From the NCBI RefSeq assembly GCF_963455295.1, contig NZ_OY734020.1, positions 1,488,001-1,552,000 on the forward strand: 64,000 bases of DNA, written 5' to 3'. The notes below the pieces were generated by a model, which worked only from the letters and a program-made list of their open reading frames with translations, did no database searches and had not been told where the DNA came from. This stretch comes from Candidatus Thiodiazotropha sp. CDECU1. GTDB taxonomy: Bacteria > Pseudomonadota > Gammaproteobacteria > Chromatiales > Chromatiaceae. The translations under genes and the position numbers were made by a program. Shown here piece after piece: positions 1 to 64,000 of this stretch (positions are counted from its first letter, which is position 1; each line of letters begins with the position of its first letter).

Positions 1-1
1 G

Positions 2-1072
2 ACAGGCGCCCGGGCTCATGAACTCGCGCCTGATCCTGTGATCGACCTGGCAGCGATGATGGATGTATCGAGCCTGATTGAGAAGGTCTCCGACCGCCAG
101 GTGGTGTTCGTCGGCGAAACCCATGATCAGTATCAACACCATCTCAATCAACTGGCCATCATCAAGGGACTGCATGCCAAGCACTCAGACCTGGGAATCG
201 GGCTGGAGTTCTTTTTTCAGCCCTACCAGGATGTCCTCGATCGCTATGTCGCCGGAGAGATCGATGAAGCCGACCTGATTCGACAGTCGGAGTACTTCAG
301 TCGCTGGCGCTTCGATTATCGGCTCTACCGGCCCATTTTCCAATACGCCAGGGAGCATGGAATTCCATTGATTGCCCTCAACCTGGAGAGTGAGATCACC
401 CGCCAGGTGGGAAAGGAAGGCATCGAGAGTCTCTCCGAGGAGCTGAAACAGAGACTGCCCGATGAGATAGACAGGGATAACCAGGGTTACCGTCAACGCC
501 TGCAGTCGATCTTCGATGCCCATCCCCATAAGGATGGGAGGAGTTTCGAGAACTTCCTTGAGGCCCAGCTGCTTTGGGACGAGGGAATGGCACAGCGGGC
601 AGCGGAGTGGATGCAGCGCAATCCCGAATCCCATCTGGTGATTCTGGCGGGGGTCGGCCATCTCATGTATGGCGATGGGATTCCCAAGCGGCTGTCGCGG
701 CGTATCGACGCGAGCCAGGCAATCATCCTCAATGTGGATACGGCCGCGGAGTTGGATCAGAAGATGGCTGACTATTTGATTCTGGCTGAGAAGCATGACC
801 TGCCAGCCGCCGGTAAGCTTGGGGTTCTGCTCGACACCACCAGTTCACCACCCAGTATCACCGGTTTTGTAAATAACAGCGGGGCCAGGGAGGCGGGGGT
901 TGAGAAATCGGATCGACTGCTCGCCATCGACGGTCAGCCGATCGAGAGCTATGCCGACATCCGTATCGCCCTGATGGATAGGGAGGTTGGGGACAAGGTC
1001 GATCTGCAGGTGGAGAGAGAGCGTCTGCTTCTTGGTACCATTACGGAGACCCTGCAGGTCACCCTGCGCTGA
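2..1072 (+). CDS. ChaN-like haem-binding family protein with C-terminal PDZ domain (5' partial)
   Basis: ChaN/DUF399-type protein (Tiki-like fold) followed by a PDZ domain. The frame is open to the left window edge, so the true start and any signal peptide are outside; the first in-window start is a GTG at 38. Counting from that GTG, the GExH signature lies in VVFVGETHDQYQHH near residue 25, and a second His block, AGVGHLMYGDGIP, near residue 205. The last ~80 residues (GVEKSDRLLAIDGQPI) are a PDZ module, which suggests action in the periplasm on a peptide or protein partner. Campylobacter ChaN is a haem-binding lipoprotein; whether this one binds haem cannot be read from sequence. It stops 14 bp before yegQ, so the two are probably cotranscribed. 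Family assignment is solid, function is inferred. Confidence 0.82.
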   Translation, partial: TGARAHELAPDPVIDLAAMMDVSSLIEKVSDRQVVFVGETHDQYQHHLNQLAIIKGLHAKHSDLGIGLEFFFQPYQDVLDRYVAGEIDEADLIRQSEYFSRWRFDYRLYRPIFQYAREHGIPLIALNLESEITRQVGKEGIESLSEELKQRLPDEIDRDNQGYRQRLQSIFDAHPHKDGRSFENFLEAQLLWDEGMAQRAAEWMQRNPESHLVILAGVGHLMYGDGIPKRLSRRIDASQAIILNVDTAAELDQKMADYLILAEKHDLPAAGKLGVLLDTTSSPPSITGFVNNSGAREAGVEKSDRLLAIDGQPIESYADIRIALMDREVGDKVDLQVERERLLLGTITETLQVTLR

Positions 1073-1086
1073 TTTCGATAGAGAGT

Positions 1087-2391
1087 ATGAAACCACCGGA
1101 ACTTCTTTCACCTGCGGGTACCTTGAAAAATGCCCGTTACGCCTTCGCTTATGGCGCCGATGCCGTCTATGCTGGTCTGCCTCGCTATAGTCTGCGGGTC
1201 AGGAACAATGACTTTATGCAGGATAATCTGGCGATCGGCATCGCCGAGGCGCATAGCCTGGGACGCCACTTCTATCTCGCCTGTAATGTGATGCCCCATA
1301 ATGCCAAGCTGAAGACCTTTATCAAGGATCTCGAGCCGATTGTCGCCATGGGGCCGGATGCCTTGATCATGTCCGATCCGGGATTGATCCTGATGGTTAG
1401 GGAGGCCTGGCCGGAGATGCCGATCCACCTCTCGGTGCAGGCCAATACGGTAAACGCGGAAGCGGTGCGATTTTGGCAGCGGCAGGGATTGAGCCGGGTG
1501 ATCCTCTCCCGTGAACTCTCCCTGGAAGAGGTGGAGGAGGTCAGGCAGGCCGTCCCGGATATGGAGCTGGAGGTGTTTATCCACGGTGCGCTCTGTATTG
1601 CCTACTCGGGCCGTTGTCTGCTGTCGGGTTACTTCAACCATCGGGATGCCAATCAGGGTACCTGTACCAACAGCTGCCGCTGGGACTACAAGGTGTCACA
1701 AGCGGTGCAGCCGCCGACAGTCAACCTGGGGCCAGCGGGGGTGGCACGCCACGACGAGGCCGACCAGACCTACTATATCGAGGAGCGGGGCAGGCCCGGT
1801 GAGCCGATGCCGATGTTCGAGGATGAACATGGCACCTATATCATGAACTCCAGGGATCTGCGGGCGGTGGAGCATGTGGCCCGGCTGGTGAATGTCGGGG
1901 TGGATTGCCTGAAGATCGAGGGCCGTACCAAGTCCCACTACTATACCGCCCGCACCACCCAGGTCTATCGGCAGGCGATCGATGATGCCGTTGCCGGACG
2001 ACCGTTTCAAGTGGGCTTGATGGCCGATCTGGAGAGCCTGGCCAACAGGGGCTATACGGATGGATTCTATCAACGGCATGAATCCCAGGAGCTGCAGAAT
2101 TATCGTTACGGAAGCTCGCAGACTGAACGCCAACAGTTCGTGGGGGAAGTGACAGGTGTCGATGATGACACCGGACTGATCGATCTGGACGTTAAAAACA
2201 AGATTCGCGTGGGAGACCGGCTCGAATTGATGACGCCTGCTGGGAACCGCAGTTTTGAGCTACAAAGGATGGAGGATCAAAATGGCAATCCTATGCAGGA
2301 GGCGCCTGGGGGTGGTTACCGGGTCAGAGTCGAGCTACCCACCCATGAGGTCGAAAACGCCCTGTTGTGTCGTTACCTTGAGCCAGCGTAA
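1087..2391 (+). CDS. yegQ: U32 family protein YegQ/TrhP (prephenate-dependent tRNA uridine hydroxylation)
   Basis: Peptidase-U32-family protein of 434 residues, close in length and sequence to E. coli YegQ (TrhP), which acts in hydroxylation of the wobble uridine (ho5U) of tRNA. The N-end reads PELLSPAGTLKNARYAFAYGADAVYAG, and the U32 signature EVFIHGALCIAYSGRCLLSG sits near residues 160-180, with further Cys at GTCTNSCRW that probably bind an iron-sulfur cluster. The C-terminal ~100 residues are the usual beta-barrel extension. It lies 14 bp after the ChaN-PDZ gene and 15 bp before the ArnD-like gene, in one direction, which suggests an operon. The U32 name is historical; a protease role is not expected. 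Confidence 0.9.
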   Translation: MKPPELLSPAGTLKNARYAFAYGADAVYAGLPRYSLRVRNNDFMQDNLAIGIAEAHSLGRHFYLACNVMPHNAKLKTFIKDLEPIVAMGPDALIMSDPGLILMVREAWPEMPIHLSVQANTVNAEAVRFWQRQGLSRVILSRELSLEEVEEVRQAVPDMELEVFIHGALCIAYSGRCLLSGYFNHRDANQGTCTNSCRWDYKVSQAVQPPTVNLGPAGVARHDEADQTYYIEERGRPGEPMPMFEDEHGTYIMNSRDLRAVEHVARLVNVGVDCLKIEGRTKSHYYTARTTQVYRQAIDDAVAGRPFQVGLMADLESLANRGYTDGFYQRHESQELQNYRYGSSQTERQQFVGEVTGVDDDTGLIDLDVKNKIRVGDRLELMTPAGNRSFELQRMEDQNGNPMQEAPGGGYRVRVELPTHEVENALLCRYLEPA

Positions 2392-2406
2392 CGACAACCT
2401 GCAGCG

Positions 2407-3321
2407 ATGAAGGTAGGACTGAGAGTATGCGTCAATACCCTGCACGGCGCCCTGGTGGGGGTGCCTGCACTGTTGAAGCTATTCGATGAATATAAGATCA
2501 GGGCCAGCTTCTTCTTCGCCACCGGCGCAGACAAAAGTGGCCGGCGCATCGGCCATACCCTGCAGCCTTGGTATCCTACTCTCAATATCGCTTCACGCCT
2601 CTACGGCATAATCCTGCAACCGCCGCTGATCCATCAACGGGCGGCAGAGGCACTGCGTTCAGTCGCGGCCGCCGGACATGAAACGGGCATTCTGTGTCAT
2701 GACAGATCAGTCTGGCTGGACACTATCGCCCATGCCGATGAGACATGGACCCGGGAGGAACTGAACAGGGCAATCGAGGCCTATTGTGCCGTGTTCGGTG
2801 AAAAACCGAAATATATGGCCGCCGCCGGTTGGCAGATCAATCCTCACCTGTTGGCGCTGCAACAGGGCAACGGCTTCAGCTATGCCAGTGATGTCAGGGG
2901 TAAAAGCATCTTCTATCCCCGCCTGCAGGATGTGGAATCGAACTGCCCACAGGTACCGACGACACTGCCGACCCTGAGTGAATTGTTGGATCAGGGTGGT
3001 GATATCACAATAGATAACGTACACCAGTACCTCTATGCGGAGAGTCAGCATATTCTACCTCAGGGTCATGTCTACTCCTGCGATGCGGAGATGGAGGGGA
3101 TGGTCCACCTGCCGCTGATGGAGAAACTGATCGTGATGTGGAAAGGCATGCCGGGGGGTATTCAGACACTGGGCCAACTGATGGAGGATGTCGACCTGCT
3201 ACGAATACCAAGACACCAGGTCGGATGGGCGCAAGAACAGACTGGGAATGTCTATTATGCGACTCAGAGTGTGGAGTTGGAGGCATCCGCAGAGCGGCTA
3301 GCCCATTCCCGTCAGGTGTGA
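2407..3321 (+). CDS. ArnD-like polysaccharide deacetylase homologue, catalytic motifs degenerate
   Basis: 304 residues that align along their length with ArnD, the NodB-fold deformylase of 4-formamido-arabinose-undecaprenyl phosphate. Shared blocks include KVGLRV at the start, AAAGWQINPH (138-147), SDVRGKSIFYPRL (161-173) and TTLPTLSELL (185-194). The active-site positions are changed: ArnD RIDVDT is RVCVNT here (both Asp lost, Cys8 and Asn10); the motif-2 His residues of HEVGLHAWDHH are Leu96 and Arg100; and the His of YTIHAEVEG is Asp226. The scaffold is therefore kept without recognisable metal ligands, so it is probably a binding protein or an enzyme with different chemistry. No other arn gene is in view. 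It sits between yegQ and a GNAT gene in one run. Confidence 0.75.
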   Translation: MKVGLRVCVNTLHGALVGVPALLKLFDEYKIRASFFFATGADKSGRRIGHTLQPWYPTLNIASRLYGIILQPPLIHQRAAEALRSVAAAGHETGILCHDRSVWLDTIAHADETWTREELNRAIEAYCAVFGEKPKYMAAAGWQINPHLLALQQGNGFSYASDVRGKSIFYPRLQDVESNCPQVPTTLPTLSELLDQGGDITIDNVHQYLYAESQHILPQGHVYSCDAEMEGMVHLPLMEKLIVMWKGMPGGIQTLGQLMEDVDLLRIPRHQVGWAQEQTGNVYYATQSVELEASAERLAHSRQV

Positions 3322-3364
3322 TTTGATACCTGTCACATGCACTGTTACAAGGAAAGTTCCATCG

Positions 3365-3949
3365 ATGAATATAACTATCACCAGGTACCCAGAGAAGCGG
3401 TTGGCATTGGAGACCGATAGATTGATACTCCGCCAATGGCTTGATGAGGACTACGCACCATTCGCACGCATCAATGACGACCCCAGGGTAATGGAATTTT
3501 TTCCGCAATTACTGTCCCGTGATGAGAGTGATGAATTGGCCAACAGGTGCCGTGAGTTGATCACAGAGAGAGGCTGGGGTTTTTGGGCAGTTGAGTTGAA
3601 GGGCTATGGTGACTTCATTGGCATAGTCGGCCTGAATGCGCCACAGGATCGGTTGCCATGCTCACCCTGTATTGAGGTTGGATGGCGGCTTGCTTATAGG
3701 CACTGGGGTAAAGGCTATGCCACAGAAGCAGGAAGCAGGGCGTTACGGTTCGCCTTTGAAGCGCTTATGCTGAATGAAGTGGTAGCTTTTACCACATCAA
3801 CCAACCAACGATCCAGAGAGGTAATGGAGCGTCTTGGTATGGTCAATAAAAATCAAGATTTCGATCACCCTGCATTGGTGCCTGATCATCCTCTATCGAA
3901 GCATGTGCTGTATGCGATTTCCAGGAAGGTATGGAAAGAGAAATATTAA
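3365..3949 (+). CDS. GNAT family N-acetyltransferase (RimJ/RimL type)
   Basis: Acetyl-CoA-dependent N-acetyltransferase of the Acetyltransf_3 class. LALETDRLILRQWLDEDYAPF is the typical N-terminal strand-helix. IEVGWRLAYRHWGKGYATEAGSRAL carries the acetyl-CoA-binding R/Q-x-x-G-x-G/A equivalent, and VVAFTTSTNQRSREVMERLGM is the C-terminal half. The frame is open from 3323, but the ATG at 3365 is preferred: it has AAGGA about ten bases upstream and starts the conserved fold directly. 194 residues is normal length. The substrate is unknown. The gene follows the ArnD-like gene by 43 bp. Confidence 0.85.
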   Translation: MNITITRYPEKRLALETDRLILRQWLDEDYAPFARINDDPRVMEFFPQLLSRDESDELANRCRELITERGWGFWAVELKGYGDFIGIVGLNAPQDRLPCSPCIEVGWRLAYRHWGKGYATEAGSRALRFAFEALMLNEVVAFTTSTNQRSREVMERLGMVNKNQDFDHPALVPDHPLSKHVLYAISRKVWKEKY

Positions 3950-4016
3950 ATTTTCGGTTCTGCTTTATCAGCTATTATAGAGAGAAATAGAATCGGCTAG
4001 TTGATGAGGATATGCG

Positions 4017-4436
4017 ATGGCAGCAAAACGAGTTACCGGCAGTTGTCTATGTGGTGAGGTCAGCTATGTCATCAAGGGTAACCTGGGGATATTTCAATAT
4101 TGCAACTGTTCCCGTTGCCGAAAGTTCACCGGCAGCGCTTTTGCTTCCAACCTGCTAGTCAAGCCTGATGACTTTGAATGGTTGCAGGGAGAGGTACTTG
4201 TAGGCAGGTACGAATTGAAAGAGGCTAGACATTTCGCCACATGTTTTTGTAAAAAGTGCGGATCTTCACTGCCCTGGCTGGCTCAAAGCGGAAGGAGTGT
4301 GGTGGTGCCGGCAGGTACCCTCGATGGTGATCCCCATATCAAGCCGATCCAGAATATCTATTGCGCCTCCCGGGCGGTCTGGTACCAAGATCCCGGGGAG
4401 CTGCCATCCTATGACGAACTTCCGGTAAAAAAATAA
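4017..4436 (+). CDS. GFA/CENP-V family zinc protein
   Basis: 139-residue member of the GFA family (glutathione-dependent formaldehyde-activating enzyme-like, DUF636). Zinc-binding cysteines are visible in order: GSCLCGEVSY, YCNCSRCRKFTGSAFA and CKKCGSSLPW, the usual seven-Cys two-zinc layout. Despite the family name, most members have no proven role in formaldehyde metabolism and the substrate is open. A GAGG lies a few bases before the ATG. It ends 25 bp from the stop of the convergent HD-GYP gene. Confidence 0.85.
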   Translation: MAAKRVTGSCLCGEVSYVIKGNLGIFQYCNCSRCRKFTGSAFASNLLVKPDDFEWLQGEVLVGRYELKEARHFATCFCKKCGSSLPWLAQSGRSVVVPAGTLDGDPHIKPIQNIYCASRAVWYQDPGELPSYDELPVKK

Positions 4437-4461
4437 ACGACTAAGGGCAATGCGAGTCCAC

Positions 4462-5835
4462 CTAACTGAGCCGGTCAAAGATATCCTGGATCGATTGTAT
4501 CGATGTCTCAATCTGTTCCATCATCATCGTATCTTGAGTGGTGTCGGAATCGTTGTAACTATGGAACATCCTGACAGTATTGCGTATCTGCCAGGTTAGC
4601 TCTTTGATCAGTAGTTCGATCTCATTGAACTCACCCATGACCTGTTCATCAACATCGGATAGAACTCTTTCCTTCTGCAGCCACTCGGCAATTTCACTGC
4701 TCAACAAACCGGACTCATCTATGGTCGAGCATATTCTATTGGTGATTGCAGCCATGGCGGATAGCTGCTTAACATCATGCTGGTCTATTCTGTCCCTAAG
4801 CTCTAATAGATTCTCGTGAATATCGTCAAGGGCTTGCTTTGCCTCTCCAAGGATATCGATCTGTTTCCCAAGATTCTTCGCATAATCTTTCGGGCAATCA
4901 TCAGGCCTCAGTCTGACCGGTCGCAGACCGGACTTTTTGATAATAGACATAGTTGCACGATACACTTCATAACCATTGGTAGTAGGGTTAAGTTGAAGGT
5001 ATGGCTTAATATCGCCGAGGGTGCGTTGACTGTTGCTAAACGATTTGACCCTGATGGAATGAATACTGTCGGTCATGTTGATGATCTTTCCAGGTATTCC
5101 AAGCTGCTTCTCATTTAAGGCTAAAGGATATCCTGCTCCGAAACAGTCCTCGTGGTGTTCTATAACGGCGCGGGAAATCTCTGGATATATGCCAGGTATA
5201 GAGTCAGCGATGATCTTACCCACTATGACATGAGCGCGTACCGTCCTCCACTCCTCAGCGGAGAGTTTCCTGTTGCTACAGATAATGTCAGGGTCCAAAT
5301 GGAGCAGGCCGATATCGTGGATTAGGGCCGCTACCAGGGTATCACGCCTCTCATTCATGCTCAGTCCCATCTCCCGGGCGATCATGGTAGAGAACCAGGC
5401 AGCAAAGATGCTTTTTTCAAACTCTGAGCGCATCTGTGTCTCGAGCACAGTGAGTTTTTGAGTTATCAGGGGATGCAGTTTTTCGAGTTGAAGCAGTTTT
5501 TCGAACTCGGGTCCAAAATTCAGGGCCTCATTCACCGCATGCATATCAGGATAATTATCTAAAAGACGCCTGAATTCATTGATCAGTGTCTGGGTATCCG
5601 CCTGATGTTCCAGACCGATGTGATTATCCAGAGGTTTCAGCAGCTTGTGTTTGATCAGCTGTTGCCGTACACCCTGGTCAATGTTGACGCCCTTGCGTGC
5701 CAGGAGTACGCCTTTGTGATTGTGAATATCAGAAGTGGTGAACGCCTGGTTTCCCTTTTTTGAGATCTCTGACAGGTGAACAGAGTAGAAACCGTTTTTG
5801 GCCTGGTCCGTATACTCCTGAATTAACTCTTCCAT
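4462..5835 (-). CDS. HD-GYP domain protein (cyclic-di-GMP phosphodiesterase family)
   Basis: 457-residue soluble protein. The middle (about 125-290) is an HD-GYP domain: AALIHDIGLLHLDPD gives the HD pair, VRAHVIVGK the next metal His, and EHHEDCFGAGYP the HHE...GYP signature. The usual DGxGYP is FGAGYP here, a modest change. The first ~120 residues resemble the N-terminal domain seen on other HD-GYP proteins (KGVLLARKGVNIDQGVRQQL). The C-terminal ~130 residues are helical with no recognised domain. Likely role is c-di-GMP hydrolysis or sensing in the cytoplasm. It is monocistronic as far as can be seen. Confidence 0.85.
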   Translation of the reverse strand: MEELIQEYTDQAKNGFYSVHLSEISKKGNQAFTTSDIHNHKGVLLARKGVNIDQGVRQQLIKHKLLKPLDNHIGLEHQADTQTLINEFRRLLDNYPDMHAVNEALNFGPEFEKLLQLEKLHPLITQKLTVLETQMRSEFEKSIFAAWFSTMIAREMGLSMNERRDTLVAALIHDIGLLHLDPDIICSNRKLSAEEWRTVRAHVIVGKIIADSIPGIYPEISRAVIEHHEDCFGAGYPLALNEKQLGIPGKIINMTDSIHSIRVKSFSNSQRTLGDIKPYLQLNPTTNGYEVYRATMSIIKKSGLRPVRLRPDDCPKDYAKNLGKQIDILGEAKQALDDIHENLLELRDRIDQHDVKQLSAMAAITNRICSTIDESGLLSSEIAEWLQKERVLSDVDEQVMGEFNEIELLIKELTWQIRNTVRMFHSYNDSDTTQDTMMMEQIETSIQSIQDIFDRLS

Positions 5836-6180
5836 TACTCCTATGCTCCATTGCTACGCGGTATTTTTTAACAAGTGAGATACTATCCATAACTTACTAA
5901 TTCTTATTCTCAATCGTGCGTTTACTGGAGTCTGCATTTAAACTCCGGCCCAGTCCCAATAATCGGCCAGTTAAAAATAAACTTGATTATATAATTATAT
6001 GATATAGGAATGTTGTTCTTGAAATGTTACAAAAAAACTGAAGGGTTGGGGCGATCATGGCTGGATGACCAGCAAGGGACTTGCCCAACCCGGGTAGACC
6101 ATCACCCAACCTGTCGGGCGCTATGCTTGAACGGCAAGGCTTAGCGGCGCGGGGTGCCGGGAACAGCCAGCTCTTCCTGG
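5836..6180. other. 345-bp gene-free stretch between HD-GYP gene and nadE
   Basis: No ORF here looks real. The left half (5850-6030) is AT-rich and is the likely promoter region of the HD-GYP gene on the minus strand. The right half is GC-richer and contains the nested stem-loop at 6043-6091; the nadE stop codon follows at 6181. No tRNA or known riboswitch was recognised. Confidence 0.5.
6043..6091. terminator. Nested stem-loop downstream of nadE
   Basis: GGGTTGGG (6043-6050) pairs with CCCAACCC (6084-6091), and inside it GCTGG (6060-6064) pairs with CCAGC (6069-6073) around ATGA. It lies about 90 bp past the nadE stop. No T-run follows on the minus strand until the T-tract equivalent of the A-run at 6031-6037, which could serve as the U-tract. 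A terminator is plausible, not certain. Confidence 0.4.
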
Positions 6181-7176
6181 TTACAATCCAAGCTCAGGCA
6201 AGGCCTCGATCAAATAGGGTTTTGCATGCAGATAGTGGGTGGTCTTGCGTTTGTTTTGAATATCCTGAAAGACAAAATTCGCCTGTTCCTGGGTAATTCC
6301 GAGCATCTCCGCCAATTCGTTTGCAGTGGCGCCGATGTTGAGTGCCCACAACGCCTTGTCCATCTCCTGATAGGGAAGCGCGAAATAGAACTCATCCTGT
6401 CCCTGGGGCAGACTGTAGGTATCGGTGGTAGGTATGGCATTACAGATCGAATCGGGCAAACCAAGGTGCTTCGCCAGGGCGTAGACCTGGGTTTTATAGA
6501 GATGGGCGATCGGTTTTAGGTCGGCGGATCCATCACCGTTTTTCACGAAAAAGCCCTGGTCGTACTCGAGTCGGTTCGGTGTGCCGATCACAGCATAGTT
6601 CAGCCGATCCGCATGATAATACTCGATAGTCTTTCGGATCCGTTGTTTGTAGTTGGTGGCGGCGACAATCTGCAGATACTCCTTGAGATCGAGGCGTTTT
6701 TCAAATTGCTGACCCTGAGGATCCTGTACCACCAGGGAGAAGTGATTGACCTGCCCATCCAGACCGCCTTTGATGACGATCTTGTTTTTCCAACCCTCGG
6801 CATACTCGGGAAAGGTTTTGACTATCGCCTCGTCCCGGGCCTGGTAGCAACCGATGGCCTCAAGGGTAGCGGCGATATTGTGGGTGGTATGATCGACACC
6901 CAGATGCTCGATCAGTTGGCTGCCGCGGGATTGGGTGTCTTGCGCAGAATCGACTTCCGGCAGTTGAATGAAAAAGGCCTTTTTCGGGCCAAAGGCCTTG
7001 ACTGCCAGGGCTGCCGACACAGAGCTGTCGATTCCGCCGGATACCGCGACAACAACACCGCGCCGACGCAGTTTGGTACGCATGATATCCCGCATGGATT
7101 CACAGATTTTTTCGACTTCTTTATCACGGTCGAAATTGAGGATTTCAGCTTCGTACCGTTCTGCTAATGCTTGCAT
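6181..7176 (-). CDS. nadE: NAD synthase, ammonia-dependent type (NadE-like)
   Basis: Converts deamido-NAD to NAD through an adenylate intermediate. VVVAVSGGIDSSVSAALAVKAFG (about 40-63) is the PP-loop ATP-binding motif. VIGTPNRLEYDQGFFVKNGDGSADLKPIAHLYKTQVYALAKHLG is the conserved deamido-NAD/metal-binding region. There is no N-terminal glutaminase domain. At 331 residues it is longer than E. coli NadE (275), mainly through an insert near 115-180. It is last in the minus-strand run guaD-asnB-ACP-acyl-AMP ligase-nadE. That placement raises the possibility that it serves the cluster by amidating a carboxylate or a nucleotide, rather than doing only housekeeping NAD synthesis. The choice cannot be made from sequence. 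Confidence 0.85.
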   Translation of the reverse strand: MQALAERYEAEILNFDRDKEVEKICESMRDIMRTKLRRRGVVVAVSGGIDSSVSAALAVKAFGPKKAFFIQLPEVDSAQDTQSRGSQLIEHLGVDHTTHNIAATLEAIGCYQARDEAIVKTFPEYAEGWKNKIVIKGGLDGQVNHFSLVVQDPQGQQFEKRLDLKEYLQIVAATNYKQRIRKTIEYYHADRLNYAVIGTPNRLEYDQGFFVKNGDGSADLKPIAHLYKTQVYALAKHLGLPDSICNAIPTTDTYSLPQGQDEFYFALPYQEMDKALWALNIGATANELAEMLGITQEQANFVFQDIQNKRKTTHYLHAKPYLIEALPELGL

Positions 7177-7262
7177 TCGTCTTCTCCGGATAGATTCTAC
7201 TCGGTTATTATATGTTCGGTCTGCGGCACGCCATATGGATGCGTCTGATCATTTTAATGATC

Positions 7263-8786
7263 TTATTTCAACAAAAACTTCTTTATCTTGCCTGAAGCCG
7301 TTTTTGGTAGTTCTTCTATGAACTCTATGGTTTTGGGGATTTTGTAAATAGCCAGATTGCTCTTACAGTGACGCTGAATCACTCTCTGATTCAGTTCGCT
7401 CCCCTGTTTCGGCACAACATAGGCCTTGATGATCTCACCAAGTAACTCGTCGGGACAACCGGTCACCGCCACCTCTTGTACCTCCTCAAGCTCCTGGATG
7501 ACCTCTTCGATCTCCTTAGGGCTGATGCGATTGGCGCCGCTCTTGATCATATCGGATGAACGTCCATCGATATAGAGATAGCCGTCGGCATCGGTATGTG
7601 CCAGGTCGCCGGTGTATAGCCAGCCATCCTTGAGGACCTCGTCGGTCTTCTGCGTGTCCTTCCAGTAGCCCTGCATGATGTTCTCGCCATGGGCGCAGAT
7701 TTCACCAGTCACGCCTGGTGCCATTACCTCGCCTGCTTTATTCCGCACCTCAATGGTGGTGTTTGGTATGGCTACGCCGATGGAGCCGCGTTTCTGCTCC
7801 AGCATATTCGGAGGCAGGTAGGTCAAGCGGGCGCTGGCCTCGGTCTGGCCATACATGATGAACAGCTCGGTATGGGGCAGGGCGTTGCTCAGTCTATCAG
7901 CCAGCACGGGCGCCATGGCGCCACCGGCCTGGGTGATATAGCGCAGACTCGAGAGGTCATAATCATCGATGTTGACCCTGCTCAGGAGTAACGCGAAGGT
8001 TGAAGGCACGCCGGAAAACCCGCTTACTTTCTCCTCTGCCATCTTCTCCATGACCCGATGGGGATAGAGCAGACTGTTCTCCAGTACTATCGAGGAGCCA
8101 ATTGCAAGGTGGGTATGCAGAATGGAGTTGCCGTAGGAGTAGTAGAAGGGGAGCACATTGAGAATGCTATCCGCGGCTGTCAGGTGAAGATAGGCCAGGA
8201 TGGATTCGATGTTGGCATTGAGATTGCCATGGCTGAGGGTTACGCCCTTGGGATTGCCGGTGGTACCCGAGGTATAGATGATCGAGGCAAGGTCGGAGTG
8301 GCTTAACACAATCTTCCGATCGGTGGGTTCCATGCCGATTATCTGTTGCCAATCCACACTGTTGTTGTCAGTCGCACCGGCATCCTCCCTGCTGACGTCA
8401 ACTTGCGTGAACTCCCCGCCAGCCTCCAATACAGCTTTTCTTTCCGGATGACGTTGGTCCATGAACAGCCACTTGGCATCGGAGTGGGTCATCCAGTTGA
8501 TGATATCCTTTGCCTTGGCCTGGGTATTGAGTGCAACGGTAACCCCGCCCGCAGACCAGATACCGTAAAAGATAGCGGCATATTCCGCCGAGTTGGCGAC
8601 GACCATGGCAACCCGGTCACCCTTCTGCAGCCCGGATGACAACAGGAAGTGTGAGACTTTAGCGGCAACATCAGATAACTCACGGTAAGAGACCCGATGG
8701 GTACTATCCGCTATGGCGACAGAGTCGGGATGCTTTGCAACACTCTCTCTGAAACGATTGACCAGGGTAGCCGGCATGGGGGTCAC
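7263..8786 (-). CDS. Acyl-AMP ligase / acyl-CoA synthetase family protein
   Basis: ANL-superfamily adenylating enzyme of about 507 residues. Motifs: IIYTSGTTGNPKGVTLSHGN (A3/P-loop), IMYGQTEASARL (A5), GWLYTGDLAHTDADGYLYIDGR (A7/A8) and the catalytic lysine in LPKTASGKIKK at the C-end. The reading frame runs back to 8885 across the ACP gene, but homology starts at PATLVNRFRES, so the start is GTG 8786 (one base after the ACP stop) or ATG 8777. The coupling with the ACP implies that this enzyme activates a carboxylic acid and loads it on the ACP 4'-phosphopantetheine. Similar ligase/ACP pairs occur in polysaccharide and exosortase loci, but no exosortase is present here. The acid is unknown. 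Confidence 0.85.
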   Translation of the reverse strand: MTPMPATLVNRFRESVAKHPDSVAIADSTHRVSYRELSDVAAKVSHFLLSSGLQKGDRVAMVVANSAEYAAIFYGIWSAGGVTVALNTQAKAKDIINWMTHSDAKWLFMDQRHPERKAVLEAGGEFTQVDVSREDAGATDNNSVDWQQIIGMEPTDRKIVLSHSDLASIIYTSGTTGNPKGVTLSHGNLNANIESILAYLHLTAADSILNVLPFYYSYGNSILHTHLAIGSSIVLENSLLYPHRVMEKMAEEKVSGFSGVPSTFALLLSRVNIDDYDLSSLRYITQAGGAMAPVLADRLSNALPHTELFIMYGQTEASARLTYLPPNMLEQKRGSIGVAIPNTTIEVRNKAGEVMAPGVTGEICAHGENIMQGYWKDTQKTDEVLKDGWLYTGDLAHTDADGYLYIDGRSSDMIKSGANRISPKEIEEVIQELEEVQEVAVTGCPDELLGEIIKAYVVPKQGSELNQRVIQRHCKSNLAIYKIPKTIEFIEELPKTASGKIKKFLLK

Positions 8787-8787
8787 A

Positions 8788-9033
8788 CTATTGCTTTTTT
8801 CTTCCAATAAAAGAGACAATGTTGTTAACGGAATCGAGGTTTTCGGGCACCATTTCGGTGTCTTCAACCTTAATACCGAATTCATCTTCCAGAAAATAGA
8901 TGACCTCCAGGATACCGGTTGAATCCAATATGCCCTTGTCCAGGAAGGAGTCTGCGCTGTCCAGTGCGGATTGATCCTCCGTGAACAGATAATTCTCTAG
9001 GATGTAGTTTCTGATTGTTGCTTCTGTTGACAT
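8788..9033 (-). CDS. Acyl carrier protein
   Basis: 81-residue phosphopantetheine-attachment protein. The carrier serine is in DSFLDKGILDSTGILEVI, where DST replaces the DSL of fatty-acid ACPs, as is common in ACPs of polysaccharide and amidotransferase clusters. The ATG at 9033 (MSTEATIRNYILENY) is chosen over an upstream start at 9084, because it begins at the first helix of the fold. It stops one base before the ligase start, so translation is probably coupled. A 214-bp gap separates it from asnB upstream; a promoter could lie there. Confidence 0.85.
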   Translation of the reverse strand: MSTEATIRNYILENYLFTEDQSALDSADSFLDKGILDSTGILEVIYFLEDEFGIKVEDTEMVPENLDSVNNIVSFIGRKKQ

Positions 9034-9247
9034 GAAATTTTCCAAAGGTTCTGACAGTTTGATACTGAGATTAATGCTCGCCATTCAGTATGTCGACTGA
9101 TCGATGGACATGTTTAGTCCAATGAGCACTATTCTAAAGTGGCAAGTTTAAATGAAATAGGTAATTTTTCACTCATATTTCTGATCGGAATCGGCCAAGT
9201 TGCTCCGGTGGTGAATAATAGATGCCGATACAAACAGTCTATTGTGC

Positions 9248-11179
9248 TTAGATTGCCGCTTGCTCAATGAACAGCTCATCCACCAGCATGCTGGATAAAA
9301 TGCCTACGAAGGCCATATTGTCGGCGAATCCCAGGGCCTTGCCCCGGGCGCATTTTTTCAACAGCAGATTGACGGTTTTCGGGTTGTAGTAACCCGCTTT
9401 GCGAATCCGCTCCTCACTCAACAGATAGGCGACATATTCCAGGGGGGTCTCCCCATTGAAGAAGGATTGGCTGTCCGGTGCGCGATAGGGTTGTTTGCTT
9501 CGCTTTCTGATGCTTTCCGGGATCAGACCCTGCATGGTCTGCTTGAGCATATACTTTTCATTCAATCCCATGATCTTATAGCGGCTGGGCAGGGTTGCCG
9601 CGAACTCTATCACCCGATGATCGAGGAAGGGATAGCGCCCTTCGATGGAGTTGGCCATTGCCACCCGGTCTCCCTGAGAGCTGAGGAGATAACCTGACAA
9701 GAGTGTATTGGCCTCGATGTACTGATCCCGATTGAGGGGCTTCCAGGCATCGATCTCCGCCGGCAGGATGCGGTTTATCGTATCAAATCCTATCGGTTGC
9801 TTGACCGCCGCTCGCGCCTCATCGGAAAAGAACTGCATGATCCGCTGGGTCGTGGCCCAGCGTGGGATATGGGCAAAATAGGGCTTGTCGAGGTGCTCCA
9901 TACCCTGTTGAAAGAAGCGTTTTGAAAAGGCACCGCTGGTTGTGGGTGAATGTTTCAGATAGGGGTAGAGGCGCTGCAGTATCAGTGGTCGCCAGGTGGA
10001 ATCCGGGGCATGGCTCCAGAAGCGTCTCACCTTGGCCTCTTTAAAGATATCGTAGCCGCCAAATACCTCGTCCGCCCCTTCACCAGTCAATACCACCTTA
10101 TAACCCGCCTCTCGAACCGCACCGGATAACAGCATCAGTGGGGTTGGCGCGGTTCTGACGATGGCGGACTCGGTATGGGAGATGACCCGCGGAAACGCAG
10201 CGCCGATGTCGGATCGCTTACACAGCACATGGGTATGGTTGGTGCCCAGGTAGTCGACCAGGTCCTTCTGAAAACCGCTCTCATCGAACTCTTCATCCTC
10301 GAAGCCGATGGAGAAAGTCCTGAGCGGGGTGTCGGTAAAGTTCTTGATCAGAGAGGTCAGTACCGAGGAATCCAGGCCGCCGCTGAGATAGGCACCCACC
10401 GGCACATCGGATCTGAGTTGTAAGCGCACCGAGTCGATCATCAATGTCTTTAGCTCTTCACTCCAGTCCGCCACGGATTTGTCGTGGTCGATATGCTCGT
10501 TGGGATATGACCAATCCCAATATCTGGAGAGGTGTTTACTGCCGTTTTCGATCACCATAAGATGCCCGGGTGGGACCACCTCCACCGACTCGAAAAGTGA
10601 GTGTGGTGGCAGGGTTGTCCAGAAGGTAAAGACCTCCTGCAGGGCGGTCAGATTGATCTGCCGGGAAATGGCTGGGTGGGCGAACAGGGACTTCACTTCT
10701 GAAGCAAAGTAGAGCCTGCCTCCGGTTTCGATGGTGAACAGCGGACGAATACCTGTTCTGTCCCTGGCGAGGATCAGTTTCTGCTTGGTACTGTCCCACA
10801 GGGCGATGGCGAACTGGCCATTCAGATGGTCGACGAATCTCTCGGCATACTCTTCATAGAGGTGGACGATGACTTCGGTATCGGAATGGGTGTAGAAGCG
10901 ATGTCCCTGTTTCTTCAGTTGCTCGGTCAGTTCCACATAGTTGAATATTTCGCCATTGAAGACCACCTGTACAGACTGGTCCTCATTATGGATAGGCTGA
11001 TCACCCCCAGCCAGGTCGATGATGCTCAGCCGGGCGTGGGCCAACCCCACTTTGTCGTGACAGTAATACCCATAGCCGTCGGGGCCGCGGTGATGAACGG
11101 CGTGTATCATACCCTCCAGTTCGCTTCTGGAAGGAGCAACGCCGTCCCTAAGATTTAAGATGCCTGCTATACCGCACAT
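9248..11179 (-). CDS. asnB: Asparagine synthase-like glutamine amidotransferase
   Basis: 643-residue two-domain amidotransferase. The N-terminal Ntn-type glutaminase begins MCGIAGILNLRDG with Cys2 as nucleophile, and has HHRGPDGYGYY and VVFNGEIFNYVEL. The C-terminal synthetase has the PP-loop VGAYLSGGLDSSVLTSL (about 255-271) and LTGEGADEVFGGYDIF. It transfers ammonia from glutamine to an ATP-activated carboxylate. The neighbours (guanine deaminase, ACP, acyl-AMP ligase, NAD synthase, ABC exporter) suggest a specialised amidation rather than asparagine supply, like amidotransferases of surface-polymer or natural-product loci. The symbol is the family name, not proof of asparagine synthesis. 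Confidence 0.88.
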   Translation of the reverse strand: MCGIAGILNLRDGVAPSRSELEGMIHAVHHRGPDGYGYYCHDKVGLAHARLSIIDLAGGDQPIHNEDQSVQVVFNGEIFNYVELTEQLKKQGHRFYTHSDTEVIVHLYEEYAERFVDHLNGQFAIALWDSTKQKLILARDRTGIRPLFTIETGGRLYFASEVKSLFAHPAISRQINLTALQEVFTFWTTLPPHSLFESVEVVPPGHLMVIENGSKHLSRYWDWSYPNEHIDHDKSVADWSEELKTLMIDSVRLQLRSDVPVGAYLSGGLDSSVLTSLIKNFTDTPLRTFSIGFEDEEFDESGFQKDLVDYLGTNHTHVLCKRSDIGAAFPRVISHTESAIVRTAPTPLMLLSGAVREAGYKVVLTGEGADEVFGGYDIFKEAKVRRFWSHAPDSTWRPLILQRLYPYLKHSPTTSGAFSKRFFQQGMEHLDKPYFAHIPRWATTQRIMQFFSDEARAAVKQPIGFDTINRILPAEIDAWKPLNRDQYIEANTLLSGYLLSSQGDRVAMANSIEGRYPFLDHRVIEFAATLPSRYKIMGLNEKYMLKQTMQGLIPESIRKRSKQPYRAPDSQSFFNGETPLEYVAYLLSEERIRKAGYYNPKTVNLLLKKCARGKALGFADNMAFVGILSSMLVDELFIEQAAI

Positions 11180-11221
11180 TGTCTTGTTTGCTTTGTTTGT
11201 GTTGTTTTAAAGCATGATCGT

Positions 11222-11698
11222 TCAATAGTCGACCCGCTTGTCGCTCTCATGCCAAGCTCTGAACAGGGTGAGACTCCGCTCTCTGAAAAGTTGTTGGGTG
11301 ATGATGCCTCTTTCACCCATCGGTTTGTTGAGTTCCTTGTGGATAAAATTGTCGTTAAAGCCGATGGCAGCGGCGTCATCGGCCGTGGCAGCATAGACCA
11401 GACGATCTATGTGAGCCCAATAGGCGGCGCTGAGGCACATCGGGCAGGGTTCGCACGTGGTATAGAGTACACTGCCTGGTAGATGATAGCTTGCTGCATG
11501 GTCGCAGGCATTGCGAATCGCCAATATCTCCGCATGAGCGGTAGGATCGTTGTGCTTTATCACCTGGTTCCAACCGCGACCGATAATCCGTTCCTGCATC
11601 ACAAGCACTGCACCGAATGGACCGCCATCACCCTGTTCTATACCCCGTTGTGCGAGCTGCAGGGCCTCGTTCATGAAGGTCTCATCCTGTTGATCCAT
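11222..11698 (-). CDS. guaD: Guanine deaminase (cytidine-deaminase fold, GuaD type)
   Basis: 158 residues, matching Bacillus subtilis GuaD over its whole length: GGPFGAVLV, NDPTAHAEILAIRNAC (zinc His and catalytic Glu of HAE), YTTCEPCPMCLSAAYWA (zinc Cys of PCxxC), DAAAIGFNDNFIHKELNKP and the C-terminal FRAWHESDKRVDY, which in GuaD closes over the domain-swapped partner's active site. It should convert guanine to xanthine. It follows the ABC permease by 7 bp and precedes asnB by 42 bp. Its place inside a biosynthetic-looking run, rather than with purine salvage genes, is unusual and may point to a purine-derived product. Confidence 0.85.
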   Translation of the reverse strand: MDQQDETFMNEALQLAQRGIEQGDGGPFGAVLVMQERIIGRGWNQVIKHNDPTAHAEILAIRNACDHAASYHLPGSVLYTTCEPCPMCLSAAYWAHIDRLVYAATADDAAAIGFNDNFIHKELNKPMGERGIITQQLFRERSLTLFRAWHESDKRVDY

Positions 11699-11705
11699 GC
11701 TGTGT

Positions 11706-12704
11706 CTACTCCCAGCGAAAGGTTTTCGAACCTATGATGACAAAGCACAGGGTAAACAGGAAGAGTATGAGCAGCTGGGATGCCACGTCCATCAAACCGG
11801 CACCCTCGATCATCACCACCCGGGCGGCGTCGATCATGTGGGTCAAGGGCAGGGCCAGTGACAGATTCTGCACAAAAGGATGTGAACCCTCGAGGGAGAA
11901 CCAGACCCCGGATAGCAGCATCATGGGCCAGCTCATCAGATTCAGCAGACCGTTTGCCGCCTCTTCGCTGGTGATGCGTGCCGCCACCAGCAGACCGACG
12001 CTGATCATACTCAGGGCGCCCATAATGAGGATCAGAAAGAGTAACCAGTAGGAGCCCACCATGCGGAAATCCACCACCAAATCGGTCCCCACATAGACCA
12101 AAACAGTGACTGCCACGATCATTAGCAGACGTGATGCGATCTGCGCCGATATAAACTCGAAAGCGCTGAGCGGGGTTGCCCGTAGCCTTTTCAATACGCC
12201 ATTTTTACGATATCTAACAATGACATAGCCGACTCCAAACAGGGCGCTGAACATGATGTTCATACCCAGGACGCCGGGTATTACCCAATCCACATAGCGT
12301 ATCTCCGATCCACTCAGCGCCTGGCGCTGCAGTTTGTAGGGTAATAACAACTGTTCAAGCAGGTACCCTTTGGGTGAGGTACTGTTGACCCAATAGCGGT
12401 TGTTCTGCACGTCCAGCAATAGATCGATCTGGTGTCTGTCCACCTTGTCGATCATCTTGTTCAGCTCCACCACCGGAATGAAGTCCACATATCGGATTGT
12501 CAGGAAATCCTCCAGGGCGCGATTCTCTTCAGCTTCCCCATAAATACCAACCTTGTAGAGCTCCTCCTGTCCGGTGGTGAATGCAAAGGCGAAACCCATC
12601 ACGATCAATACCGGCATGATGAGATTCCAGCCGAGTGCGGTACGGTCACGCAGAAACTCCAGGTTGCGTGCTTGCAGGGCGGCTAAGAAACGACGTAAAG
12701 ACAT
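11706..12704 (-). CDS. ABC-2 type transporter permease
   Basis: 332-residue membrane subunit. Residues ~25-45 form the first transmembrane helix (IMPVLIVMGFAFAF). A large extracytoplasmic segment (about 46-135) follows, then five hydrophobic helices from VIPGVLGMNIMFSALFGVGYVIV to LLILFLFTLCFVIIGS, the ABC2_membrane_3 layout of DrrB/YhhJ-like exporters. It starts 13 bp after the ATPase gene. Such pairs export drugs, lipids, polysaccharides or self-made natural products. Given the downstream genes, export of the cluster's own product is the simplest guess. Confidence 0.88.
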   Translation of the reverse strand: MSLRRFLAALQARNLEFLRDRTALGWNLIMPVLIVMGFAFAFTTGQEELYKVGIYGEAEENRALEDFLTIRYVDFIPVVELNKMIDKVDRHQIDLLLDVQNNRYWVNSTSPKGYLLEQLLLPYKLQRQALSGSEIRYVDWVIPGVLGMNIMFSALFGVGYVIVRYRKNGVLKRLRATPLSAFEFISAQIASRLLMIVAVTVLVYVGTDLVVDFRMVGSYWLLFLILIMGALSMISVGLLVAARITSEEAANGLLNLMSWPMMLLSGVWFSLEGSHPFVQNLSLALPLTHMIDAARVVMIEGAGLMDVASQLLILFLFTLCFVIIGSKTFRWE

Positions 12705-12717
12705 AGTCAGAGTGGCC

Positions 12718-13596
12718 CTAAGTGCGCAGGTGATGCCCGGTCAGTTCCAGGAACAGGTCTTCCAGGGTTGGGGATCGTACCTGCAGCTCGTGTAAAGAGA
12801 CCTGCTGGGCTGTCAGATGGCGCATGGTGCTATCCACATCCTTGGACAGGATCTCCATGTGGCCCTCCTGGGGGTGCAGCGTAGAGGCCTCGTCGGCTTG
12901 AAAATCCCTGGGCAGGGCAGAGAGGGGCAGGGTGATCACGGATTTATCGAAATGGTTGGCCAGCAGTGTTTTAGGATTGCCTTGGGCGATGATTACACCA
13001 TGATCCATGATGATGATCTCGTCACACAGCTCAAATGCCTCTTCCATATAGTGGGTAGTCAGCACCAGGGTTTTGTTTTCGGCCTTGATACGGCGTACCT
13101 GATGCCAGAGGTTGCGTCGTGACTGAGGATCGAGACCGGTGGTGGGTTCGTCGAGAAACACTATCTCCGGGTCGTTGATCAGCGCGATGGCCAACAGCAG
13201 ACGCTGTTTCTGACCGCCGGAGAGTTTGCGTGTATCCCGCGTCAGGAACTCCTCCAGGGCGCAGATCTCCACCAACTCTTCAATCGGCCGGATGTTGGTG
13301 TAGAACTGCTGAAACATCTTCAGCACCTCGTCCACACGGATATACTCCTGCAGCGCGGTGTGCTGAAACATGATTCCCGCTTCGTCGCGAAAGCGTTTCC
13401 CCAGTGGTTCACCCTTATAGCGTATCTGGCCCGACGAGGGTGTCTTGATACCCTCCAGCATCTCCACGGTGGTGGTCTTGCCCGCACCGTTTGGGCCCAG
13501 CAGACCGAAGCAGACGCCACGCGGGATGGAAAAGCTGACCCCGTCCACCGCTTTGATACCCGCGTAGTGCTTGCTGAGGTTATCCGCCTCAATCAT
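12718..13596 (-). CDS. ABC transporter ATP-binding protein
   Basis: 292-residue nucleotide-binding subunit of the adjacent ABC-2 permease. Walker A is GPNGAGKTTTVEML (about 34-47), the Q-loop is MFQHTALQEYIRV, the signature is KLSGGQKQRLLLAIAL, and Walker B is EIVFLDEPTTGLDPQSRRN, followed by the H-loop TTHYMEEAFELCD. The C-terminal ~80 residues are the small accessory domain of DrrA/CcmA-like ATPases. It lies 24 bp after the HDOD gene and 13 bp before the permease. Confidence 0.92.
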   Translation of the reverse strand: MIEADNLSKHYAGIKAVDGVSFSIPRGVCFGLLGPNGAGKTTTVEMLEGIKTPSSGQIRYKGEPLGKRFRDEAGIMFQHTALQEYIRVDEVLKMFQQFYTNIRPIEELVEICALEEFLTRDTRKLSGGQKQRLLLAIALINDPEIVFLDEPTTGLDPQSRRNLWHQVRRIKAENKTLVLTTHYMEEAFELCDEIIIMDHGVIIAQGNPKTLLANHFDKSVITLPLSALPRDFQADEASTLHPQEGHMEILSKDVDSTMRHLTAQQVSLHELQVRSPTLEDLFLELTGHHLRT

Positions 13597-13620
13597 GATT
13601 GGATCGCCCTGGGTGGGAGG

Positions 13621-14493
13621 TCACGATATGAACATGACCTCGATATTCTGAATATCGTCAGCGACACCTTCGATTTCGATGATATTGACCTCGGGTTCCA
13701 ATCCAACTTTTATGAAGGCCGGGATCTGCGCCAGGGTCGATGGGTCGATGGAGTCGCCCCCATTCATCTGCGACTCGAGTCGTGCCACCAGCACGATATC
13801 CACATAATCGATATCCCCCTCGCTGGTATAGTCAAGGTTACGAAAGTTTGCCGGTACCCGGATCAGGGATTCGGAGAAGCCCCAGATCTCGAGTATGCGT
13901 TGACCGATCTGGGGGCTCAGGGCATCGATCACCCTATCCAGTTCCTGGGCATCCTCAAGCAGTTCGTCATGACTCTCCGCAAGGGTGAGAATCGGCAGGG
14001 CGCCGATATTGTGGATCAGGCCTGCCAGCATCGCCTGCTCCTTATCCAGATGGTCAGTATTGGCGGCAAGCACACGGCTGAGCGCAGCGATCTGTACACT
14101 CTCTTCCCACACCTGTCTGAATTTGGCATCCAGCAGGTCGCTGGTTGCCTGGAAGATCTGCTGCATGATCAGACTGACGACCAGGCTGCGCACCAGACGC
14201 ACCCCCAGTCTGGCCACCGCCATCTGCAGATTGTCGATGGTCACCCGGCCCCGATAGAGGGGACTATTGGCGACCTGCAGAAGCCGTGCCGACAAGGCGG
14301 CATCCGAGGCGATGATATCGGCAATCTGGTTGGCCGAACTCTGCTCTCTCTCCACCGCATCCCTGACCTTCAGCGCCACTTCCGGGAGTGTGGGGAGGGT
14401 GATGCGGTTGTGGTCGATGGCGTCGTTTAGCTTTTCAAGAAATTCGTTTTCGTCGATCATTTTTTGCTTGGGTTTCCACTTTATCGTTGTCAT
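13621..14493 (-). CDS. HDOD domain signalling protein
   Basis: 290-residue HDOD protein, a catalytically inactive relative of HD phosphohydrolases used in signalling. LPTLPEVALKVRDAV and ANSPLYRGRVTIDNLQMAVARLGVRLVRSLVVSLIMQQIF are typical. A second helical half carries AGLIHNIGALPIL, an HN instead of the HD pair, which supports lack of hydrolase activity. Start choice is uncertain: ATG 14493, or ATG 14460 (MIDENEF), where the similarity begins. It stands between ygfZ and the ABC ATPase in the same direction and could regulate that operon, but nothing in the sequence proves it. Confidence 0.85.
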   Translation of the reverse strand: MTTIKWKPKQKMIDENEFLEKLNDAIDHNRITLPTLPEVALKVRDAVEREQSSANQIADIIASDAALSARLLQVANSPLYRGRVTIDNLQMAVARLGVRLVRSLVVSLIMQQIFQATSDLLDAKFRQVWEESVQIAALSRVLAANTDHLDKEQAMLAGLIHNIGALPILTLAESHDELLEDAQELDRVIDALSPQIGQRILEIWGFSESLIRVPANFRNLDYTSEGDIDYVDIVLVARLESQMNGGDSIDPSTLAQIPAFIKVGLEPEVNIIEIEGVADDIQNIEVMFIS

Positions 14494-14544
14494 CCTTGTT
14501 AACGGTCAATCCCGATCATTCTGAATGGCTGGGAACAGTCGTCC

Positions 14545-15543
14545 TTACTCTTCAGAATAGCTGTAGGGGAGGTTGAGTATCTCCAGCCTGGGGCCGCTCT
14601 CACCCAACTTGACCTGGTTCTCCTCGGCACTGGCGATTTCGATAATGGCGAGCAGTTCGTAACCATCGCCACTTGATTGTGCATCCACGATTTTACCCGC
14701 ACCCTGTCCCGATGTGCTTCCCTCCGCAAACAGGTCATCACCCGGTTGTGGCGCTGTATCGCTATCCACATGGGCCAGATACATACGCCGCTTCAGCTTG
14801 CCCAGGTATTGCATGCGTGCCACCACCTCCTGGCCGGTGTAGCATCCCTTGGTGAAACTGACCCCGTCGATAAGCTGCATATTTGCCATCTGCGGTACGA
14901 AAGACTCGCGGGTTTGAGGATAGAGGGTCGGGATACCCGCGCGAATCTCATACAGTGACCAGAGCTCACTACTTGCCGGTTGGGCCTGTCCTTCAGCGGT
15001 CTGCCAGATCTCCTTCAACTGTGGAACCGGCCCTATGACTTCGAAGCGGGGCATGCTGCCAGGCAGACGTATCAGGATCAGCCCGTCCTGCTGTTGCACG
15101 CTATTGGCTTGCTCGGGCAGCTCTTCGAAAAAGGGCTGCAGCAGGGCTTCGGCGCAATTCCCGGTCAGGCCGATCCTGACCCAATCATCGCTGGCATTGC
15201 TGACAACCACCTTGGAACGCAGTACATACATGGATAGCCGGGGCAGAATCGCGGGGATGGCCTCGGCCGGAGTCTGCAGGTAGTAGCTTTCGCCTTGGCG
15301 AAAGCAGCGAAAGCTGGCTATCATGCGGCCCTTGGCGTTACACCAGCCCGCCAGGTTGCTGTGATCCTCGGTGACCTGACGCATGTCGTTGGTCATCTGG
15401 CCTTGTAAAAACTGCTCTGCGTCTTCCCCCTCGACCCGGATCAGGCCATAGTGGGAGAGATCATTCAGGGCGCAGTTGATGTCGGCACCGTCAGTGACCG
15501 GCTTGCTGCGGGAGGCGAGGAATTCAGACCATTCTCTATTCAT
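14545..15543 (-). CDS. ygfZ: Folate-binding iron-sulfur cluster assembly protein YgfZ
   Basis: Tetrahydrofolate-dependent protein that helps build or repair iron-sulfur clusters in some enzymes. The signature KGCYTGQEVVARMQYLGKLKRR (near residues 232-253) is the YgfZ/GcvT-like hallmark containing the essential Cys. LSHYGLIRVEGEDAEQFLQGQMTND is the N-terminal folate-fold start. The frame is open up to 15663, but ATG 15543 (MNREWSEFL) fits the family length (332 residues) and has AGGAG upstream. It is divergent from the RNase II-like gene with about 110 bp between starts. Confidence 0.9.
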   Translation of the reverse strand: MNREWSEFLASRSKPVTDGADINCALNDLSHYGLIRVEGEDAEQFLQGQMTNDMRQVTEDHSNLAGWCNAKGRMIASFRCFRQGESYYLQTPAEAIPAILPRLSMYVLRSKVVVSNASDDWVRIGLTGNCAEALLQPFFEELPEQANSVQQQDGLILIRLPGSMPRFEVIGPVPQLKEIWQTAEGQAQPASSELWSLYEIRAGIPTLYPQTRESFVPQMANMQLIDGVSFTKGCYTGQEVVARMQYLGKLKRRMYLAHVDSDTAPQPGDDLFAEGSTSGQGAGKIVDAQSSGDGYELLAIIEIASAEENQVKLGESGPRLEILNLPYSYSEE

Positions 15544-15653
15544 GTCAGGGACTGGCTCCTGGGTTTGACATTCAACAGTGCGTATCATACCCGATCCCGC
15601 AGGTGACGAAACTCCCTGTGTAATTCCGGAAATGAGCTTTTTTGGTAGGTTAC

Positions 15654-17465
15654 ATGAGTACATTCACGACAGGCGCCCTGGTTCTCTACAAGATTCGACC
15701 GGCTCGGATCATCGAGGTGACGGACAAGATCACCATCGAACTGGAAACAGGCAAGAACAAACGGGTCAGGGACAAGGATGTGGTCCTGTTGCATCCCGGG
15801 CCCCTGAGCGATCTCAAGGAACTGACCCCGCAAAGCGGTGAGATCGAGGAGAACTGGGAGTTACTGGAAGGCGCCGAGACCGATATCAAGGAGTTGAGCG
15901 AACTGGTGTTCGGTGACTATACCCCCGCCATGGCCTGGGCTGCCTGGGAGTTGGTGTCGGAGGGTATCTATTTCGAGGGCGAACCCTCATCGATCCGCCC
16001 GCGTTCCGCGGACCAGGTGGCGTCAGAGATTGCCGAGCGGGCAAAAAAGGCTGCCGAGGCAGAGGCCTGGGATGGCTTTATACAGCGTTTACAATCGGGT
16101 TCGATTATCGAGGAGGATCGCAAGACCCTGGGCGAGGTCGAGGCGCTGGCCCTGGAGAAGCGGGAGAACAGCCGTATCCTGCAGGCCCTGGAGATCCAGG
16201 AGACCCCGGTCAATGCCCACCGTCTGTTGCTCAAGACCGGTTACTGGCCAGCCAACGAAAATCCCTATCCGCGCCGCATGGGTATAGACGAGTCCATACC
16301 GGGATGTGCGGTACCAGCATTGGTGGAGGAGGAGCGTCTTGATCTGACTCATCTTCCAGCCTACGCCATCGATGATGAAGACAACCAGGATCCGGATGAC
16401 GCGGTGAGTCTGGATGGGGAGCGTATCTGGGTCCACGTGGCGGATGTGGCCGCCCTGGTTGCCCCGGACAGCGAGATGGATCTGGATGCCCGCGCCCGCG
16501 GTGCCAACCTCTATCTGCCGGACCGGGTGATCCCGATGCTGCCGCCCCAGGTGACAGACCAGCTCGGCCTCGGCCTGCAGCAGAAGTCGCCGGCATTGTC
16601 GATCGGTTTCAATCTCTCTGCTGCGGGGGATGTGGAAAATGTGGCGATCCACCCGAGTTGGGTCAAGGTCGAGCGCATCAGTTACGCTGCTGCGGATCTG
16701 CGTCTGCAGGAGGACCCTCTCTCTTCCCTGTTGGGGAAGAGCCAGTGTTACCGGCAACGGCGCATGCAGGCTGGCGCGGCATCGATACAGCTGCCGGAAG
16801 TGAAGTTAAAGGTCAGCGAAGGCCGGGTGGAGATCGAGCCGCTGCCCAGGCTACAGAGCCGGGAGATGATCACCGATCTGATGCTGATGGCCGGGGAGGG
16901 CATAGCCATCTACTGCCAGAACCAGGATATACCCATTCCCTTTGCAACCCAGGCACCACCGGATCAACTTGAGCAGCCGCAAGACCTGGCAGGCATGTAT
17001 GCCTATCGCCGTTTCTTCAAGCCGACCAAGATAAAGACCCAGCCGGAACCCCATGCGGGATTGGGTCTGAGCGTCTATACCCGTTCCACCAGCCCCTTGC
17101 GGCGCTACTCCGATCTGCTGGTCCATCAACAATTACGCGCCCATCTCAAGGGTGACGAGGTGCTCGATATCCATCTGATCTCCGAACGTATCGCCCAGTC
17201 CGAGATGGGCAGTATGGCGAACCGCAAGACCGAACGGGTGTCAAATGACCACTGGCGTCTGATCTACCTGCGCGACAATCCCGATTGGCAGGGCGAAGCG
17301 GTAATCGTTGCCAAGGAGGGAGAACGGGCAACGGTGCTGCTGCCGTCGATTGCCATGGAAGCCAAGTTGCGCATCCGTGGCGATGCAGGGTTGAACGACA
17401 GTATCAGACTCAAACCCCGGGAGATCGACATCCCCGATCTGAGTTGCTATTTCCGGGTCATCTGA
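15654..17465 (+). CDS. RNB domain exoribonuclease (RNase II/R family)
   Basis: 603-residue 3'-5' exoribonuclease. The RNB catalytic domain holds the metal-binding aspartates in YAIDDEDNQDPDDAVSLDG (around residue 240), followed by IWVHVADVAALV, ANLYLPDRVIPMLP and, near the C-end, YTRSTSPLRRYSDLLVHQQL. The N-terminal ~60 residues look like a small beta-barrel (TTGALVLYKIRPARIIEVTDKITIEL), as in RNB proteins of cyanobacterial/chloroplast type rather than enteric RNase II. The ATG at 15654 starts this domain directly. A short C-terminal S1-like segment follows. The precise RNA targets are unknown. Confidence 0.85.
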   Translation: MSTFTTGALVLYKIRPARIIEVTDKITIELETGKNKRVRDKDVVLLHPGPLSDLKELTPQSGEIEENWELLEGAETDIKELSELVFGDYTPAMAWAAWELVSEGIYFEGEPSSIRPRSADQVASEIAERAKKAAEAEAWDGFIQRLQSGSIIEEDRKTLGEVEALALEKRENSRILQALEIQETPVNAHRLLLKTGYWPANENPYPRRMGIDESIPGCAVPALVEEERLDLTHLPAYAIDDEDNQDPDDAVSLDGERIWVHVADVAALVAPDSEMDLDARARGANLYLPDRVIPMLPPQVTDQLGLGLQQKSPALSIGFNLSAAGDVENVAIHPSWVKVERISYAAADLRLQEDPLSSLLGKSQCYRQRRMQAGAASIQLPEVKLKVSEGRVEIEPLPRLQSREMITDLMLMAGEGIAIYCQNQDIPIPFATQAPPDQLEQPQDLAGMYAYRRFFKPTKIKTQPEPHAGLGLSVYTRSTSPLRRYSDLLVHQQLRAHLKGDEVLDIHLISERIAQSEMGSMANRKTERVSNDHWRLIYLRDNPDWQGEAVIVAKEGERATVLLPSIAMEAKLRIRGDAGLNDSIRLKPREIDIPDLSCYFRVI

Positions 17466-17530
17466 CACTACGCCAGCCTTTTTCAATGGATAGCTATAAA
17501 CGCTGTTTTTTAGAAATGAGGTGGATAACG

Positions 17531-18064
17531 ATGCGATGGATAATGATTCTGCTGCTGCTCTCGGCATGCACTCAATCCTACATGGTCAGCGACAATCTTG
17601 CTTACCCCTATAATCTGCCACCGATCGGCAGTAAGGTTGTGTTACTAAAACGGGTGGCGATCGAGCCTGGCACCACGCGCACCTTCCTGCAGCGGGGCAG
17701 GTCGACCTCCCTTGGCGACTTCGACCGCTATCGCGCCAATTGCAATTTCGAAGTGGATAAATTGAGCGATAGGGTGCAACAGATCGAACCCGATACCTTC
17801 GTGGTGAAAAGGGTTCAGCGATTGACCACCGAGGTGGTGCGTAATCATGCTGATAAGCCAAGATTCTTCGCTGTAGAACTCGATCGTGGCTCACCCATCG
17901 TCACCCATGGCTACCATCTCTGGTTAAGCTCGGAGCAGCAGCCGGATGTCATGCGCATCACCTGTCGAGGCGCCTTCGACGACCTATCGCGGGCGGAACC
18001 GCCATCCATTGATGAGATCAGGGAGGCGTTGGGGGAGATTGCCGAGTTGGTGTTGGCGACATAG
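17531..18064 (+). CDS. Putative lipoprotein of unknown function
   Basis: 177 residues beginning MRWIMILLLLSACTQSYM, a compact lipoprotein signal with lipobox LSAC, so Cys13 would be lipidated. The start at ATG 17531 is preferred: GAGG lies upstream, and earlier in-frame starts (17486, 17516) would bury the signal. The rest is a mixed alpha/beta soluble domain (VVLLKRVAIEPGTTRTFLQRGR, HGYHLWLSSEQQPDVMRITCRGAFDD) with one Cys pair candidate (NCNFEV and ITCRG). I do not recognise the family. It lies 65 bp after the exonuclease gene. Confidence 0.75.
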   Translation: MRWIMILLLLSACTQSYMVSDNLAYPYNLPPIGSKVVLLKRVAIEPGTTRTFLQRGRSTSLGDFDRYRANCNFEVDKLSDRVQQIEPDTFVVKRVQRLTTEVVRNHADKPRFFAVELDRGSPIVTHGYHLWLSSEQQPDVMRITCRGAFDDLSRAEPPSIDEIREALGEIAELVLAT

Positions 18065-18170
18065 CATACTCTCACGATAAGACTCCGTACCGACTGCTAT
18101 ACTGTATGTGCATCTCTAACGCCACCTGGCAAAAAACAAACATCTGGTGACCTTCATGGTAAGGCGGACC

Positions 18171-20615
18171 ATGTCAAAAAACGAGGGTGGACAGCAAGAT
18201 AGTGTCAAGAGGTTGATTGCCGAAGAGCAGACCCGGATACTCTTTCAGCAGGCTCCCATATCCAATATAACAGTCTATTCTGTTGCATTACTCTTTTACT
18301 TCTTATTGAAGTCGAATATCAACTCCGGAATTTTGGAGATCTGGCTTCTGGCCCTGTTTGCTGCAGCCAGCTTCCGCCTGGCGCTATGGCTGATGCGCAA
18401 GCGAAATCCGCAAAAAAGGACCACCGCCCAATGGCAACGCAGCTATCTGATTGGTTGCTTGCTGGTGGGTATCGCCTGGAGCCTGATCGTTCCCTATATC
18501 TATCTCGCCAATAGCCTCACAATCGCCATCGGCTTGTGCATGCTGCTATTCGGCATTGTCGCATCCGCTGTGGTTATCCTGTCGGTATATATTCCGGCTT
18601 TTGTGGCCTATGTTTATCCACAGGTGCTGACGCTCACTGGTACGCTGTTTGCCTTCGGGGATGCGGGACACAACGCGCTGGCTGGTGCAACCATCGTCTA
18701 CTTGATAATGACCACGCTGTTTACCCGTAACATCAATCGCAACCTGATGGAAAACATCAGACTGCAGGTAGAGAACAGTCAGCTGATCAATGATCTGGGC
18801 GAAGAGGTCAAGAACAGGGAAAGCGTCATCAAGAAGCGCACCCTGGAATTAGAGGACAAAAACAGCGAACTCAGCAAGGAGATCACAGGAAGGGAGCTGG
18901 TCGAATCAGCCCTGCGCAAGAGCGAGGAACGCTTTGAACTGGCAATGCGTGGCGCCAATGATGGTGTTTATGACTGGAATCTCCAGAACAACGAAATCTA
19001 CTACTCGCCCCGTTGGAAGAGCATGCTGGGTTATGAGGACCACGAATTGCCCAATGATTTTTCCACTTGGGAAGAGTTGGTTGATGAAACAGATCATGCT
19101 CGATCCTGGGAGATGATTAACGACTACATCAACGGAAAGCGGGATAACTTTCATATCGAGTTCAAGATGCGCCACAAGCACGGTCATTGGGTGGATATCC
19201 TCTCCCGTGCCTTTCTGGTCCGCGACGCCCGGGGAGAAGCGAACCGTATCGTCGGGACACATGTGGATATTACTGAAAAGAAGCGCCAGGAGGCGCATAT
19301 CCTCAAGCAGGCCCATTACGATGGCCTGACCGGCCTACCAAATCGTTTCCTCTCCATGGATCGTTTGGCTCAACTGCTTAAAGAGGCCTCGAGAGATGCA
19401 TACAAGGTCGCCATACTGTTCCTCGACCTGGACGGTTTCAAACGGGTCAACGATACCTTAGGACACGAAACCGGCGACCGTCTGTTGGTCCAGGCTGCGG
19501 GTCGTCTGCAGTCGGCGGTACGTGACGGCGACAGTGTCTGCCGCCTCGGTGGTGACGAATTTGTCGTACTGCTGCGCAACCTGGGAGAGCTTACCGATGC
19601 CAAGAAGGTGGCGAGTAGCCTGATTTCCCAGTTCCGGCGCCCATTCAAACTGGATGAAAGGGAATTGGTGGTTACCACCAGTATCGGTATTGCAGTCTAT
19701 CCGAGTGACGGTATTACCCCCACCGAACTGCTACGGAACGCCGATACCGCCATGTACCACTCAAAGGAGCAGGGTAGAAATACGTTCAACTTTTATACCA
19801 GTGAGATGAATCTGAGTATTTCCCGCAGTTTGGAAGTGGAGGAGCAGTTGCACGGAGCACAGGAACGGCACGAGTTCTCAGTGGTCTACCAACCTGTGGT
19901 GGAGTTGCAAAGCAACCGTATAGTCGCCGCTGAAGCCCTGTTGCGCTGGACTAACCCCGCCCTGGGATCGATATCACCTGACGAGTTTATTCCGATAGCG
20001 GAACAGACCGGGGTGATTCTGGGCATCGGAAGATATGTGCTGCAACAGGCGGTGTGCAATGCCCAGCGCTGGGGTGAAATGCTCGATCATGATTTCAAGA
20101 TCGCCATCAATCTGTCACCAAGACAGCTGCGTGATGCCACACTGGTCGATTTCATACATGACCTCCTGGAAAGTTGCGGTTTGAAGGCGGATGCCCTGAT
20201 ATTGGAGATCACTGAAGGTGTGTTGATGAGTGGGCAGCATGATATCGAATATGCGTTAGCTCAACTGCATGAAGCCGGTATAGGCCTGGGCATGGACGAT
20301 TTCGGTACCGGTTACTCATCCCTCAGTTATTTACGTAAATACCCATTCGACGTGTTGAAAGTGGATCGAAGTTTCATCAACGATCTGACCATCGACCCGG
20401 CGGATTTCGAACTGGTCAATGCCTCCATACTCATGGCCCATGGCATAGGGCTTGAAGTGGTGGCAGAAGGTGTGGAAACCGAAGGTCAACTCAATCGATT
20501 GCGCGATTTGCAATGCGAGTACGCCCAGGGGTATCTGTTCAGTCGGCCAATCAACGAGGATGATTTCACCCAACTGCTGAAGAGTAGCTCAAAAATAGAA
20601 TCTTTCATTCTATAG
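18171..20615 (+). CDS. Membrane PAS-GGDEF-EAL protein (cyclic-di-GMP turnover)
   Basis: About 814 residues. The N-end has four or five transmembrane helices (roughly 25-190; e.g. GILEIWLLALFAAASFRLALWLM), then a coiled coil (NSQLINDLGEEVKNRESVIKK), a PAS/PAC domain (about 250-375), GGDEF and EAL. The active GGDEF motif is intact (VCRLGGDEFVVLL), with no visible RxxD inhibitory site immediately before it. The EAL domain has EALLRW, DDFGTGYSSLSYL and EGVETEGQ, so both synthesis and hydrolysis of c-di-GMP are possible. ATG 18171 has AAGG at proper spacing; GTG 18147 and ATG 18156 are alternatives. It is probably monocistronic. Confidence 0.9.
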   Translation: MSKNEGGQQDSVKRLIAEEQTRILFQQAPISNITVYSVALLFYFLLKSNINSGILEIWLLALFAAASFRLALWLMRKRNPQKRTTAQWQRSYLIGCLLVGIAWSLIVPYIYLANSLTIAIGLCMLLFGIVASAVVILSVYIPAFVAYVYPQVLTLTGTLFAFGDAGHNALAGATIVYLIMTTLFTRNINRNLMENIRLQVENSQLINDLGEEVKNRESVIKKRTLELEDKNSELSKEITGRELVESALRKSEERFELAMRGANDGVYDWNLQNNEIYYSPRWKSMLGYEDHELPNDFSTWEELVDETDHARSWEMINDYINGKRDNFHIEFKMRHKHGHWVDILSRAFLVRDARGEANRIVGTHVDITEKKRQEAHILKQAHYDGLTGLPNRFLSMDRLAQLLKEASRDAYKVAILFLDLDGFKRVNDTLGHETGDRLLVQAAGRLQSAVRDGDSVCRLGGDEFVVLLRNLGELTDAKKVASSLISQFRRPFKLDERELVVTTSIGIAVYPSDGITPTELLRNADTAMYHSKEQGRNTFNFYTSEMNLSISRSLEVEEQLHGAQERHEFSVVYQPVVELQSNRIVAAEALLRWTNPALGSISPDEFIPIAEQTGVILGIGRYVLQQAVCNAQRWGEMLDHDFKIAINLSPRQLRDATLVDFIHDLLESCGLKADALILEITEGVLMSGQHDIEYALAQLHEAGIGLGMDDFGTGYSSLSYLRKYPFDVLKVDRSFINDLTIDPADFELVNASILMAHGIGLEVVAEGVETEGQLNRLRDLQCEYAQGYLFSRPINEDDFTQLLKSSSKIESFIL

Positions 20616-20755
20616 TCTGTTTTGCATAACTTACTAAAATAATTCTCACATCCTAAGAAGTGAACGCATTCCCATATTCAGGGATGATGCCTTGTATCAA
20701 CTTGCCTAGTACTAATATCCTCTCAGTATCATTTGGGTTGGGCAGGTTCGGTGTC

Positions 20756-21143
20756 ATGCGCATGTTTCACATTCTCAAATCCATCCATCTCCTGTTATTT
20801 TGCTGTTATCTCTCAGCCTGTGGGTCGGGAAGCAATCCCGATACCGAAGCGCCTGCCGCGGTTTCGAATGTGATAAACACTACCACCTTCCAGTCCGTCA
20901 CCCTGACCTGGAACGCCGCCCATGAACGAGGATTGACCGTGGCCTTGAAAAAAGACCTGGATCAGATCAGCGAACTGATCGACTATTCAGAATAATCCAA
21001 GCTCGGTTTGCGCCGATGCTCAACAGGCCAACATCCGAACCCTGGTCTTGTCCGTAGATCTGGATGATTCGTTCTATACAACTGCGATACGGATTATCCC
21101 TAAGCGGTATGTGTATTTATGTGAACGCAGCTGCTATTCATAA
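20756..21143 (+). pseudogene. Decayed lipoprotein gene with start of a fibronectin type III domain
   Basis: The ORF at 20756-20995 encodes a lipoprotein signal (LLLFCCYLSACGSG) followed by DTEAPAAVSNVINTTTFQSVTLTWNAA, which is the first half of an Fn3 domain. The domain then breaks off into unrelated sequence and stops. In another frame, past the stop, a coherent stretch reads on (TLVLSVDLDDSFYTTAIRII) to a TAA at 21141-21143. This suggests an internal deletion plus a frameshift in a once longer Fn3 lipoprotein. Alternatively 20756-20995 is a genuine short lipoprotein of 79 residues. Confidence 0.4.
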
Positions 21144-21423
21144 TCTATCCGCATCGTAATAAAGTTCCAAGATCTAAAGGTCGCAAGTGATTCGATTGTC
21201 TTCTGCATTTTCGTTCTCAGCGGTAAAAATACCCAATATCCAGTGGCAAAATTAACTATGACAATGCACCGTACAGAGATGAAATATATGTGCATTAGTC
21301 TACAATTTTATTAACATACAGCACTCAAACCCTACGCGTTGCAGATGCATTCAGGTGTGCTACACCCAAGTTATCAATGGGTAGCTGGAGAAGAATAAAG
21401 TCACTGTCAGAGGAGAGTCAGAC
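21144..21423. other. Gene-free AT-rich stretch before the zinc-ribbon gene
   Basis: No convincing ORF, repeat or RNA seen. It should hold the promoter for the zinc-ribbon/TIR pair; TTGATT- and TATAAT-like hexamers occur in this AT-rich DNA but none is convincing enough to call. Confidence 0.3.
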
Positions 21424-21753
21424 ATGTTTTGTCCGGAGTGTGGAACTGAAAATCCAGAAGGTGCGAGGTTCTGCGGAAACTGCAGGCATCAGCTCTCAGG
21501 TCAAACCGGCCCTACAGAGAATAGTCCTGGTGGTTCTGTGGTTGAAATCGGCAGTGAGCCTAAGGCTGTTTCAGATGGGTTGAAGTATGGAATACTGGCC
21601 GGTTCACTGATCATACCCTTTATTGGCATGATCATGGGTATTATCTACCTGGTGCAGGGGGAATCGGAAGAGAAAAAGGATGTTGGTAAATTGTGGCTGT
21701 ATGGAAGCATAGGGATTATTGTCTTGTATATGATTATCAGTGGTGATATTTGA
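21424..21753 (+). CDS. Zinc-ribbon membrane protein
   Basis: 109 residues. The N-terminal zinc ribbon MFCPECGTENPEGARFCGNC has four Cys in CxxC...CxxC spacing. After a short linker come two predicted transmembrane helices: YGILAGSLIIPFIGMIMGIIYLV (about 54-76) and LWLYGSIGIIVLYMIISG at the C-end. AGGAGAG precedes the ATG. It ends 22 bp before the TIR gene, whose product carries a similar zinc ribbon at its C-end; the two probably form an operon and may interact. Function unknown. Confidence 0.75.
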   Translation: MFCPECGTENPEGARFCGNCRHQLSGQTGPTENSPGGSVVEIGSEPKAVSDGLKYGILAGSLIIPFIGMIMGIIYLVQGESEEKKDVGKLWLYGSIGIIVLYMIISGDI

Positions 21754-21775
21754 GCCAACCGCTAAGGGCCTTAGG

Positions 21776-22768
21776 ATGAATAAACCAGCTGCCTACATTT
21801 CATTAAAAAGAAATAAAACCAGCTCATATCAAATACGCCAATTTGCAATCACAATCGATGACACTGTGGTGGGTAAGATCAGGTCGGGGGAGACAAAGCA
21901 GTTCAAAGTTCCCAGTGGTGCCCACGCCATCGGTGTGAAGATTGACCTCTATAAGAGCCAACCGCTGCAGATTGAGCTGAAACCTGAACAAACCCTCGAT
22001 CTTGAGTGCGGTGATCGATCGCCCGAGAGCATAAAAGAGGCATTTACCTTAAAGGGTATAGAAAAATCACTAAACTCCCTGATCAAGCCCAAGCAATATC
22101 TTTACGTGCAACCTGTGGGTCACTCCGCGTCACAACTGACGCCGCACAAACCGAAACCAAGGGTAAAGCCTCCTCAAGAGGCACAAACCGTTAGAAAATC
22201 CTGCACAGTATTTATCTCCTATCGACGTGATGACAGCCGTGAGATCACAGGCAGGATATGTGACAGGCTGAACAGCGAATTTGGCAAGCAGGCCATTTTC
22301 AGGGATGTTGACTCCATACCTGCCGGAGTGGATTTTCGCAAACACATCAACAAGACCATCGATCAGTGCTCTATGCTGGTGGCGATAATAGGTGATAAAT
22401 GGTTGGATGCGAAAAACAGGAAGGGTGAACGACGGCTGGATCTCCCCAATGACCATCTAAGGGTGGAGATAGAGACCGCCTTGAAAAAAGAGGTCCCGGT
22501 GATACCGGTGCTGGTGAAGAATGGTGTCATGCCTGATGAAGAGGAGCTGCCTGAAGGGCTAAAGCCCCTGGCATACCGAAATGCAATCCCGATACCGGAA
22601 GAGCCATTCTTTCATAACGGTGTCGATCTCCTGATAAAGGAGATGTCGAAGGGCTTTTCACCAAGCAAGCCGGCCAGGCAGTCGAACAGAAATGCATTCT
22701 GTATCTACTGTGGCAATGAGATCATGCCCGGTAACAAGTTCTGTATTCAGTGCGGTAAACCGGTTTAA
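21776..22768 (+). CDS. TIR domain protein with N-terminal beta domain and C-terminal zinc ribbon
   Basis: 330 residues. Residues ~1-80 form a beta-sandwich-like domain (FAITIDDTVVGKIRSGETKQFKVPSGAHAIGVKID) of the kind found fused to bacterial signalling proteins. Residues ~140-275 are a TIR domain: CTVFISYRRDDSREITGRICDRL, IFRDVDSIPAGVDF, MLVAIIGDKWLD and HLRVEIETALKKEVPVIPVLV, where the Glu in RVEIETAL is at the usual NADase position. The last 23 residues are a zinc ribbon (FCIYCGNEIMPGNKFCIQC). The start at ATG 21776 is preferred to the upstream frame extension. Bacterial TIR proteins often hydrolyse or cyclise NAD in phage defence; that role is inferred. Its stop overlaps the 13-mer repeat at 22766-22778. 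Confidence 0.82.
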   Translation: MNKPAAYISLKRNKTSSYQIRQFAITIDDTVVGKIRSGETKQFKVPSGAHAIGVKIDLYKSQPLQIELKPEQTLDLECGDRSPESIKEAFTLKGIEKSLNSLIKPKQYLYVQPVGHSASQLTPHKPKPRVKPPQEAQTVRKSCTVFISYRRDDSREITGRICDRLNSEFGKQAIFRDVDSIPAGVDFRKHINKTIDQCSMLVAIIGDKWLDAKNRKGERRLDLPNDHLRVEIETALKKEVPVIPVLVKNGVMPDEEELPEGLKPLAYRNAIPIPEEPFFHNGVDLLIKEMSKGFSPSKPARQSNRNAFCIYCGNEIMPGNKFCIQCGKPV

Positions 22769-22778
22769 CAGGCCCTAG
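22766..22778. repeat. Solo copy of inverted-repeat element end (TAACAGGCCCTAG)
   Basis: This 13-mer equals the outer end of the 34-bp inverted repeat of the element at 49676-50000. Here it supplies the TAA stop of the plus-strand TIR gene and the TAG stop of the convergent barrel gene. A 13-mer is expected by chance about 0.002 times in a window this size, so the three places it occurs are probably related. Confidence 0.6.
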
Positions 22779-23953
22779 AAAAACCTGGTGACTGTTATTT
22801 CCAGATAGTCATCCCGGTGAAAGGCGAACAGCGGATCATCTTCGGGGATATTCGACCACAATCTCACCTGTGCAGCGGTCTTCCAGTGATTGCCGATGCG
22901 CCGGCTCGCTTCCAGATTGAACACCCAGCCGTCGTCGTCCATATCCTTGATGATACCGGCAAGGAGTTCACTGCCATCCACATCGTTGGCGGTTAGACGC
23001 AGTCCGATGAAGATATCGTTTTCGAAAGGTGTGGTGGCATCGTCGCGCCGGTCATCGTAGAGGTACTCGCCGAGCAAACCCAGGTCAATGTCACTCTCCG
23101 CAATACCCACCAGAGTATATTCAAAACCGCCGGTGGCCGCGTTGTAGCTGTCGCTATCGTTGCTGCGATGGATCGCCTCCAGCTTCCACAACCAATCACC
23201 TTTGGTGGCCTGCAGGTCGAGGCTGGTTTGCCGCATCTGTTGGTAGAAGGGAATGAGGACGATCTCTCCACTACTGTTGGGTCCTGGTATCAGCAGGGGG
23301 TCGCGGCTGGTGCCGTCAAAATGGGCCAGGCCGATGTCCCAGTCACCGATAAAGTGGGACCAGCGTATCGCCAGGTCGATGTGTCTATCCTCCCTGTCGG
23401 ACTGGTATCTCGCCATATCTGTATCCACCCTGGGATGGGTTCGCAGACGGCCATTTTTACCGGGATAGGTGCGTTCGCGAAAACCGGGCAGGGCGTAGAG
23501 ATCGATGATGCCCCAATCCTTTTCCAGGGAGAGCTTGAGCATGGGTTGGCCCAGTTTCTGTTCCCCATCCGGATTTTCGATCAGATCGGTCTGGTTGATG
23601 ACATCAACCAGGTGCAGCGCTTCGGTGACACCCCAGAAGACCTTGCCGATACCGGCCTTGCTCTCCCAACCGTCACCGGCGTAGGTCCAGATAAGCTCGC
23701 GGATATCGCCATGGGTACGCTCGTCGTCTTCGCTGTCCCAGCGCAGAAAGGGTGTGAATAGCAGACTCTGTTTGCCATTATCCCATCGCTGGTAGTATTC
23801 GGGCTGGATGGCGATCGACAGCAGTTGGTCGGATTGATCTCCGTCCATTGCCTGCTGAGGGAAAAGGCGACCTTGCAGTTCGACGAAACCGCTCCATTCA
23901 CCCGCTGTCAATAATCCGGGCATCATAAGCAATACCCACCACCATTTTCTCAC
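22775..23953 (-). CDS. Outer-membrane beta-barrel protein of an MMPL export locus
   Basis: 392 residues with signal peptide MRKWWWVLLMMPGLLTAGEW and many alternating amphipathic strands (QSLLFTPFLRWDSEDD, LDLQATKGDWLWKLEAIHRS), ending in EITVTRFF, the terminal Phe typical of barrels folded by BAM. It is read in the same direction as the LolA-like and MMPL genes upstream, and similar loci pair an MMPL exporter with such a barrel, so it may be the outer-membrane part of that system. A 553-bp repeat-filled gap now separates it from the LolA-like gene. Substrate unknown. Confidence 0.75.
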   Translation of the reverse strand: MRKWWWVLLMMPGLLTAGEWSGFVELQGRLFPQQAMDGDQSDQLLSIAIQPEYYQRWDNGKQSLLFTPFLRWDSEDDERTHGDIRELIWTYAGDGWESKAGIGKVFWGVTEALHLVDVINQTDLIENPDGEQKLGQPMLKLSLEKDWGIIDLYALPGFRERTYPGKNGRLRTHPRVDTDMARYQSDREDRHIDLAIRWSHFIGDWDIGLAHFDGTSRDPLLIPGPNSSGEIVLIPFYQQMRQTSLDLQATKGDWLWKLEAIHRSNDSDSYNAATGGFEYTLVGIAESDIDLGLLGEYLYDDRRDDATTPFENDIFIGLRLTANDVDGSELLAGIIKDMDDDGWVFNLEASRRIGNHWKTAAQVRLWSNIPEDDPLFAFHRDDYLEITVTRFF

Positions 23954-24010
23954 AATACCAACTCCCTAAAACGAATAGCTCGCTGTGTGTTCACCCAACA
24001 GGTTGCTTGG

Positions 24011-24105
24011 GTAGGGTGCGGCTTGCCGCACCGATAAATTATGATCTATGTATTAAACAAATCGAGAGGATATTCAAATCAATGGTGCGGCAAGCCGCAC
24101 CCTAC
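24011..24105. repeat. Short inverted-repeat element with 22-bp arms
   Basis: Arms 24011-24032 and 24084-24105 are perfect inverted copies of 22 bp. Each arm itself contains the palindrome TGCGGCTTGCCGCA, so the arms can fold alone or with each other. About 51 bp of AT-rich DNA lies between. This is the layout of a REP/BIME-like or very short MITE unit. Confidence 0.75.
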
Positions 24106-24120
24106 ACTCTGCTATCCCTT

Positions 24121-24465
24121 GGTACCTGACGATTGTCCTTCTCATACATGATATCCCTATCGTGACGGGGCACACACGGCATCCTTGCCGCTGCTACTAC
24201 TTGTTTAGGTCCGGCGATTGGCATCCCTCTTTCTCCGCCGCCCCAACGTCACATCCCTGCGCCCGAAGGAAGTGCCCTTGGGGTATGCAGAAGGGGCTCT
24301 CGCTGGGTAAAAGAATATGGTTTGTTAGTGTCCATCCAAAAAATCTATGGATGCTGCCAGGCGCCTGACGGTTGTCTTTCGTAGTAGCGGCAGGGATGCC
24401 GCGTAAGCCCCGTCACGACAGGGATGTCGTGTTGGGGCGTCGGAGAAAGACAACCGTCAGGTGCC
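24121..24465. repeat. Imperfect long inverted repeat, MITE-like
   Basis: Outer arms 24121-24143 and 24443-24465 match in inverse orientation at 20 of 23 positions. Further inward, about 24153-24200 pairs with 24381-24428 (containing GTAGTAGCGGCAGGGATGCC and CCCCGTCACGACAGGGAT), and 24227-24260 pairs with about 24418-24450. The middle carries a 23-bp segment (24260-24282 region) shared with the element near 49.7 kb. No transposase is encoded. Confidence 0.6.
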
Positions 24466-24506
24466 GAGGGGTAGAAATATTCTCGTTGTTTCTGTATGGA
24501 CACTAG

Positions 24507-25286
24507 TTATCTCGCACGCTTCAGACTGTTCTTATTGAAATCACCGTCGGTCAGGCCGCTGCGAAAATTGTATTCCTTCCAGGTCAGCAGGGTACTCTTT
24601 CCCGTCTGGTGATTCTCCATGTACATCTCGTCGGCGCGCCAATACTGATCCAGGTATTGTTGATAACCGCGAAACACCAGGGTCTTCAATGGCGAGTTCT
24701 TGCGATCGTAGTAATCGATCTTGAGGGCTATGTAGCGCTCCTTGTCGACCCACACCTGCTGCCGGGTGTAGCCGGAATTTGGATCCACCGGATAGCGTTC
24801 CAGGATGAAGCAGGGTGTGCCTTCGTACTCGCCGTCCTCGATGTACTTGTAGGTGTACTTCTCGACCTCCTGGGAGGAGATATCCTCGTAGGCGAACTCG
24901 CTGCCCATAAAGGGACCGGACTTATTGCGCGAGGCGATGCGTTTGACCCGTTTCAGTGCCGGCAGGTAGAGCCATTGATCGTCGTCCCCCACCTTATGCG
25001 AGAAGCTCAACAGGGCGGTGCCTTTCACATCCCGGGGCTCATCGAAGACGACCAGGGTCTTGTCGCCGTCGTTTTCGACCTCCAGGGTCTGGTTGCGCAT
25101 ATCACGCAGGCTCTCTTCCCCATGTTTGTTGCGCAACAGCATGGTCATACTGGCCTTGAAGTCGTGAAAGCCGGTATCCCGGGTCTCGATCTCCGTGGCG
25201 ATCTCCAGGCCACGCTCTTCCGCGGTCATGGCCAGGGTCAGTGCCGGTGTCAGCAACAACAGCAGGGGTAGAAGGGTGGGCTTCAT
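24507..25286 (-). CDS. Periplasmic LolA-like outer-membrane lipoprotein-sorting protein
   Basis: 259 residues with signal peptide (LLPLLLLLTPALTLA). The mature part belongs to the LolA-like family that partners MMPL exporters (PF17131 type): DFKASMTMLLRNKHGEESLRDM, FDEPRDVKGTALLSFSHK, QWLYLPALKRVKRIASRNKSGPFMGSEFAYED and QQVWVDKERYIALKIDYYD are characteristic. It probably carries a lipidic substrate across the periplasm after extrusion. Its ATG overlaps the MMPL stop as ATGA (25283-25286), so the two are translationally coupled. Confidence 0.88.
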   Translation of the reverse strand: MKPTLLPLLLLLTPALTLAMTAEERGLEIATEIETRDTGFHDFKASMTMLLRNKHGEESLRDMRNQTLEVENDGDKTLVVFDEPRDVKGTALLSFSHKVGDDDQWLYLPALKRVKRIASRNKSGPFMGSEFAYEDISSQEVEKYTYKYIEDGEYEGTPCFILERYPVDPNSGYTRQQVWVDKERYIALKIDYYDRKNSPLKTLVFRGYQQYLDQYWRADEMYMENHQTGKSTLLTWKEYNFRSGLTDGDFNKNSLKRAR

Positions 25287-27565
25287 GATTTTTTTCCTCC
25301 GAAATAGATCAGCAGCGGGGGTAGGAACAGGAAATCGGCAACCAGTGCCAGGCCGAGTGTGATGGCAGTCAGCAAACCCATGCCGGAATTGAGCTGGAAA
25401 TGGGAGAAGGCGAGGATGCCAAAGCCCACCATCAGTACCAGTGAGGTAACCCAGAGTGCGGTTCCAACCGTGGAGAATGCGTAACGTACCGCATTTTCCC
25501 GGTCCATGTTCTTTTCGCGACGCGCACGCAGATATTTGCTGAGAAAGTGTACTGTGTCATCCACCACGATGCCGAGGGTCATACCGGCGACAACTGAGAG
25601 GGCCAGTCCCACCTCACCCACGAACAGGCCCCACAGGCCAAAGGCCATACCGATCGGCACCAGGTTGGGGATCAGGCTGAGTCCACCGACTCGCAACGAG
25701 CGCAGGGCGAAGATCAGGATTATGGATATCATCACCAGCGCCAGCGTGGTGCCTTTCAGCATGGAGATGATGTTTCGGTTGCCGATGTGGGCAAACATGA
25801 TGGTGGGGCTGGCGCCATTGATGCGCATCCCCGGTGCATTCTCCTGCAGCCATGCCTGGGCCCTCTCTTCGATGTCCAGCAACTGTGATGTGGCGATACT
25901 CTGCATGGTGACGCTGAATCGGGTGGCCGATTTTTTCACATTGATTTGGTTATTCAGATCCAGCCCGAAGGGGAGTGAAAACTCATACAACAGCAGGTAT
26001 TGAGCCGACAGGTCGCGTTGATCCGGGAGTCGATACCAGGCATCCTCATCCGCGTGCATATTGCGGTTGAGACGTTTCATGATGTCGGTGATGGAGTTGA
26101 CATGCAGCACATGGGGTTGTTGTCGATACCAGTTGGCGAACTCCTCCACCCGTTGCAAAAATTGCGGATCGCTGATGCCTCCGGTCTCGCCACTCTCCAG
26201 GGAGTATTCGATGAGATAGATGCCGGTCAGGTTGTCGGTGGCGAAATCGGTTGCCTGACGAAAGCTGATGGTCTCATCGAAATATTTCACAAACTGATCA
26301 TCGAGACGGTTATTGGGTATCTGGGATATGAGCAGCAACACAACGACTCCCATGCCCCATAGCAGCTGTTTCTTATAGCGCACCACGAAATCGGCAAAAC
26401 GAATCATGGCGATACTGCCCAGGGTGTCGCCGGAGAGGGCCTTTACCGGCAGCAGCATCATCATGGCGGGAAGGAAGGTAACGGAAAGAAAGAAGGCAAG
26501 CACCACTCCCATGGCCGCCATGTTGCCCAGGTCCCGGAAGGGTGGCGCTTCACTGAAGTTAAGGCTGAGAAAACCGATGGAGGTGGTCAGGGTGGTGAGA
26601 AAAATGGGTTGCAGATTGATGCGCAGGCTCTCCATCATGGCCTGATATTTACTCTCACCGTCACGCATGCCATGCAGAAAGTTGACCAGGATATGCACGC
26701 AGTCGGCAATCGCCAATGTCATGATGACAATGGGTACCGTGGTGGTGGGCGGTGACATCTTGATGCCGAGCCAGCCGGTCAGCCCCATGGTGGCGATGAT
26801 CATCAGGATGACGATGATCACGGTGGAGAGGGTGCCGGGAATGGAGCGCAGCATTACCATCAGCACCAGTACCACCGCTGCGAACATCATCGGGTAGAGG
26901 CGCTGCATGTCATCCAGGGAGGCGGATGGAAAGGCGTTGTTCATCATTACCATACCGGTGAGGTATATATCGATGTTGGGATAGCTGGCCTCGATCTGCT
27001 TGACCATCTCTCTGGCCTTTTCAGCGACCTCCGGTACCTCGCTAAGTTTCTTACCCGGCAGTTGTACCGTGACATTCACACCGGTGGTATGGGCGGTGGG
27101 AGATATCAAACGATTGACCAGTAACGGATCACTGGTGGCAATCTGTTGTTTCTCCGCCAGCTCATCGTCGCTCAAGGATGAGGGATCCAACACCAGATCC
27201 TCAACGATCAGGTCATCCCCGTCAGCCTGGGTGTGTTGGAAATTGGTAATGGAGTCGACCCGCAGGGAGTAGGGGACCTGCCAGGATTCCTTGGTCAACT
27301 CCGCTACGGCGGAGAGGGTCTCACGGCTAAAGACCTTGCCATCCTTGGGTGCGAGGACAAACAGTACATTGTCATTCTTGGTGTAGGTATTCTGCAGTTG
27401 ATCGAAGGCCTTCAGCTGGGGATTCTCCTCGCTGAAGAACATCCGGTAGTCGTTGCTGAATTCCAGATGGCGCGCGCCACTGCCCATCAATAGAGAGATG
27501 ACAATGGCAAGGAAAATAACCAGCAACCTGTTATTCAATACGAAGCGGAAGAAGGATTCACTCAT
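25283..27565 (-). CDS. MMPL/RND superfamily exporter
   Basis: 760-residue inner-membrane transporter with the two-fold RND repeat. Helix 1 is at about 12-30, a large periplasmic loop follows to ~205, then five helices (about 210-380) with TVPIVIMTLAIADCVHILVNFLHGM carrying the transmembrane Asp. The second half repeats this, with VVAGMTLGIVVDDTVHFLSKYLRARRE. Predicted to be proton-driven export of hydrophobic molecules together with the LolA-like protein and possibly the barrel. It is preceded by the tetR gene in the same direction (67-bp gap). Confidence 0.9.
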   Translation of the reverse strand: MSESFFRFVLNNRLLVIFLAIVISLLMGSGARHLEFSNDYRMFFSEENPQLKAFDQLQNTYTKNDNVLFVLAPKDGKVFSRETLSAVAELTKESWQVPYSLRVDSITNFQHTQADGDDLIVEDLVLDPSSLSDDELAEKQQIATSDPLLVNRLISPTAHTTGVNVTVQLPGKKLSEVPEVAEKAREMVKQIEASYPNIDIYLTGMVMMNNAFPSASLDDMQRLYPMMFAAVVLVLMVMLRSIPGTLSTVIIVILMIIATMGLTGWLGIKMSPPTTTVPIVIMTLAIADCVHILVNFLHGMRDGESKYQAMMESLRINLQPIFLTTLTTSIGFLSLNFSEAPPFRDLGNMAAMGVVLAFFLSVTFLPAMMMLLPVKALSGDTLGSIAMIRFADFVVRYKKQLLWGMGVVVLLLISQIPNNRLDDQFVKYFDETISFRQATDFATDNLTGIYLIEYSLESGETGGISDPQFLQRVEEFANWYRQQPHVLHVNSITDIMKRLNRNMHADEDAWYRLPDQRDLSAQYLLLYEFSLPFGLDLNNQINVKKSATRFSVTMQSIATSQLLDIEERAQAWLQENAPGMRINGASPTIMFAHIGNRNIISMLKGTTLALVMISIILIFALRSLRVGGLSLIPNLVPIGMAFGLWGLFVGEVGLALSVVAGMTLGIVVDDTVHFLSKYLRARREKNMDRENAVRYAFSTVGTALWVTSLVLMVGFGILAFSHFQLNSGMGLLTAITLGLALVADFLFLPPLLIYFGGKKS

Positions 27566-27632
27566 GATCTGTCCCTGTTGCTGTTTGATTGATAATGATT
27601 TGTCTTATTCTCATTTCACTTTCCTCACAGAT

Positions 27633-28250
27633 CTATGTGCGAAGGCTGTTGAGATAACTCAACAATCCCTTGCCACAGCGCAGCAACTCCTCCTGGCTCT
27701 GGGCGTTCTTCGCCATGCTCATGCAGCCCTCGAGTGAGGCGAGGATGAAATAGGCCGTATCTGCCGGATCGATGGAGGAGGTCACTCTGCCTTCCTGCTG
27801 TCCTTGACTGAGGATTGATTCAATACTTGCCTGCCAGCGCCTGTAGATGGTGTCGATACGGTCGCGAAATCCATCGTCTATTGCCGACATCTCCTGTGCC
27901 AGGTTATTGAGCGGACAGCCGAGGGTGATCTCTTCGCACTGGTAGTGCTCCCCCATCTGCATGATGGTGGTCATCAATACATCGATTGGGTGCCCGGGCT
28001 GATGCAGGGGCTCAAACCAAAGCCTCTCCAGCTCTTCGGCGATATGCTCGTCCAGTACCGCGTAACCGAGTTGCAGTTTGCTGCTGAAATGGTGGTAGAG
28101 GGCGCCCTTGGTGACCCCGGTCCGCTCCAGGATCGCATTCAGACTGGCGGCCTGAAAACCAAAGCGATGGATCTCCTCATAGGCTGCTTCCAGCAGCGAC
28201 TGTCGGGTTGTGTCGGCGTCAGCGTGTGTTCTCATGGGAATGTTCTTCAT
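27633..28250 (-). CDS. TetR family transcriptional regulator of the MMPL locus
   Basis: 205 residues. The N-terminal HTH reads ADTTRQSLLEAAYEEIHRFGFQAASLNAILERTGVTKGALYHHFSSKLQLGYAV, the canonical TetR DNA-binding domain. The C-terminal part has the TetR_C_6-like ALP region (LNNLAQEMSAIDDGFRDRI, DTAYFILASLEGCMSMAKNAQS). It is first in the tetR-mmpl-lolA-like run, and a palindrome lies directly before the start, so repression of its own operon relieved by a hydrophobic ligand is likely. ATG 28250 or ATG 28235 may be used. Confidence 0.88.
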   Translation of the reverse strand: MKNIPMRTHADADTTRQSLLEAAYEEIHRFGFQAASLNAILERTGVTKGALYHHFSSKLQLGYAVLDEHIAEELERLWFEPLHQPGHPIDVLMTTIMQMGEHYQCEEITLGCPLNNLAQEMSAIDDGFRDRIDTIYRRWQASIESILSQGQQEGRVTSSIDPADTAYFILASLEGCMSMAKNAQSQEELLRCGKGLLSYLNSLRT

Positions 28251-28254
28251 AAAA

Positions 28255-28270
28255 CATACCGACCAGTATG
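28255..28270. promoter_or_regulatory. Probable TetR operator
   Basis: CATACCGACCAGTATG is a 5-6-5 palindrome (CATAC/GTATG) located 5 bp upstream of the tetR start at 28250, the expected place for an autoregulatory operator of this family. Confidence 0.6.
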
Positions 28271-28549
28271 TATCCTGATTGGTGAGCTGTCAAATCTTCT
28301 GTTTCGAGACGCTTTGGATGTCATTAATGAATACTCATCTGCAAGTCAAAGCGGAAGATCTCGATATACGCTGAGAGACGCCCGATTACAGATGGGAGAT
28401 AAGTTTGGTCATTGCGAGCGATGAAATCCTTACCGCGAGGTAACTCCTTGTAACAAGATGTAACATGACACAGATGGATGTGCCCGTGTCATTGCGGGAT
28501 GGGAATAGTGGAGACGGTTTCCCGGGTACTCTATAACCTGGATCAATGG

Positions 28550-28882
28550 TTATTTAAGCGGGTATTTCTTTACCTGTTGTTTGATTGAATCCACCATATT
28601 TTCCACGTCGGTGGTCTCCTCGAACCGGCAGTCGCGAACCCTCAAGTGCTGGGCAAGCCTGAGGGTGCCGTCCTCACTCAGTATTCCCAACATTTTATTG
28701 TGCTTGTTTTTGAGAATCGTGGTCGCACTGTCCCCTGAGGGGTGCCTCACACAGAAGGTTGTCCAGCCATACTCTCTCAGGTGTATCAATCCCAGCAGTT
28801 GCTGCTCGTTGAGATAGCTTTTCGGGTCAGAGGGTATGGCGCTGATGCCGATACGTCTATCCACAGGAAGTCTACCTGTCAA
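28550..28882 (-). CDS. Hypothetical protein
   Basis: 110 residues from TTG 28882, or about 104 from GTG 28864. No family recognised. Visible blocks are VDRRIGISAIPSDPKSYLNEQQLLGL, EYGWTTFCVRHPSGDSATTI, MLGILSEDGTL and a charged C-end ENMVDSIKQQVKKYPLK. No signal peptide or membrane helix, so probably a small cytoplasmic alpha/beta protein. It stands alone between the tetR promoter region and a long gene-free stretch. Codon usage looks like that of the neighbours, which favours it being real. Confidence 0.55.
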   Translation of the reverse strand: MTGRLPVDRRIGISAIPSDPKSYLNEQQLLGLIHLREYGWTTFCVRHPSGDSATTILKNKHNKMLGILSEDGTLRLAQHLRVRDCRFEETTDVENMVDSIKQQVKKYPLK

Positions 28883-29363
28883 AGTTTTTTATACGCTGTT
28901 ATTTTTACATAAACAATAAAAATGCCAAAGAAATAGAAGTTATTTGAAAACAGTAAGATACGCTTGACTATCAATTTATTGAAGCTTGAATTGCCCTGCG
29001 AGTGTAAAAATATCCGACATAGTTATGTAGTAGTCGATGGGTTTCAGATTATTTAAAAAACAATAATGTAAGTCCTTGATATTATTAGTCCTGAACCGGC
29101 TGGGGTGTTTCGATGTGCTCAGGCAATAGTCTCTTAACAGCTTGATTATGGTGGGATAAATTACTTAAAGCAGAGCTAGGGGAGGGCCATTTTTGGTGAT
29201 GACCTGCTGATCAGAACTCCCTATACTGGGTCTGCTATCCAAAGCAATCCCTAGATGAGGGTGTTTGCGGCAAGCCATCGCGGGGCTGCCGCTACGGGAG
29301 ATCTACATCACCTAAATCGGTACGAGCGGTTTAGGGGGTACACAAGAAAAATGGGGAGTTTTT
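28883..29363. other. 481-bp gene-free stretch with two stem-loops
   Basis: AT-rich on the left, mixed on the right. A frame at 29255-29548 overlaps the 65-residue gene out of phase and is rejected. Two hairpins precede the ATPase operon: GCGGCA/TGCCGC (29267-29293) and CCTAAATCG/GCGGTTTAGG around 29310-29336. They could belong to a leader RNA of the operon. No known riboswitch recognised. Confidence 0.4.
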
Positions 29364-29561
29364 ATGTCTTCGTCCGATCAGACAACACATCAGGAGAACC
29401 TGTCTCTGGGGGCATCTGCCCAGGAGTTTCTCGACTATTGCGCCGCAGAGAAAGAGCGTCGACTCAACTCAGGGGAGGCATTCGACGAGGAGACATTCGA
29501 TCAGGCCATACAAATGGTGGTCAACAAATTACGTGTGCTTGCGGATGAGGGTTGGTCATGA
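29364..29561 (+). CDS. Small acidic protein coupled to the membrane ATPase gene
   Basis: 65 residues, largely helical and acidic (AQEFLDYCAAEKERRLNSGEAFDEETFDQAIQ). GGGGAG lies at good spacing before the ATG. Its stop overlaps the ATPase start as ATGA (29558-29561), so the two are translationally coupled and probably made in fixed proportion. I do not recognise the family; it may be a regulatory or structural partner of the ATPase. No metal-binding motif or membrane segment seen. Confidence 0.65.
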   Translation: MSSSDQTTHQENLSLGASAQEFLDYCAAEKERRLNSGEAFDEETFDQAIQMVVNKLRVLADEGWS

Positions 29562-31477
29562 TCATAAACTCCATCAAGGCGAACAATGTCCTGAAGTATA
29601 CCGACCTGGATCTCAAGGATATTCCTGAGCGGGGTCTGATAGCCATATCCGGTCCCAACGAGTCGGGCAAGAGTACCATTGGTGAGACGGTCTGCTTCGC
29701 CCTCTTCGGCAGAACCTTCTCCCTGGATGTGAATGACCTGACCAAGGTAATCCGCTGGGGCGATACCCACTGTTCGGCGCAACTGGAATTCACGCCGAGG
29801 GACGGTGTTCGCTATAGTCTGGATCGCTTTCTCGATGATGCGGGAAATCACAGTGCCCGACTATCTATTGCCACAGCCGACAGCAATGAAGAACCGATTG
29901 CACGGGGTGTGGAGCAGGTGGCTGACAAGGTGTATGAACTGATCGGTTATGAATTTGAGGAGTTCGTGGAGTCTTTCTATCTGGCGCAACGTGAGATCAC
30001 AACACCCCATCCCCATAGCTTTGCGGTGAAGACCATGGCTGGGTTGGTAACCCTGGAGTATGTGAACGAGGCATGCCAGGAGGACAAGGGCGCCACCCTG
30101 AATGAGGTTGAACAGCGTAAATCGGAACAGATCAGCGTGCAGAATCAGATAGATGAGCTCAATATCGATCACAGCCTGATGCCGTCCCTGCAGGGGGAGC
30201 ACAATGAGGTGAGCCGCCATATGGAGGATTCGACGGATCTCATTGAGCAGTTGGAGAATGCATCCATAACCTACCAGGATGTCCTGCCAAGACGGGAGGC
30301 GGATCTCTCCAGCGCCGGACGTACTGGCTTCATGGCATTCCTGTTTCTGCTGATTGCACTGCTTGTGGGTGGGGCCTGGTATCTGTTGGCGAAGCTGCCC
30401 GAACATGCCTTTGCCCAGCAGTTGACTCAGATGCTGAGCAACAACCTGTCAGCCTGGCAGGATTCCATGATCCCCTGGTTGCTCTATGGCGCGGGTGGGT
30501 TTGGGTTGTTGTTCGTGATCCTGTTGATTCGTCGAGGCGCTAAAAAGAGCAGCGCAAAGACCTACGATGAAGCGGCGGCCGGTCTGGTGAAGGCCCTGGG
30601 TGACCTGGATGGTCTCTCCGCTGTAGTCATCCGCAATGAGCTCGATGATGAAGCGAATTCCAACCAGGTGGATGAGGATACCGAGAGCCTGGAAGAGACA
30701 GAGGCCGAACAGCCGGACCAGACTGAGGCGGAGCCGGCGGTTGTGGATCATGCCGCACGGGAGCGCCTGAGTCAGCGGATCAGCGACTGGAGTGTCTCTA
30801 TCGCCGAGGTCAGAGACGGGGTGGCAGAGGAAGAGGCCCAACTACGGCGTGTTATGGAGACGGACCGGCGCCGCCTGGGTCAGCTCGATTCCGTCATCGA
30901 CCAGGAGCAGGAGCGTTTGGACAGGGCCGAGCAGCTGCATCAGATCAAGACCAATCTACAACAGAAGATCGATGACAAACAGCGCCACATGGAGATCTGC
31001 GCCGTGGCGGATCAATTGATTCAGGGTGCGACCAAAGAGGTCTCGCATAAATTCAACCACAAGTTGCGTGGTCTGGTGAGCAAGACCCTGCCACTGTTTA
31101 CTGAGAATCGCTATGAACATCTGCAGATCGATGATGACTTGAGTGTGCGAGCCTTTTCCAGCGAAAAGCGTGACTTTATGGATCTGGATGAGATATCCAG
31201 CGGCACCCAGCGTCAGATCATGCTGGCCGTGCGCCTGGCGTTGTCCCAGGAGTTGGTCAATCGTGCCATACAGGGGAGTCAGTTCCTGTTCCTTGATGAG
31301 CCGTTCGCCTTTTTCGATCAGAAGCGCACACGCAGTTCACTCACCGTACTACCCACATTGAGCGAGGAGTTGAATCAGATCTGGATTGTCGCTCAGGATT
31401 TTGCGGACGACCTGAAATTCGATATGCATGTACAGTGTGACAGAGAGAATGATTCCATTTCGCTGAAACAGGGCTAG
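29558..31477 (+). CDS. Membrane-anchored SbcC/YhaN-like AAA (ABC-type) ATPase
   Basis: 639 residues. The split ABC ATPase of the Rad50/SbcC/RecF class has Walker A at about 34-42 (SGPNESGKSTIGE), the signature DEISSGTQRQIMLAVRLAL near 545-563, and Walker B QFLFLDEPFAFFD near 576-588. Between them lie short coiled coils and two transmembrane helices, FMAFLFLLIALLVGGAWYLLA (~257-277) and WLLYGAGGFGLLFVILLIRRG (~307-327), followed by an acidic linker rich in Glu/Asp. The layout recalls YhaN, which normally pairs with the nuclease YhaO; no such nuclease is here. A DNA-repair, chromosome-organising or defence role is possible. Confidence 0.82.
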   Translation: MIINSIKANNVLKYTDLDLKDIPERGLIAISGPNESGKSTIGETVCFALFGRTFSLDVNDLTKVIRWGDTHCSAQLEFTPRDGVRYSLDRFLDDAGNHSARLSIATADSNEEPIARGVEQVADKVYELIGYEFEEFVESFYLAQREITTPHPHSFAVKTMAGLVTLEYVNEACQEDKGATLNEVEQRKSEQISVQNQIDELNIDHSLMPSLQGEHNEVSRHMEDSTDLIEQLENASITYQDVLPRREADLSSAGRTGFMAFLFLLIALLVGGAWYLLAKLPEHAFAQQLTQMLSNNLSAWQDSMIPWLLYGAGGFGLLFVILLIRRGAKKSSAKTYDEAAAGLVKALGDLDGLSAVVIRNELDDEANSNQVDEDTESLEETEAEQPDQTEAEPAVVDHAARERLSQRISDWSVSIAEVRDGVAEEEAQLRRVMETDRRRLGQLDSVIDQEQERLDRAEQLHQIKTNLQQKIDDKQRHMEICAVADQLIQGATKEVSHKFNHKLRGLVSKTLPLFTENRYEHLQIDDDLSVRAFSSEKRDFMDLDEISSGTQRQIMLAVRLALSQELVNRAIQGSQFLFLDEPFAFFDQKRTRSSLTVLPTLSEELNQIWIVAQDFADDLKFDMHVQCDRENDSISLKQG

Positions 31478-31522
31478 CCTGTTATCTCTTGCCATCCATT
31501 ATGTTGTGGGTTACGGCTATAG

Positions 31523-34045
31523 GTGTCTGATCTACCAGTCAGCCAAATCATGTCTGCGCTGGATAATGCGCTGGCGACTAGCGGTAGTGCTGTGTTGTGT
31601 GCACCACCCGGTTCGGGCAAGACTACCCTGGTTCCTCTGCAGTTGTTACAGGCCGCCTGGTTGGACGGCCAAACCATTCTATTGCTCGAACCTCGCCGCC
31701 TGGCCGCCAGGATGGCGGCGGCCCGCATGGCCCAATTGTTAGGTGAGGCTGTCGGAGAACAGGTAGGGTACTCCATACGCCTGGAAAGAAAGGTCTCTCC
31801 AAGGACCCGTGTCGAAGTGGTGACCGAGGGCATCTTGACCCGCCGATTGCAGCACGATCCTCAACTGCAAGGGATCGGTCTGTTGATCTTCGACGAGTTC
31901 CATGAACGCAACCTGCATAGCGATGTGGCCTTGGCCCTGGCGCTCGATGCCCAACAGGGCCTGCGTGAGGATCTGCGTCTGCTGGTGATGTCGGCAACCC
32001 TCGACACCGATCGAATCTCCGCTCTGTTGAATGCTGCGCCCGTTATCACCGCCGAAGGCCGACAATATCCTGTAACCCATCACTATCTTGGGTTGCAGCT
32101 TGAGAAAAGGAGAATCGCACAGCAGGTTTCGCAGGCTGTCACCAGGATCTGGCATCAGGAGCCGGGTGATATCCTGGTCTTTCTCCCCGGCGTGGCCGAG
32201 ATCAGACGAGTGCAGGCATTGATCTCGAGCCACTTTGCCGAGTCTGAGCTGCCACCCTTGATCACACCCTTGTATGGAGATCTGCCTAAGGCGGAGCAGG
32301 ATCTTGCGTTGCTCCCCGATAAGCACAAGAGACGCCGTATCGTACTCACCACATCCATTGCCGAGACAAGTCTGACTATCGAAGGGGTGAGTGCCGTGGT
32401 CGACTCCGGTTGGTCACGGCTACCAAGATTTATACCAGCAATCGGAATGACCCGCCTGGAGACAGTGACGGTTTCAAAGGCTGCCGCCAATCAACGCGCC
32501 GGGAGGGCGGGTCGCCTTGGCCCGGGTAACTGTTATCGCTTATGGGCCCCACACTACCAGGATCAATTACCGGAACATCATCCGGCGGAGATCCTGCAGG
32601 CCGACCTGACTCCCCTGGCATTGGAACTCGCTGCCTGGGGTGTGGCCGATCCCAAGGATCTGCGCTGGTTGGATGCACCGTCTCATGCCGCCTACAATCA
32701 GGCCTGCAATCTGTTGCAACGTCTCGGCGCAATGGATGCGCGGCGTCTGCTTACGCCAACAGGAAAAAGCATGGCCAGGCTGCCCGCCCATCCACGCCTG
32801 GCGCATATCCTGGTCAACGCTAATCAGGGCGATCGTCGACTCGCCTGTGACCTGGCGGCACTCTTGAGTGAGCGGGATATCGTGCAGCGCCAGCGGGAGA
32901 ACCAGCCGGGAGCAGACCTGGAACAGCGTCTACATCTTCTTTCAGCTTGGCGAAATCGAGCGCGTGGAGGCGATGTCAAAGGAATCGATACGAATGCCTG
33001 TAAAAGAGTCGATAGGATCAGCAGGGATTGGCACCGGCGCATGCAACACCAGGATGCAGGCGCTTACCCTTCCGATCTGTCTATGGCGCAGCTCCTCGCC
33101 CTGGCCTATCCCGATCGGTTAGGGCAAAGGACTGGACATGGCCGCTTTCGTCTCTCCAATGGCCGTGCAGCACTACTGCATGATACGGATCCTTTGGCGG
33201 CACAGGATTTCCTGGTTGTCGCAGAACTGGATGCCGGCGAGATCCAAGGTCGGGTGCGATTGGCGGCCGCAATCACTGAAGCGGAGATTCGTCAGCTTCC
33301 CGATATGCAAATCGAAGCCACATCGTCGGTTGTTTGGGATAAGCGGGAGCAGCGGGTGAAGGCGTTTGCTGAAGAACGGGTTGGCGCGGTGGTCCTGGAT
33401 TACCGTCCCCTCGTCGATCCCGATCCTGAACTGGTCGTCAGTGCCATGCTGGAGGGTCTCTCCGAGATGGGATTGGCTGTACTACCCTGGAGTAAACAGC
33501 TTCGTCAATGGCAGCTGCGGGTATGCTGGCTTGGAAGTCAACTCGATGATTCTGGTTGGCCCGATCTCTCCGATGAGTGGTTGGCGGCACATCTCCAAGA
33601 CTGGCTGGAGCCTTGGCTGTCCGGGATCAACAGCCGAGAGCAGCTGCAGCGTCTCGATCTGCGCGGGATACTTCAGGCGAGACTCGATTGGCAACAACAA
33701 CAGCAATTGGAGCGTGATGCCCCCAGTCACCTTAAGGTACCCAGCGGTTCCAGGATCCCGCTCCGCTACACCATACAGGCGGCTCCGATCCTCCCGGTCA
33801 GATTGCAGGAGATGTTCGGTTTGGCTGATACACCCAGAGTCTGTGCCGGCAGGGTGCCAGTCATGCTGCACCTGCTCTCCCCGGCGCAACGGCCGATGCA
33901 GATAACCGATGATCTGGCAGGATTCTGGGAGAGAACCTATCCAGAGGTGAAAAAAGAGTTAAAGGGGCGCTATCCCAAACACTATTGGCCGGACGATCCC
34001 ATGCACGCTGTAGCAACCGCCAGGGCTAAGCCAAGAAAATCATGA
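31523..34045 (+). CDS. hrpB: ATP-dependent helicase HrpB
   Basis: 840-residue DExH helicase, full family length. Motif I is APPGSGKTTLVPL, motif Ia is LLLEPRRLAARMAA, motif II is DEFHERNLHSD (the DEFH form typical of HrpB), motif III is VMSATLD, and motif VI is QRAGRAGRLGPGNCYRLW. The C-end holds the HrpB-specific region (LKVPSGSRIPLRYT, PVMLHLLSPAQRPMQITDDLAGFW). The GTG at 31523 keeps the conserved LPVSQIMSALD leader; ATG 31550 would cut it. The cellular role in this group is not well defined. It follows the ATPase gene by 45 bp. Confidence 0.92.
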   Translation: MSDLPVSQIMSALDNALATSGSAVLCAPPGSGKTTLVPLQLLQAAWLDGQTILLLEPRRLAARMAAARMAQLLGEAVGEQVGYSIRLERKVSPRTRVEVVTEGILTRRLQHDPQLQGIGLLIFDEFHERNLHSDVALALALDAQQGLREDLRLLVMSATLDTDRISALLNAAPVITAEGRQYPVTHHYLGLQLEKRRIAQQVSQAVTRIWHQEPGDILVFLPGVAEIRRVQALISSHFAESELPPLITPLYGDLPKAEQDLALLPDKHKRRRIVLTTSIAETSLTIEGVSAVVDSGWSRLPRFIPAIGMTRLETVTVSKAAANQRAGRAGRLGPGNCYRLWAPHYQDQLPEHHPAEILQADLTPLALELAAWGVADPKDLRWLDAPSHAAYNQACNLLQRLGAMDARRLLTPTGKSMARLPAHPRLAHILVNANQGDRRLACDLAALLSERDIVQRQRENQPGADLEQRLHLLSAWRNRARGGDVKGIDTNACKRVDRISRDWHRRMQHQDAGAYPSDLSMAQLLALAYPDRLGQRTGHGRFRLSNGRAALLHDTDPLAAQDFLVVAELDAGEIQGRVRLAAAITEAEIRQLPDMQIEATSSVVWDKREQRVKAFAEERVGAVVLDYRPLVDPDPELVVSAMLEGLSEMGLAVLPWSKQLRQWQLRVCWLGSQLDDSGWPDLSDEWLAAHLQDWLEPWLSGINSREQLQRLDLRGILQARLDWQQQQQLERDAPSHLKVPSGSRIPLRYTIQAAPILPVRLQEMFGLADTPRVCAGRVPVMLHLLSPAQRPMQITDDLAGFWERTYPEVKKELKGRYPKHYWPDDPMHAVATARAKPRKS

Positions 34046-34071
34046 ATCGTCTCTGCTCACGGAATTCCGGT

Positions 34072-35139
34072 TCACACTGGGTTTTTCTTTATAAAAGGGT
34101 TGCTCATTAGGGGAGATAGATACTTAGAACCGGCTTCCTCAATCAGCGCACCAACACCGCGCAGATTAAACGGAAAATAGACGATACTCGTGAATTGATG
34201 GGTTTTATGGGGCCAGATATTAATCCACTGTTCCTCCGTGCCAAGTAGTTCAAATGCATCGAGTTTGCGATTAAAGGCCTCCTTGATGGTTTCAAACATG
34301 AGCTGTATTCCCGGGGAGTATTTTGCCCAGCGTTCGTCATAACCGATTTTCAGTACCCACCAGCGATTTGAATGTTGAACCATCAACTGCACCGCTATCA
34401 TCGCTCCGTTTAACAGGAGTGCACTGATGACGAGTTTCCTCGTCTGGCTCAGGTACCTGCAGTAAATGGTGAAAAATCGCTTCAAGTCAGGTCGGCAATT
34501 TATAGCGCTGTTATTCCGGCCCTTCCAGTTGGCTTGCTCTATTCCGAAGGCCTTGTCGAGAAGCCGGTTCAGGTCAGTTTGATCGGGGTAGTAAAAATCA
34601 ACGTACACTTCCCCCTGGTCGGATAGACGTCTGCGGGCACGTCGGAAATCCTGTTTTCGCCGGGAGGGTAGTTTCAGTAAGTAGTCATCCCAGTTAGAAT
34701 TTATTTCTATAAACGGGGATCCGGTATTAGGAATTTTGAAGATTATCCCATGCTTTGCAGCCAATTTCTCAAATACTTCGATAGAGAGATCGCCAGCGGG
34801 TAATCGGCCTAGATGTGTGGGTCTTCCTTTTTTAATTATCGATTTACATAGCTGAATCAGAGATTCCTTGTCCGCGTAAATCAGCCCACCTGGTTCATTG
34901 AGTTTAGATACGCCAATGATTTCATACCAGATTATTCCCTTTTTTGTTATAGCGTACAAAGGGGCAATCGCGTTTACATGATCATGCTTTGTTGTTGCGA
35001 GAAAATTAATTGCAATGTCATCACGGAATGCTTTTATGCATGCCGAAAACCACTCATGCGCATAGGTGGGTGACTGAAGCTCGCTTGCGCTGGTGGGCCA
35101 GTCATTTTTTTCGATATGGTGACTGGAGACTAGATCCAT
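34072..35139 (-). CDS. FemAB/CelD-like GNAT-fold acyltransferase (PF13480 type)
   Basis: 355 residues with a tandem GNAT fold as in FemAB-related proteins of polysaccharide loci. Recognisable pieces are PTYAHEWFSACIKAF near the N-end, LKLPSRRKQDFRRARRRLSDQGEVYVDFY in the middle, and ISALLLNGAMIAVQLMVQHSNRWWVLKIGYDERWAKYSPGIQLMFETIKEAF, the conserved acyl/aminoacyl-acceptor region. Such proteins attach acyl or aminoacyl groups to sugars or peptides. It is read with the glycosyltransferase and a second similar protein; DNA here is clearly more AT-rich than at hrpB, consistent with transfer. Confidence 0.78.
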   Translation of the reverse strand: MDLVSSHHIEKNDWPTSASELQSPTYAHEWFSACIKAFRDDIAINFLATTKHDHVNAIAPLYAITKKGIIWYEIIGVSKLNEPGGLIYADKESLIQLCKSIIKKGRPTHLGRLPAGDLSIEVFEKLAAKHGIIFKIPNTGSPFIEINSNWDDYLLKLPSRRKQDFRRARRRLSDQGEVYVDFYYPDQTDLNRLLDKAFGIEQANWKGRNNSAINCRPDLKRFFTIYCRYLSQTRKLVISALLLNGAMIAVQLMVQHSNRWWVLKIGYDERWAKYSPGIQLMFETIKEAFNRKLDAFELLGTEEQWINIWPHKTHQFTSIVYFPFNLRGVGALIEEAGSKYLSPLMSNPFIKKNPV

Positions 35140-35199
35140 CGTTACAAACTTTCCTTTGTGTATATATATCCAAGTATAGTCGAAATTGTGATTAATTGA

Positions 35200-36243
35200 T
35201 CATTTGCGCAGGTGATGCATCATGGATTTTGTGTTTTGTATTAACTGTGTTCCTCCAGGGATTTTCAGTCCCATGACAGCAACCAATAATTGTTTTTTAC
35301 TAAGTCCCGAGTAGGGTTGGGTGATCTCCTCGAAAGCGGAGCGAGCCTCGTCCGTCTGACCGTTGAGGATACGCAGATAGGTTAAGTTGAGAAGAGTTTT
35401 GTTAAGCGTATAGTCGACGTCAGTCTTGTTGTTTTGATAAAACTGAGCATCAGATTTCCATACTCGTTTGATGAATTCAGCTCTTTTTGCCAATTGAATT
35501 CTGTGATCGGTTCTGGTGAGTCGAAATTCATCTTCATGGCTGCGGTTGAGTGTCGTTTCATGATTTAAGAAGACTGCCTGATGCGCCTTTGAAAGGCGTG
35601 CAAAGAAGTCCCAGTCACCGCAGATGGAGTCATGCTCGATAAAACGTATATCGTCCGGGAGCAGGGACCTTCGAAACAGGGCGGAACTTGGAAGAACATG
35701 AGGGTTAAACAGGGAAGCGTGATAAATGTCACCAACGTGTATCTGGATGGCGTCAGGTGATGCATCAGGTATTGGAGACTCAAGGGACAGGTCTTTGTAA
35801 CTGTAGGTTTGCTCGAAAAGGGAAGACCAGTCAATTGGCGCATCTAACCATGTGGTTAATCCATCAGGTATGCGGATATCATCCGATTTAAGGATGTGAA
35901 AGTTTGAATAGGTGAAACCCACGTAATCAAATTTATCGAGCAGTTCGACTTGAAGTGCAAGCTTATAGTCAAGCCATATATCATCGTCGTCCAGGGTGGC
36001 GATATATTCCCCTTGCGCCAATTTCAGTGCACGATTACGTGTCGCATTTAAACCGGCATTCTCTTGATTCAGGTAACGTATCTTAGGTGAATAGTCCTTG
36101 ATGACACTTTCAGTATTATCACTGGATCCGTCATTGATTATAATAATTTCGAAATCCTGATATGTTTGTGCCAGCACACTTTGTACGGTTTTTAGCAGAA
36201 GTTCCGCTCGGTTATATGTAGGGATAATTACGCTAACTTTCAT
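35200..36243 (-). CDS. Family 2 glycosyltransferase
   Basis: 347 residues. The GT-A fold starts MKVSVIIPTYNRAELLLKTVQSVLAQTYQDFEIIIINDGSSDNT, then NATRNRALKLAQGEYIATLDDDDIW, where DDD is the metal/nucleotide-sugar motif. The C-terminal ~120 residues form a helical tail with no domain recognised. It should add a sugar to a lipid-linked or surface glycan in the cytoplasm. It is flanked by two FemAB/GNAT-like acyltransferase genes in the same orientation (60- and 53-bp gaps), so the three probably act on one surface polymer. Confidence 0.88.
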   Translation of the reverse strand: MKVSVIIPTYNRAELLLKTVQSVLAQTYQDFEIIIINDGSSDNTESVIKDYSPKIRYLNQENAGLNATRNRALKLAQGEYIATLDDDDIWLDYKLALQVELLDKFDYVGFTYSNFHILKSDDIRIPDGLTTWLDAPIDWSSLFEQTYSYKDLSLESPIPDASPDAIQIHVGDIYHASLFNPHVLPSSALFRRSLLPDDIRFIEHDSICGDWDFFARLSKAHQAVFLNHETTLNRSHEDEFRLTRTDHRIQLAKRAEFIKRVWKSDAQFYQNNKTDVDYTLNKTLLNLTYLRILNGQTDEARSAFEEITQPYSGLSKKQLLVAVMGLKIPGGTQLIQNTKSMMHHLRK

Positions 36244-36296
36244 AGCTAACTCCTGACGGAAGTCGTGTGCTTGCTGTACTGTGGTCAGTGTGCCCG

Positions 36297-37361
36297 TTAC
36301 TCAAAGAAACGACGCTTTAACTTGCCAGTATGTTGGAGTGCCTTATGGATCCAAAATGTCCTACTCTTTCTGAAGATTTGTAGATTGACATTGTTTCTCA
36401 CTTTATTTGTGAAGCGTTTTTTAAATGCTTCATTGCCAATGGTGAAATCCAGCTCTTGTCGATTGTGCTGCATGGCTGATTGTATGAGAAATCGTATCAA
36501 AAGTGAGCCGGGCGAACGCGTGGAATAATCGATATTGAAGGATGGTTTGTACCAATAATATTTTCCGTCATAGTCAAATCCGTAATGGTATGAAATGGCT
36601 TTACCGTCTAGTTCCAAAACGGAGAAGTGCAGCCAATCTGTATCTACCAGCTGCTGTGTAAGGTTTATATAAAACTGTTGATTTATAGGGTTGTTGAAAA
36701 GGCTCGGCGAGGGTGTATCGGCCCAGCGACGGATATGCTGTGAAAAGAACTCTGGAAGGTGCTTTTCGATCTCCTCATCGGTAAGCAAGCGGTATTCCAA
36801 CTCTCCCTGTCTGCGAAAATAGTTAAGTGGACGTTTGTTGCTGTATTTATTCAGTAGTTTGTCGACCTCCTCTTGGCGACCTTCGATTTGGAGGTAGGGG
36901 CAACGTATGGACTTGTTTTTCAGGTAGTGAAGGTTATGTCGTTTGCACGCATCCTCAATTAGTCCGCTAGTGGAGGAGGTGTATGGAATATTGTTAAGTA
37001 TAATTCGGTCCCAGTTTTCGACGCTCTCGAGCAGGTAGTCGAAGATCAAATTTACTGCGTCATGTTTTTGTGTTGGTGTGATGAAGTCAAGATAGTCGGC
37101 GTTGTTATAACCGATTAGCTGCAAAGTTATGCTTTTATTGCTTTTCTTTGATAATGCAAGCGGTGCAAAGCCGATTGGTGTTTCACCGTCATATACAACA
37201 GGAAAACAGAGATCGTTGGTGTCAGAGAAGGTTTTATACCAGGACGAAAACCACTCATAAGTTTGGAACAGGGTGTTGGTTTCGTTTTGAGAAACGAGCT
37301 CGTTCCACTCCTTGTTTGAAAGAGGTAGTTTGGAAACATCAACTATATGTTTGATGTGCAT
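36297..37361 (-). CDS. Second FemAB/CelD-like GNAT-fold acyltransferase (PF13480 type)
   Basis: 354 residues; EWNELVSQNETNTLFQTYEWFSSWYKTF is the characteristic N-terminal block. NYFRRQGELEYRLLTDEEIEKHLPEFFSQHIRRW and VLELDGKAISYHYGFDYDGKYYWYKPSFNIDYSTRSPGSLLIRFLIQ are the conserved catalytic-domain segments. It shares fold and length with the protein at 34072-35139 but is clearly divergent, so this is not a recent duplication. It is the first gene of the three-gene minus-strand group and is AT-rich. Likely acyl or aminoacyl transfer in exopolysaccharide decoration; substrate unknown. Confidence 0.8.
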   Translation of the reverse strand: MHIKHIVDVSKLPLSNKEWNELVSQNETNTLFQTYEWFSSWYKTFSDTNDLCFPVVYDGETPIGFAPLALSKKSNKSITLQLIGYNNADYLDFITPTQKHDAVNLIFDYLLESVENWDRIILNNIPYTSSTSGLIEDACKRHNLHYLKNKSIRCPYLQIEGRQEEVDKLLNKYSNKRPLNYFRRQGELEYRLLTDEEIEKHLPEFFSQHIRRWADTPSPSLFNNPINQQFYINLTQQLVDTDWLHFSVLELDGKAISYHYGFDYDGKYYWYKPSFNIDYSTRSPGSLLIRFLIQSAMQHNRQELDFTIGNEAFKKRFTNKVRNNVNLQIFRKSRTFWIHKALQHTGKLKRRFFE

Positions 37362-37615
37362 ATGGTACTAAAGCATAACAAGCAGGAGTTTCCAGGCTTG
37401 ACTGTAATTCCTTTAAAGCGAAAATGTATAAATAGTATTTTAGATCGTACATGAAAGAATTAATATTATGTTATATCGTATGTATTAAACAATAGAACCA
37501 AATCATCATTATTCAGGTTGTGTGTGGTCAGTGATGTTCAATACATCTAATTATAATAACCACTAATCATTGATATGTAAATTAGGGTTTTTGTTCATAG
37601 ATAGAGGGTTAGGTA
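37362..37615. other. AT-rich upstream region of the glycan-modification group
   Basis: Very AT-rich DNA with no ORF of note; presumably holds the promoter for the minus-strand acyltransferase/glycosyltransferase genes. Nothing else recognised. Confidence 0.35.
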
Positions 37616-37726
37616 GTGAAATTGGAATACGGAAATACTACAGGCTCCTCGAGGGGTGATTTGTCGAATCAAAGTGGAAATATGGCTATGTTCAATTCTG
37701 GTGCATGGATGGAAAAAGAAGGGTAA
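37616..37726 (+). CDS. Possible 36-residue peptide ORF
   Basis: A GTG at 37616 preceded by GAGGG at seven bases, with an in-frame stop just upstream, opens a 36-codon frame ending at TAA 37724-37726. The product is Gly/Ser/Asn-rich in the middle (TTGSSRGDLSNQSGNMAMF) and ends WMEKEG. No family is recognised, and no maturation gene is adjacent apart from the acyltransferases. It may be chance; the ribosome-binding site is the only positive sign. Confidence 0.25.
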   Translation: MKLEYGNTTGSSRGDLSNQSGNMAMFNSGAWMEKEG

Positions 37727-37790
37727 TGGTGTTTGACCGTTCGTATTGTCCTGATCTGGCTCTGAATTGTGGTTATTCAGATCTGACTAA

Positions 37791-38567
37791 TCAGGTATAA
37801 GCATAAAAAAATCGTAAGATCAAAATGCCTGCCATCAACCAGAGTACTCCCCGCAAAAGACTTAGATAGCGTTCTGCTGAGAAGCGTTTTCGCAACTGCA
37901 TACCGATAAACAGTGCGGTCAGCGCAAACGGGGCCAAAAACAAAGTACTGAATAGAAAACTGCCAATACCGGGTATCTCCTGCAGAAAAAAAATCAGGCT
38001 CTGGGTCAGTTTGCCGGTGAAAAAATTGAGATTGAACAGGACCACCATTGTCGCGGTGGCAATACGCAGCTCCATGAACAGGATGATCAATACCGGGAGC
38101 ATCACATTCACCATGCCGGCCATGAGTCCGGCAGCGGTGCCAAACAGCATATAGGCCGGCAGGGGATGTCTCCTCACCCAGGAGAATTCAACCCTTTTAA
38201 GACGCTCCTGGTTCAGGTAAAGCAATACAGCGGCGGCAAGCAGGAGGAGAAATGGACGGGGATCAAACCACAGCAGTAAAAAAGTACCGGTGATCGTACC
38301 TATCAACGCAAAAGGAATAATCATCAGATAAGGACGAACATTCCGCAATTGCTCTCTGCCACCGTGCCATATGGTCGTGAGATTGACCGACATGGTGGGA
38401 ATGACGCAGATCAGTACCGCGGTAAAGACATCGGTGAACAGGGCCAGCAAAGGTGTTGCGATCATCGGAAAGCCGATGCCGAAGGTGCCATGTATGAGCC
38501 CGGCCAGAAAGATGATGGGTGCGGCCAGCCAGATGAGCTCCCAGGTTAATGGTGCCAATTCAGTCAA
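37791..38567 (-). CDS. TSUP family permease (TauE/SafE type)
   Basis: 258 residues with about seven to eight membrane helices. IIFLAGLIHGTFGIGFPMIATPLLALFTD is the first conserved TSUP repeat and AAGLMAGMVNVMLPVLIILFMEL the second. The family exports or imports sulfite, sulfonates or other small sulfur/organic anions. It lies downstream of the rnf and thioredoxin genes in the same direction, with a 50-bp gap to the propeller protein. A sulfur role fits a sulfur-oxidising host, but this is inference. Confidence 0.88.
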   Translation of the reverse strand: MTELAPLTWELIWLAAPIIFLAGLIHGTFGIGFPMIATPLLALFTDVFTAVLICVIPTMSVNLTTIWHGGREQLRNVRPYLMIIPFALIGTITGTFLLLWFDPRPFLLLLAAAVLLYLNQERLKRVEFSWVRRHPLPAYMLFGTAAGLMAGMVNVMLPVLIILFMELRIATATMVVLFNLNFFTGKLTQSLIFFLQEIPGIGSFLFSTLFLAPFALTALFIGMQLRKRFSAERYLSLLRGVLWLMAGILILRFFYAYT

Positions 38568-38617
38568 GGGGTGGTCCTGCTTTTGGGGTATGCAATTCAG
38601 TAATGACTATGATTGTT

Positions 38618-39856
38618 TTACTGCGTTTTGTGATGTCGGCCAAAGGCATATTTAAGCCGAGTGGCACCGCCTATGCTTTGACGGTCAATCCAGGCTATAT
38701 GCAGGTTCCCTTGGCTATCCAACAGGATGCTGGGATTACTTTGTAGGCCCTCCCCGGATGCAACAGATACTATCCAGTCTTCGCTCCATTCACCATCCTC
38801 GTGCCAGCTCAATACCACATCACTACCGCCTTCTCTCTCGTCGTCCCAGGCAACGACCAGGGTACCATTCTTGTCCCCGGTAATTGCCGCATGTCGCTGT
38901 TTTGCCAGACCGCCAAAATCGTCCTGGACCTTTTCATTGCTACCGAACCGGTTCTCTACTGGGAGAAAATGGGCTCCCCAGATATCGTAGCCATCACGAA
39001 AATCGCGTTTGTCCGCCCAAACAGCAAAAGCACCTCGCTTGCCGTAACGTTCGAGGGCCACTCTTGAGACACCATGCCCCGATCCGTATGGAAGGTTTCG
39101 CCCCTCTGGTTTTTCGCTGATGCGTATCGGCTCACTGAAAACGCAGGCACTCTTCCGCTGCTCGACGGCTGCCATGATAATGGTGTGTTTGGGACGACGA
39201 TCCTCCCAGGTCACTATTATGCGGCTGTCGCTGATGATAGCTGATGGATAGAGTTGCTCATCCGAGGGGGGCACAGAATCTACAGCGCAGCCATTGCCCG
39301 GTTTCAGTCTGCCTTTGTCTCCGGGGACTAGCCGCTTCACTTGGATGCGTCCATAGCGCCCGCTTCGCTGCGACCAGACTGCGACTATCCTGTCCTCATC
39401 GACGCTCAGATTGACTTGTGCCGAGGGTGCACTGTCAATCCTGGTAATGGGACCCAGGCTAAGCCTGCCATCTACTGACACCATCCGCGCATGGATCTGG
39501 CCCAACTCCTCCCAGGCAATCACAAATCGCCCGCGGGACAGGGCGATCAGTGAGGGTTCATAGGCCTCATCCTCCCCGCTGACTCGTTGCTCGTGGGTAA
39601 AGCCGGCTTCGTTTGTCTGCTTATAGGCCAGATAGATGCGAGGAATACCGTCACGATCATCTTCCCAGGCGATGGCAATGGTCTGCTCTGAGACGGCAAT
39701 GTTGCGTCGTCCCGATGAGTCGAGATGGTGAAAATAGTGGTTGTTGGTGTCGGCGGCTGAGACATCGATTGCCCCTTCGAATGTCCATGGCGCAGCGAAC
39801 AGGCTAGCAGATGGAATAAGCCACAACACAAGGATGGCGAGTTTAATGATTGTCAC
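38618..39856 (-). CDS. Secreted BNR/sialidase-like beta-propeller protein
   Basis: 412 residues with signal peptide (LAILVLWLIPSASLFA). The mature protein shows repeated blocks of the form IAIAWEDDRDGIPRIYLAYK, FVIAWEELGQIHARMVS, IIVTWEDRRPKHTIIMA, AFAVWADKRDFRDGYDIWGA and LVVAWDDEREGGSDVVLSW: five or six blades with WxDxR/E turns, as in sialidase-like propellers. Catalytic sialidase residues are not evident, so it is more likely a binding or scaffold protein. It overlaps the thioredoxin-like gene by 4 bp (ATGA). Confidence 0.75.
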   Translation of the reverse strand: MTIIKLAILVLWLIPSASLFAAPWTFEGAIDVSAADTNNHYFHHLDSSGRRNIAVSEQTIAIAWEDDRDGIPRIYLAYKQTNEAGFTHEQRVSGEDEAYEPSLIALSRGRFVIAWEELGQIHARMVSVDGRLSLGPITRIDSAPSAQVNLSVDEDRIVAVWSQRSGRYGRIQVKRLVPGDKGRLKPGNGCAVDSVPPSDEQLYPSAIISDSRIIVTWEDRRPKHTIIMAAVEQRKSACVFSEPIRISEKPEGRNLPYGSGHGVSRVALERYGKRGAFAVWADKRDFRDGYDIWGAHFLPVENRFGSNEKVQDDFGGLAKQRHAAITGDKNGTLVVAWDDEREGGSDVVLSWHEDGEWSEDWIVSVASGEGLQSNPSILLDSQGNLHIAWIDRQSIGGATRLKYAFGRHHKTQ

Positions 39857-40323
39857 TTAGTTGCCTTTGAGAGGGCAGCTTGTATCTTTTCATCCGCTTC
39901 GATCAGGTCCTCGATACGTTGCACACCGATCATGCGGTAAAGGGTGTCGCCATCAGGATTGAGAAAGGTAAAAACAGGGGTGACCAGGGCATTATACCGG
40001 GTACCCAGTTCACGTTCTGCAATCCGTTCCCCACTGGGTAGGCGTATACGGCGACCGCTTTCAGCATCTACATAGGCCAGGGCATAGTGTGTTGAATACC
40101 TCTCTCTGACGGATGGGTCGGAAAACGCCTCTTTATTGGTCTTCTCACAATAGCCGCATCCGTATCGGCCAAAATAGACGAACAGTGGCTTGGATTCGTG
40201 CCTTGATTGGGTTATGGCCTGATCGAAAGGAAGGAAAGGATAGCCTTCTGGTGCGTCAGCCCGGATGAAAGTGGGCAGCAATAACAATCCCAGCAGGATT
40301 AAGATTGAGAGCCTGGATTGCAT
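39853..40323 (-). CDS. Periplasmic thioredoxin-fold protein
   Basis: 156 residues from ATG 40323, giving signal peptide MQSRLSILILLGLLLLPTFIRA; the longer frame to 40416 would add an unlikely leader. The thioredoxin fold has active site GRYGCGYCEKTNKEAF (CxxC = CGYC) and the cis-Pro region NALVTPVFTFLNPDG, as in SoxW/DUF255-like thioredoxins. It likely reduces disulfides of an exported partner, possibly the propeller protein whose ATG overlaps its stop. Confidence 0.82.
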   Translation of the reverse strand: MQSRLSILILLGLLLLPTFIRADAPEGYPFLPFDQAITQSRHESKPLFVYFGRYGCGYCEKTNKEAFSDPSVRERYSTHYALAYVDAESGRRIRLPSGERIAERELGTRYNALVTPVFTFLNPDGDTLYRMIGVQRIEDLIEADEKIQAALSKATK

Positions 40324-40498
40324 TGTGGTTTGCCTGTGTCTGTGTGCAAGATGCTGTAGTTGATTTATTGTCATGACCAATATAATAGCAACAGCTACAG
40401 ATCCAGTCTTTATCACCCGTTGATAACACAGACGCTTCAGATTCTCATATAAATATTATCCTAAGTGGTTCATGACTCGATATTTTGAGTAAAACCAT

Positions 40499-40771
40499 TC
40501 AATCATCGTTATCCCGGTCCCGGCGCTCCACCAGTTCGGGATCGGCAGTGATAACGCGGTAGATCTCGATGCGGGATCCCTCCTCGAGCCTGGCATCGAG
40601 CTTGGTGATCTTGCCGAAAATACCGACCTTCTGTTTATCCAGGTCGATTTCCGGAAACTGATTGAGCAGGCCGGAGTGTTGAATAGCCTGACGTACAGTG
40701 CTGTCATCCGGTACCTCAAGTTTGAGCCAGACCTGTTTGAATTTATCGGCATAGGCCACACCTACATTCAT
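40499..40771 (-). CDS. rnfH: RnfH protein
   Basis: 90-residue ubiquitin-like-fold protein of the RnfH/YfjF family: MNVGVAYADKFKQVWLKLEVPDDSTVRQAIQHSGLLNQFPEIDLDKQKVGIFGKITKLD is diagnostic. It is last in the rnfABCDGEH order, as in nif-linked rnf1 of Azotobacter and Rhodobacter-type clusters. Its exact function in the complex is unsettled. It lies 15 bp after rnfE. Confidence 0.9.
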   Translation of the reverse strand: MNVGVAYADKFKQVWLKLEVPDDSTVRQAIQHSGLLNQFPEIDLDKQKVGIFGKITKLDARLEEGSRIEIYRVITADPELVERRDRDNDD

Positions 40772-40786
40772 CTCGCTCTACTCCAT

Positions 40787-41473
40787 CTATTGGTTGGAGG
40801 CAGTGGCTTCGACGGTTGCCCGCTTGGTACCACGCTCAGCCAGGGCACGGTCAAGCAAACGTTTGCCGGCAAGCAGGAAACCCAGCACCAGGAAACCGCC
40901 GGGTGGCAGAATGATGAGGAGGAAACCCTTGTAGTCCGGTATCAATTCAAGTTCCAGGAAGGAGGCCCATGATCCGAGCAGCAAGGCGGCGTTGGCGAAC
41001 AGGGTGCCGCTGCCGAGGATCTCACGGGCGGCTCCCAGCAGCACCAGGGCCAGGGTGAAGCCGAGTCCCATCATCAGGCCATCGAAGATCGAAGCTAGCA
41101 CCCGGTTGCGCGAGGCGAAGGATTCGGCCCGCCCGAGGATGGCGCAGTTGGTGACAATCAGGGGGATAAACAGCCCCAGTACCTTGTGCAGATCGTGCAC
41201 CCAGGCATTCATCGACATATCCACCAGGGTGACCAGGACAGCGATGATCAGAACGAAGATAGGGATACGCACCTGTGGCGTGATGATGCCGCGGAACAGG
41301 GAGATCAGCAGTCCGGAGGCGATCATCACCGCCGTGGATGCGAGTCCCATGCCGAGACCGTTGCTGGCGGTGCCGGTGACCGCCAGCAAGGGACAGAGGG
41401 CGAGGGCCTGGGCGAACACTATGTTGTTGTCCCAGATACCGTCTTTGGCGATGCGTCGGTAGTCATTACTCAT
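40787..41473 (-). CDS. rnfE: Rnf electron transport complex subunit E
   Basis: Integral membrane subunit of the ferredoxin:NAD oxidoreductase complex. DGIWDNNIVFAQALALCPLLAVTGTASNGLGMGLAST, IPLIVTNCAILGRAESFASRNR and LLLIILPPGGFLVLGFLLAGKRLL are conserved in RnfE/NqrD; Cys residues in the membrane helices can hold the intramembrane iron site shared with RnfA. About six helices. ATG 41473 (MSNDYRRIAKDG) is chosen; the frame to 41536 adds an unconserved leader. Confidence 0.93.
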   Translation of the reverse strand: MSNDYRRIAKDGIWDNNIVFAQALALCPLLAVTGTASNGLGMGLASTAVMIASGLLISLFRGIITPQVRIPIFVLIIAVLVTLVDMSMNAWVHDLHKVLGLFIPLIVTNCAILGRAESFASRNRVLASIFDGLMMGLGFTLALVLLGAAREILGSGTLFANAALLLGSWASFLELELIPDYKGFLLIILPPGGFLVLGFLLAGKRLLDRALAERGTKRATVEATASNQ

Positions 41474-41574
41474 CGAATTGTTGCTCCAGCTGTGAACACC
41501 CCTGCGTATAACGGTGTGGGAAAGCATCGACAGCATTCGTGTTTATTCGCGTTCATTTGCGGACTGATACTTAA

Positions 41575-42225
41575 TTACCGCTTCACCACATCCGTGGTGA
41601 TCACCGGTGGATTCAACAGTTCGGTGCGGTTGTGCTTGAAGAAGGCCAGGCCGTCCTTGATCGCACCCACTACCCCGCGGGGTGTGATGGTGGCACCGCT
41701 GAACTGGTCGAAGCGTCCTCCATCCTTCTTTACTGCCCATTCGCTATCCGGGGGATCACCCAGTGACAGGCCGTTAAAGCTGAGAATCCATGGGTCCTTT
41801 GCCACCTCGATCTTGTCCCCTAGACCCGGTGTCTCCGCATGGGAGAGCACCCGTACACCGAGGACCTTGCCCTCGGCGTCCAGCCCCAGGATCAGCCGCA
41901 TCTCACCGGCATAGCCCTGACCGCTGATCTCCCAGGCGAGGGCGTTGACCTGGGCGCCGATGGTGCCGCGATAGATGGTTACCGGCCTACCTTTTTCATC
42001 CATGATCTGGAGGGGATGGGCCAGCAGGTCGTTGTCGTATCGCGCATCGGGAACCACCTGGGCCAGGGAGTCGAGCAGGTCCTCTTTCTGACGCGCCTGG
42101 ATGGCCTCTTTGGTGGCGATATTGCCGGCCACCAACAGGGCGGTGGCCAGGGTGGAAAAGCCGCCCAGCAATACAGCCTGATAGCCGACCCGCTTGCGGT
42201 ATTTGGGTTCCAGTGGTGTACCCAT
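41575..42225 (-). CDS. rnfG: Rnf electron transport complex subunit G
   Basis: 216 residues with one N-terminal membrane helix (AVLLGGFSTLATALLVAGNIA) and a periplasmic FMN-binding domain. The covalent flavin site is the Thr in DQFSGATITPRGVVGAI, and SHAETPGLGDKI is conserved. It passes electrons within the complex. The start overlaps the rnfD stop by one base, indicating coupling. About 100 bp separates its stop from the rnfE start. Confidence 0.93.
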   Translation of the reverse strand: MGTPLEPKYRKRVGYQAVLLGGFSTLATALLVAGNIATKEAIQARQKEDLLDSLAQVVPDARYDNDLLAHPLQIMDEKGRPVTIYRGTIGAQVNALAWEISGQGYAGEMRLILGLDAEGKVLGVRVLSHAETPGLGDKIEVAKDPWILSFNGLSLGDPPDSEWAVKKDGGRFDQFSGATITPRGVVGAIKDGLAFFKHNRTELLNPPVITTDVVKR

Positions 42226-43310
42226 CAGGCGTCACCCCCCTCATCCGCATAGTTCAGCGGCTCGCCCTTGCGGTCGCGGCCATAGATGCGAGGTTTGAGG
42301 TAATGGTCGATCAACGGGGTACAGGCGTTCATCAGCATCACTGCAAACGCAACCCCTTCCGGGTAGCCGGCCCAGGTGCGAATGGCGTAGACCAACAGGC
42401 CGACACCGGCACCGAACAACAATTGGCCACGGATCGAGACGGGTGATGTCACCAGGTCGGTGGCGATGAAGAAGGCGCCCATGATCGCCGCCCCTGATAG
42501 CAGATGGGTCAGTGGGTCGACGTAACTCTGCGGATCGATAAGATGGAAGAGGCTGGCCAGCAAGGTCAGGGTACCCAGCATGGCCAGCGGGATATGCCAG
42601 GTGATGATCCGTTTGTAGATCAGTAACAATCCCCCCAGCAGTAGTAGCAGGGCGGAGGTCTCACCGAGACTGCCGCTGGTCTGACCCAGGGAGAGCCGCC
42701 ACAGGGAATCGATGCCACTGCTGGCGGTCTCCAGTGGTACCGCGCGACCCAGCTCTGTCTTCAGATGTCCCAGGGTGGTGGCGCTGCTGATGGCGTCCAG
42801 TTGACCGGAGCTGCCGAAGGTAATGGCGAGACTGTCGAGAAAACCGGGCGCCTGGGTCGAGAAAAGGGGCGCTGGTGAATTGAACAGGGTCATCTCCAGG
42901 GGAAAGGAGATCAACAGTGCCACCCGCGCCACCATGGCGGGATTGAACAGGTTCTGGCCGATACCACCAAACACCTGCTTAGCGATGACGATGGCAAGAA
43001 AAGCGCCGACCACGCCAATCCACCAGGGTGCCCAGGGAGGCAGAGTCATGGCCAGCAGCCAACCGGTGAGCAGGGCTGAGCCATCGAGCAGGAAGGGACG
43101 GGCACGCTTCCCGGCAATGCGCAGGGAGCCGGCCTCGAACAGCAGACAAGCGATCAGCGTGGTGACAAAAAGAAAGATCGCCGGCCAACCAAAGAGATAG
43201 AGGCTGTACAGGGTGGCAGGCAGCAATGCCAGCATGACCAGCCCCATGGTACGGCTGATACTGGTGCGGGCGTGGGTAAAGGGGCCGGCGACGGGCTGCT
43301 CTTCTAACAT
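42225..43310 (-). CDS. rnfD: Rnf electron transport complex subunit D
   Basis: 361-residue membrane subunit related to NqrB. VFGGIGQNLFNPAMVARVALLISFP, LDAISSATTLGHLKTELGR (flavinylation motif with SATT) and GRDRKGEPLNYADEGGDA at the C-end are seen. About eight to nine transmembrane helices; with RnfG it carries covalent FMN and takes part in ion translocation coupled to ferredoxin/NAD electron transfer. It overlaps rnfC by 7 bp and rnfG by 1 bp. Confidence 0.93.
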   Translation of the reverse strand: MLEEQPVAGPFTHARTSISRTMGLVMLALLPATLYSLYLFGWPAIFLFVTTLIACLLFEAGSLRIAGKRARPFLLDGSALLTGWLLAMTLPPWAPWWIGVVGAFLAIVIAKQVFGGIGQNLFNPAMVARVALLISFPLEMTLFNSPAPLFSTQAPGFLDSLAITFGSSGQLDAISSATTLGHLKTELGRAVPLETASSGIDSLWRLSLGQTSGSLGETSALLLLLGGLLLIYKRIITWHIPLAMLGTLTLLASLFHLIDPQSYVDPLTHLLSGAAIMGAFFIATDLVTSPVSIRGQLLFGAGVGLLVYAIRTWAGYPEGVAFAVMLMNACTPLIDHYLKPRIYGRDRKGEPLNYADEGGDA

Positions 43311-44842
43311 GTCTCAGTCCCGGTTTTAGTGTCGGATTGAGAGTCGGACGCCGCGGCAACCTTGGCTTGGGCCTCTGCTTTCTTCTTCGCTTCCATCTCT
43401 TTCTTGCGTTTCATCATCGCTTCGCGCTTGGCCTTCTTGATCGCCTCCATGCGTTCGTTGCGTGCCTCCGCCAGACGTTTGGTTTCACCCTGCTTGTGCT
43501 GAGCGCGCTGGCGGGCGGCCAGCTCGCCCTTGGCATAGTTGAAGTACTGCACCAGGGGGATGTGGGATGGGCAGGCATATGAGCAAGAGCCGCAGGCGAT
43601 GCAGTCGAGCAGGCCCAGCTTGACCGAATTGTCGAGTCCCCCGGCACGGATGTGGGCTGCCATCTCCAGTGGTACCAGACCACAGGGACAGGCAGTGACA
43701 CAGCTGGCGCAGCGAATGCATGGCATCTCATCGCCGTTTTCGCTTTCGTCGGCGGTCAGTGCCAACAGGCCGTTGCTGCCCTTGACCGCGGGTACCCTGG
43801 TGCTGGGAAGCGGTTGTCCCATCATGGGACCACCACTGATCAATCGAGTTGGTTGTTGGCTATATCCGCCGCAGTAATCGATCAAGTGGGTGAGGGGTGT
43901 GCCCAGAGGCACACGCAGATTTTTCGGTTCCCGGATAGCGCCTCCGGTGATGGTCATGACACGGGATATCAGTGGCCAGCCATGGTAGAGGGCATCGTGT
44001 ACCGCCAGTGCGGTTGCCACGTTGTGAACCACCACGCCCATGTCGGCGGTGAGTCCTCGGGCAGGTGTCTCTTTGCCGATCAGAGTCTGTACCAGGTGTT
44101 TCTCAGATCCCATGGGATAGCGGGTCGGCAGTCCGACAACACTGACCTGGTCATGGGCCTCCGCGGCATGCCGCATGGCGGCCTGTGCCTGTGGTTTGTT
44201 GTTTTCGATGGCAACCAGGATGCGATCTACTCCAAGGGCGCGTGCCATCAGGCGCACGCCGTCGAGAACCTCAGCAGATTTTTCACGCATCAGGCGGTCA
44301 TCACATGTCAGATAGGGCTCACACTCGGCTCCATTGATGACCAGGGTATGCAGTGCATAACGTTTGCGCAGATTCAGTTTTACCGCCGATGGGAAGGTGG
44401 CTCCCCCCATACCGACGATTCCCGCATCGGCAACGCGCTGTGCTATCTCCTCAAGGGATAGACTGAATGGTGCATGGACCGGGTCAAGTTGGTCTGTCCA
44501 CTCATCCTCTCCATCCGGTTTCAGGGTGATCGTCCTGACCGACAGTCCGGATGGGTGGTGAGCGGGATAGCCCCCCACGCCCATGATCCTGCCCGAGGTG
44601 GGCGCATGCACCGGTGCGGAGATGGCGCCCTGATTACGGGCCAGGCGTTGGCCCTTCTTGACCATGTCGCCACGTCTGACCAGTGGCTCTGCGGCGGCCC
44701 CGATATGTTGTTGCAGGGGAATATGCAGCAGCGGTGGCATAGGCAGATGTTCAATTGCCTGTTCGGCACTCAGCTGCTTGCGGTCCTCGGGATGTACGCC
44801 ACCGCGAATCTTGAATAGTTTAATGATGTTTTCGGCGCCCAT
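43304..44842 (-). CDS. rnfC: Rnf electron transport complex subunit C
   Basis: 512-residue peripheral subunit that binds NADH and FMN. The N-terminal IRGGVHPEDRKQLSAEQAIEHLPMPP, the Rossmann-like region GIVGMGGATFPSAVKLNLRK, and ECEPYLTCDDRLM lead to two [4Fe-4S] motifs near 370-420 (CIRCASCVTACPCGL and CIACGSCSYACPSHIPL). The last ~60 residues are a Lys/Ala-rich coiled tail (KKEMEAKKKAEAQAKVAAA), a common feature in RnfC. The start follows a possible 25-codon ORF by two bases. Confidence 0.93.
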   Translation of the reverse strand: MGAENIIKLFKIRGGVHPEDRKQLSAEQAIEHLPMPPLLHIPLQQHIGAAAEPLVRRGDMVKKGQRLARNQGAISAPVHAPTSGRIMGVGGYPAHHPSGLSVRTITLKPDGEDEWTDQLDPVHAPFSLSLEEIAQRVADAGIVGMGGATFPSAVKLNLRKRYALHTLVINGAECEPYLTCDDRLMREKSAEVLDGVRLMARALGVDRILVAIENNKPQAQAAMRHAAEAHDQVSVVGLPTRYPMGSEKHLVQTLIGKETPARGLTADMGVVVHNVATALAVHDALYHGWPLISRVMTITGGAIREPKNLRVPLGTPLTHLIDYCGGYSQQPTRLISGGPMMGQPLPSTRVPAVKGSNGLLALTADESENGDEMPCIRCASCVTACPCGLVPLEMAAHIRAGGLDNSVKLGLLDCIACGSCSYACPSHIPLVQYFNYAKGELAARQRAQHKQGETKRLAEARNERMEAIKKAKREAMMKRKKEMEAKKKAEAQAKVAAASDSQSDTKTGTETC

Positions 44843-44844
44843 GG

Positions 44845-44922
44845 TCAGCCCGCATATCTCATCAGGATTTGGTGTTTATTCAGCACAAATTTGATTAAGT
44901 TGGTCAGTTGCTTAATGCTCAT
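44845..44922 (-). CDS. Possible 25-residue peptide between rnfB and rnfC
   Basis: ATG 44922 has AGGA about eight bases upstream and opens a 25-codon frame ending TGA at 44845-44847, two bases before the rnfC ATG. The product starts MSIKQLTNLIKFVLNKHQ: basic, amphipathic, no Cys. The tight stop-start spacing suggests translational coupling of rnfC if the frame is used. It overlaps one arm of an imperfect inverted repeat, so it may equally be non-coding spacer. Confidence 0.35.
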   Translation of the reverse strand: MSIKQLTNLIKFVLNKHQILMRYAG

Positions 44923-44966
44923 GAGAATTCCTATTAGTACGCTCCGCCTGGTGAAATATGCGGGCT
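44847..44966. repeat. Imperfect inverted repeat spanning the rnfB-rnfC spacer
   Basis: Arms 44847-44866 and 44947-44966 match inversely at 18 of 20 positions (core AGCCCGCATAT and ATATGCGGGCT), separated by 80 bp. One arm ends at the rnfB stop, the other near the rnfC start. It can fold into an RNA hairpin in the operon message, or it is a very small inserted element. Confidence 0.6.
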
Positions 44967-45498
44967 AGGCCGCCTTGGCCGGTTGCGGCCAATACCAGGT
45001 CTGCAGAGTCGGTTTAACCTCGCGCATTTCGATACATTCGGTCGGGCAGACGTCATAACACTTTTCACAACCGGTGCAGGCATCGGCAAACACCGCATGG
45101 ATCTGTTTCGGTCCGCCCAGGATGGCGTCGGTGGGGCAGCGCTTGAAACATTTGGTACAACCGACGCAGAGGCTTTCATGGATGAAGGCCACCGTGGGCG
45201 CCCTCTCTTCCACAGCAGAGAGGTCGATACTTACCCCCAGTTTCTCGGCCAGCGCCTCAGCCAGGGCCTTGCCGCCGGGAGGGCACATGGTGACAGGGGC
45301 CTCACCATTGACAACCGCCTCAGCCGCGGGTGTACAGCCGGGATAACCGCACTGCCCGCATTGCGAGCCAGGCAGGAGTTCTTCGATTTCACCCTGCAGG
45401 GGATTACCTTCCACCGCCAGATATTTTGACGCCACACCCAGCAGGGCCCCCATCATCAGACCCAGCCCGGTAACAATGAAGATTGCAGAAACCATCAT
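44965..45498 (-). CDS. rnfB: Rnf electron transport complex subunit B
   Basis: 177-residue ferredoxin-like subunit. An N-terminal membrane helix (SAIFIVTGLGLMMGALLGVA) anchors it, then LLPGSQCGQCGYPGCTPAAEAVV binds a [4Fe-4S] cluster, and two more clusters are bound by CVGCTKCFKRCPTDAI and CTGCEKCYDVCPTECIEM. It is the entry point for electrons from or to ferredoxin. A strong GGGAGGG ribosome site precedes the ATG. It follows rnfA by 27 bp. Confidence 0.95.
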   Translation of the reverse strand: MMVSAIFIVTGLGLMMGALLGVASKYLAVEGNPLQGEIEELLPGSQCGQCGYPGCTPAAEAVVNGEAPVTMCPPGGKALAEALAEKLGVSIDLSAVEERAPTVAFIHESLCVGCTKCFKRCPTDAILGGPKQIHAVFADACTGCEKCYDVCPTECIEMREVKPTLQTWYWPQPAKAA

Positions 45499-45516
45499 TA
45501 ATCCCTCCCTAAGAGC

Positions 45517-45529
45517 TAACAGGCCCTAG
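45517..45529. repeat. Solo copy of inverted-repeat element end (TAACAGGCCCTAG)
   Basis: Same 13-mer as at 22766-22778 and at both ends of the element at 49676-50000. It lies between rnfA and rnfB and supplies the rnfA TAG stop (45526-45528, minus strand). Confidence 0.55.
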
Positions 45530-46101
45530 TTGGTCAAACCGGCAAAGCCCATAAAGGCCAATGACATAAGGCCGGCCACCACATAGGCAATAGGTGCGCC
45601 GCTGAAGACAGCAGGTACATTCGCCAGCGCAAGCCGTTCCCGCAGACCGGCAAACATCACAAGTACCAGTGTGAAACCAAGGGCGGAACCGAAACCGTAG
45701 AGCAGGCTTTCAAAGAAGCCGTTCTCTTGCTGTACGTTGAGCAATGCAACACCAAGCACAGCGCAGTTGGTGGTGATGAGGGGCAGGAAGATACCGAGTA
45801 CCTGATATAGCGCCGGCGAGGTTTTACGTACCAGCATTTCGGTGAACTGCACTACCACGGCAATCACCAGTATAAAAGTGAGAATGCGCAGGAAACCGAG
45901 ATCGAGGGGAGTAAGGATATAGTGTTCCAATAGCCACCCGGCGAATGCGGCGAGGGTAAGGACAAAGGTGGTGGCCAGCCCCATGCCAAGCGCAGAGTCG
46001 AGTTTGTTGGAGACGCCCATCAGCGGGCAGAGGCCGAGAAATTTGACCAGTACCACGTTATTGACCAGCGCTGTAGAGAGAATGATTAGAAAGAGTTCCA
46101 T
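45526..46101 (-). CDS. rnfA: Rnf electron transport complex subunit A
   Basis: 191-residue membrane subunit, six helices, homologous to NqrE and Rnf[54 protein letters not shown] and [16 protein letters not shown] are diagnostic, including the Cys residues for the intramembrane iron centre. It is first in the operon rnfABCDGEH, divergent from nifL. Paired NifA sites and a -24/-12 promoter upstream indicate NifA/sigma-54 control. Confidence 0.95.
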
Positions 46102-46225
46102 GGATCCCGTCGGTTTAAGCTACGATGAGAATCACCCAACAATAAATATGCCAATTCACCATTATGCTTCTGTCCAGCATCGGTTGGTTTTGTGATCTCC
46201 TTCCCTATCATCCTGAAAATAAGAG

Positions 46226-46241
46226 TGAAATAGATCTGCCA
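46226..46241 (-). promoter_or_regulatory. Candidate sigma-54 promoter for the rnf operon
   Basis: On the minus strand the sequence is TGGCAGATCTATTTCA, compared with the consensus TGGCAC-N5-TTGCA. The -24 block is near perfect; the -12 block has T for the G of GC. The predicted start would leave a leader of about 110 bases before rnfA. The near NifA site is centred about 76 bp upstream of the -24, almost the same geometry as at nifB. Confidence 0.55.
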
Positions 46242-46285
46242 GTGTATCTTTTCCCCGCGCGATGATTGTGATGCCGTGGGATGAG

Positions 46286-46309
46286 ATGTGGGGGAGAACC
46301 CCCCCACAT
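46286..46309. other. GC-rich hairpin in the rnfA-nifL intergenic region
   Basis: ATGTGGGGG and CCCCCCACAT pair across a short loop (46286-46309), directly beside the rnf-proximal NifA site. It has no T-run, so it is not a standard terminator for either divergent gene. It might influence local DNA bending or be a remnant of an inserted repeat. Confidence 0.4.
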
Positions 46310-46324
46310 GTAGGCTTTGCGACA
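46309..46324. promoter_or_regulatory. NifA upstream activator site 1 (rnf-nifL)
   Basis: TGTAGGCTTTGCGACA matches TGT-N10-ACA exactly. It is centred 76 bp from the rnf -24 element and 33 bp from a second site. Confidence 0.75.
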
Positions 46325-46341
46325 GGCCATCTGCCGATCTC

Positions 46342-46357
46342 TGTTAGGTGTATGACA
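46342..46357. promoter_or_regulatory. NifA upstream activator site 2 (rnf-nifL)
   Basis: TGTTAGGTGTATGACA matches TGT-N10-ACA exactly, 33 bp (about three helical turns) from site 1. It is the distal site for rnf and lies 42 bp from the candidate nifL promoter. Confidence 0.75.
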
Positions 46358-46398
46358 TAGGATGTTGTGGATCCCTATCCTCATCGGTCAGAAGGCAG

Positions 46399-46414
46399 TG
46401 GTATGGCTCTTGCT
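46399..46414 (+). promoter_or_regulatory. Candidate sigma-54 promoter for nifLA
   Basis: TGGTATGGCTCTTGCT has GG and GC at the correct 10-base spacing, with TTGC in the -12 block; the -24 block is TGGTAT rather than TGGCAC. The nifL start is about 53 bp downstream. No clear NtrC site was found. Confidence 0.45.
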
Positions 46415-46466
46415 TATTTCAGGATAATTTCCACATTTTGAGCCTGATTAAGTGAAGTGAGCAGTT

Positions 46467-48092
46467 ATGATGCAGCGCAAATCCAGATCCGGTGAGGTCT
46501 TAGACACGATTAGCAACTTTCTGGCATCCCCCCCCGAGGGGACGCCGGCGGAAGTGATCGAGGCCTTCAGTGCCCCGGGAACTACACAGCATCTGCCACC
46601 CAAGCTGTTTCTGGAAACCGTGGAGCAGGCCCCCATCGCTATTTCGATTACTGATCCGACTGCCCATATTCTCTATGTTAATCAGGCGTTTGAAACATTA
46701 ACAGGTTATCCCCGGGATGAGTTGATCGGGAAGAACGAGTCGGTCCTGTCGAGTAACTCCACACCCATCGAGGTCTACCAGGATCTATGGGAGACGATTC
46801 AGCAGCGTAATGTCTGGCGTGGCAAGCTGGTCAACCACCGCAAAGATCAGCAGGAGTATCTTGCCGAGCTGACCATATCACCTGTTCTCAATCCGAAAGG
46901 ATCGATTGCTTACTACCTGGGCATGCACCGTGATGTGACATCCATGCACCAACTTGAACAGCAGCTAAAGTTCCAGAAGAGTCTCACCGAGGCAGCCTTG
47001 GATGCGGCACCCATGGTGGTGGCCATGGTCGGTGCGGATAGAAAGGTTCTACTCGACAACCATGCCTATAAGGTACTCATTGGTGACTTCAGAGGCACTG
47101 AACCCGCCACTCTCTTTCTCGATGCCCTGGAACAGCAGATCGGCTTCGATCTTGGCAACGTCTGTCAGATCGGTGAAGGCTTTACCAATATCGAGGTGCG
47201 ACTCGATCCACCCGGCAGCAGTAATCCGCGCTGGTTCGCCTGTTCCGGGGTGCGTGTCGCAGAGTTGGATGAGGCCGCGCAAAATTACTTCAAACAATCA
47301 GATGTGGCGCGTTGCTGCCTGTTGCTGATCGCCAACGAGATCACCGGTAGCCGAAATCGCATCAATGAGGCGCGACTGAATATGATTCGTGCAAGCATGG
47401 CTGAGCAGCAGATGGTACAGACCATGCGCGAGGCCATATCCGGTTCCATCTACAAGCTTCAGGCACCGCTGAATGTGATTAAGGCAGCCCTCTCGATGCC
47501 TGATTCTTCAGCGAGTCAGAATGGATTGCGTAAGGTGTTACAGCAGGCTCTCGAGAGTGGTGACGAGGCGATGGAAAGCCTGCATGGCGCACTTCCCAGC
47601 CCCACCTCCGAGCAGGCAACAGTGGTGAATATCAATGAGCTCTTGCATGAGGTGATAAAGCTCTCCACTGAAAAGATGTTGGCGGGTGGTGTGATTATCG
47701 ATTGGCGTCCCGCAACGGTATTGCCCGGCATTACCGGCCGCGCCAATGCCTTGCGGGGTCTCCTGAAATATCTTTTGGACAATGCCATCCAGGCCCTGAG
47801 TGAGTCGGATCGGGATTACCGGGAGATCCGTTTGGAGACGCGAGTGGATGGGCTGGAGCTGGTTATCGAAGTGATGGACAACGGACCGGGTGTACCCAGG
47901 GCACATCGACTCAAGGCCTTTGAACCATTCTTCTGTGGTTGGACACAGGCAAAAGAGCATGCAGGCATGGGATTGACCATGGCACAGGAGGTTGCCATCG
48001 GGCATGGAGGCAGCGTTGAGATCGATGCGGACTTTCTAGGTGGTTGCCGCATATTTGTGAGACTGCCCCTTAATGGGTCTGGAGGCGAATGA
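46467..48092 (+). CDS. nifL: Nitrogen fixation negative regulator NifL
   Basis: 541-residue anti-activator that binds NifA in response to oxygen and fixed nitrogen. PAS1 (about 45-165; LFLETVEQAPIAISITDPTAHILYVNQAFETLTGYPRDELIGKN) is the expected FAD redox sensor, and PAS2 follows (about 170-300). The transmitter region has MREAISGSIYKLQAPLNVIKAAL where histidine kinases carry the phospho-His; no His is present, as expected for a non-kinase NifL. The GHKL domain is intact (LLKYLLDNAIQAL, VMDNGPGVP, HAGMGLTMAQEVAIGHGG) and should bind ADP. Stop and nifA start are 4 bp apart. Confidence 0.93.
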   Translation: MMQRKSRSGEVLDTISNFLASPPEGTPAEVIEAFSAPGTTQHLPPKLFLETVEQAPIAISITDPTAHILYVNQAFETLTGYPRDELIGKNESVLSSNSTPIEVYQDLWETIQQRNVWRGKLVNHRKDQQEYLAELTISPVLNPKGSIAYYLGMHRDVTSMHQLEQQLKFQKSLTEAALDAAPMVVAMVGADRKVLLDNHAYKVLIGDFRGTEPATLFLDALEQQIGFDLGNVCQIGEGFTNIEVRLDPPGSSNPRWFACSGVRVAELDEAAQNYFKQSDVARCCLLLIANEITGSRNRINEARLNMIRASMAEQQMVQTMREAISGSIYKLQAPLNVIKAALSMPDSSASQNGLRKVLQQALESGDEAMESLHGALPSPTSEQATVVNINELLHEVIKLSTEKMLAGGVIIDWRPATVLPGITGRANALRGLLKYLLDNAIQALSESDRDYREIRLETRVDGLELVIEVMDNGPGVPRAHRLKAFEPFFCGWTQAKEHAGMGLTMAQEVAIGHGGSVEIDADFLGGCRIFVRLPLNGSGGE

Positions 48093-48096
48093 TTTT

Positions 48097-49662
48097 ATGG
48101 TTTCACACGACATTAAACATGATGCTATGACAGGAAGTCACACCAGTTCTGTGATGGAGTCGGAACTGGAAAGCCTATATCAGGTAAGCCAGGTACTCAG
48201 CCGCTCCCTCGACTTTCGCGAGACCCTGATGGAGCTTCTGAAGACGCTGAATGATAGCGGCAACATGCGTCACGGTATGATTTGTCTGTTTGATAAACAG
48301 AGCGGCGACCTGCTGGTGAGTGCGCTGCATGAAAACCCCGAACCTTTCAATGCGGTTCGCTACAAACCGGGTGAGGGTGTCGTGGGTACTATCCTGGAGA
48401 GTGGCGAGCCCCTGGTCGTGCAGCGTATCTCTGATGAGGATCGCTTCCTCGACAGGCTGGGTGTGTATGATCCCGATCTTCCCTTTATCGGCGTGCCGAT
48501 TCCGATTGGCGATCAAACGGCGGGTGTGTTGGCGGCACAGCCTTCAGGTAGTTTGAACCTGCTTGAGCGGCAGAATCGTTTTTTACAGATGGTAGGAAAC
48601 CTGGTCGGTCAGAGCGTGCGCCTGGGGAAGAAGGTCGAGGACGAACAGCTGGCATTGAAGCACGAGCGCGACTCCTTGCGGCGCAAGGTGCGTGGCGAGC
48701 ATGGCTTCTCCAATATGGTGGGACATACGCGCAGTATACGTCTGGTGTTCGAGCAGGTGCGTCAGGTGGCCAAGTGGAACACTACAGTGCTGGTGCGCGG
48801 CGAGTCAGGCACGGGCAAGGAGTTGATCGCTAATGCCATCCACTACAACTCGCCCAGGGCAAACGGTCCATTCATCAAGCTCAACTGTGCGGCCTTGCCC
48901 GACACCCTGCTTGAGTCAGAGCTGTTCGGTCATGAGAAAGGCGCTTTCACCGGCGCGGTGAGTCAACGCAAGGGACGTTTCGAACAGGCCCATGGCGGCA
49001 CCATCTTTCTCGATGAAATCGGTGAGATCAGCCCGGCCTTTCAAGCCAAATTGTTACGGGTATTGCAGGAGGGTGAGTTCGAGCGGGTCGGCGGGGTCAA
49101 GACCCAGGTGGTGGATGTGCGTGTTGTGGCGGCAACCAACAAGGACCTGGAGTCGGAAGTGCAGGAGGGAAGTTTCCGCGAGGATCTCTACTATCGCTTG
49201 AATGTGATGCCGATAAACATGCCTGCCCTGCGGGAAAGGAGAGAGGATATATCCGATCTGGCGCGTTTTCTGGTGGGCAAGATCGCAAAGAGCCAGGGGC
49301 GTGAGCTGGAGATCGATGATGGCGCAATCGGTCTATTGATGCGCTACGACTGGCCCGGCAATGTAAGGGAGCTGGAGAACTGTCTGGAACGTGCAGCGGT
49401 GATGAGCGAGGCGGGCCTGATCGATAAAAAGGCAATCAATCTCACCGGTCTGGAGGGCAGTCTGCAACCCGGTCCGGCGAGCCTCAGCAGTGTTGCCAAT
49501 GTGGATATCGACGATCCCAACCTGGATGAACGGGAACGGGTCATCGCCGCCCTGGAGCAGGCCGGTTGGGTCCAGGCCAAGGCAGCGCGGTTACTGGGTA
49601 TGACACCGAGGCAGATAGGCTACCGGATACAGACGCTGAATATAAAGGTTCGTCAGATCTAA
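48097..49662 (+). CDS. nifA: Nif-specific transcriptional activator NifA
   Basis: 521-residue sigma-54 activator. An N-terminal GAF domain (about 20-180; FDKQSGDLLVSALHENPEPFNAVRYKPGEGVVGTILES) is followed by the AAA+ domain with Walker A GESGTGKELIANAIH, the sigma-54 contact loop ELFGHEKGAFTGAVSQRKG, and Walker B GGTIFLDEIGEI. The C-terminal HTH ends QAKAARLLGMTPRQIGYRIQTLNIKVRQI. The linker between AAA+ and HTH has no Cys, so this is the oxygen-tolerant class controlled by NifL. The ATG at 48097 follows GGAGG; the frame begins at 48073 inside nifL. Confidence 0.95.
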   Translation: MVSHDIKHDAMTGSHTSSVMESELESLYQVSQVLSRSLDFRETLMELLKTLNDSGNMRHGMICLFDKQSGDLLVSALHENPEPFNAVRYKPGEGVVGTILESGEPLVVQRISDEDRFLDRLGVYDPDLPFIGVPIPIGDQTAGVLAAQPSGSLNLLERQNRFLQMVGNLVGQSVRLGKKVEDEQLALKHERDSLRRKVRGEHGFSNMVGHTRSIRLVFEQVRQVAKWNTTVLVRGESGTGKELIANAIHYNSPRANGPFIKLNCAALPDTLLESELFGHEKGAFTGAVSQRKGRFEQAHGGTIFLDEIGEISPAFQAKLLRVLQEGEFERVGGVKTQVVDVRVVAATNKDLESEVQEGSFREDLYYRLNVMPINMPALRERREDISDLARFLVGKIAKSQGRELEIDDGAIGLLMRYDWPGNVRELENCLERAAVMSEAGLIDKKAINLTGLEGSLQPGPASLSSVANVDIDDPNLDERERVIAALEQAGWVQAKAARLLGMTPRQIGYRIQTLNIKVRQI

Positions 49663-49675
49663 TCTCAGTTATCGC

Positions 49676-50000
49676 CTAGGGCCTGTTAACACTAATCCAA
49701 TGCACTCTGTTGTGCCTGAAAAAGCGCCAATCAAGGCGCACCCCAAGGGCACTTCCTTCGGGGCGCGAGGAGAGAAGTTTGGTGACTCCAAATGAACGAC
49801 GAGCAACGCTGAGTGGTGCTTTTTCAGGCGCACCCCAAGGGCACTTCCTACGGGGCGCAACCCGAAGGGCTGGGGCTGTTTTTGCACCCAGCGGCGTTAT
49901 CATTCGCTCATGTAGCCGGGCTACACCACGCTCATTCTGCCTTGCTGGGCGCAAAAACAGTCCCAGCAGAGTGCATTGGATTAGTGTTAACAGGCCCTAG
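49676..50000. mobile_element. MITE-like element with perfect 34-bp terminal inverted repeats
   Basis: The 34 bp at 49676-49709 and 49967-50000 are perfect inverse copies (outer part CTAGGGCCTGTTAACACTAA). Between them are two direct copies of a 32-bp segment (49735-49766 and 49827-49858, one mismatch) and an inverted GCCTGAAAAAGC/GCTTTTTCAGGC pair. There is no transposase. The ends sit at TA inside CTAG, the target preference of IS630-type transposases, so mobilisation in trans by such an element is plausible. It lies 13 bp past the nifA stop. Confidence 0.75.
49735..49858. repeat. Direct repeats inside the element, shared with 24.26 kb
   Basis: Copies at 49735-49766 and 49827-49858 differ at one of 32 positions. 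A 23-bp core containing CCCCAAGGGCACTTCCT recurs in inverse orientation at 24260-24284, within another repeat-rich spacer. This marks a dispersed repeat family in the genome. Confidence 0.7.
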
Positions 50001-50026
50001 TCACTATTTAACATGCTGTCTCAACA

Positions 50027-50055
50027 CCTGCCACTACCTCACAGGTAGTGGCAGG
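50027..50055. terminator. Perfect 13-bp stem-loop at the end of the tetR gene
   Basis: CCTGCCACTACCT (50027-50039) and AGGTAGTGGCAGG (50043-50055) pair perfectly around CAC, overlapping the last codons and stop of the minus-strand tetR gene. No T-run follows immediately, so intrinsic termination is uncertain; it may instead protect the message end or stop read-through from the element. Confidence 0.45.
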
Positions 50056-50645
50056 GCATTGATTGCGATATCGACAACCTTGAGCAACTCTTTTCTCGAC
50101 TTGCCTTGTCTCGCAAGAACTGAGATTCCATACAGCACAGATAACAGATATTCGGCGATATCACCCGGTTTGTTTGTCTGCTGTAAAAGGCCTCTTTTCT
50201 GTTCGGTCTCCACAACTTTTCTCAGCGCCTGCTGGTGAGCCGATCTCATGCTCTGTAACGAAAGAGAGATTTCATCAGGTATGGCACTACCCCCTGCCTC
50301 ACAATTACTTTTGACGATGAAACATCCTTTTGGCAGTGCCTTGTTGCTGACCAGGTCGGTGATGCCCAGCATATAGGCCCGAATGCGCTCAGTAACCGGT
50401 GCCTCTGGCGGTTCGGTAAGCCGCTCAAGAATCGGCGCACCATAGTGCGAGGTGTAGTGTTCCAATGCAGCGCCAAAGAGCTGTTCCTTGTTACCGAAGG
50501 CGGCATACAGGCTGGGTTTATTGATGCCCAATGCCTCAGTCAAGTCGGTTACGGAGGTTCCTGAATAGCCGTTTCTCCAGAATACACGCATCGCCTTGTC
50601 CAGCGCATCCGACTTATCGAAGGTTCGTTTCCTGCCCGCACTCAT
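50034..50645 (-). CDS. TetR family transcriptional regulator (SDR-linked)
   Basis: 203 residues from ATG 50645 ([61 protein letters not shown]), a standard TetR/AcrR HTH. The C-terminal ligand domain contains [17 protein letters not shown], as in YxaF/LmrA-like repressors. The frame extends to 50798 but the upstream part crosses the operators and is not conserved. It is divergent from the SDR gene, with two palindromes between them, so it probably represses both. Confidence 0.9.
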
Positions 50646-50683
50646 CGCTCTCTCGCTCCATTCAATATTTCTACTTGACATTA

Positions 50684-50699
50684 TGTACCGAATGGTACA
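50684..50699. promoter_or_regulatory. TetR operator 1
   Basis: TGTACCGAATGGTACA is a near-perfect palindrome (TGTACC/GGTACA) in the tetR-SDR intergenic region, 28 bp from a second copy. Confidence 0.75.
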
Positions 50700-50711
50700 A
50701 TAATTCAAATA

Positions 50712-50727
50712 TGTACCGATCGGTATA
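50712..50727. promoter_or_regulatory. TetR operator 2
   Basis: TGTACCGATCGGTATA shares the TGTACCG...GGTA palindrome with operator 1. It lies about 29 bp before the SDR ATG, where binding would block the SDR promoter. Confidence 0.75.
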
Positions 50728-50755
50728 TAATCAAAATATCTACAGGAGCTATCCC

Positions 50756-51496
50756 ATGCAATCAGTAAAAGACCGAGTCGTCCTCGTAACAGGTGCAAAC
50801 AGAGGTATCGGAAAGAGCATTGTCGAGGAATTTCTGCGTGCCGGTGCAGGTAAAATTTATGCAGCCGCCCGTAATCCGGAGTCTATAAAGCCCTTGAGCG
50901 ATGCCTATGGTGACCGCATTGCACCACTCCACATCGACATGAATGAACCGGGCAGCATCGCCGTCGCCGCAAAGCAGGCAGCGGACGTCGGGATCGTGAT
51001 CAACAATGCCGGCATGTTGAACATCGCCAACCCTCTGGCCAGTAATGCCGTGGCAGCGATGCAGGACGAAATGGAGGTCAATGTCTATGGTTTGATGCGT
51101 ATGGCCCAGGCGTTTGCACCAATTCTGAAAGCGAACGGCGGTGGCGCCTTTGTACAACTCAACTCTGTCGCATCGATGAAAAATTTCGCCGACTTCGCCA
51201 CTTATTCGGCGTCGAAGGCGGCATCTTACTCCATTACGCAGGGTCTGCGTGATGTGCTCCAGGAGCAGGGCACCCAGGTGATCAGCGTACACCCTGGACC
51301 CATCGCCACGGACATGGCGAACAGTGCCGGGTTGGGTGAAATTGCGGAACCGGCTGAGCTCGTTGCCCAGGCGATTATCGACGCCCTCGAATCGGGTGAA
51401 TTCCATGCATTCCCGGACACCATGGCCAAGCAGATTGGCGCTGTCTACAGAGACTTTGCGAGCAACATCGTGGAAGCGAATCTGATGGAGGGCTGA
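50756..51496 (+). CDS. Short-chain dehydrogenase/reductase (SDR)
   Basis: 246-residue classical SDR. The dinucleotide-binding motif is [20 protein letters not shown] (TGxxxGIG), then NNAG, and the catalytic Ser, YxxxK in [31 protein letters not shown], followed by [10 protein letters not shown]. It oxidises or reduces an alcohol/carbonyl with NAD(P). ATG 50756 is right after the operators; the frame open from 50531 runs back through tetR and is rejected. The substrate is unknown; the TetR link suggests response to a xenobiotic or reactive carbonyl. Confidence 0.9.
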
Positions 51497-51529
51497 TTGG
51501 GAATTCTATATTGAAGAGCGTCTGGCGTT

Positions 51530-51550
51530 ACCTTGCCCTCCGGGCAAGGT
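51530..51550. terminator. Stem-loop after the SDR gene
   Basis: ACCTTGCCC and GGGCAAGGT form a 9-bp stem around TCC, 34 bp past the SDR stop. No clear T-run follows, so terminator strength is uncertain. Confidence 0.45.
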
Positions 51551-51592
51551 GGACTGCCATCCGGGAGCAAATATATTCGGCAGGGATAATCG

Positions 51593-52390
51593 TTGAAAAA
51601 AAACTCACGCGTAATTTTTATATCTCACGGTGGTGGACCTTTGCCCCTGCTTGGCGATGATGGGCATAAAGAGATGGTGGAGTGCTTGAAGGAGATTGCA
51701 AAGGCTATGGAAGAGCCATCGGCAATCATCGTTGTGAGCGCTCACTGGGAAGAGGCAGTCCCAACTGTAACCTCAGCTAGGAACCCACCACTGATTTATG
51801 ATTATTATGGATTTCCGCAACAGTCCTACAGTATTGAATATCCTTGTCCCGGGGAACCCTCGCTGGCAGGCCGGATCCAGCAGCTGTTGCAGAAGGCCGG
51901 TATGGAAGCCGAACTCAATGATCAGCGTGGTTTCGATCACGGCCTGTTTGTGCCACTGAAAATCATCTATCCGGATGCTGATATTCCCTGTGTTCAGCTG
52001 TCTCTGGTGAACAGCCTGGACCCAATGCAGCATATCAGGATCGGTGAGGCGCTTCGGGGGTTGAGAAACGAGAATCTACTCATCATTGGCTCGGGCTTTT
52101 CGTTTCATAACATGAGGGCCTTTTTTTCACCTGACACCGCTGAGTCGAGGCGAATGAATGAATCCTTCGAGGCCTGGTTGGTCGATACCTGTTCCAACAA
52201 AGCGCTCGATGAAAATGAGAGAGCGCAACGGCTTAACGATTGGCTCAACGCACCCTATGCTCGCTATTGCCATCCCAGAGAGGAACATCTGCTTCCGCTG
52301 CACCTTTGCTACGGCTTCGCCCGATCTGCATGCTCAGACTATTATGAACTCGAGATCCTGAATAAAAAATCGAGCATGTATCTATGGTGA
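51593..52390 (+). CDS. DODA-type extradiol ring-cleavage dioxygenase family protein
   Basis: 265 residues of the class III extradiol dioxygenase LigB superfamily (DODA/YgiD type). Metal His residues are visible in IFISHGGGPLPL (near residue 12) and IVVSAHWEEAVPT (near 50), with FDHGLFVPLKIIYPDADIPCVQLSL and GSGFSFHNMRAF as the further conserved blocks. It probably opens a catechol-like ring using iron or zinc. The TTG at 51593 is the only suitable start. It stands alone after the SDR gene; a joint role in aromatic aldehyde or quinone handling is possible. Confidence 0.85.
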   Translation: MKKNSRVIFISHGGGPLPLLGDDGHKEMVECLKEIAKAMEEPSAIIVVSAHWEEAVPTVTSARNPPLIYDYYGFPQQSYSIEYPCPGEPSLAGRIQQLLQKAGMEAELNDQRGFDHGLFVPLKIIYPDADIPCVQLSLVNSLDPMQHIRIGEALRGLRNENLLIIGSGFSFHNMRAFFSPDTAESRRMNESFEAWLVDTCSNKALDENERAQRLNDWLNAPYARYCHPREEHLLPLHLCYGFARSACSDYYELEILNKKSSMYLW

Positions 52391-52632
52391 GGCCCTAACA
52401 GGGGAATGTCGAGGATTTATGCCAAGGGTTGTCATGTTCAAATATGGAGACATTTCTCAATTTCATGGATGTGGGCTCAGATTTAGTGTGCTTTTGAGCA
52501 TACAGCGTGGTCATAGCTTGCAACAGGTTGGCATAGCCGGGTTTAATGTCGCGCTGAGCCAACCTGATGGTTTGCAGCATCAGGTGCCTAACGCAATTCA
52601 AACATGAGAACAAATTGGAATACGCCTCGCTT

Positions 52633-53364
52633 ATGCCTTACAGAGATCACTTGACCAGACTGACATTATGCTTGTTCGCCACGATCTCCACTTCCCTCTT
52701 TGCCGAGGGAGAAAGGTGGAAACAAGATGTCGAAATGGGCATCAACGGCTCCACCGGCAATTCCGAATCCATAAGTCTGCATGCCGGGTACACCGGCAGT
52801 TACAAGGACCAGGACCATGGCTGGAAACTGGTCACCGCCTATGACAAGGCAAAGAGCGACGGAGTGGTATCGAGAAATCAGTTCTTCGCCGACCTGCTGA
52901 AGGATTGGTACTGGAATGACAATCCCTGGTTCGCCTTTGCCCAGGGTCGCTACGATTGGGATGAGTTCAAGGATTGGGATTACAGGCTTTCCGGTTCGAC
53001 CGGTGTCGGTTATGAATTCTTCAACGACGACAACTGGTACCTGGTTGGCCGTATCGGTCTCGGTGGTAACAAGACCTATGGGGATGTGGATGAGGAGTTT
53101 ACCCAAGAGGCTACCCTTGGGTTGGATGCAGCCTGGGCCATCTCGGAGCGGGAGTCGGTTGACTTCAAGACCACCTTCTATCCCAGCCTGGAGGAGGGGG
53201 GTGAATACCGCAACATTACCGCCTTCAATTGGAAGATGGCCATGTCGGAGCAGGGTAAGCTGGCGATGAAGATCGGTCTGATCAACGAGTACGATTCACT
53301 GGCTGCACCCGGCACCGAGCGAAGCGATTTCAAGTACAATCTCTCTCTGGTGTGGGGGCTTTGA
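52633..53364 (+). CDS. DUF481 family outer-membrane protein (YdiY-like)
   Basis: 243 residues from ATG 52633, with signal peptide (LTRLTLCLFATISTSLFA). The mature part is a salt-induced-type DUF481 beta-barrel: DVEMGINGSTGNSESISLHAGY, GVVSRNQFFADLLKDWYW, DYRLSGSTGVGYEFFNDDNWYLVGRIGLGG, and a C-terminal strand SDFKYNLSLVWGL. Role unknown, commonly related to envelope stress. A fragment very like its 3' end is found 360 bp downstream. Confidence 0.85.
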   Translation: MPYRDHLTRLTLCLFATISTSLFAEGERWKQDVEMGINGSTGNSESISLHAGYTGSYKDQDHGWKLVTAYDKAKSDGVVSRNQFFADLLKDWYWNDNPWFAFAQGRYDWDEFKDWDYRLSGSTGVGYEFFNDDNWYLVGRIGLGGNKTYGDVDEEFTQEATLGLDAAWAISERESVDFKTTFYPSLEEGGEYRNITAFNWKMAMSEQGKLAMKIGLINEYDSLAAPGTERSDFKYNLSLVWGL

Positions 53365-53489
53365 GCCTTGGTTACTGGTGAGACATCGGGCAAGGCCCCC
53401 AGCGCCTAACGCGAAGCAGCGGCTGTTCATAGGATTGGCTAAAAAGAGTGCTAAACTAGCAGGCATACTATGTTCAAAAAGGAGTTTGA

Positions 53490-53663
53490 ATGGAACGCGA
53501 GAAATTGCCATACACTGGGCCTGAACGGCGTATTGAGCAGCGTAGAAAAAAAGCCGATCGTCGGGAGCTTATCAGGTTCGAACTCGATAAAGGGCCTCGT
53601 CGGAGAGGTAGTGGACGTCGCCAGGGAGATATGAAGGACCTTTGGGATCGCTGTACACTATGA
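53490..53663 (+). CDS. Small basic protein of unknown function
   Basis: 57 codons from ATG 53490 to TGA 53661-53663, with an ideal AAGGAG six bases before the start. The product is rich in Arg/Lys (PERRIEQRRKKADRRELIRF, then GPRRRGSGRRQGD), with no Cys pair or membrane segment. No family recognised; the composition suggests nucleic-acid or ribosome binding. It lies between the DUF481 gene and a duplicated DUF481 tail, so it may have come in with that rearrangement. Confidence 0.6.
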   Translation: MEREKLPYTGPERRIEQRRKKADRRELIRFELDKGPRRRGSGRRQGDMKDLWDRCTL

Positions 53664-53691
53664 TGTCCAGCCTGAATATCTCATCCATTTA

Positions 53692-53735
53692 AAGTACAAC
53701 CTGTCTCTGGTGTTGGCTCTAAGTCTCAATCACTG
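53692..53735 (+). pseudogene. Remnant of a duplicated DUF481 3' end
   Basis: AAGTACAACCTGTCTCTGGT and the following ~25 bp closely match the end of the DUF481 gene at 53332-53378; in the same frame it reads KYNLSLVLALS against KYNLSLVWGL. The rest of the copy is gone. Its last bases overlap the final codons and stop of the minus-strand RND gene (53726 on). Confidence 0.55.
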
Positions 53736-56700
53736 TTGAGTGCCGGTACCGCATTCTCGGGTGCTTCGCTGGGAGCCTCGTCATCTTGTGGCATGTGAGT
53801 ATGCTCCTTTGCCAGCAGGACATAGATCGACGGCAGCACGAAGAGGGTGAAGAGGGTACCGATGGCCATGCCGCCGACCAAAACCAGTCCGATGGAGTTT
53901 CGTGCCGCCGCCCCGGCGCCGGTTACCAGGATCAGGGGAAAATGGCCGGCAACCGTTGCCACCGTGGTCATCAACACCGGACGCAGGCGAGTCATCGCCG
54001 CCTCACGCACCGCATCGATCTTCGACTCTCCCTGCTCCTGCAGTTTGTTGGCGAACTCGACGATGAGGATGCCGTTCTTGGCAATCAGGCCGACCAGGGT
54101 GACCAGGCCCACCTGGGCATAGATGTTGAGGGTGGTGGTCCAGCCACTGGTCCAGAAGGGCATGTTGGGATTGGGCATCTTCAGGAAGGTGAACATCAGG
54201 GCGCCGAACATGGCCAATGGCACTGAGCCCAGGAGAATGATGAGCGGGTCGCGGAATGAGTTGAACTGTACTGCCAACGCCATGAAGATCATCACGATGG
54301 CCAGGGTGAAGGCCGGCAGGAACTTGTTCCCCTCATGGCGCAGCTGGCGCGACTCACCGGTGTAGTCCATGGTGTAACCGGGGGGCAGGATCTCCCGCGC
54401 CGCCTCTTCTAGTACAGTGAGTGCCTCATCCAGGGTGCGGTTGGTCATGCCCGAGAGCTTCACCGAGTTGAGCTGCTGGAAGCGGTTGAGGGAGCGGGGT
54501 ACGGTGCTGTTCTCGATCTTCGCCACGCTATTCAGTGGGATCATCTCGCCTTCAGGGCCGTTTATGTAGATCTCGGTAAGCTGATCCGGGTTGAGTCGTT
54601 GGCTACGTTCGATCTGTGGAATCACCTTATAGCTGCGCCCCGCAATGTTGAAGCGGTTGACGTAATCGCCACCCAGGGCCGCGGCCATGTCGTTGCCGAC
54701 CTGGTTGAGATCGAGCCCGAGGGCGCCGATCTTGTCCCGATCCAATACCACCTGGGCCTGGGGCTGATCGTATTTGAGATCGATCAGCGGCGGAAAGTGG
54801 AAGATGCCGCTTTCCGTGGCCTTGGTCTGTATCTGCTGGGCAAAGTCGAGCAGTCGCTTGGCGTCCCCGGTGGATGCGATGATGAACTCCACCGGGAAGT
54901 TGCTACCGCCGGGCAGGGCGGGGGGCGTGGTTGCGAAGATCTGGAATCCCGGGATCTGCGACAGCTTGGCCTGGATATCGGGCACGATCTCGAACACGGT
55001 GCGTTCACGGGGATCGTGCCAGGGCTTGACCACCATGCCGGAGAAGCCGTCGGTGTCATAGAGGGCGCCGACCGAGGGCGCGAGCAGAATCTGGAAGGTC
55101 AGATCCACCTCCTGAATACTGAGAAATGCCTCCTCCACCGCCTTGCCGTAAAACGCCTTCTGATTGGCGGTGGCGTTGGCCGGTGCATTGATGATGCCGA
55201 AGATTACACTCTGATCCTCTCCTGGTGCCAACTCCTTGGGCGACATGTTGTAGAGGGGGAAGGCAGCCGCAGCGACAGCGAGCCATATCACGTAGACGAA
55301 GGGGCGGGCGTTCAGGGTGTTGCCGATCATGCGGCCGTAGGCCAGGCGCAGGCGGTCGAAGTGGTGGTTGACCCAGCCGGTGAAGCCCTTCTCCTCATCC
55401 GCGGCATCGCGCAGCATTTGCGAACACATCATTGGTGACAGGGTCAAAGCGACGATGCCTGAGATGGTGACAGTACCGGCCAGGGTCAGGGCGAACTCGC
55501 GGAAGAGGGCGCCGGTAAGCCCACCTTGCAGGGCGATGGGAATGTAGACTGCCGCCAGGGTGATGGTCATGGCGATGATTGGACCCACCAGTTCCCGTGC
55601 ACCGAGCAGGGCCGCATCCAGTTTGCTGCGACCCTCCCGCAGATGGCGTTCGATATTCTCCACCATGACGATGGCGTCATCCACCACCAGGCCCACGGAG
55701 AGCACGATGGCCAGCAGGGTGAGCAGGTTGAGGGAGAAGCCGAAGACCTGCATCAGAAAGATACTGCCGATCAGGGAAACCGGTATCGCGAACATGGGCA
55801 CCAGGGCGGTTCGCATGGAACCCAGAAAGAGGAAGATGACCAGGATGACGATCATCAGGGTATCGCCCAGGGTCTTGGTGACCTCGGTGATGGCGTTGGC
55901 GATATATTCAGAGGCATCATAGCCGAGTTCAACCTCGAGGCCTGACGGCAGGTCGCGGGCGATGGCGTCGATCTCGGTGCGCACCCGCTTGATGACATCG
56001 ATGGTATTGGCATTGGGTAGGGGGAAGATACCCATGAAGACGGCGGTCTGGCCCAGGTAGCTGACCGTTGTGTCGTAATCCTCCGCACCGAGGGTGACCT
56101 CGGCAATATCCCGCAGACGCACGATGGCATCGTCATGCTGCCGGATCACCAGGTGCTCGAACTCCTCCACCGTGTGCAGATCGGTGTTGGCGGTCAGGGT
56201 GGCCTGGACCAGAGAGCCCTTGGTGGTGCCGACGGCGGCGAGAAAGTTGTTGGCGGCCAGGGCCTGGCGCACCTGGGCCGGGCTGACATGATAGGCGGCC
56301 ATCTTGTCCGGTTTCAGCCAGATGCGCATGGCGAAGGTGCGGGCACCGAATATTTCAGCCCGCTGCACCCCCGCAACAGCGGCCAGGCGGGGTTGGATGA
56401 CCCGGATCAGATAGTCGGTGATCTCCGCCTGGGAGAGGATGTCGGAGGCGAAGCTGATGTAGGCGGCGGCGAACTCCGAGTCGGCCGACTGCACCGAGAT
56501 CGCCGGTACCTGGGCCTCGGCGGGCAGCTCGTTACGTACCTGGTTAACCTTGGCAGTGATCTCCGCCAACGCCTTGGTGGGCTCATAGTTGAGCTTGAGG
56601 CGGGCGTTGATCATGGAGAAGCCCTGCAGGCTCTTGGATTCGATATAGTCGATACCGTCGGCCGATGCTATGGCCTGTTCCAGGGGTGTGGTGATGAATC

Positions 56701-56893
56701 CGCGTACCAACTCGGCGCTGGCGCCCACGTAGACCGTGGAGATGTTGATGGTGGCGTTGTCGCTACGGGGATATTGACGGATATTGAGACTGTTCCAGGC
56801 CTGTATACCGGCGATGACGATCAGCAGATTGATCACAATCGCAACCACCGGGCGCTGGATAAACAGATCGGTAAAGGCTTTCATCCTGGCCAT
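53726..56893 (-). CDS. RND multidrug efflux permease (HAE1 family)
   Basis: 1055-residue AcrB/MexB-type inner-membrane pump. The N-end is FTDLFIQRPVVAIVINLLIVIAGIQAWNSLNIRQYP. The proton-relay Asp pair lies in LLTLLAIVLSVGLVVDDAIVMVENIERHLREG, and the second half has LVTLVGLIAKNGILIVEFANKLQEQGESKIDAVREAAMTRLRPVLMTT. Twelve helices and two large periplasmic domains, full length. It lies 26 bp after the adaptor gene. No outer-membrane channel is encoded nearby, so it probably uses a shared TolC-like protein. Confidence 0.93.
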   Translation of the reverse strand: MARMKAFTDLFIQRPVVAIVINLLIVIAGIQAWNSLNIRQYPRSDNATINISTVYVGASAELVRGFITTPLEQAIASADGIDYIESKSLQGFSMINARLKLNYEPTKALAEITAKVNQVRNELPAEAQVPAISVQSADSEFAAAYISFASDILSQAEITDYLIRVIQPRLAAVAGVQRAEIFGARTFAMRIWLKPDKMAAYHVSPAQVRQALAANNFLAAVGTTKGSLVQATLTANTDLHTVEEFEHLVIRQHDDAIVRLRDIAEVTLGAEDYDTTVSYLGQTAVFMGIFPLPNANTIDVIKRVRTEIDAIARDLPSGLEVELGYDASEYIANAITEVTKTLGDTLMIVILVIFLFLGSMRTALVPMFAIPVSLIGSIFLMQVFGFSLNLLTLLAIVLSVGLVVDDAIVMVENIERHLREGRSKLDAALLGARELVGPIIAMTITLAAVYIPIALQGGLTGALFREFALTLAGTVTISGIVALTLSPMMCSQMLRDAADEEKGFTGWVNHHFDRLRLAYGRMIGNTLNARPFVYVIWLAVAAAAFPLYNMSPKELAPGEDQSVIFGIINAPANATANQKAFYGKAVEEAFLSIQEVDLTFQILLAPSVGALYDTDGFSGMVVKPWHDPRERTVFEIVPDIQAKLSQIPGFQIFATTPPALPGGSNFPVEFIIASTGDAKRLLDFAQQIQTKATESGIFHFPPLIDLKYDQPQAQVVLDRDKIGALGLDLNQVGNDMAAALGGDYVNRFNIAGRSYKVIPQIERSQRLNPDQLTEIYINGPEGEMIPLNSVAKIENSTVPRSLNRFQQLNSVKLSGMTNRTLDEALTVLEEAAREILPPGYTMDYTGESRQLRHEGNKFLPAFTLAIVMIFMALAVQFNSFRDPLIILLGSVPLAMFGALMFTFLKMPNPNMPFWTSGWTTTLNIYAQVGLVTLVGLIAKNGILIVEFANKLQEQGESKIDAVREAAMTRLRPVLMTTVATVAGHFPLILVTGAGAAARNSIGLVLVGGMAIGTLFTLFVLPSIYVLLAKEHTHMPQDDEAPSEAPENAVPALNSD

Positions 56894-56919
56894 CTCAATA
56901 TCCTTTTGTCAGGGTCCGG

Positions 56920-58044
56920 TTACTCATTGGCGGGGTTGGGTTCCATCTGTGCATCCGGTGCCAGGGTGTTATTCACCACCACCGCCATCTTCGGCCGTAG
57001 CTTGAAGACGCCGCTGGTGACGACGCTATCACCCTCGTTGAGTCCAGTGACCACGGCAACGAAATCCCCCTGGGTGTCACCCAGGCGAACCACCTGCTGG
57101 CGCAGCACCTGCTGTTTTTTGCCACTGGCTTCATCCTCCACCTCGTCGATCACGAATACCGTGTCACCATAGGGGGCATAGAGGACGGCTGTGGCCGGGA
57201 TAGCAAGTACCTCCTCATCATCTGCAAGCAATACCTCCACATTGGCGAACATGCCGGGCCGTAGCAGTTCACCCTCATTGGAGAACTTGGCCCTGACACG
57301 CACGCTGCGGGTCATCTGGTCGATTTCGGGATTCACCGCGAGAATCTTGCCACTGAAGACCTGGTCTGGGGCCGCATCGGTTCTGATGTGTACCTTGGTG
57401 CCAGGGATCAGGATGGAGTACTGCTGTTGGGGAAAAGAGAAGTCCACATAAATGGGATCGATTGTCTGCAAGGTCACAACAGGTGTGCCCTGTTCGATAA
57501 TCTGACCCAGGTTGACCTGACGTAGACCAAGCTGACCGGCGAAGGGCGCTCGCAGGGTCTTCTTCGCAATGGTGGCACGTACATTGTCGACCTGGGCGGT
57601 GGCCTGTTTATAGTTGGCCTCGGCGCTGTCGAGGTCGGCTTGGGAGACAGTCTTGTTGGCACGCAAGTCCCGGTTGCGGTCCAGGTTGATCCGCGCCAGC
57701 TTGGCTGCCGCCTCTGCTGAACGGAGCTGTGCCTGCTCTGCGGTGATGTCGATTCGCACCAGCAGATCGCCTTTCTCAACCCGATCACCCGACTTGAAGG
57801 CGATCTCCTCGATCTTACCACCCAGTTCCGCGGAGACAGTTACCCCCTGCACTGCCACCAGTGAGCCGGTGGCGCTCACGGTGTTGGGCCAGCGCACGCT
57901 GCGGACCTGATCAGAGGTCACTGTCTCGGGGGGCATCTCCATCTGCGCCGCGCCCATGGTTTCGAATTGTTTCAGCTTGATGACGGTCGGTACCCCAATC
58001 AGGATAGCTAGACCTATCAACGTGAAAGCCAGTTTCTTTAACAT
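56920..58044 (-). CDS. RND efflux periplasmic adaptor (membrane fusion protein)
   Basis: About 374 residues from ATG 58044 (ATG 58077 is possible). The N-terminal anchor is LKKLAFTLIGLAILIGVPTV, followed by the lipoyl half-motifs VTVSAELGGKIEEIAFKSGDRVEKGDLLVRID and LRAPFAGQLGLRQVNLGQIIEQGTPVVTLQ, which flank a coiled-coil hairpin (about 95-145). Beta-barrel and membrane-proximal domains follow. It pairs with the RND pump directly downstream. Confidence 0.92.
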   Translation of the reverse strand: MLKKLAFTLIGLAILIGVPTVIKLKQFETMGAAQMEMPPETVTSDQVRSVRWPNTVSATGSLVAVQGVTVSAELGGKIEEIAFKSGDRVEKGDLLVRIDITAEQAQLRSAEAAAKLARINLDRNRDLRANKTVSQADLDSAEANYKQATAQVDNVRATIAKKTLRAPFAGQLGLRQVNLGQIIEQGTPVVTLQTIDPIYVDFSFPQQQYSILIPGTKVHIRTDAAPDQVFSGKILAVNPEIDQMTRSVRVRAKFSNEGELLRPGMFANVEVLLADDEEVLAIPATAVLYAPYGDTVFVIDEVEDEASGKKQQVLRQQVVRLGDTQGDFVAVVTGLNEGDSVVTSGVFKLRPKMAVVVNNTLAPDAQMEPNPANE

Positions 58045-58363
58045 ATGGTTAACATCCGTGCACGATTCACTGGGCACCTAATGGTTGGATTGGCGACAAT
58101 CTCTATAGTCTGCTAGGGATTATACAGGCAACATGAGAGATGACTTTGTTTTCAGCGCCAAGTTCCACCCACTATCAGATATTTCATTAATCACAATAAA
58201 AACATTGTGATCAAAGAGATGCCTGTCTTGGATTTGACATAGGAGTGGAACGCGATAATGCATCCCTGAACCATCTTCAGAGAAGATAGTGGCTACGCTG
58301 TACAATACCTTACAGCATCACTATCTAATAGACCAGATTTCTCTGTGTCCATGCCATGCCAAT
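58045..58363. other. Gene-free stretch upstream of the efflux operon
   Basis: A 61-codon frame on the minus strand (58120-58305) shows no protein-like features and is rejected. The inverted repeat ATCACAAT/ATTGTGAT at 58190-58211 might be an operator or the loop of a small hairpin. The efflux promoter should lie here; no dedicated regulator gene is adjacent. Confidence 0.4.
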
Positions 58364-58816
58364 TTAGGGTTTTATGTCGAGTACCGGGGTATTTGGAAAG
58401 GCATCGATTTCATCGATCTCAATCCTGTTGCCCTGTATAGAAATAATACGGCAACGGCTTAGGGCGATCAGGTTAGGCCTGACCGGTGCACGGGTGGCGA
58501 AGACGCCACGCATGGGGTTATCCGGATTGCCGCGGGGGTGGACCTGCAGGATCCTGCGCTGCTTCGGTGTATCGTTGCGATCGAACCAGTAGAGCACCCA
58601 GATGGCGTCGAACTGATCCAGGCCGAGTAGCGCAGGCATATATGCCTCATCCACCTCGATAACCGTTTTGCCTCCCTGCTTGCGAACCCAGCCGATGGGC
58701 CAAACCTCGTAGGAAGGGGAGTGGTCTTGGTGAAAGGTATCATCATCAGCACTGCTGTCTGCCAGACAGAGCGGCATAACGGATAGGATTAGTATCAATA
58801 GTCTTGTGGGCGTCAT
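58364..58816 (-). CDS. Exported TsaA/TrmO-domain protein
   Basis: 150 residues. After MTPTRLLILILSVMPLCLADSS, a clear signal peptide, comes a TsaA-like domain (UPF0066): YEVWPIGWVRKQGGKTVIEVDEAYMPALLGLDQFDAIWVLYWFDRND, VHPRGNPDNPMRGVFATRAPVRPNLIALSRCRII and the end NTPVLDIKP. The family's known member TrmO methylates t6A in tRNA in the cytoplasm. A secreted version cannot act on tRNA, so a different, unknown substrate is likely. A Cys at 17 also makes a weak lipobox (PLCL) possible. Confidence 0.78.
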   Translation of the reverse strand: MTPTRLLILILSVMPLCLADSSADDDTFHQDHSPSYEVWPIGWVRKQGGKTVIEVDEAYMPALLGLDQFDAIWVLYWFDRNDTPKQRRILQVHPRGNPDNPMRGVFATRAPVRPNLIALSRCRIISIQGNRIEIDEIDAFPNTPVLDIKP

Positions 58817-59006
58817 AGATCAGGTTCCATATTGGATATGACGGAGAGCATTATAACTCAACATTTATAGTATGTTTGAGGATCCAGCAGATAGCCTGCG
58901 CATTCTGGTAAAATGCTCCAAGAAATGTTCTATTGTAGTTTCGATTCAAACAAAGGGATGCCTGCATGCCAGGCAATTCAAATCGCCTTTAGGCAAGGAG
59001 ATCATC

Positions 59007-59387
59007 ATGGCCGACAATCCAGTGGCTTGGTTCGAAATATACGTAAACGAAATGAAAAGAGCCAAAAGGTTTTACGAATCTGTTCTTGCGGTTGATCTGG
59101 AAAAGCTGAATGATCCGAATGATTCGGGCATCGAAATGTGGTCTTTTCCGTCTGATGTACAGGAATATGGAGCTACTGGTGCCCTGGTGAAAATGGATGG
59201 CTTTGCCGCTGGAGGTAACAGCACCTTGGTCTACTTCTCTTGTGAGGACTGTGCAGTTGAAGAGTCTCGAGTTGAAGCTGCAGGTGGGAAAATCCATCAA
59301 GCGAAGATGTCGATTGGTGAGTATGGCTTCATATCTCTCGCGATAGATACTGAGGGCAATATGTTTGGCCTGCATTCCATGAAGTAA
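59007..59387 (+). CDS. VOC family (glyoxalase-like) protein
   Basis: 126 residues of the vicinal oxygen chelate fold: NPVAWFEIYVNEMKRAKRFYESVLAVDLEKL, then TGALVKMDGFAAGGNSTLVYFSCEDCAVEESRVEAAGGKIHQAKMSIGEYGFISLAIDTEGNMFGLHS. This is the PhnB/CFP32-like single-domain type that works as a dimer. ATG 59007 has AAGGAG at good spacing; the frame back to 58872 is not conserved. Substrate unknown. DNA from here to ~61.1 kb is rather AT-rich. Confidence 0.85.
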   Translation: MADNPVAWFEIYVNEMKRAKRFYESVLAVDLEKLNDPNDSGIEMWSFPSDVQEYGATGALVKMDGFAAGGNSTLVYFSCEDCAVEESRVEAAGGKIHQAKMSIGEYGFISLAIDTEGNMFGLHSMK

Positions 59388-59423
59388 TATGGATTATATC
59401 CAAATGATTATAAAGGGGTATGA

Positions 59424-59867
59424 GTGGTGAAAAAGAGACTACCCGTTGTTTTGGTGGTTTTGATAATTTTAACAGGATGCTCAGGAACCATGCCAAAATT
59501 GGGTGTAAATAACGGCCGACTGATGCAATGCCCGGAAACGCCAAACTGCGTTAGCAGTCAGGCAACAGATGAACAGCATTACATTCAACCCATCCAGTTT
59601 ATGGGCACACAGCAAGAGGCGCAAGGCGCTCTCTTGAAGATGCTTGAAACATGGAAGAGAACAAAGATCATAGTGACTCAGGAAGAATATATTCGAGCAG
59701 AGTTTGCATCCATGATATTTCGATTTGTTGATGATGTGGAGTTTTATTTGTCATCGATAAAAGCGGATGAAACAGTCATACATGTCCGTTCTGCTTCCCG
59801 TGTAGGGTATTCAGACTTTGGCGTCAACCGAAAACGAATTGAACAGATCCGAAGTCAATTGAAGTAG
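59424..59867 (+). CDS. DUF1499 family lipoprotein
   Basis: 147 residues with lipobox VLIILTGCSG (Cys19). The mature part has the DUF1499 features CPETPNCVSSQA, WKRTKIIVTQEEYIRAEFASMIFRFVDDVEFYL and HVRSASRVGYSDFGVNRKRIEQIRSQL. GTG 59424 or GTG 59427 starts, with AAGGGG upstream. Members are secreted or lipid-anchored proteins of unknown function, widely found near envelope genes. Confidence 0.85.
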   Translation: MVKKRLPVVLVVLIILTGCSGTMPKLGVNNGRLMQCPETPNCVSSQATDEQHYIQPIQFMGTQQEAQGALLKMLETWKRTKIIVTQEEYIRAEFASMIFRFVDDVEFYLSSIKADETVIHVRSASRVGYSDFGVNRKRIEQIRSQLK

Positions 59868-59928
59868 TCCGCGAATGAACGCAAATGCAGGGGATCTCTG
59901 CATTATATCGATCTCGAACTGAGTGTTT

Positions 59929-60408
59929 ATGCAAAAAGTTACCATACTTGTTGATGTTCAAAATATCTATTACACAACCAAACAAGCTTATGGCCGGAAT
60001 TTTGATTACAATCTGTTTTGGAGAAAGGCAACCTCAGGTCGGGAGGTGATAAAGGCAATAGCTTACTCATGTGATAAGGGTGATCAGAAACAACGACAGT
60101 TTCAAAATATACTCAAGGCTATTGGCTTTGAAGTTAAATTAAAATCCTATATCCAAAGATCCGATGGTTCCGCTAAATGTGATTGGGATGTTGGTATAAC
60201 CATCGATGCCATGGAACATGGAAAAGAGTCCGACATTGTAGTGTTGGTTTCAGGGGATGGGGATTTTGCTCTGTTGGTTGAAAAGTTGCGAACGGCCTAT
60301 GGTAATTCCGTAGAGGTATATGGGGTCCCTCAATTGACAGCGTCAGCGTTAATCAATGCAGCATCAAAGTACCAAGCAATAGAAAGTGATTTGCTGCTAA
60401 ACAAGTAG
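59929..60408 (+). CDS. NYN domain protein (LabA/DUF88-like nuclease fold)
   Basis: 159 residues with PIN-like NYN fold: VTILVDVQNIYYTTKQ (first metal Asp), KCDWDVGITIDAME and DIVVLVSGDGDFALLVEKLRTAYGNSVEVYGVP (further acidic residues in SGDGDF). Predicted to be a small RNase. ATG 59929 is taken; GTG 59923 is possible. Stands between two unrelated genes with no clear operon partner. Confidence 0.85.
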   Translation: MQKVTILVDVQNIYYTTKQAYGRNFDYNLFWRKATSGREVIKAIAYSCDKGDQKQRQFQNILKAIGFEVKLKSYIQRSDGSAKCDWDVGITIDAMEHGKESDIVVLVSGDGDFALLVEKLRTAYGNSVEVYGVPQLTASALINAASKYQAIESDLLLNK

Positions 60409-60428
60409 TATCAGATAAAGTATAGAAA

Positions 60429-61124
60429 ATGCGTGCACTCTATTTACAACATGTTCCTTTCGAAGGCTTGGGCAGTATCGAAATATGGTTACAGAGTGCG
60501 GGTTGCGAGATAACAAACACCAGGTTATATGAATCAGACGAACTTCCGGAGGTCGATGAGGTTGACTTGCTTGTGATCATGGGCGGGCCCATGAGTGTCA
60601 ACGATACAACTGACTATCCCTGGCTCGTAAAAGAGAAGGAATTTATAAAGAGTGTAATTGATTCAGGCAAGCCGGTTTTAGGTATATGTTTAGGTGCACA
60701 ACTTATCGCTAGTTCCTTGGGGGCTGATATCTATTCTAATTCAGTGAAGGAGATCGGTTGGTTTCCCATTCAGGCGGTAAGGTCTGATAACAAGGCGTTA
60801 TTCCAGTTTCCTGAAGAAGCAGTAGTATTTCATTGGCATGGTGAGACATTTGATCTACCTTCAGGGGCAACCCAAATCGCTGCAAGCAAGGTCTGCAGAA
60901 ACCAGGCCTTTCAGATTGGCGCAAATGTTATCGGACTTCAATTTCACCTCGAAACAACCCCCGCTTCAGCACAAGCGATAGTTGAGCATTGTGCTGCTGA
61001 GTTGGTTGATGGCGAATATATTCAAACTGAAACAGAGATATTAGCCGCTTCGCCAGAGCTATATCACTCGATAAACGGTCTCATGGAGAGAGTCCTTGAA
61101 TACATCACAAGGGATAACTGTTAA
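60429..61124 (+). CDS. Class I glutamine amidotransferase-like protein
   Basis: 231 residues of the GATase1 fold (GMP synthase-like). The nucleophile elbow is PVLGICLGAQLIASSLGA with Cys in GICLG, and the His of the triad is in GLQFHLETTP. LLVIMGGPMSVNDTTDYPWLVKEKEFI is the oxyanion-side motif. No synthetase domain is fused, so it either acts alone as a gamma-glutamyl hydrolase or serves an unknown partner. It ends 72 bp before the first NifA site of nifB. Confidence 0.87.
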   Translation: MRALYLQHVPFEGLGSIEIWLQSAGCEITNTRLYESDELPEVDEVDLLVIMGGPMSVNDTTDYPWLVKEKEFIKSVIDSGKPVLGICLGAQLIASSLGADIYSNSVKEIGWFPIQAVRSDNKALFQFPEEAVVFHWHGETFDLPSGATQIAASKVCRNQAFQIGANVIGLQFHLETTPASAQAIVEHCAAELVDGEYIQTETEILAASPELYHSINGLMERVLEYITRDNC

Positions 61125-61195
61125 CAGATTGCCAGCCTGAAGATAGCAACAGATAGAGAGAAGGACTTCATGACTGCCTAGGAGGATTTCTCCCC

Positions 61196-61211
61196 TGTAA
61201 TGGATACGACA
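61196..61211. promoter_or_regulatory. NifA upstream activator site 1 (nifB)
   Basis: TGTAATGGATACGACA matches TGT-N10-ACA exactly. It is the distal site, 33 bp from the second. Confidence 0.8.
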
Positions 61212-61228
61212 GGAACCCTCCATCACTC

Positions 61229-61244
61229 TGTATCCAATCCGACA
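61229..61244. promoter_or_regulatory. NifA upstream activator site 2 (nifB)
   Basis: TGTATCCAATCCGACA matches TGT-N10-ACA exactly. It is centred about 73 bp upstream of the -24 element of the nifB promoter. Confidence 0.8.
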
Positions 61245-61307
61245 TTTACCCAACTGTACTTTCGATAAAATCAATTAACTCAATAAGATACGACCATCGA
61301 GCAAAGG

Positions 61308-61323
61308 CGGCACGCGGATTGCA
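61308..61323 (+). promoter_or_regulatory. Sigma-54 promoter of the nifB operon
   Basis: CGGCACGCGGATTGCA fits TGGCAC-N5-TTGCA at all but the first base, with GG (61309-61310) and GC (61321-61322) correctly spaced. The nifB ATG is 57 bp downstream. Confidence 0.85.
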
Positions 61324-61379
61324 TCTAGCCTCTTGAAACCGACATTAACCCGTATGGGTCATGATTTGGAGGCAAAGTG

Positions 61380-62885
61380 ATGGAATTGAAGGTGATTGGT
61401 CAAAGTGCGGCGCCAAGCGAGAGCGGCTGTAGTTCTTCCGGATGTGGCGGCTCCAGCGACCAGCTCTCGCATCTGCCGGAGAACATACGCCAAAAGGTCC
61501 AGGATCATCCCTGTTACTCGGAGGACGCCCACCACCATTTCGCACGCATGCACGTAGCGGTGGCGCCGGCCTGTAACATCCAGTGTCACTACTGCAACCG
61601 CAAGTACGACTGCGCCAACGAGTCCCGTCCCGGGGTGGTCTCCGAACTGCTGACCCCGGACCAGGCGGTGAAAAAGGTCATGGCGGTGGCTGCCAATATT
61701 CCGCAGATGACGGTACTTGGCATCGCCGGTCCCGGTGATCCTCTGGCCAATCCGGAGCGCACCTTCGAGACCTTCCGTCAGCTCACCGAGAAGGCCCCCG
61801 ATATCAAACTCTGTGTCTCCACCAATGGCCTCTCCCTACCTGACCAAGTGGAAGAGCTGAGCAAGCACAACATCGACCATGTCACCATCACCATCAACTG
61901 CGTGGACCCGGAGATAGGTGCCAAGATCTATCCCTGGATCTTCTGGAACAACCGCCGTATCAAGGGCAAGAAGGGCGCCAGGATTCTTATCGAGCAGCAG
62001 CAGAAGGGGCTCGAGATGCTGACTGAGAAGGGCATCCTGGTGAAGGTCAACTCGGTGATGATCCCCGGTGTCAACGACCAGCACCTGGAAGAGGTGAGTA
62101 AGGTGGTGAAGGCCAAGGGCGCCTTCCTGCACAATGTGATGCCGCTCATCGCTGAGGCGGAGCACGGCACCTTCTACGGTGTCATGGGTCAGCGTGGTCC
62201 CACTCACGACGAACTGCAGACCCTGCAGGACAAGTGCGCCGGCGACATGAACATGATGCGCCACTGCCGTCAGTGCCGCGCCGATGCGGTGGGCATGCTT
62301 GGCGAGGACCGGGGTGATGAATTCACCATGGACAAGGTGGAGAGCATGGATGTGGACTATGAAGCGGCCATGGCGAAGCGGGCCGAGTATCAGGCGGCTG
62401 CCCTGGCGACCCTGGAGGCGCAGCGTAACAACACCGGCGAAAGTTTCGTCTCTCTCTCTTCCCTGAAGGTGAATAAGAAACAGACCCGTCCGGTGTTGAT
62501 GGCGGTGGCTACCAGCGGTGGTGGCGTCATCAACCAGCACTTCGGCCATGCCAAGGAGTTCCTTGTCTACGAGGCCTCTGCTACCGATGTGCGCTTCATC
62601 GGTCATCGCAAGGTCGATCTCTACTGTAGCGGAGGCGACACCTGCGGCGATGCGGAAACCACCCTGCAGAAGATCATCCGTGCCCTGGAGGGTTGCGAGG
62701 CGGTGCTCTGTTCCAAGATCGGTTACGAACCCTGGGAGCAGTTGGAAGAGGCAGGTATCCAACCCAATGGGGAGCATGCCATGGAGCCTATCGAGGAAGC
62801 GGTAGCCGCGGTCTATGCGGAAATGGCTGACAACGGTCAACTGGATCAACCCAGGGTGTCCGAGCAACTGCAGGCCGCTACCTGA
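61380..62885 (+). CDS. nifB: Nitrogenase cofactor biosynthesis protein NifB
   Basis: 501-residue radical SAM enzyme that fuses iron-sulfur clusters and inserts the central carbon to make NifB-co, precursor of FeMo-co. The radical SAM motif is [16 protein letters not shown] (CxxxCxxC, near residue 65). [13 protein letters not shown] is the SAM-binding region, and [17 protein letters not shown] holds Cys for the K-cluster region. A C-terminal NifX-like domain (about 370-480; [33 protein letters not shown]) is fused, as in proteobacteria. ATG 61380 follows GGAGG by seven bases. First gene of a NifA-controlled operon. Confidence 0.96.
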
Positions 62886-62896
62886 GGAGAGCAATC

Positions 62897-63175
62897 ATGG
62901 CTTACGCGATTATCGAAACCTGTGTCAACTGCTGGGCCTGTGAACCGCTATGCCCGAGCAAGGCGATCTTTGAAGCGCGTCCCCACTTTCTGATCGATGC
63001 CAAGAAGTGCACAGAGTGCGAGGGGGATCACGCCGATCCCCAGTGCGTCAGCATCTGTCCCATCGAAGGGGCCATTCTTAACGGCATTGGCGAGGCGGCC
63101 AATCCCCCTGGATCCCTGACCGGTATTCCGCCGGAGAAGTTGGCGGAGGTGATGGCCGAGATCCAGGCGCGATAG
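62897..63175 (+). CDS. fdxN: Nif-associated 4Fe-4S ferredoxin FdxN
   Basis: 92-residue bacterial-type ferredoxin. Cluster-binding Cys: ETCVNCWACEPLCPSKAI and, with an insertion typical of nif ferredoxins, KKCTECEGDHADPQCVSICPIEGAI. It follows nifB by 11 bp, as in Azotobacter and related clusters, and probably supplies electrons to NifB. The C-terminal ~25 residues are a helical extension. Confidence 0.94.
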   Translation: MAYAIIETCVNCWACEPLCPSKAIFEARPHFLIDAKKCTECEGDHADPQCVSICPIEGAILNGIGEAANPPGSLTGIPPEKLAEVMAEIQAR

Positions 63176-63209
63176 CGGTATAACCGATTTTGTATTTAAG
63201 GAGAAGCAC

Positions 63210-63428
63210 ATGCGTTACCCAGATCATGATCCACAACTCCAGTTGATAACTGTACCGAGGGACAGTGGCATCAATCCAGGTCGGCGTTGGTTCAGCCAGA
63301 TAGTGATGCAGTGTGCCCATCCGGCACTGCAGGGTAAGCCCGATTGGGTACATCTGCCCGACCGGGTGTGGCGGCGAAACTCAGCGCTCTTGATGAGTCT
63401 GCATGATTGTAAACGAGTCGATGACTGA
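63210..63428 (+). CDS. Small conserved-position ORF between fdxN and nifO
   Basis: 72 residues; AAGGAG lies just before the ATG. Visible features are LITVPRDSGINPGRRWFSQIVMQCAHPALQ and WVHLPDRVWRRNSALLMS; basic, one Cys in the centre, no membrane helix. I do not recognise the family. It overlaps nifO by 8 bp and sits inside the NifA-driven operon, so a nitrogen-fixation role is likely by context only. Confidence 0.7.
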   Translation: MRYPDHDPQLQLITVPRDSGINPGRRWFSQIVMQCAHPALQGKPDWVHLPDRVWRRNSALLMSLHDCKRVDD

Positions 63429-63846
63429 TCTGGTTTTCTATGCAAAACCCGGTTGTGTGGGGAACCTGAGACAACAGAAGCTACTGCGCAGCCAGGGTGT
63501 CGATTTTGTGGTGCGTGACCTGATCAGCGAAGCCTGGTCGGGGCAGCGGCTGCGCCCCTATTTCTGCGATAAGCCTGTAGCGGAGTGGTTCAACACTACG
63601 TCGCCCAGAGTGAAGTCAGGGGAGCTCCCTATCGATGCATTGAGTGAAGCAGAGGCATTGGCGCTGATGATCGCCGACCCGATCCTCATCCGTCGGCCCC
63701 TGCTCGAATTTGGCGAGCTCAGACAGTCAGGCTTTGAAGCTGGATCTGTTCTGCAGGCATTGGGTGTCGTCTTGAATGCCGCTGAGAAGCTGCAGGATTG
63801 TCCCATGCAGGATGAAGTGTCCATTGCATGCGAGGCACCAGGATGA
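63421..63846 (+). CDS. nifO: Nitrogenase-associated protein NifO (ArsC/Spx-like fold)
   Basis: 141 residues of the ArsC/Spx thioredoxin-like family: LVFYAKPGCVGNLRQQKLLRSQGVDFVVRDLISEAWSGQRLRPYF, then LSEAEALALMIADPILIRRPLLEFGELRQSGF. The single Cys in KPGCVGN is at the ArsC position. NifO is found after fdxN in Azotobacter-type clusters, where it affects nitrogenase expression under nitrate. ATG 63421 gives the start used in the family; the stop overlaps the next gene (ATGA). Confidence 0.88.
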   Translation: MTDLVFYAKPGCVGNLRQQKLLRSQGVDFVVRDLISEAWSGQRLRPYFCDKPVAEWFNTTSPRVKSGELPIDALSEAEALALMIADPILIRRPLLEFGELRQSGFEAGSVLQALGVVLNAAEKLQDCPMQDEVSIACEAPG

Positions 63847-64000
63847 ACAACAATATCGATGTTTCCACTCATCGCAAGGCCGTCGAACTTGCCGACGATG
63901 TCTACTGGATAGGTGCGCTCGATCCAACCCTCAGGACCTTCGATATCATCCTCAGCACCGCCAATGGCACCACCTATAATGCCTATCTTATCCGCGGCAG
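63843..64000 (+). CDS. Flavodiiron (FprA/A-type flavoprotein) family protein, 3' partial
   Basis: The first 52 residues only; the gene runs off the right edge. DVYWIGALDPTLRTFDIILSTANGTTYNAYLIRG is the beginning of the metallo-beta-lactamase-like diiron domain of A-type flavoproteins, which reduce O2 to water or NO to N2O. Coupled to nifO by an ATGA overlap, it probably protects nitrogenase or nif maturation from oxygen. Confidence 0.85.
   Translation, partial: MNNNIDVSTHRKAVELADDVYWIGALDPTLRTFDIILSTANGTTYNAYLIRG

Follow-up and report, generated by a model that had tools for sequence, protein, structure and literature searches.

Gene content of the locus

The window, the 64,000-nucleotide stretch of DNA analysed here, comes from the genome of Candidatus Thiodiazotropha, a clam symbiont. 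Seven minus-strand genes that an earlier note had described in it were all confirmed at their coordinates and with their families: i) nadE2 (6181..7176; 331 aa), encoding an NH3-dependent NAD-synthetase-like amidotransferase; ii) an ANL acyl ligase gene (7263..8777; PF00501/PF13193); iii) an acyl carrier protein (ACP) gene with a DST phosphopantetheine site (8788..9033); iv) asnB (9248..11179; PF13537/PF00733), encoding an AsnB-type amidotransferase that uses glutamine and whose acceptor region is altered; v) guaD (11222..11698), whose product has guanine deaminase 1wkq as its best solved match (E 2.7e-44); vi) an ABC-2 permease gene (11706..12704); and vii) the gene of the permease's partner, an ABC ATPase (12718..13596). 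The same-strand series runs past 13596 into genes for HDOD (13621-14493, 24 bp past the ATPase) and YgfZ (14545-15663, 51 bp past HDOD), and thus the boundary around seven genes is arbitrary. Scans for promoters and terminators found nothing clearly above chance level.

The functional unit is asnB-acp-ligase-nadE2 (6181-11179, minus strand); guaD and the two ABC genes are judged neighbours outside it, and the seven genes do not form one pathway. Of the earlier interpretation, therefore, the four-gene unit and the second NadE stand, while guaD and the exporter are no longer members.

The ligase frame extends to 8885, where it overlaps the ACP gene, so its start is probably at ~8777. The ACP frame extends to 9084 with a probable start (MSTEAT) at ~9033, from which the reported gap of 214 bp between asnB and the ACP gene was reproduced. 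The DST motif of the carrier protein is present as described, and DStG is conserved across 70 aligned module ACPs. The best profile matches of the ACP were the ornithine-lipid ACP family NF052616 (57.3 vs a cut-off of 130 bits) and the cispentacin ACP family NF058660 (44.1 vs 80 bits), both below cut-off. In aligned module ligases an Arg follows the TE motif. The ligase gene adjoins the ACP gene in distant loci as well, and the ANL ligase probably loads the ACP.

Two amidotransferases: NadE2 and AsnB

NadE2 scored well over the cut-off of NF002048 (477 vs 313 bits), the NCBIfam model of an NAD(+) synthase subfamily (PRK00876). Its structure model (pLDDT 90) found NAD synthetases as best fold matches (Z 27), and Foldseek placed 3fiu, the NMN synthetase of Francisella, at rank 2, which shows that enzymes of this fold can take other carboxylates. 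A motif-by-motif comparison of aligned blocks showed that NadE2 has kept the PP-loop of NAD synthetases and their GFFxKxGDGxxD, PTTD and KR blocks; deamido-NAD is a candidate substrate. NadE2 thus shares fold and active-site blocks with NadE of E. coli and B. subtilis and with the Francisella enzyme, but differs from them in being a second copy in its genome, in its asnB-acp-ligase neighbourhood and in an insert of three strands (residues 130-136, 145-151 and 157-162) in which CY, RD and W are invariant.

The earlier note had made its reading depend on nadE2 not being the only NAD synthase gene of the genome, and a canonical glutamine-dependent NAD synthase (556-aa frame) does lie at genome position 658621. 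NadE2 is likewise an extra gene in 19 of the 20 NadE2 genomes tested (in G106 the second match is partial); it is not a housekeeping NAD synthetase in the sense of a sole genomic copy. A phage search with NadE2 returned no match.

AsnB of the window retains the glutaminase Cys2 and the SGGLDSS motif, and exceeded the asparagine synthase cut-off (TIGR01536; 513.7 vs 267.1 bits). On the other hand, the acceptor-site segments of E. coli AsnB, which bind aspartate, are not kept: across 59 aligned module proteins RQKEQFSDGVG of the E. coli enzyme is replaced by RxKQPYRAPD, and two residues are deleted before APTP. The score against the N-acetylglutaminylglutamine amide pathway family TIGR03104 was below cut-off (369.4 vs 570.1 bits). 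The best solved structure match was the hydroxyamidotransferase 7ylz. Another AsnB-type tailoring enzyme, OxyD, amidates malonyl-ACP. With such tailoring systems the module shares intact glutaminase and synthetase domains and a partner ACP, but it has no polyketide or trichostatin genes, its KQPYRAPD segment is distinctive and NadE2 stands alongside.

A four-gene unit conserved across Proteobacteria

That ligase, ACP, AsnB and NadE belong together, as the earlier note proposed for all seven genes, is borne out by their neighbourhoods: all four genes were present, in the same or slightly permuted order, in 49 of the 55 distant GTDB loci whose flanks were long enough, and they recur on rhizobial plasmids, among them pSymB of S. 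meliloti 1021. The neighbourhood, including the conserved AsnB, is kept across Gamma-, Beta- and Alphaproteobacteria, and at least 563 NadE2 relatives were found in one collection of species genomes. In Mesorhizobium (on a plasmid) and Rhizobium (ACO-34A) the unit is an isolated four-gene run; in Azospirillum and Shinella it adjoins polysaccharide genes. Cultured bacteria with the unit include S. meliloti 1021, a Mesorhizobium strain, Shinella zoogloeoides, Pseudoxanthomonas and Steroidobacter. As a control, asnB, acp and the ligase gene were sought around canonical NadE and found in none of 14 neighbourhoods. Pairwise distances of the unit's genes correlate (Mantel r 0.47-0.69, reached by 0 of 999 permutations), a test by which co-inheritance and a common species history are not told apart. 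Two lineages (L067 and L069) have no adjacent ligase gene; in a third (L073) acp and nadE stay together and the other unit genes were not detected. No description of this gene combination was found in the searched literature.

The flanking genes behave differently. In the earlier proposal the seven genes together encode a single pathway, by which an amidated acid, possibly coupled to a part derived from a purine or nicotinamide, is made and exported; the single strand and short gaps in the Thiodiazotropha genome speak for this, as does the finding that most congeners keep guaD and the ABC pair upstream of the unit. However, when co-occurrence was checked across neighbourhoods, as had been proposed, it held for NadE and failed for guaD: neither guaD nor the permease gene was found in any of the 55 distant loci. 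Moreover, congener G018 (L111) has guaD-ABC-HDOD-YgfZ intact while the four-gene unit is absent; the permease occurs in 19 of 20 congeners and also in other genera that have no NadE2, where the ABC pair lies at unrelated places. In several congeners a molybdenum-hydroxylase gene pair separates guaD from asnB, so the guaD-asnB adjacency in the window is probably secondary. We consider a seven-gene pathway hardly credible; on this neighbourhood evidence guaD and the exporter were dropped from the chemistry, and the purine- or nicotinamide-derived part loses its basis with them. It is also very improbable that NadE2 is a spare NAD synthetase hitch-hiking with the AsnB, ligase and ACP set: its NAD-synthetase fold and conserved catalytic blocks would fit, but the association is kept over three proteobacterial classes, the canonical copy is retained and the insert with its invariant residues is distinct.

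Polysaccharide link and proposed chemistry

The earlier note had remarked on the absence of glycan and exosortase genes, which holds for the interval it reported: no XrtA or exopolysaccharide gene was found among the scanned window genes neighbouring the unit, and the XrtA-type genes of this genome lie at 2.94-3.43 Mb. It does not hold for relatives, where the unit is often embedded in XrtA/PEP-CTERM exopolysaccharide loci (TIGR03007, TIGR03006, TIGR03019, TIGR03108 and TIGR03098), as is the case in Gammaproteobacteria, and XrtA equivalogs adjoin it in several lineages. At the genome level, an XrtA chain-length gene was present in 14 of 17 NadE2 genomes vs 102 of 352 others (p = 1.4e-5). NCBIfam describes an AsnB-type amidotransferase and an acyl ligase that belong to XrtA loci themselves, but the module AsnB falls outside the former (TIGR03108; 448.7 vs 816.9 bits) and the module ligase outside the latter (TIGR03098; 375.1 vs 592.35 bits), NadE2 is absent from the XrtA families, and the module also occurs without XrtA loci. 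Two partners recur: a GNAT-like neighbour (in 24 of the 72 distant loci; in the annotated rhizobial loci examined it was linked in all five) and a HemK/PrmC-type neighbour with NPPY (16 of 72). For the GNAT12 partner, a search of the window's genome returned no close homologue. Of the 55 distant loci, only 19 have within reach any of the five exopolysaccharide markers that were scanned for. Six-frame ORFs produced numerous short spurious hits for KAS III and for unknown clusters, and KAS III hits entered the counts only if they exceeded 500 bits. Four congeners (G001, G005, G013 and G014) carry the unit without an XrtA deacetylase, and around one Mesorhizobium locus glycan genes are absent over 15 kb; thus polysaccharide decoration is not universal.

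The findings are a conserved unit with its family memberships, a canonical NadE in addition to NadE2, a link to XrtA loci and a set of recurring partners; from these we infer a substrate, an order of steps and a product. The ligase would activate an acid with ATP and load it on the phosphopantetheine arm of the ACP; AsnB, with glutamine as nitrogen donor, and NadE2, with ammonia, would then adenylate one or more carboxylates of the acid or its acceptor, yielding one or more carboxamides. In many lineages a GNAT-type transferase may attach the product to an amino sugar or other exopolysaccharide group; in some cases a HemK/PrmC-type enzyme would first N-methylate the amide. The Thiodiazotropha unit, which lies away from the exopolysaccharide locus and beside an unrelated exporter/guaD locus, would act in trans. 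Loading an acid and then amidating it is the chemically simplest scheme and is retained from the earlier note, whose exported product with a purine or nicotinamide part is not. That the unit builds an acid with an amide on its carrier protein, and that this acid mostly serves to decorate secreted polysaccharides, has in our judgement about an even chance of being right. Somewhat more tentatively, an NAD-synthetase paralogue may have been recruited together with AsnB, ACP and ligase into a widespread proteobacterial module that makes carboxamide acyl groups, N-methylated in some lineages, and transfers them to exopolysaccharides.

Instead, the unit might make a free soluble amide (a signal, an osmolyte or another secondary metabolite), its placement in polysaccharide loci reflecting co-regulation only. 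The isolated units of Mesorhizobium and Rhizobium and the congeners lacking the deacetylase are consistent with this, as is the habit of AsnB-type enzymes, 7ylz being the nearest solved one, of amidating small acids; but the strong co-occurrence with XrtA chain-length genes, the repeated physical embedding in polysaccharide loci and the recurring GNAT-type neighbours make it unlikely, if the most serious alternative. Less probable again is a division of labour in which the substrate of NadE2 is a nucleotide-activated uronic acid, and AsnB, ligase and ACP separately make an acyl group destined for the same glycan. Such a uronic acid resembles deamido-NAD in that its carboxylate lies next to a pyrophosphate-nucleotide, and both the conserved blocks around the NadE2 active site and the high rank of the NMN synthetase favour it; however, no sugar-acid gene turned up consistently beside the unit, and the retention of acp with nadE in L073 fits an ACP-bound substrate better.

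Also comparable are DltA/DltC-type pairs, in which a stand-alone ANL ligase and a carrier protein are linked to cell-surface polymers. The module resembles them in having such a ligase and carrier, but its ACP reached no more than 28 bits against DltC, where the cut-off is 68, no DltB-type transferase was seen and amidation enzymes are present. If true, polysaccharide decoration by the module would be a new route and would account for the second NAD synthetase in many XrtA loci. The plasmid records examined annotate the module nadE as NAD(+) synthase, which would mislead metabolic models. Cultured hosts bearing the module exist.

Boundaries of the gene cluster

Seven minus-strand genes (6181-13596) had been read in the earlier note as one biosynthesis/export cluster, and all seven were found as described there, with matching families; for example, the identity of the guanine deaminase (guaD; 11222-11698) was sound (match to 1wkq, E 2.7e-44). 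The ligase start was placed near 8777, as probable, because the longer ligase ORF overlaps the ACP, whose own start probably lies near 9033. Upstream of the ABC pair (ABC-2 permease, 11706-12704; ATPase, 12718-13596), however, the same-strand run extends to an HDOD protein (13621-14493, minus strand, gap 24 bp) and then YgfZ (14545-15663, minus strand, gap 51 bp), and thus the seven genes have no natural boundary. In a consensus scan, no candidate promoter or terminator clearly exceeded chance.

Distant loci were compared where their upstream flank reached at least 7 kb; they were drawn from the best 80 of at least 563 NadE2 relatives and so biased towards close relatives of the window: ACP was found in 55/55, ligase in 54/55, AsnB in 50/55 and all together in 49/55, while guaD and the permease were in 0/55. 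The association noticed earlier is real but its boundaries were wrong, and what is left is a widespread, uncharacterised four-enzyme module (asnB-ACP-ANL ligase-nadE2; 6181-11179, minus strand) that includes a recruited NAD-synthetase paralogue.

The permease occurred in 19 of 20 congeners and also in other genera of the family without NadE2, where permease and ATPase were paired in unrelated surroundings lacking guaD. Moreover, in the congener G018, where the unit is absent, guaD-permease-ATPase-HDOD-YgfZ was intact (locus L111). The HDOD-YgfZ block (13621-15663) was kept across the genus with the module present or absent. In genomes G002, G005, G008, G009, G013 and G014, guaD is separated from asnB by genes for a molybdenum hydroxylase and its 2Fe-2S subunit, and the same pair adjoins the unit in unrelated lineages (loci L136, L147 and L177). 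On the simplest reading the pair arrived with the unit and was lost later, and the window's 42 bp guaD-asnB gap would therefore be a deletion product. These molybdenum and 2Fe-2S subunits, of the xanthine dehydrogenase family, recur by the module in unrelated lineages, with loci L057, L127, L128 and L131 as examples besides the three just named. Elsewhere in the window, 21740-22768 (plus strand) encodes a TIR-domain protein with a C-terminal zinc ribbon.

Distribution of the unit and the second NAD synthetase

The window's genome is a single 4.46 Mb contig, with Candidatus Thiodiazotropha and lucinid clam symbionts (e.g., of Ctena orbiculata) as its nearest named relatives. It carries a canonical glutamine-dependent NAD synthetase at genome position 658621, which rules out that the window's nadE (6181-7176) is the sole NAD synthase, an outcome that the earlier note had named as refuting its reading; this nadE is therefore an extra gene. 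A separate full-length canonical copy was present in 19/20 NadE2-bearing genomes checked (in the other, G106, the second match was only partial), and G018 had the canonical enzyme alone. The asnB, ACP and ligase genes were in 0/14 of the canonical NadE surroundings used as control.

NadE2 occurred in 17/20 other congeners, in none of 14 other genera of the family sampled and in 1/21 sampled genomes belonging to other families of the class; 17 of 369 class members sampled passed the NF002048 cut-off. Scanning one genome per species yielded at least 563 relatives. Pairwise distances of the four proteins were correlated (Mantel r 0.47-0.69, equalled in 0/999 permutations), with shared species history contributing. 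The asnB, ACP, ligase, nadE run was also found on rhizobial plasmids (Sinorhizobium medicae, Mesorhizobium, Shinella and Rhizobium), and S. meliloti 1021 pSymB carries NadE2. On plasmids of two rhizobia minCDE adjoins the module (L077, 17408-19328; L235, 3098-4941). One locus (L043, genome G171) lacks the other module genes and retains a NadE2 remnant that is truncated and interrupted by an internal stop; in another (L110, genome G012; 11326-13244) asnB is split across two frames and the contig stops soon past the ligase, so that the missing nadE may be an assembly gap. The NF002048 subfamily was also matched in the archaeon Methanosarcina acetivorans, a control genome.

Enzyme features, partner genes and a proposed pathway

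The predicted NadE2 structure (mean pLDDT 90) matched NH3-dependent NAD synthetases (Z 27). NadE2 retains their PP-loop, GFFxKxGDGxxD, PTTD and KR blocks but has an additional three-strand region, with invariant C110, Y111, R114, D115, W129 and K132. AsnB retains the glutaminase cysteine and SGGLDSS, while RQKEQFSDGVG of the E. coli enzyme is replaced by RxKQPYRAPD throughout the module, with a two-residue deletion before APTP; it fell under the cut-offs for XrtA and NAGGN amidotransferases. The ligase comprises two sequence types (MYGQTEAxARL and MYGLTECKR), and an arginine directly after the TE motif is common to both in all members listed. This position, which we take to correspond to NRPS code positions 330/331, there facing the acyl pocket, hints at a substrate that might bear a second acidic group.

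GNAT-type proteins of about 350-370 residues adjoin the unit in 24/72 distant loci. Five rhizobial loci have related proteins linked to the unit (about 10 kb away in S. medicae), and Azospirillum has a more similar one; the rhizobial proteins matched the gammaproteobacterial profile only weakly. Another partner, in 16/72, was a methyltransferase of the HemK/PrmC family carrying an NPPY motif. Enzymes of this kind add a methyl group to the amide nitrogen of glutamine side chains, and thus the presence of this partner suggests that the product contains a carboxamide. Less frequent partners were a KAS III homologue (7/72), a methylmalonyl-CoA-epimerase-like protein and the molybdenum hydroxylase.

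We infer substrate, order of steps and product alike in the following scheme: ligase and ACP would load an acid, AsnB and NadE2 would install carboxamide(s), the methyltransferase, where present, would methylate the amide, and the GNAT-type protein, where present, would transfer the acyl group, probably onto an amino sugar.

Exopolysaccharide setting

In many Gammaproteobacteria the unit lies within XrtA/PEP-CTERM exopolysaccharide loci, its neighbours exceeding the NCBIfam cut-offs of TIGR03007, TIGR03006, TIGR03019, TIGR03027 and TIGR03016. XrtA chain-length genes were in 14/17 NadE2 genomes versus 102/352 others (Fisher p 1.4e-5; 9.6e-5 with the window's genus excluded). Within the genus, the XrtA deacetylase was in 14/22 members, four congeners had the unit without it, and the window's genome has its XrtA-type genes at a distance of 1.4-1.9 Mb from the unit. 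Thus, given the class-wide co-occurrence and these four congeners, the link to XrtA is strong over the class yet not obligatory.

No description of this gene combination or setting was found in the open-access literature searched, an absence that does not prove novelty. Floc formers of the genera Zoogloea and Aquincola have a conserved exopolysaccharide cluster in which two asparagine synthetase genes are reported (PMC9012009); this fits AsnB-type enzymes in exopolysaccharide synthesis. In Azospirillum, glycosyltransferases and a polysaccharide deacetylase are followed by ACP, ligase, asnB, nadE and GNAT.
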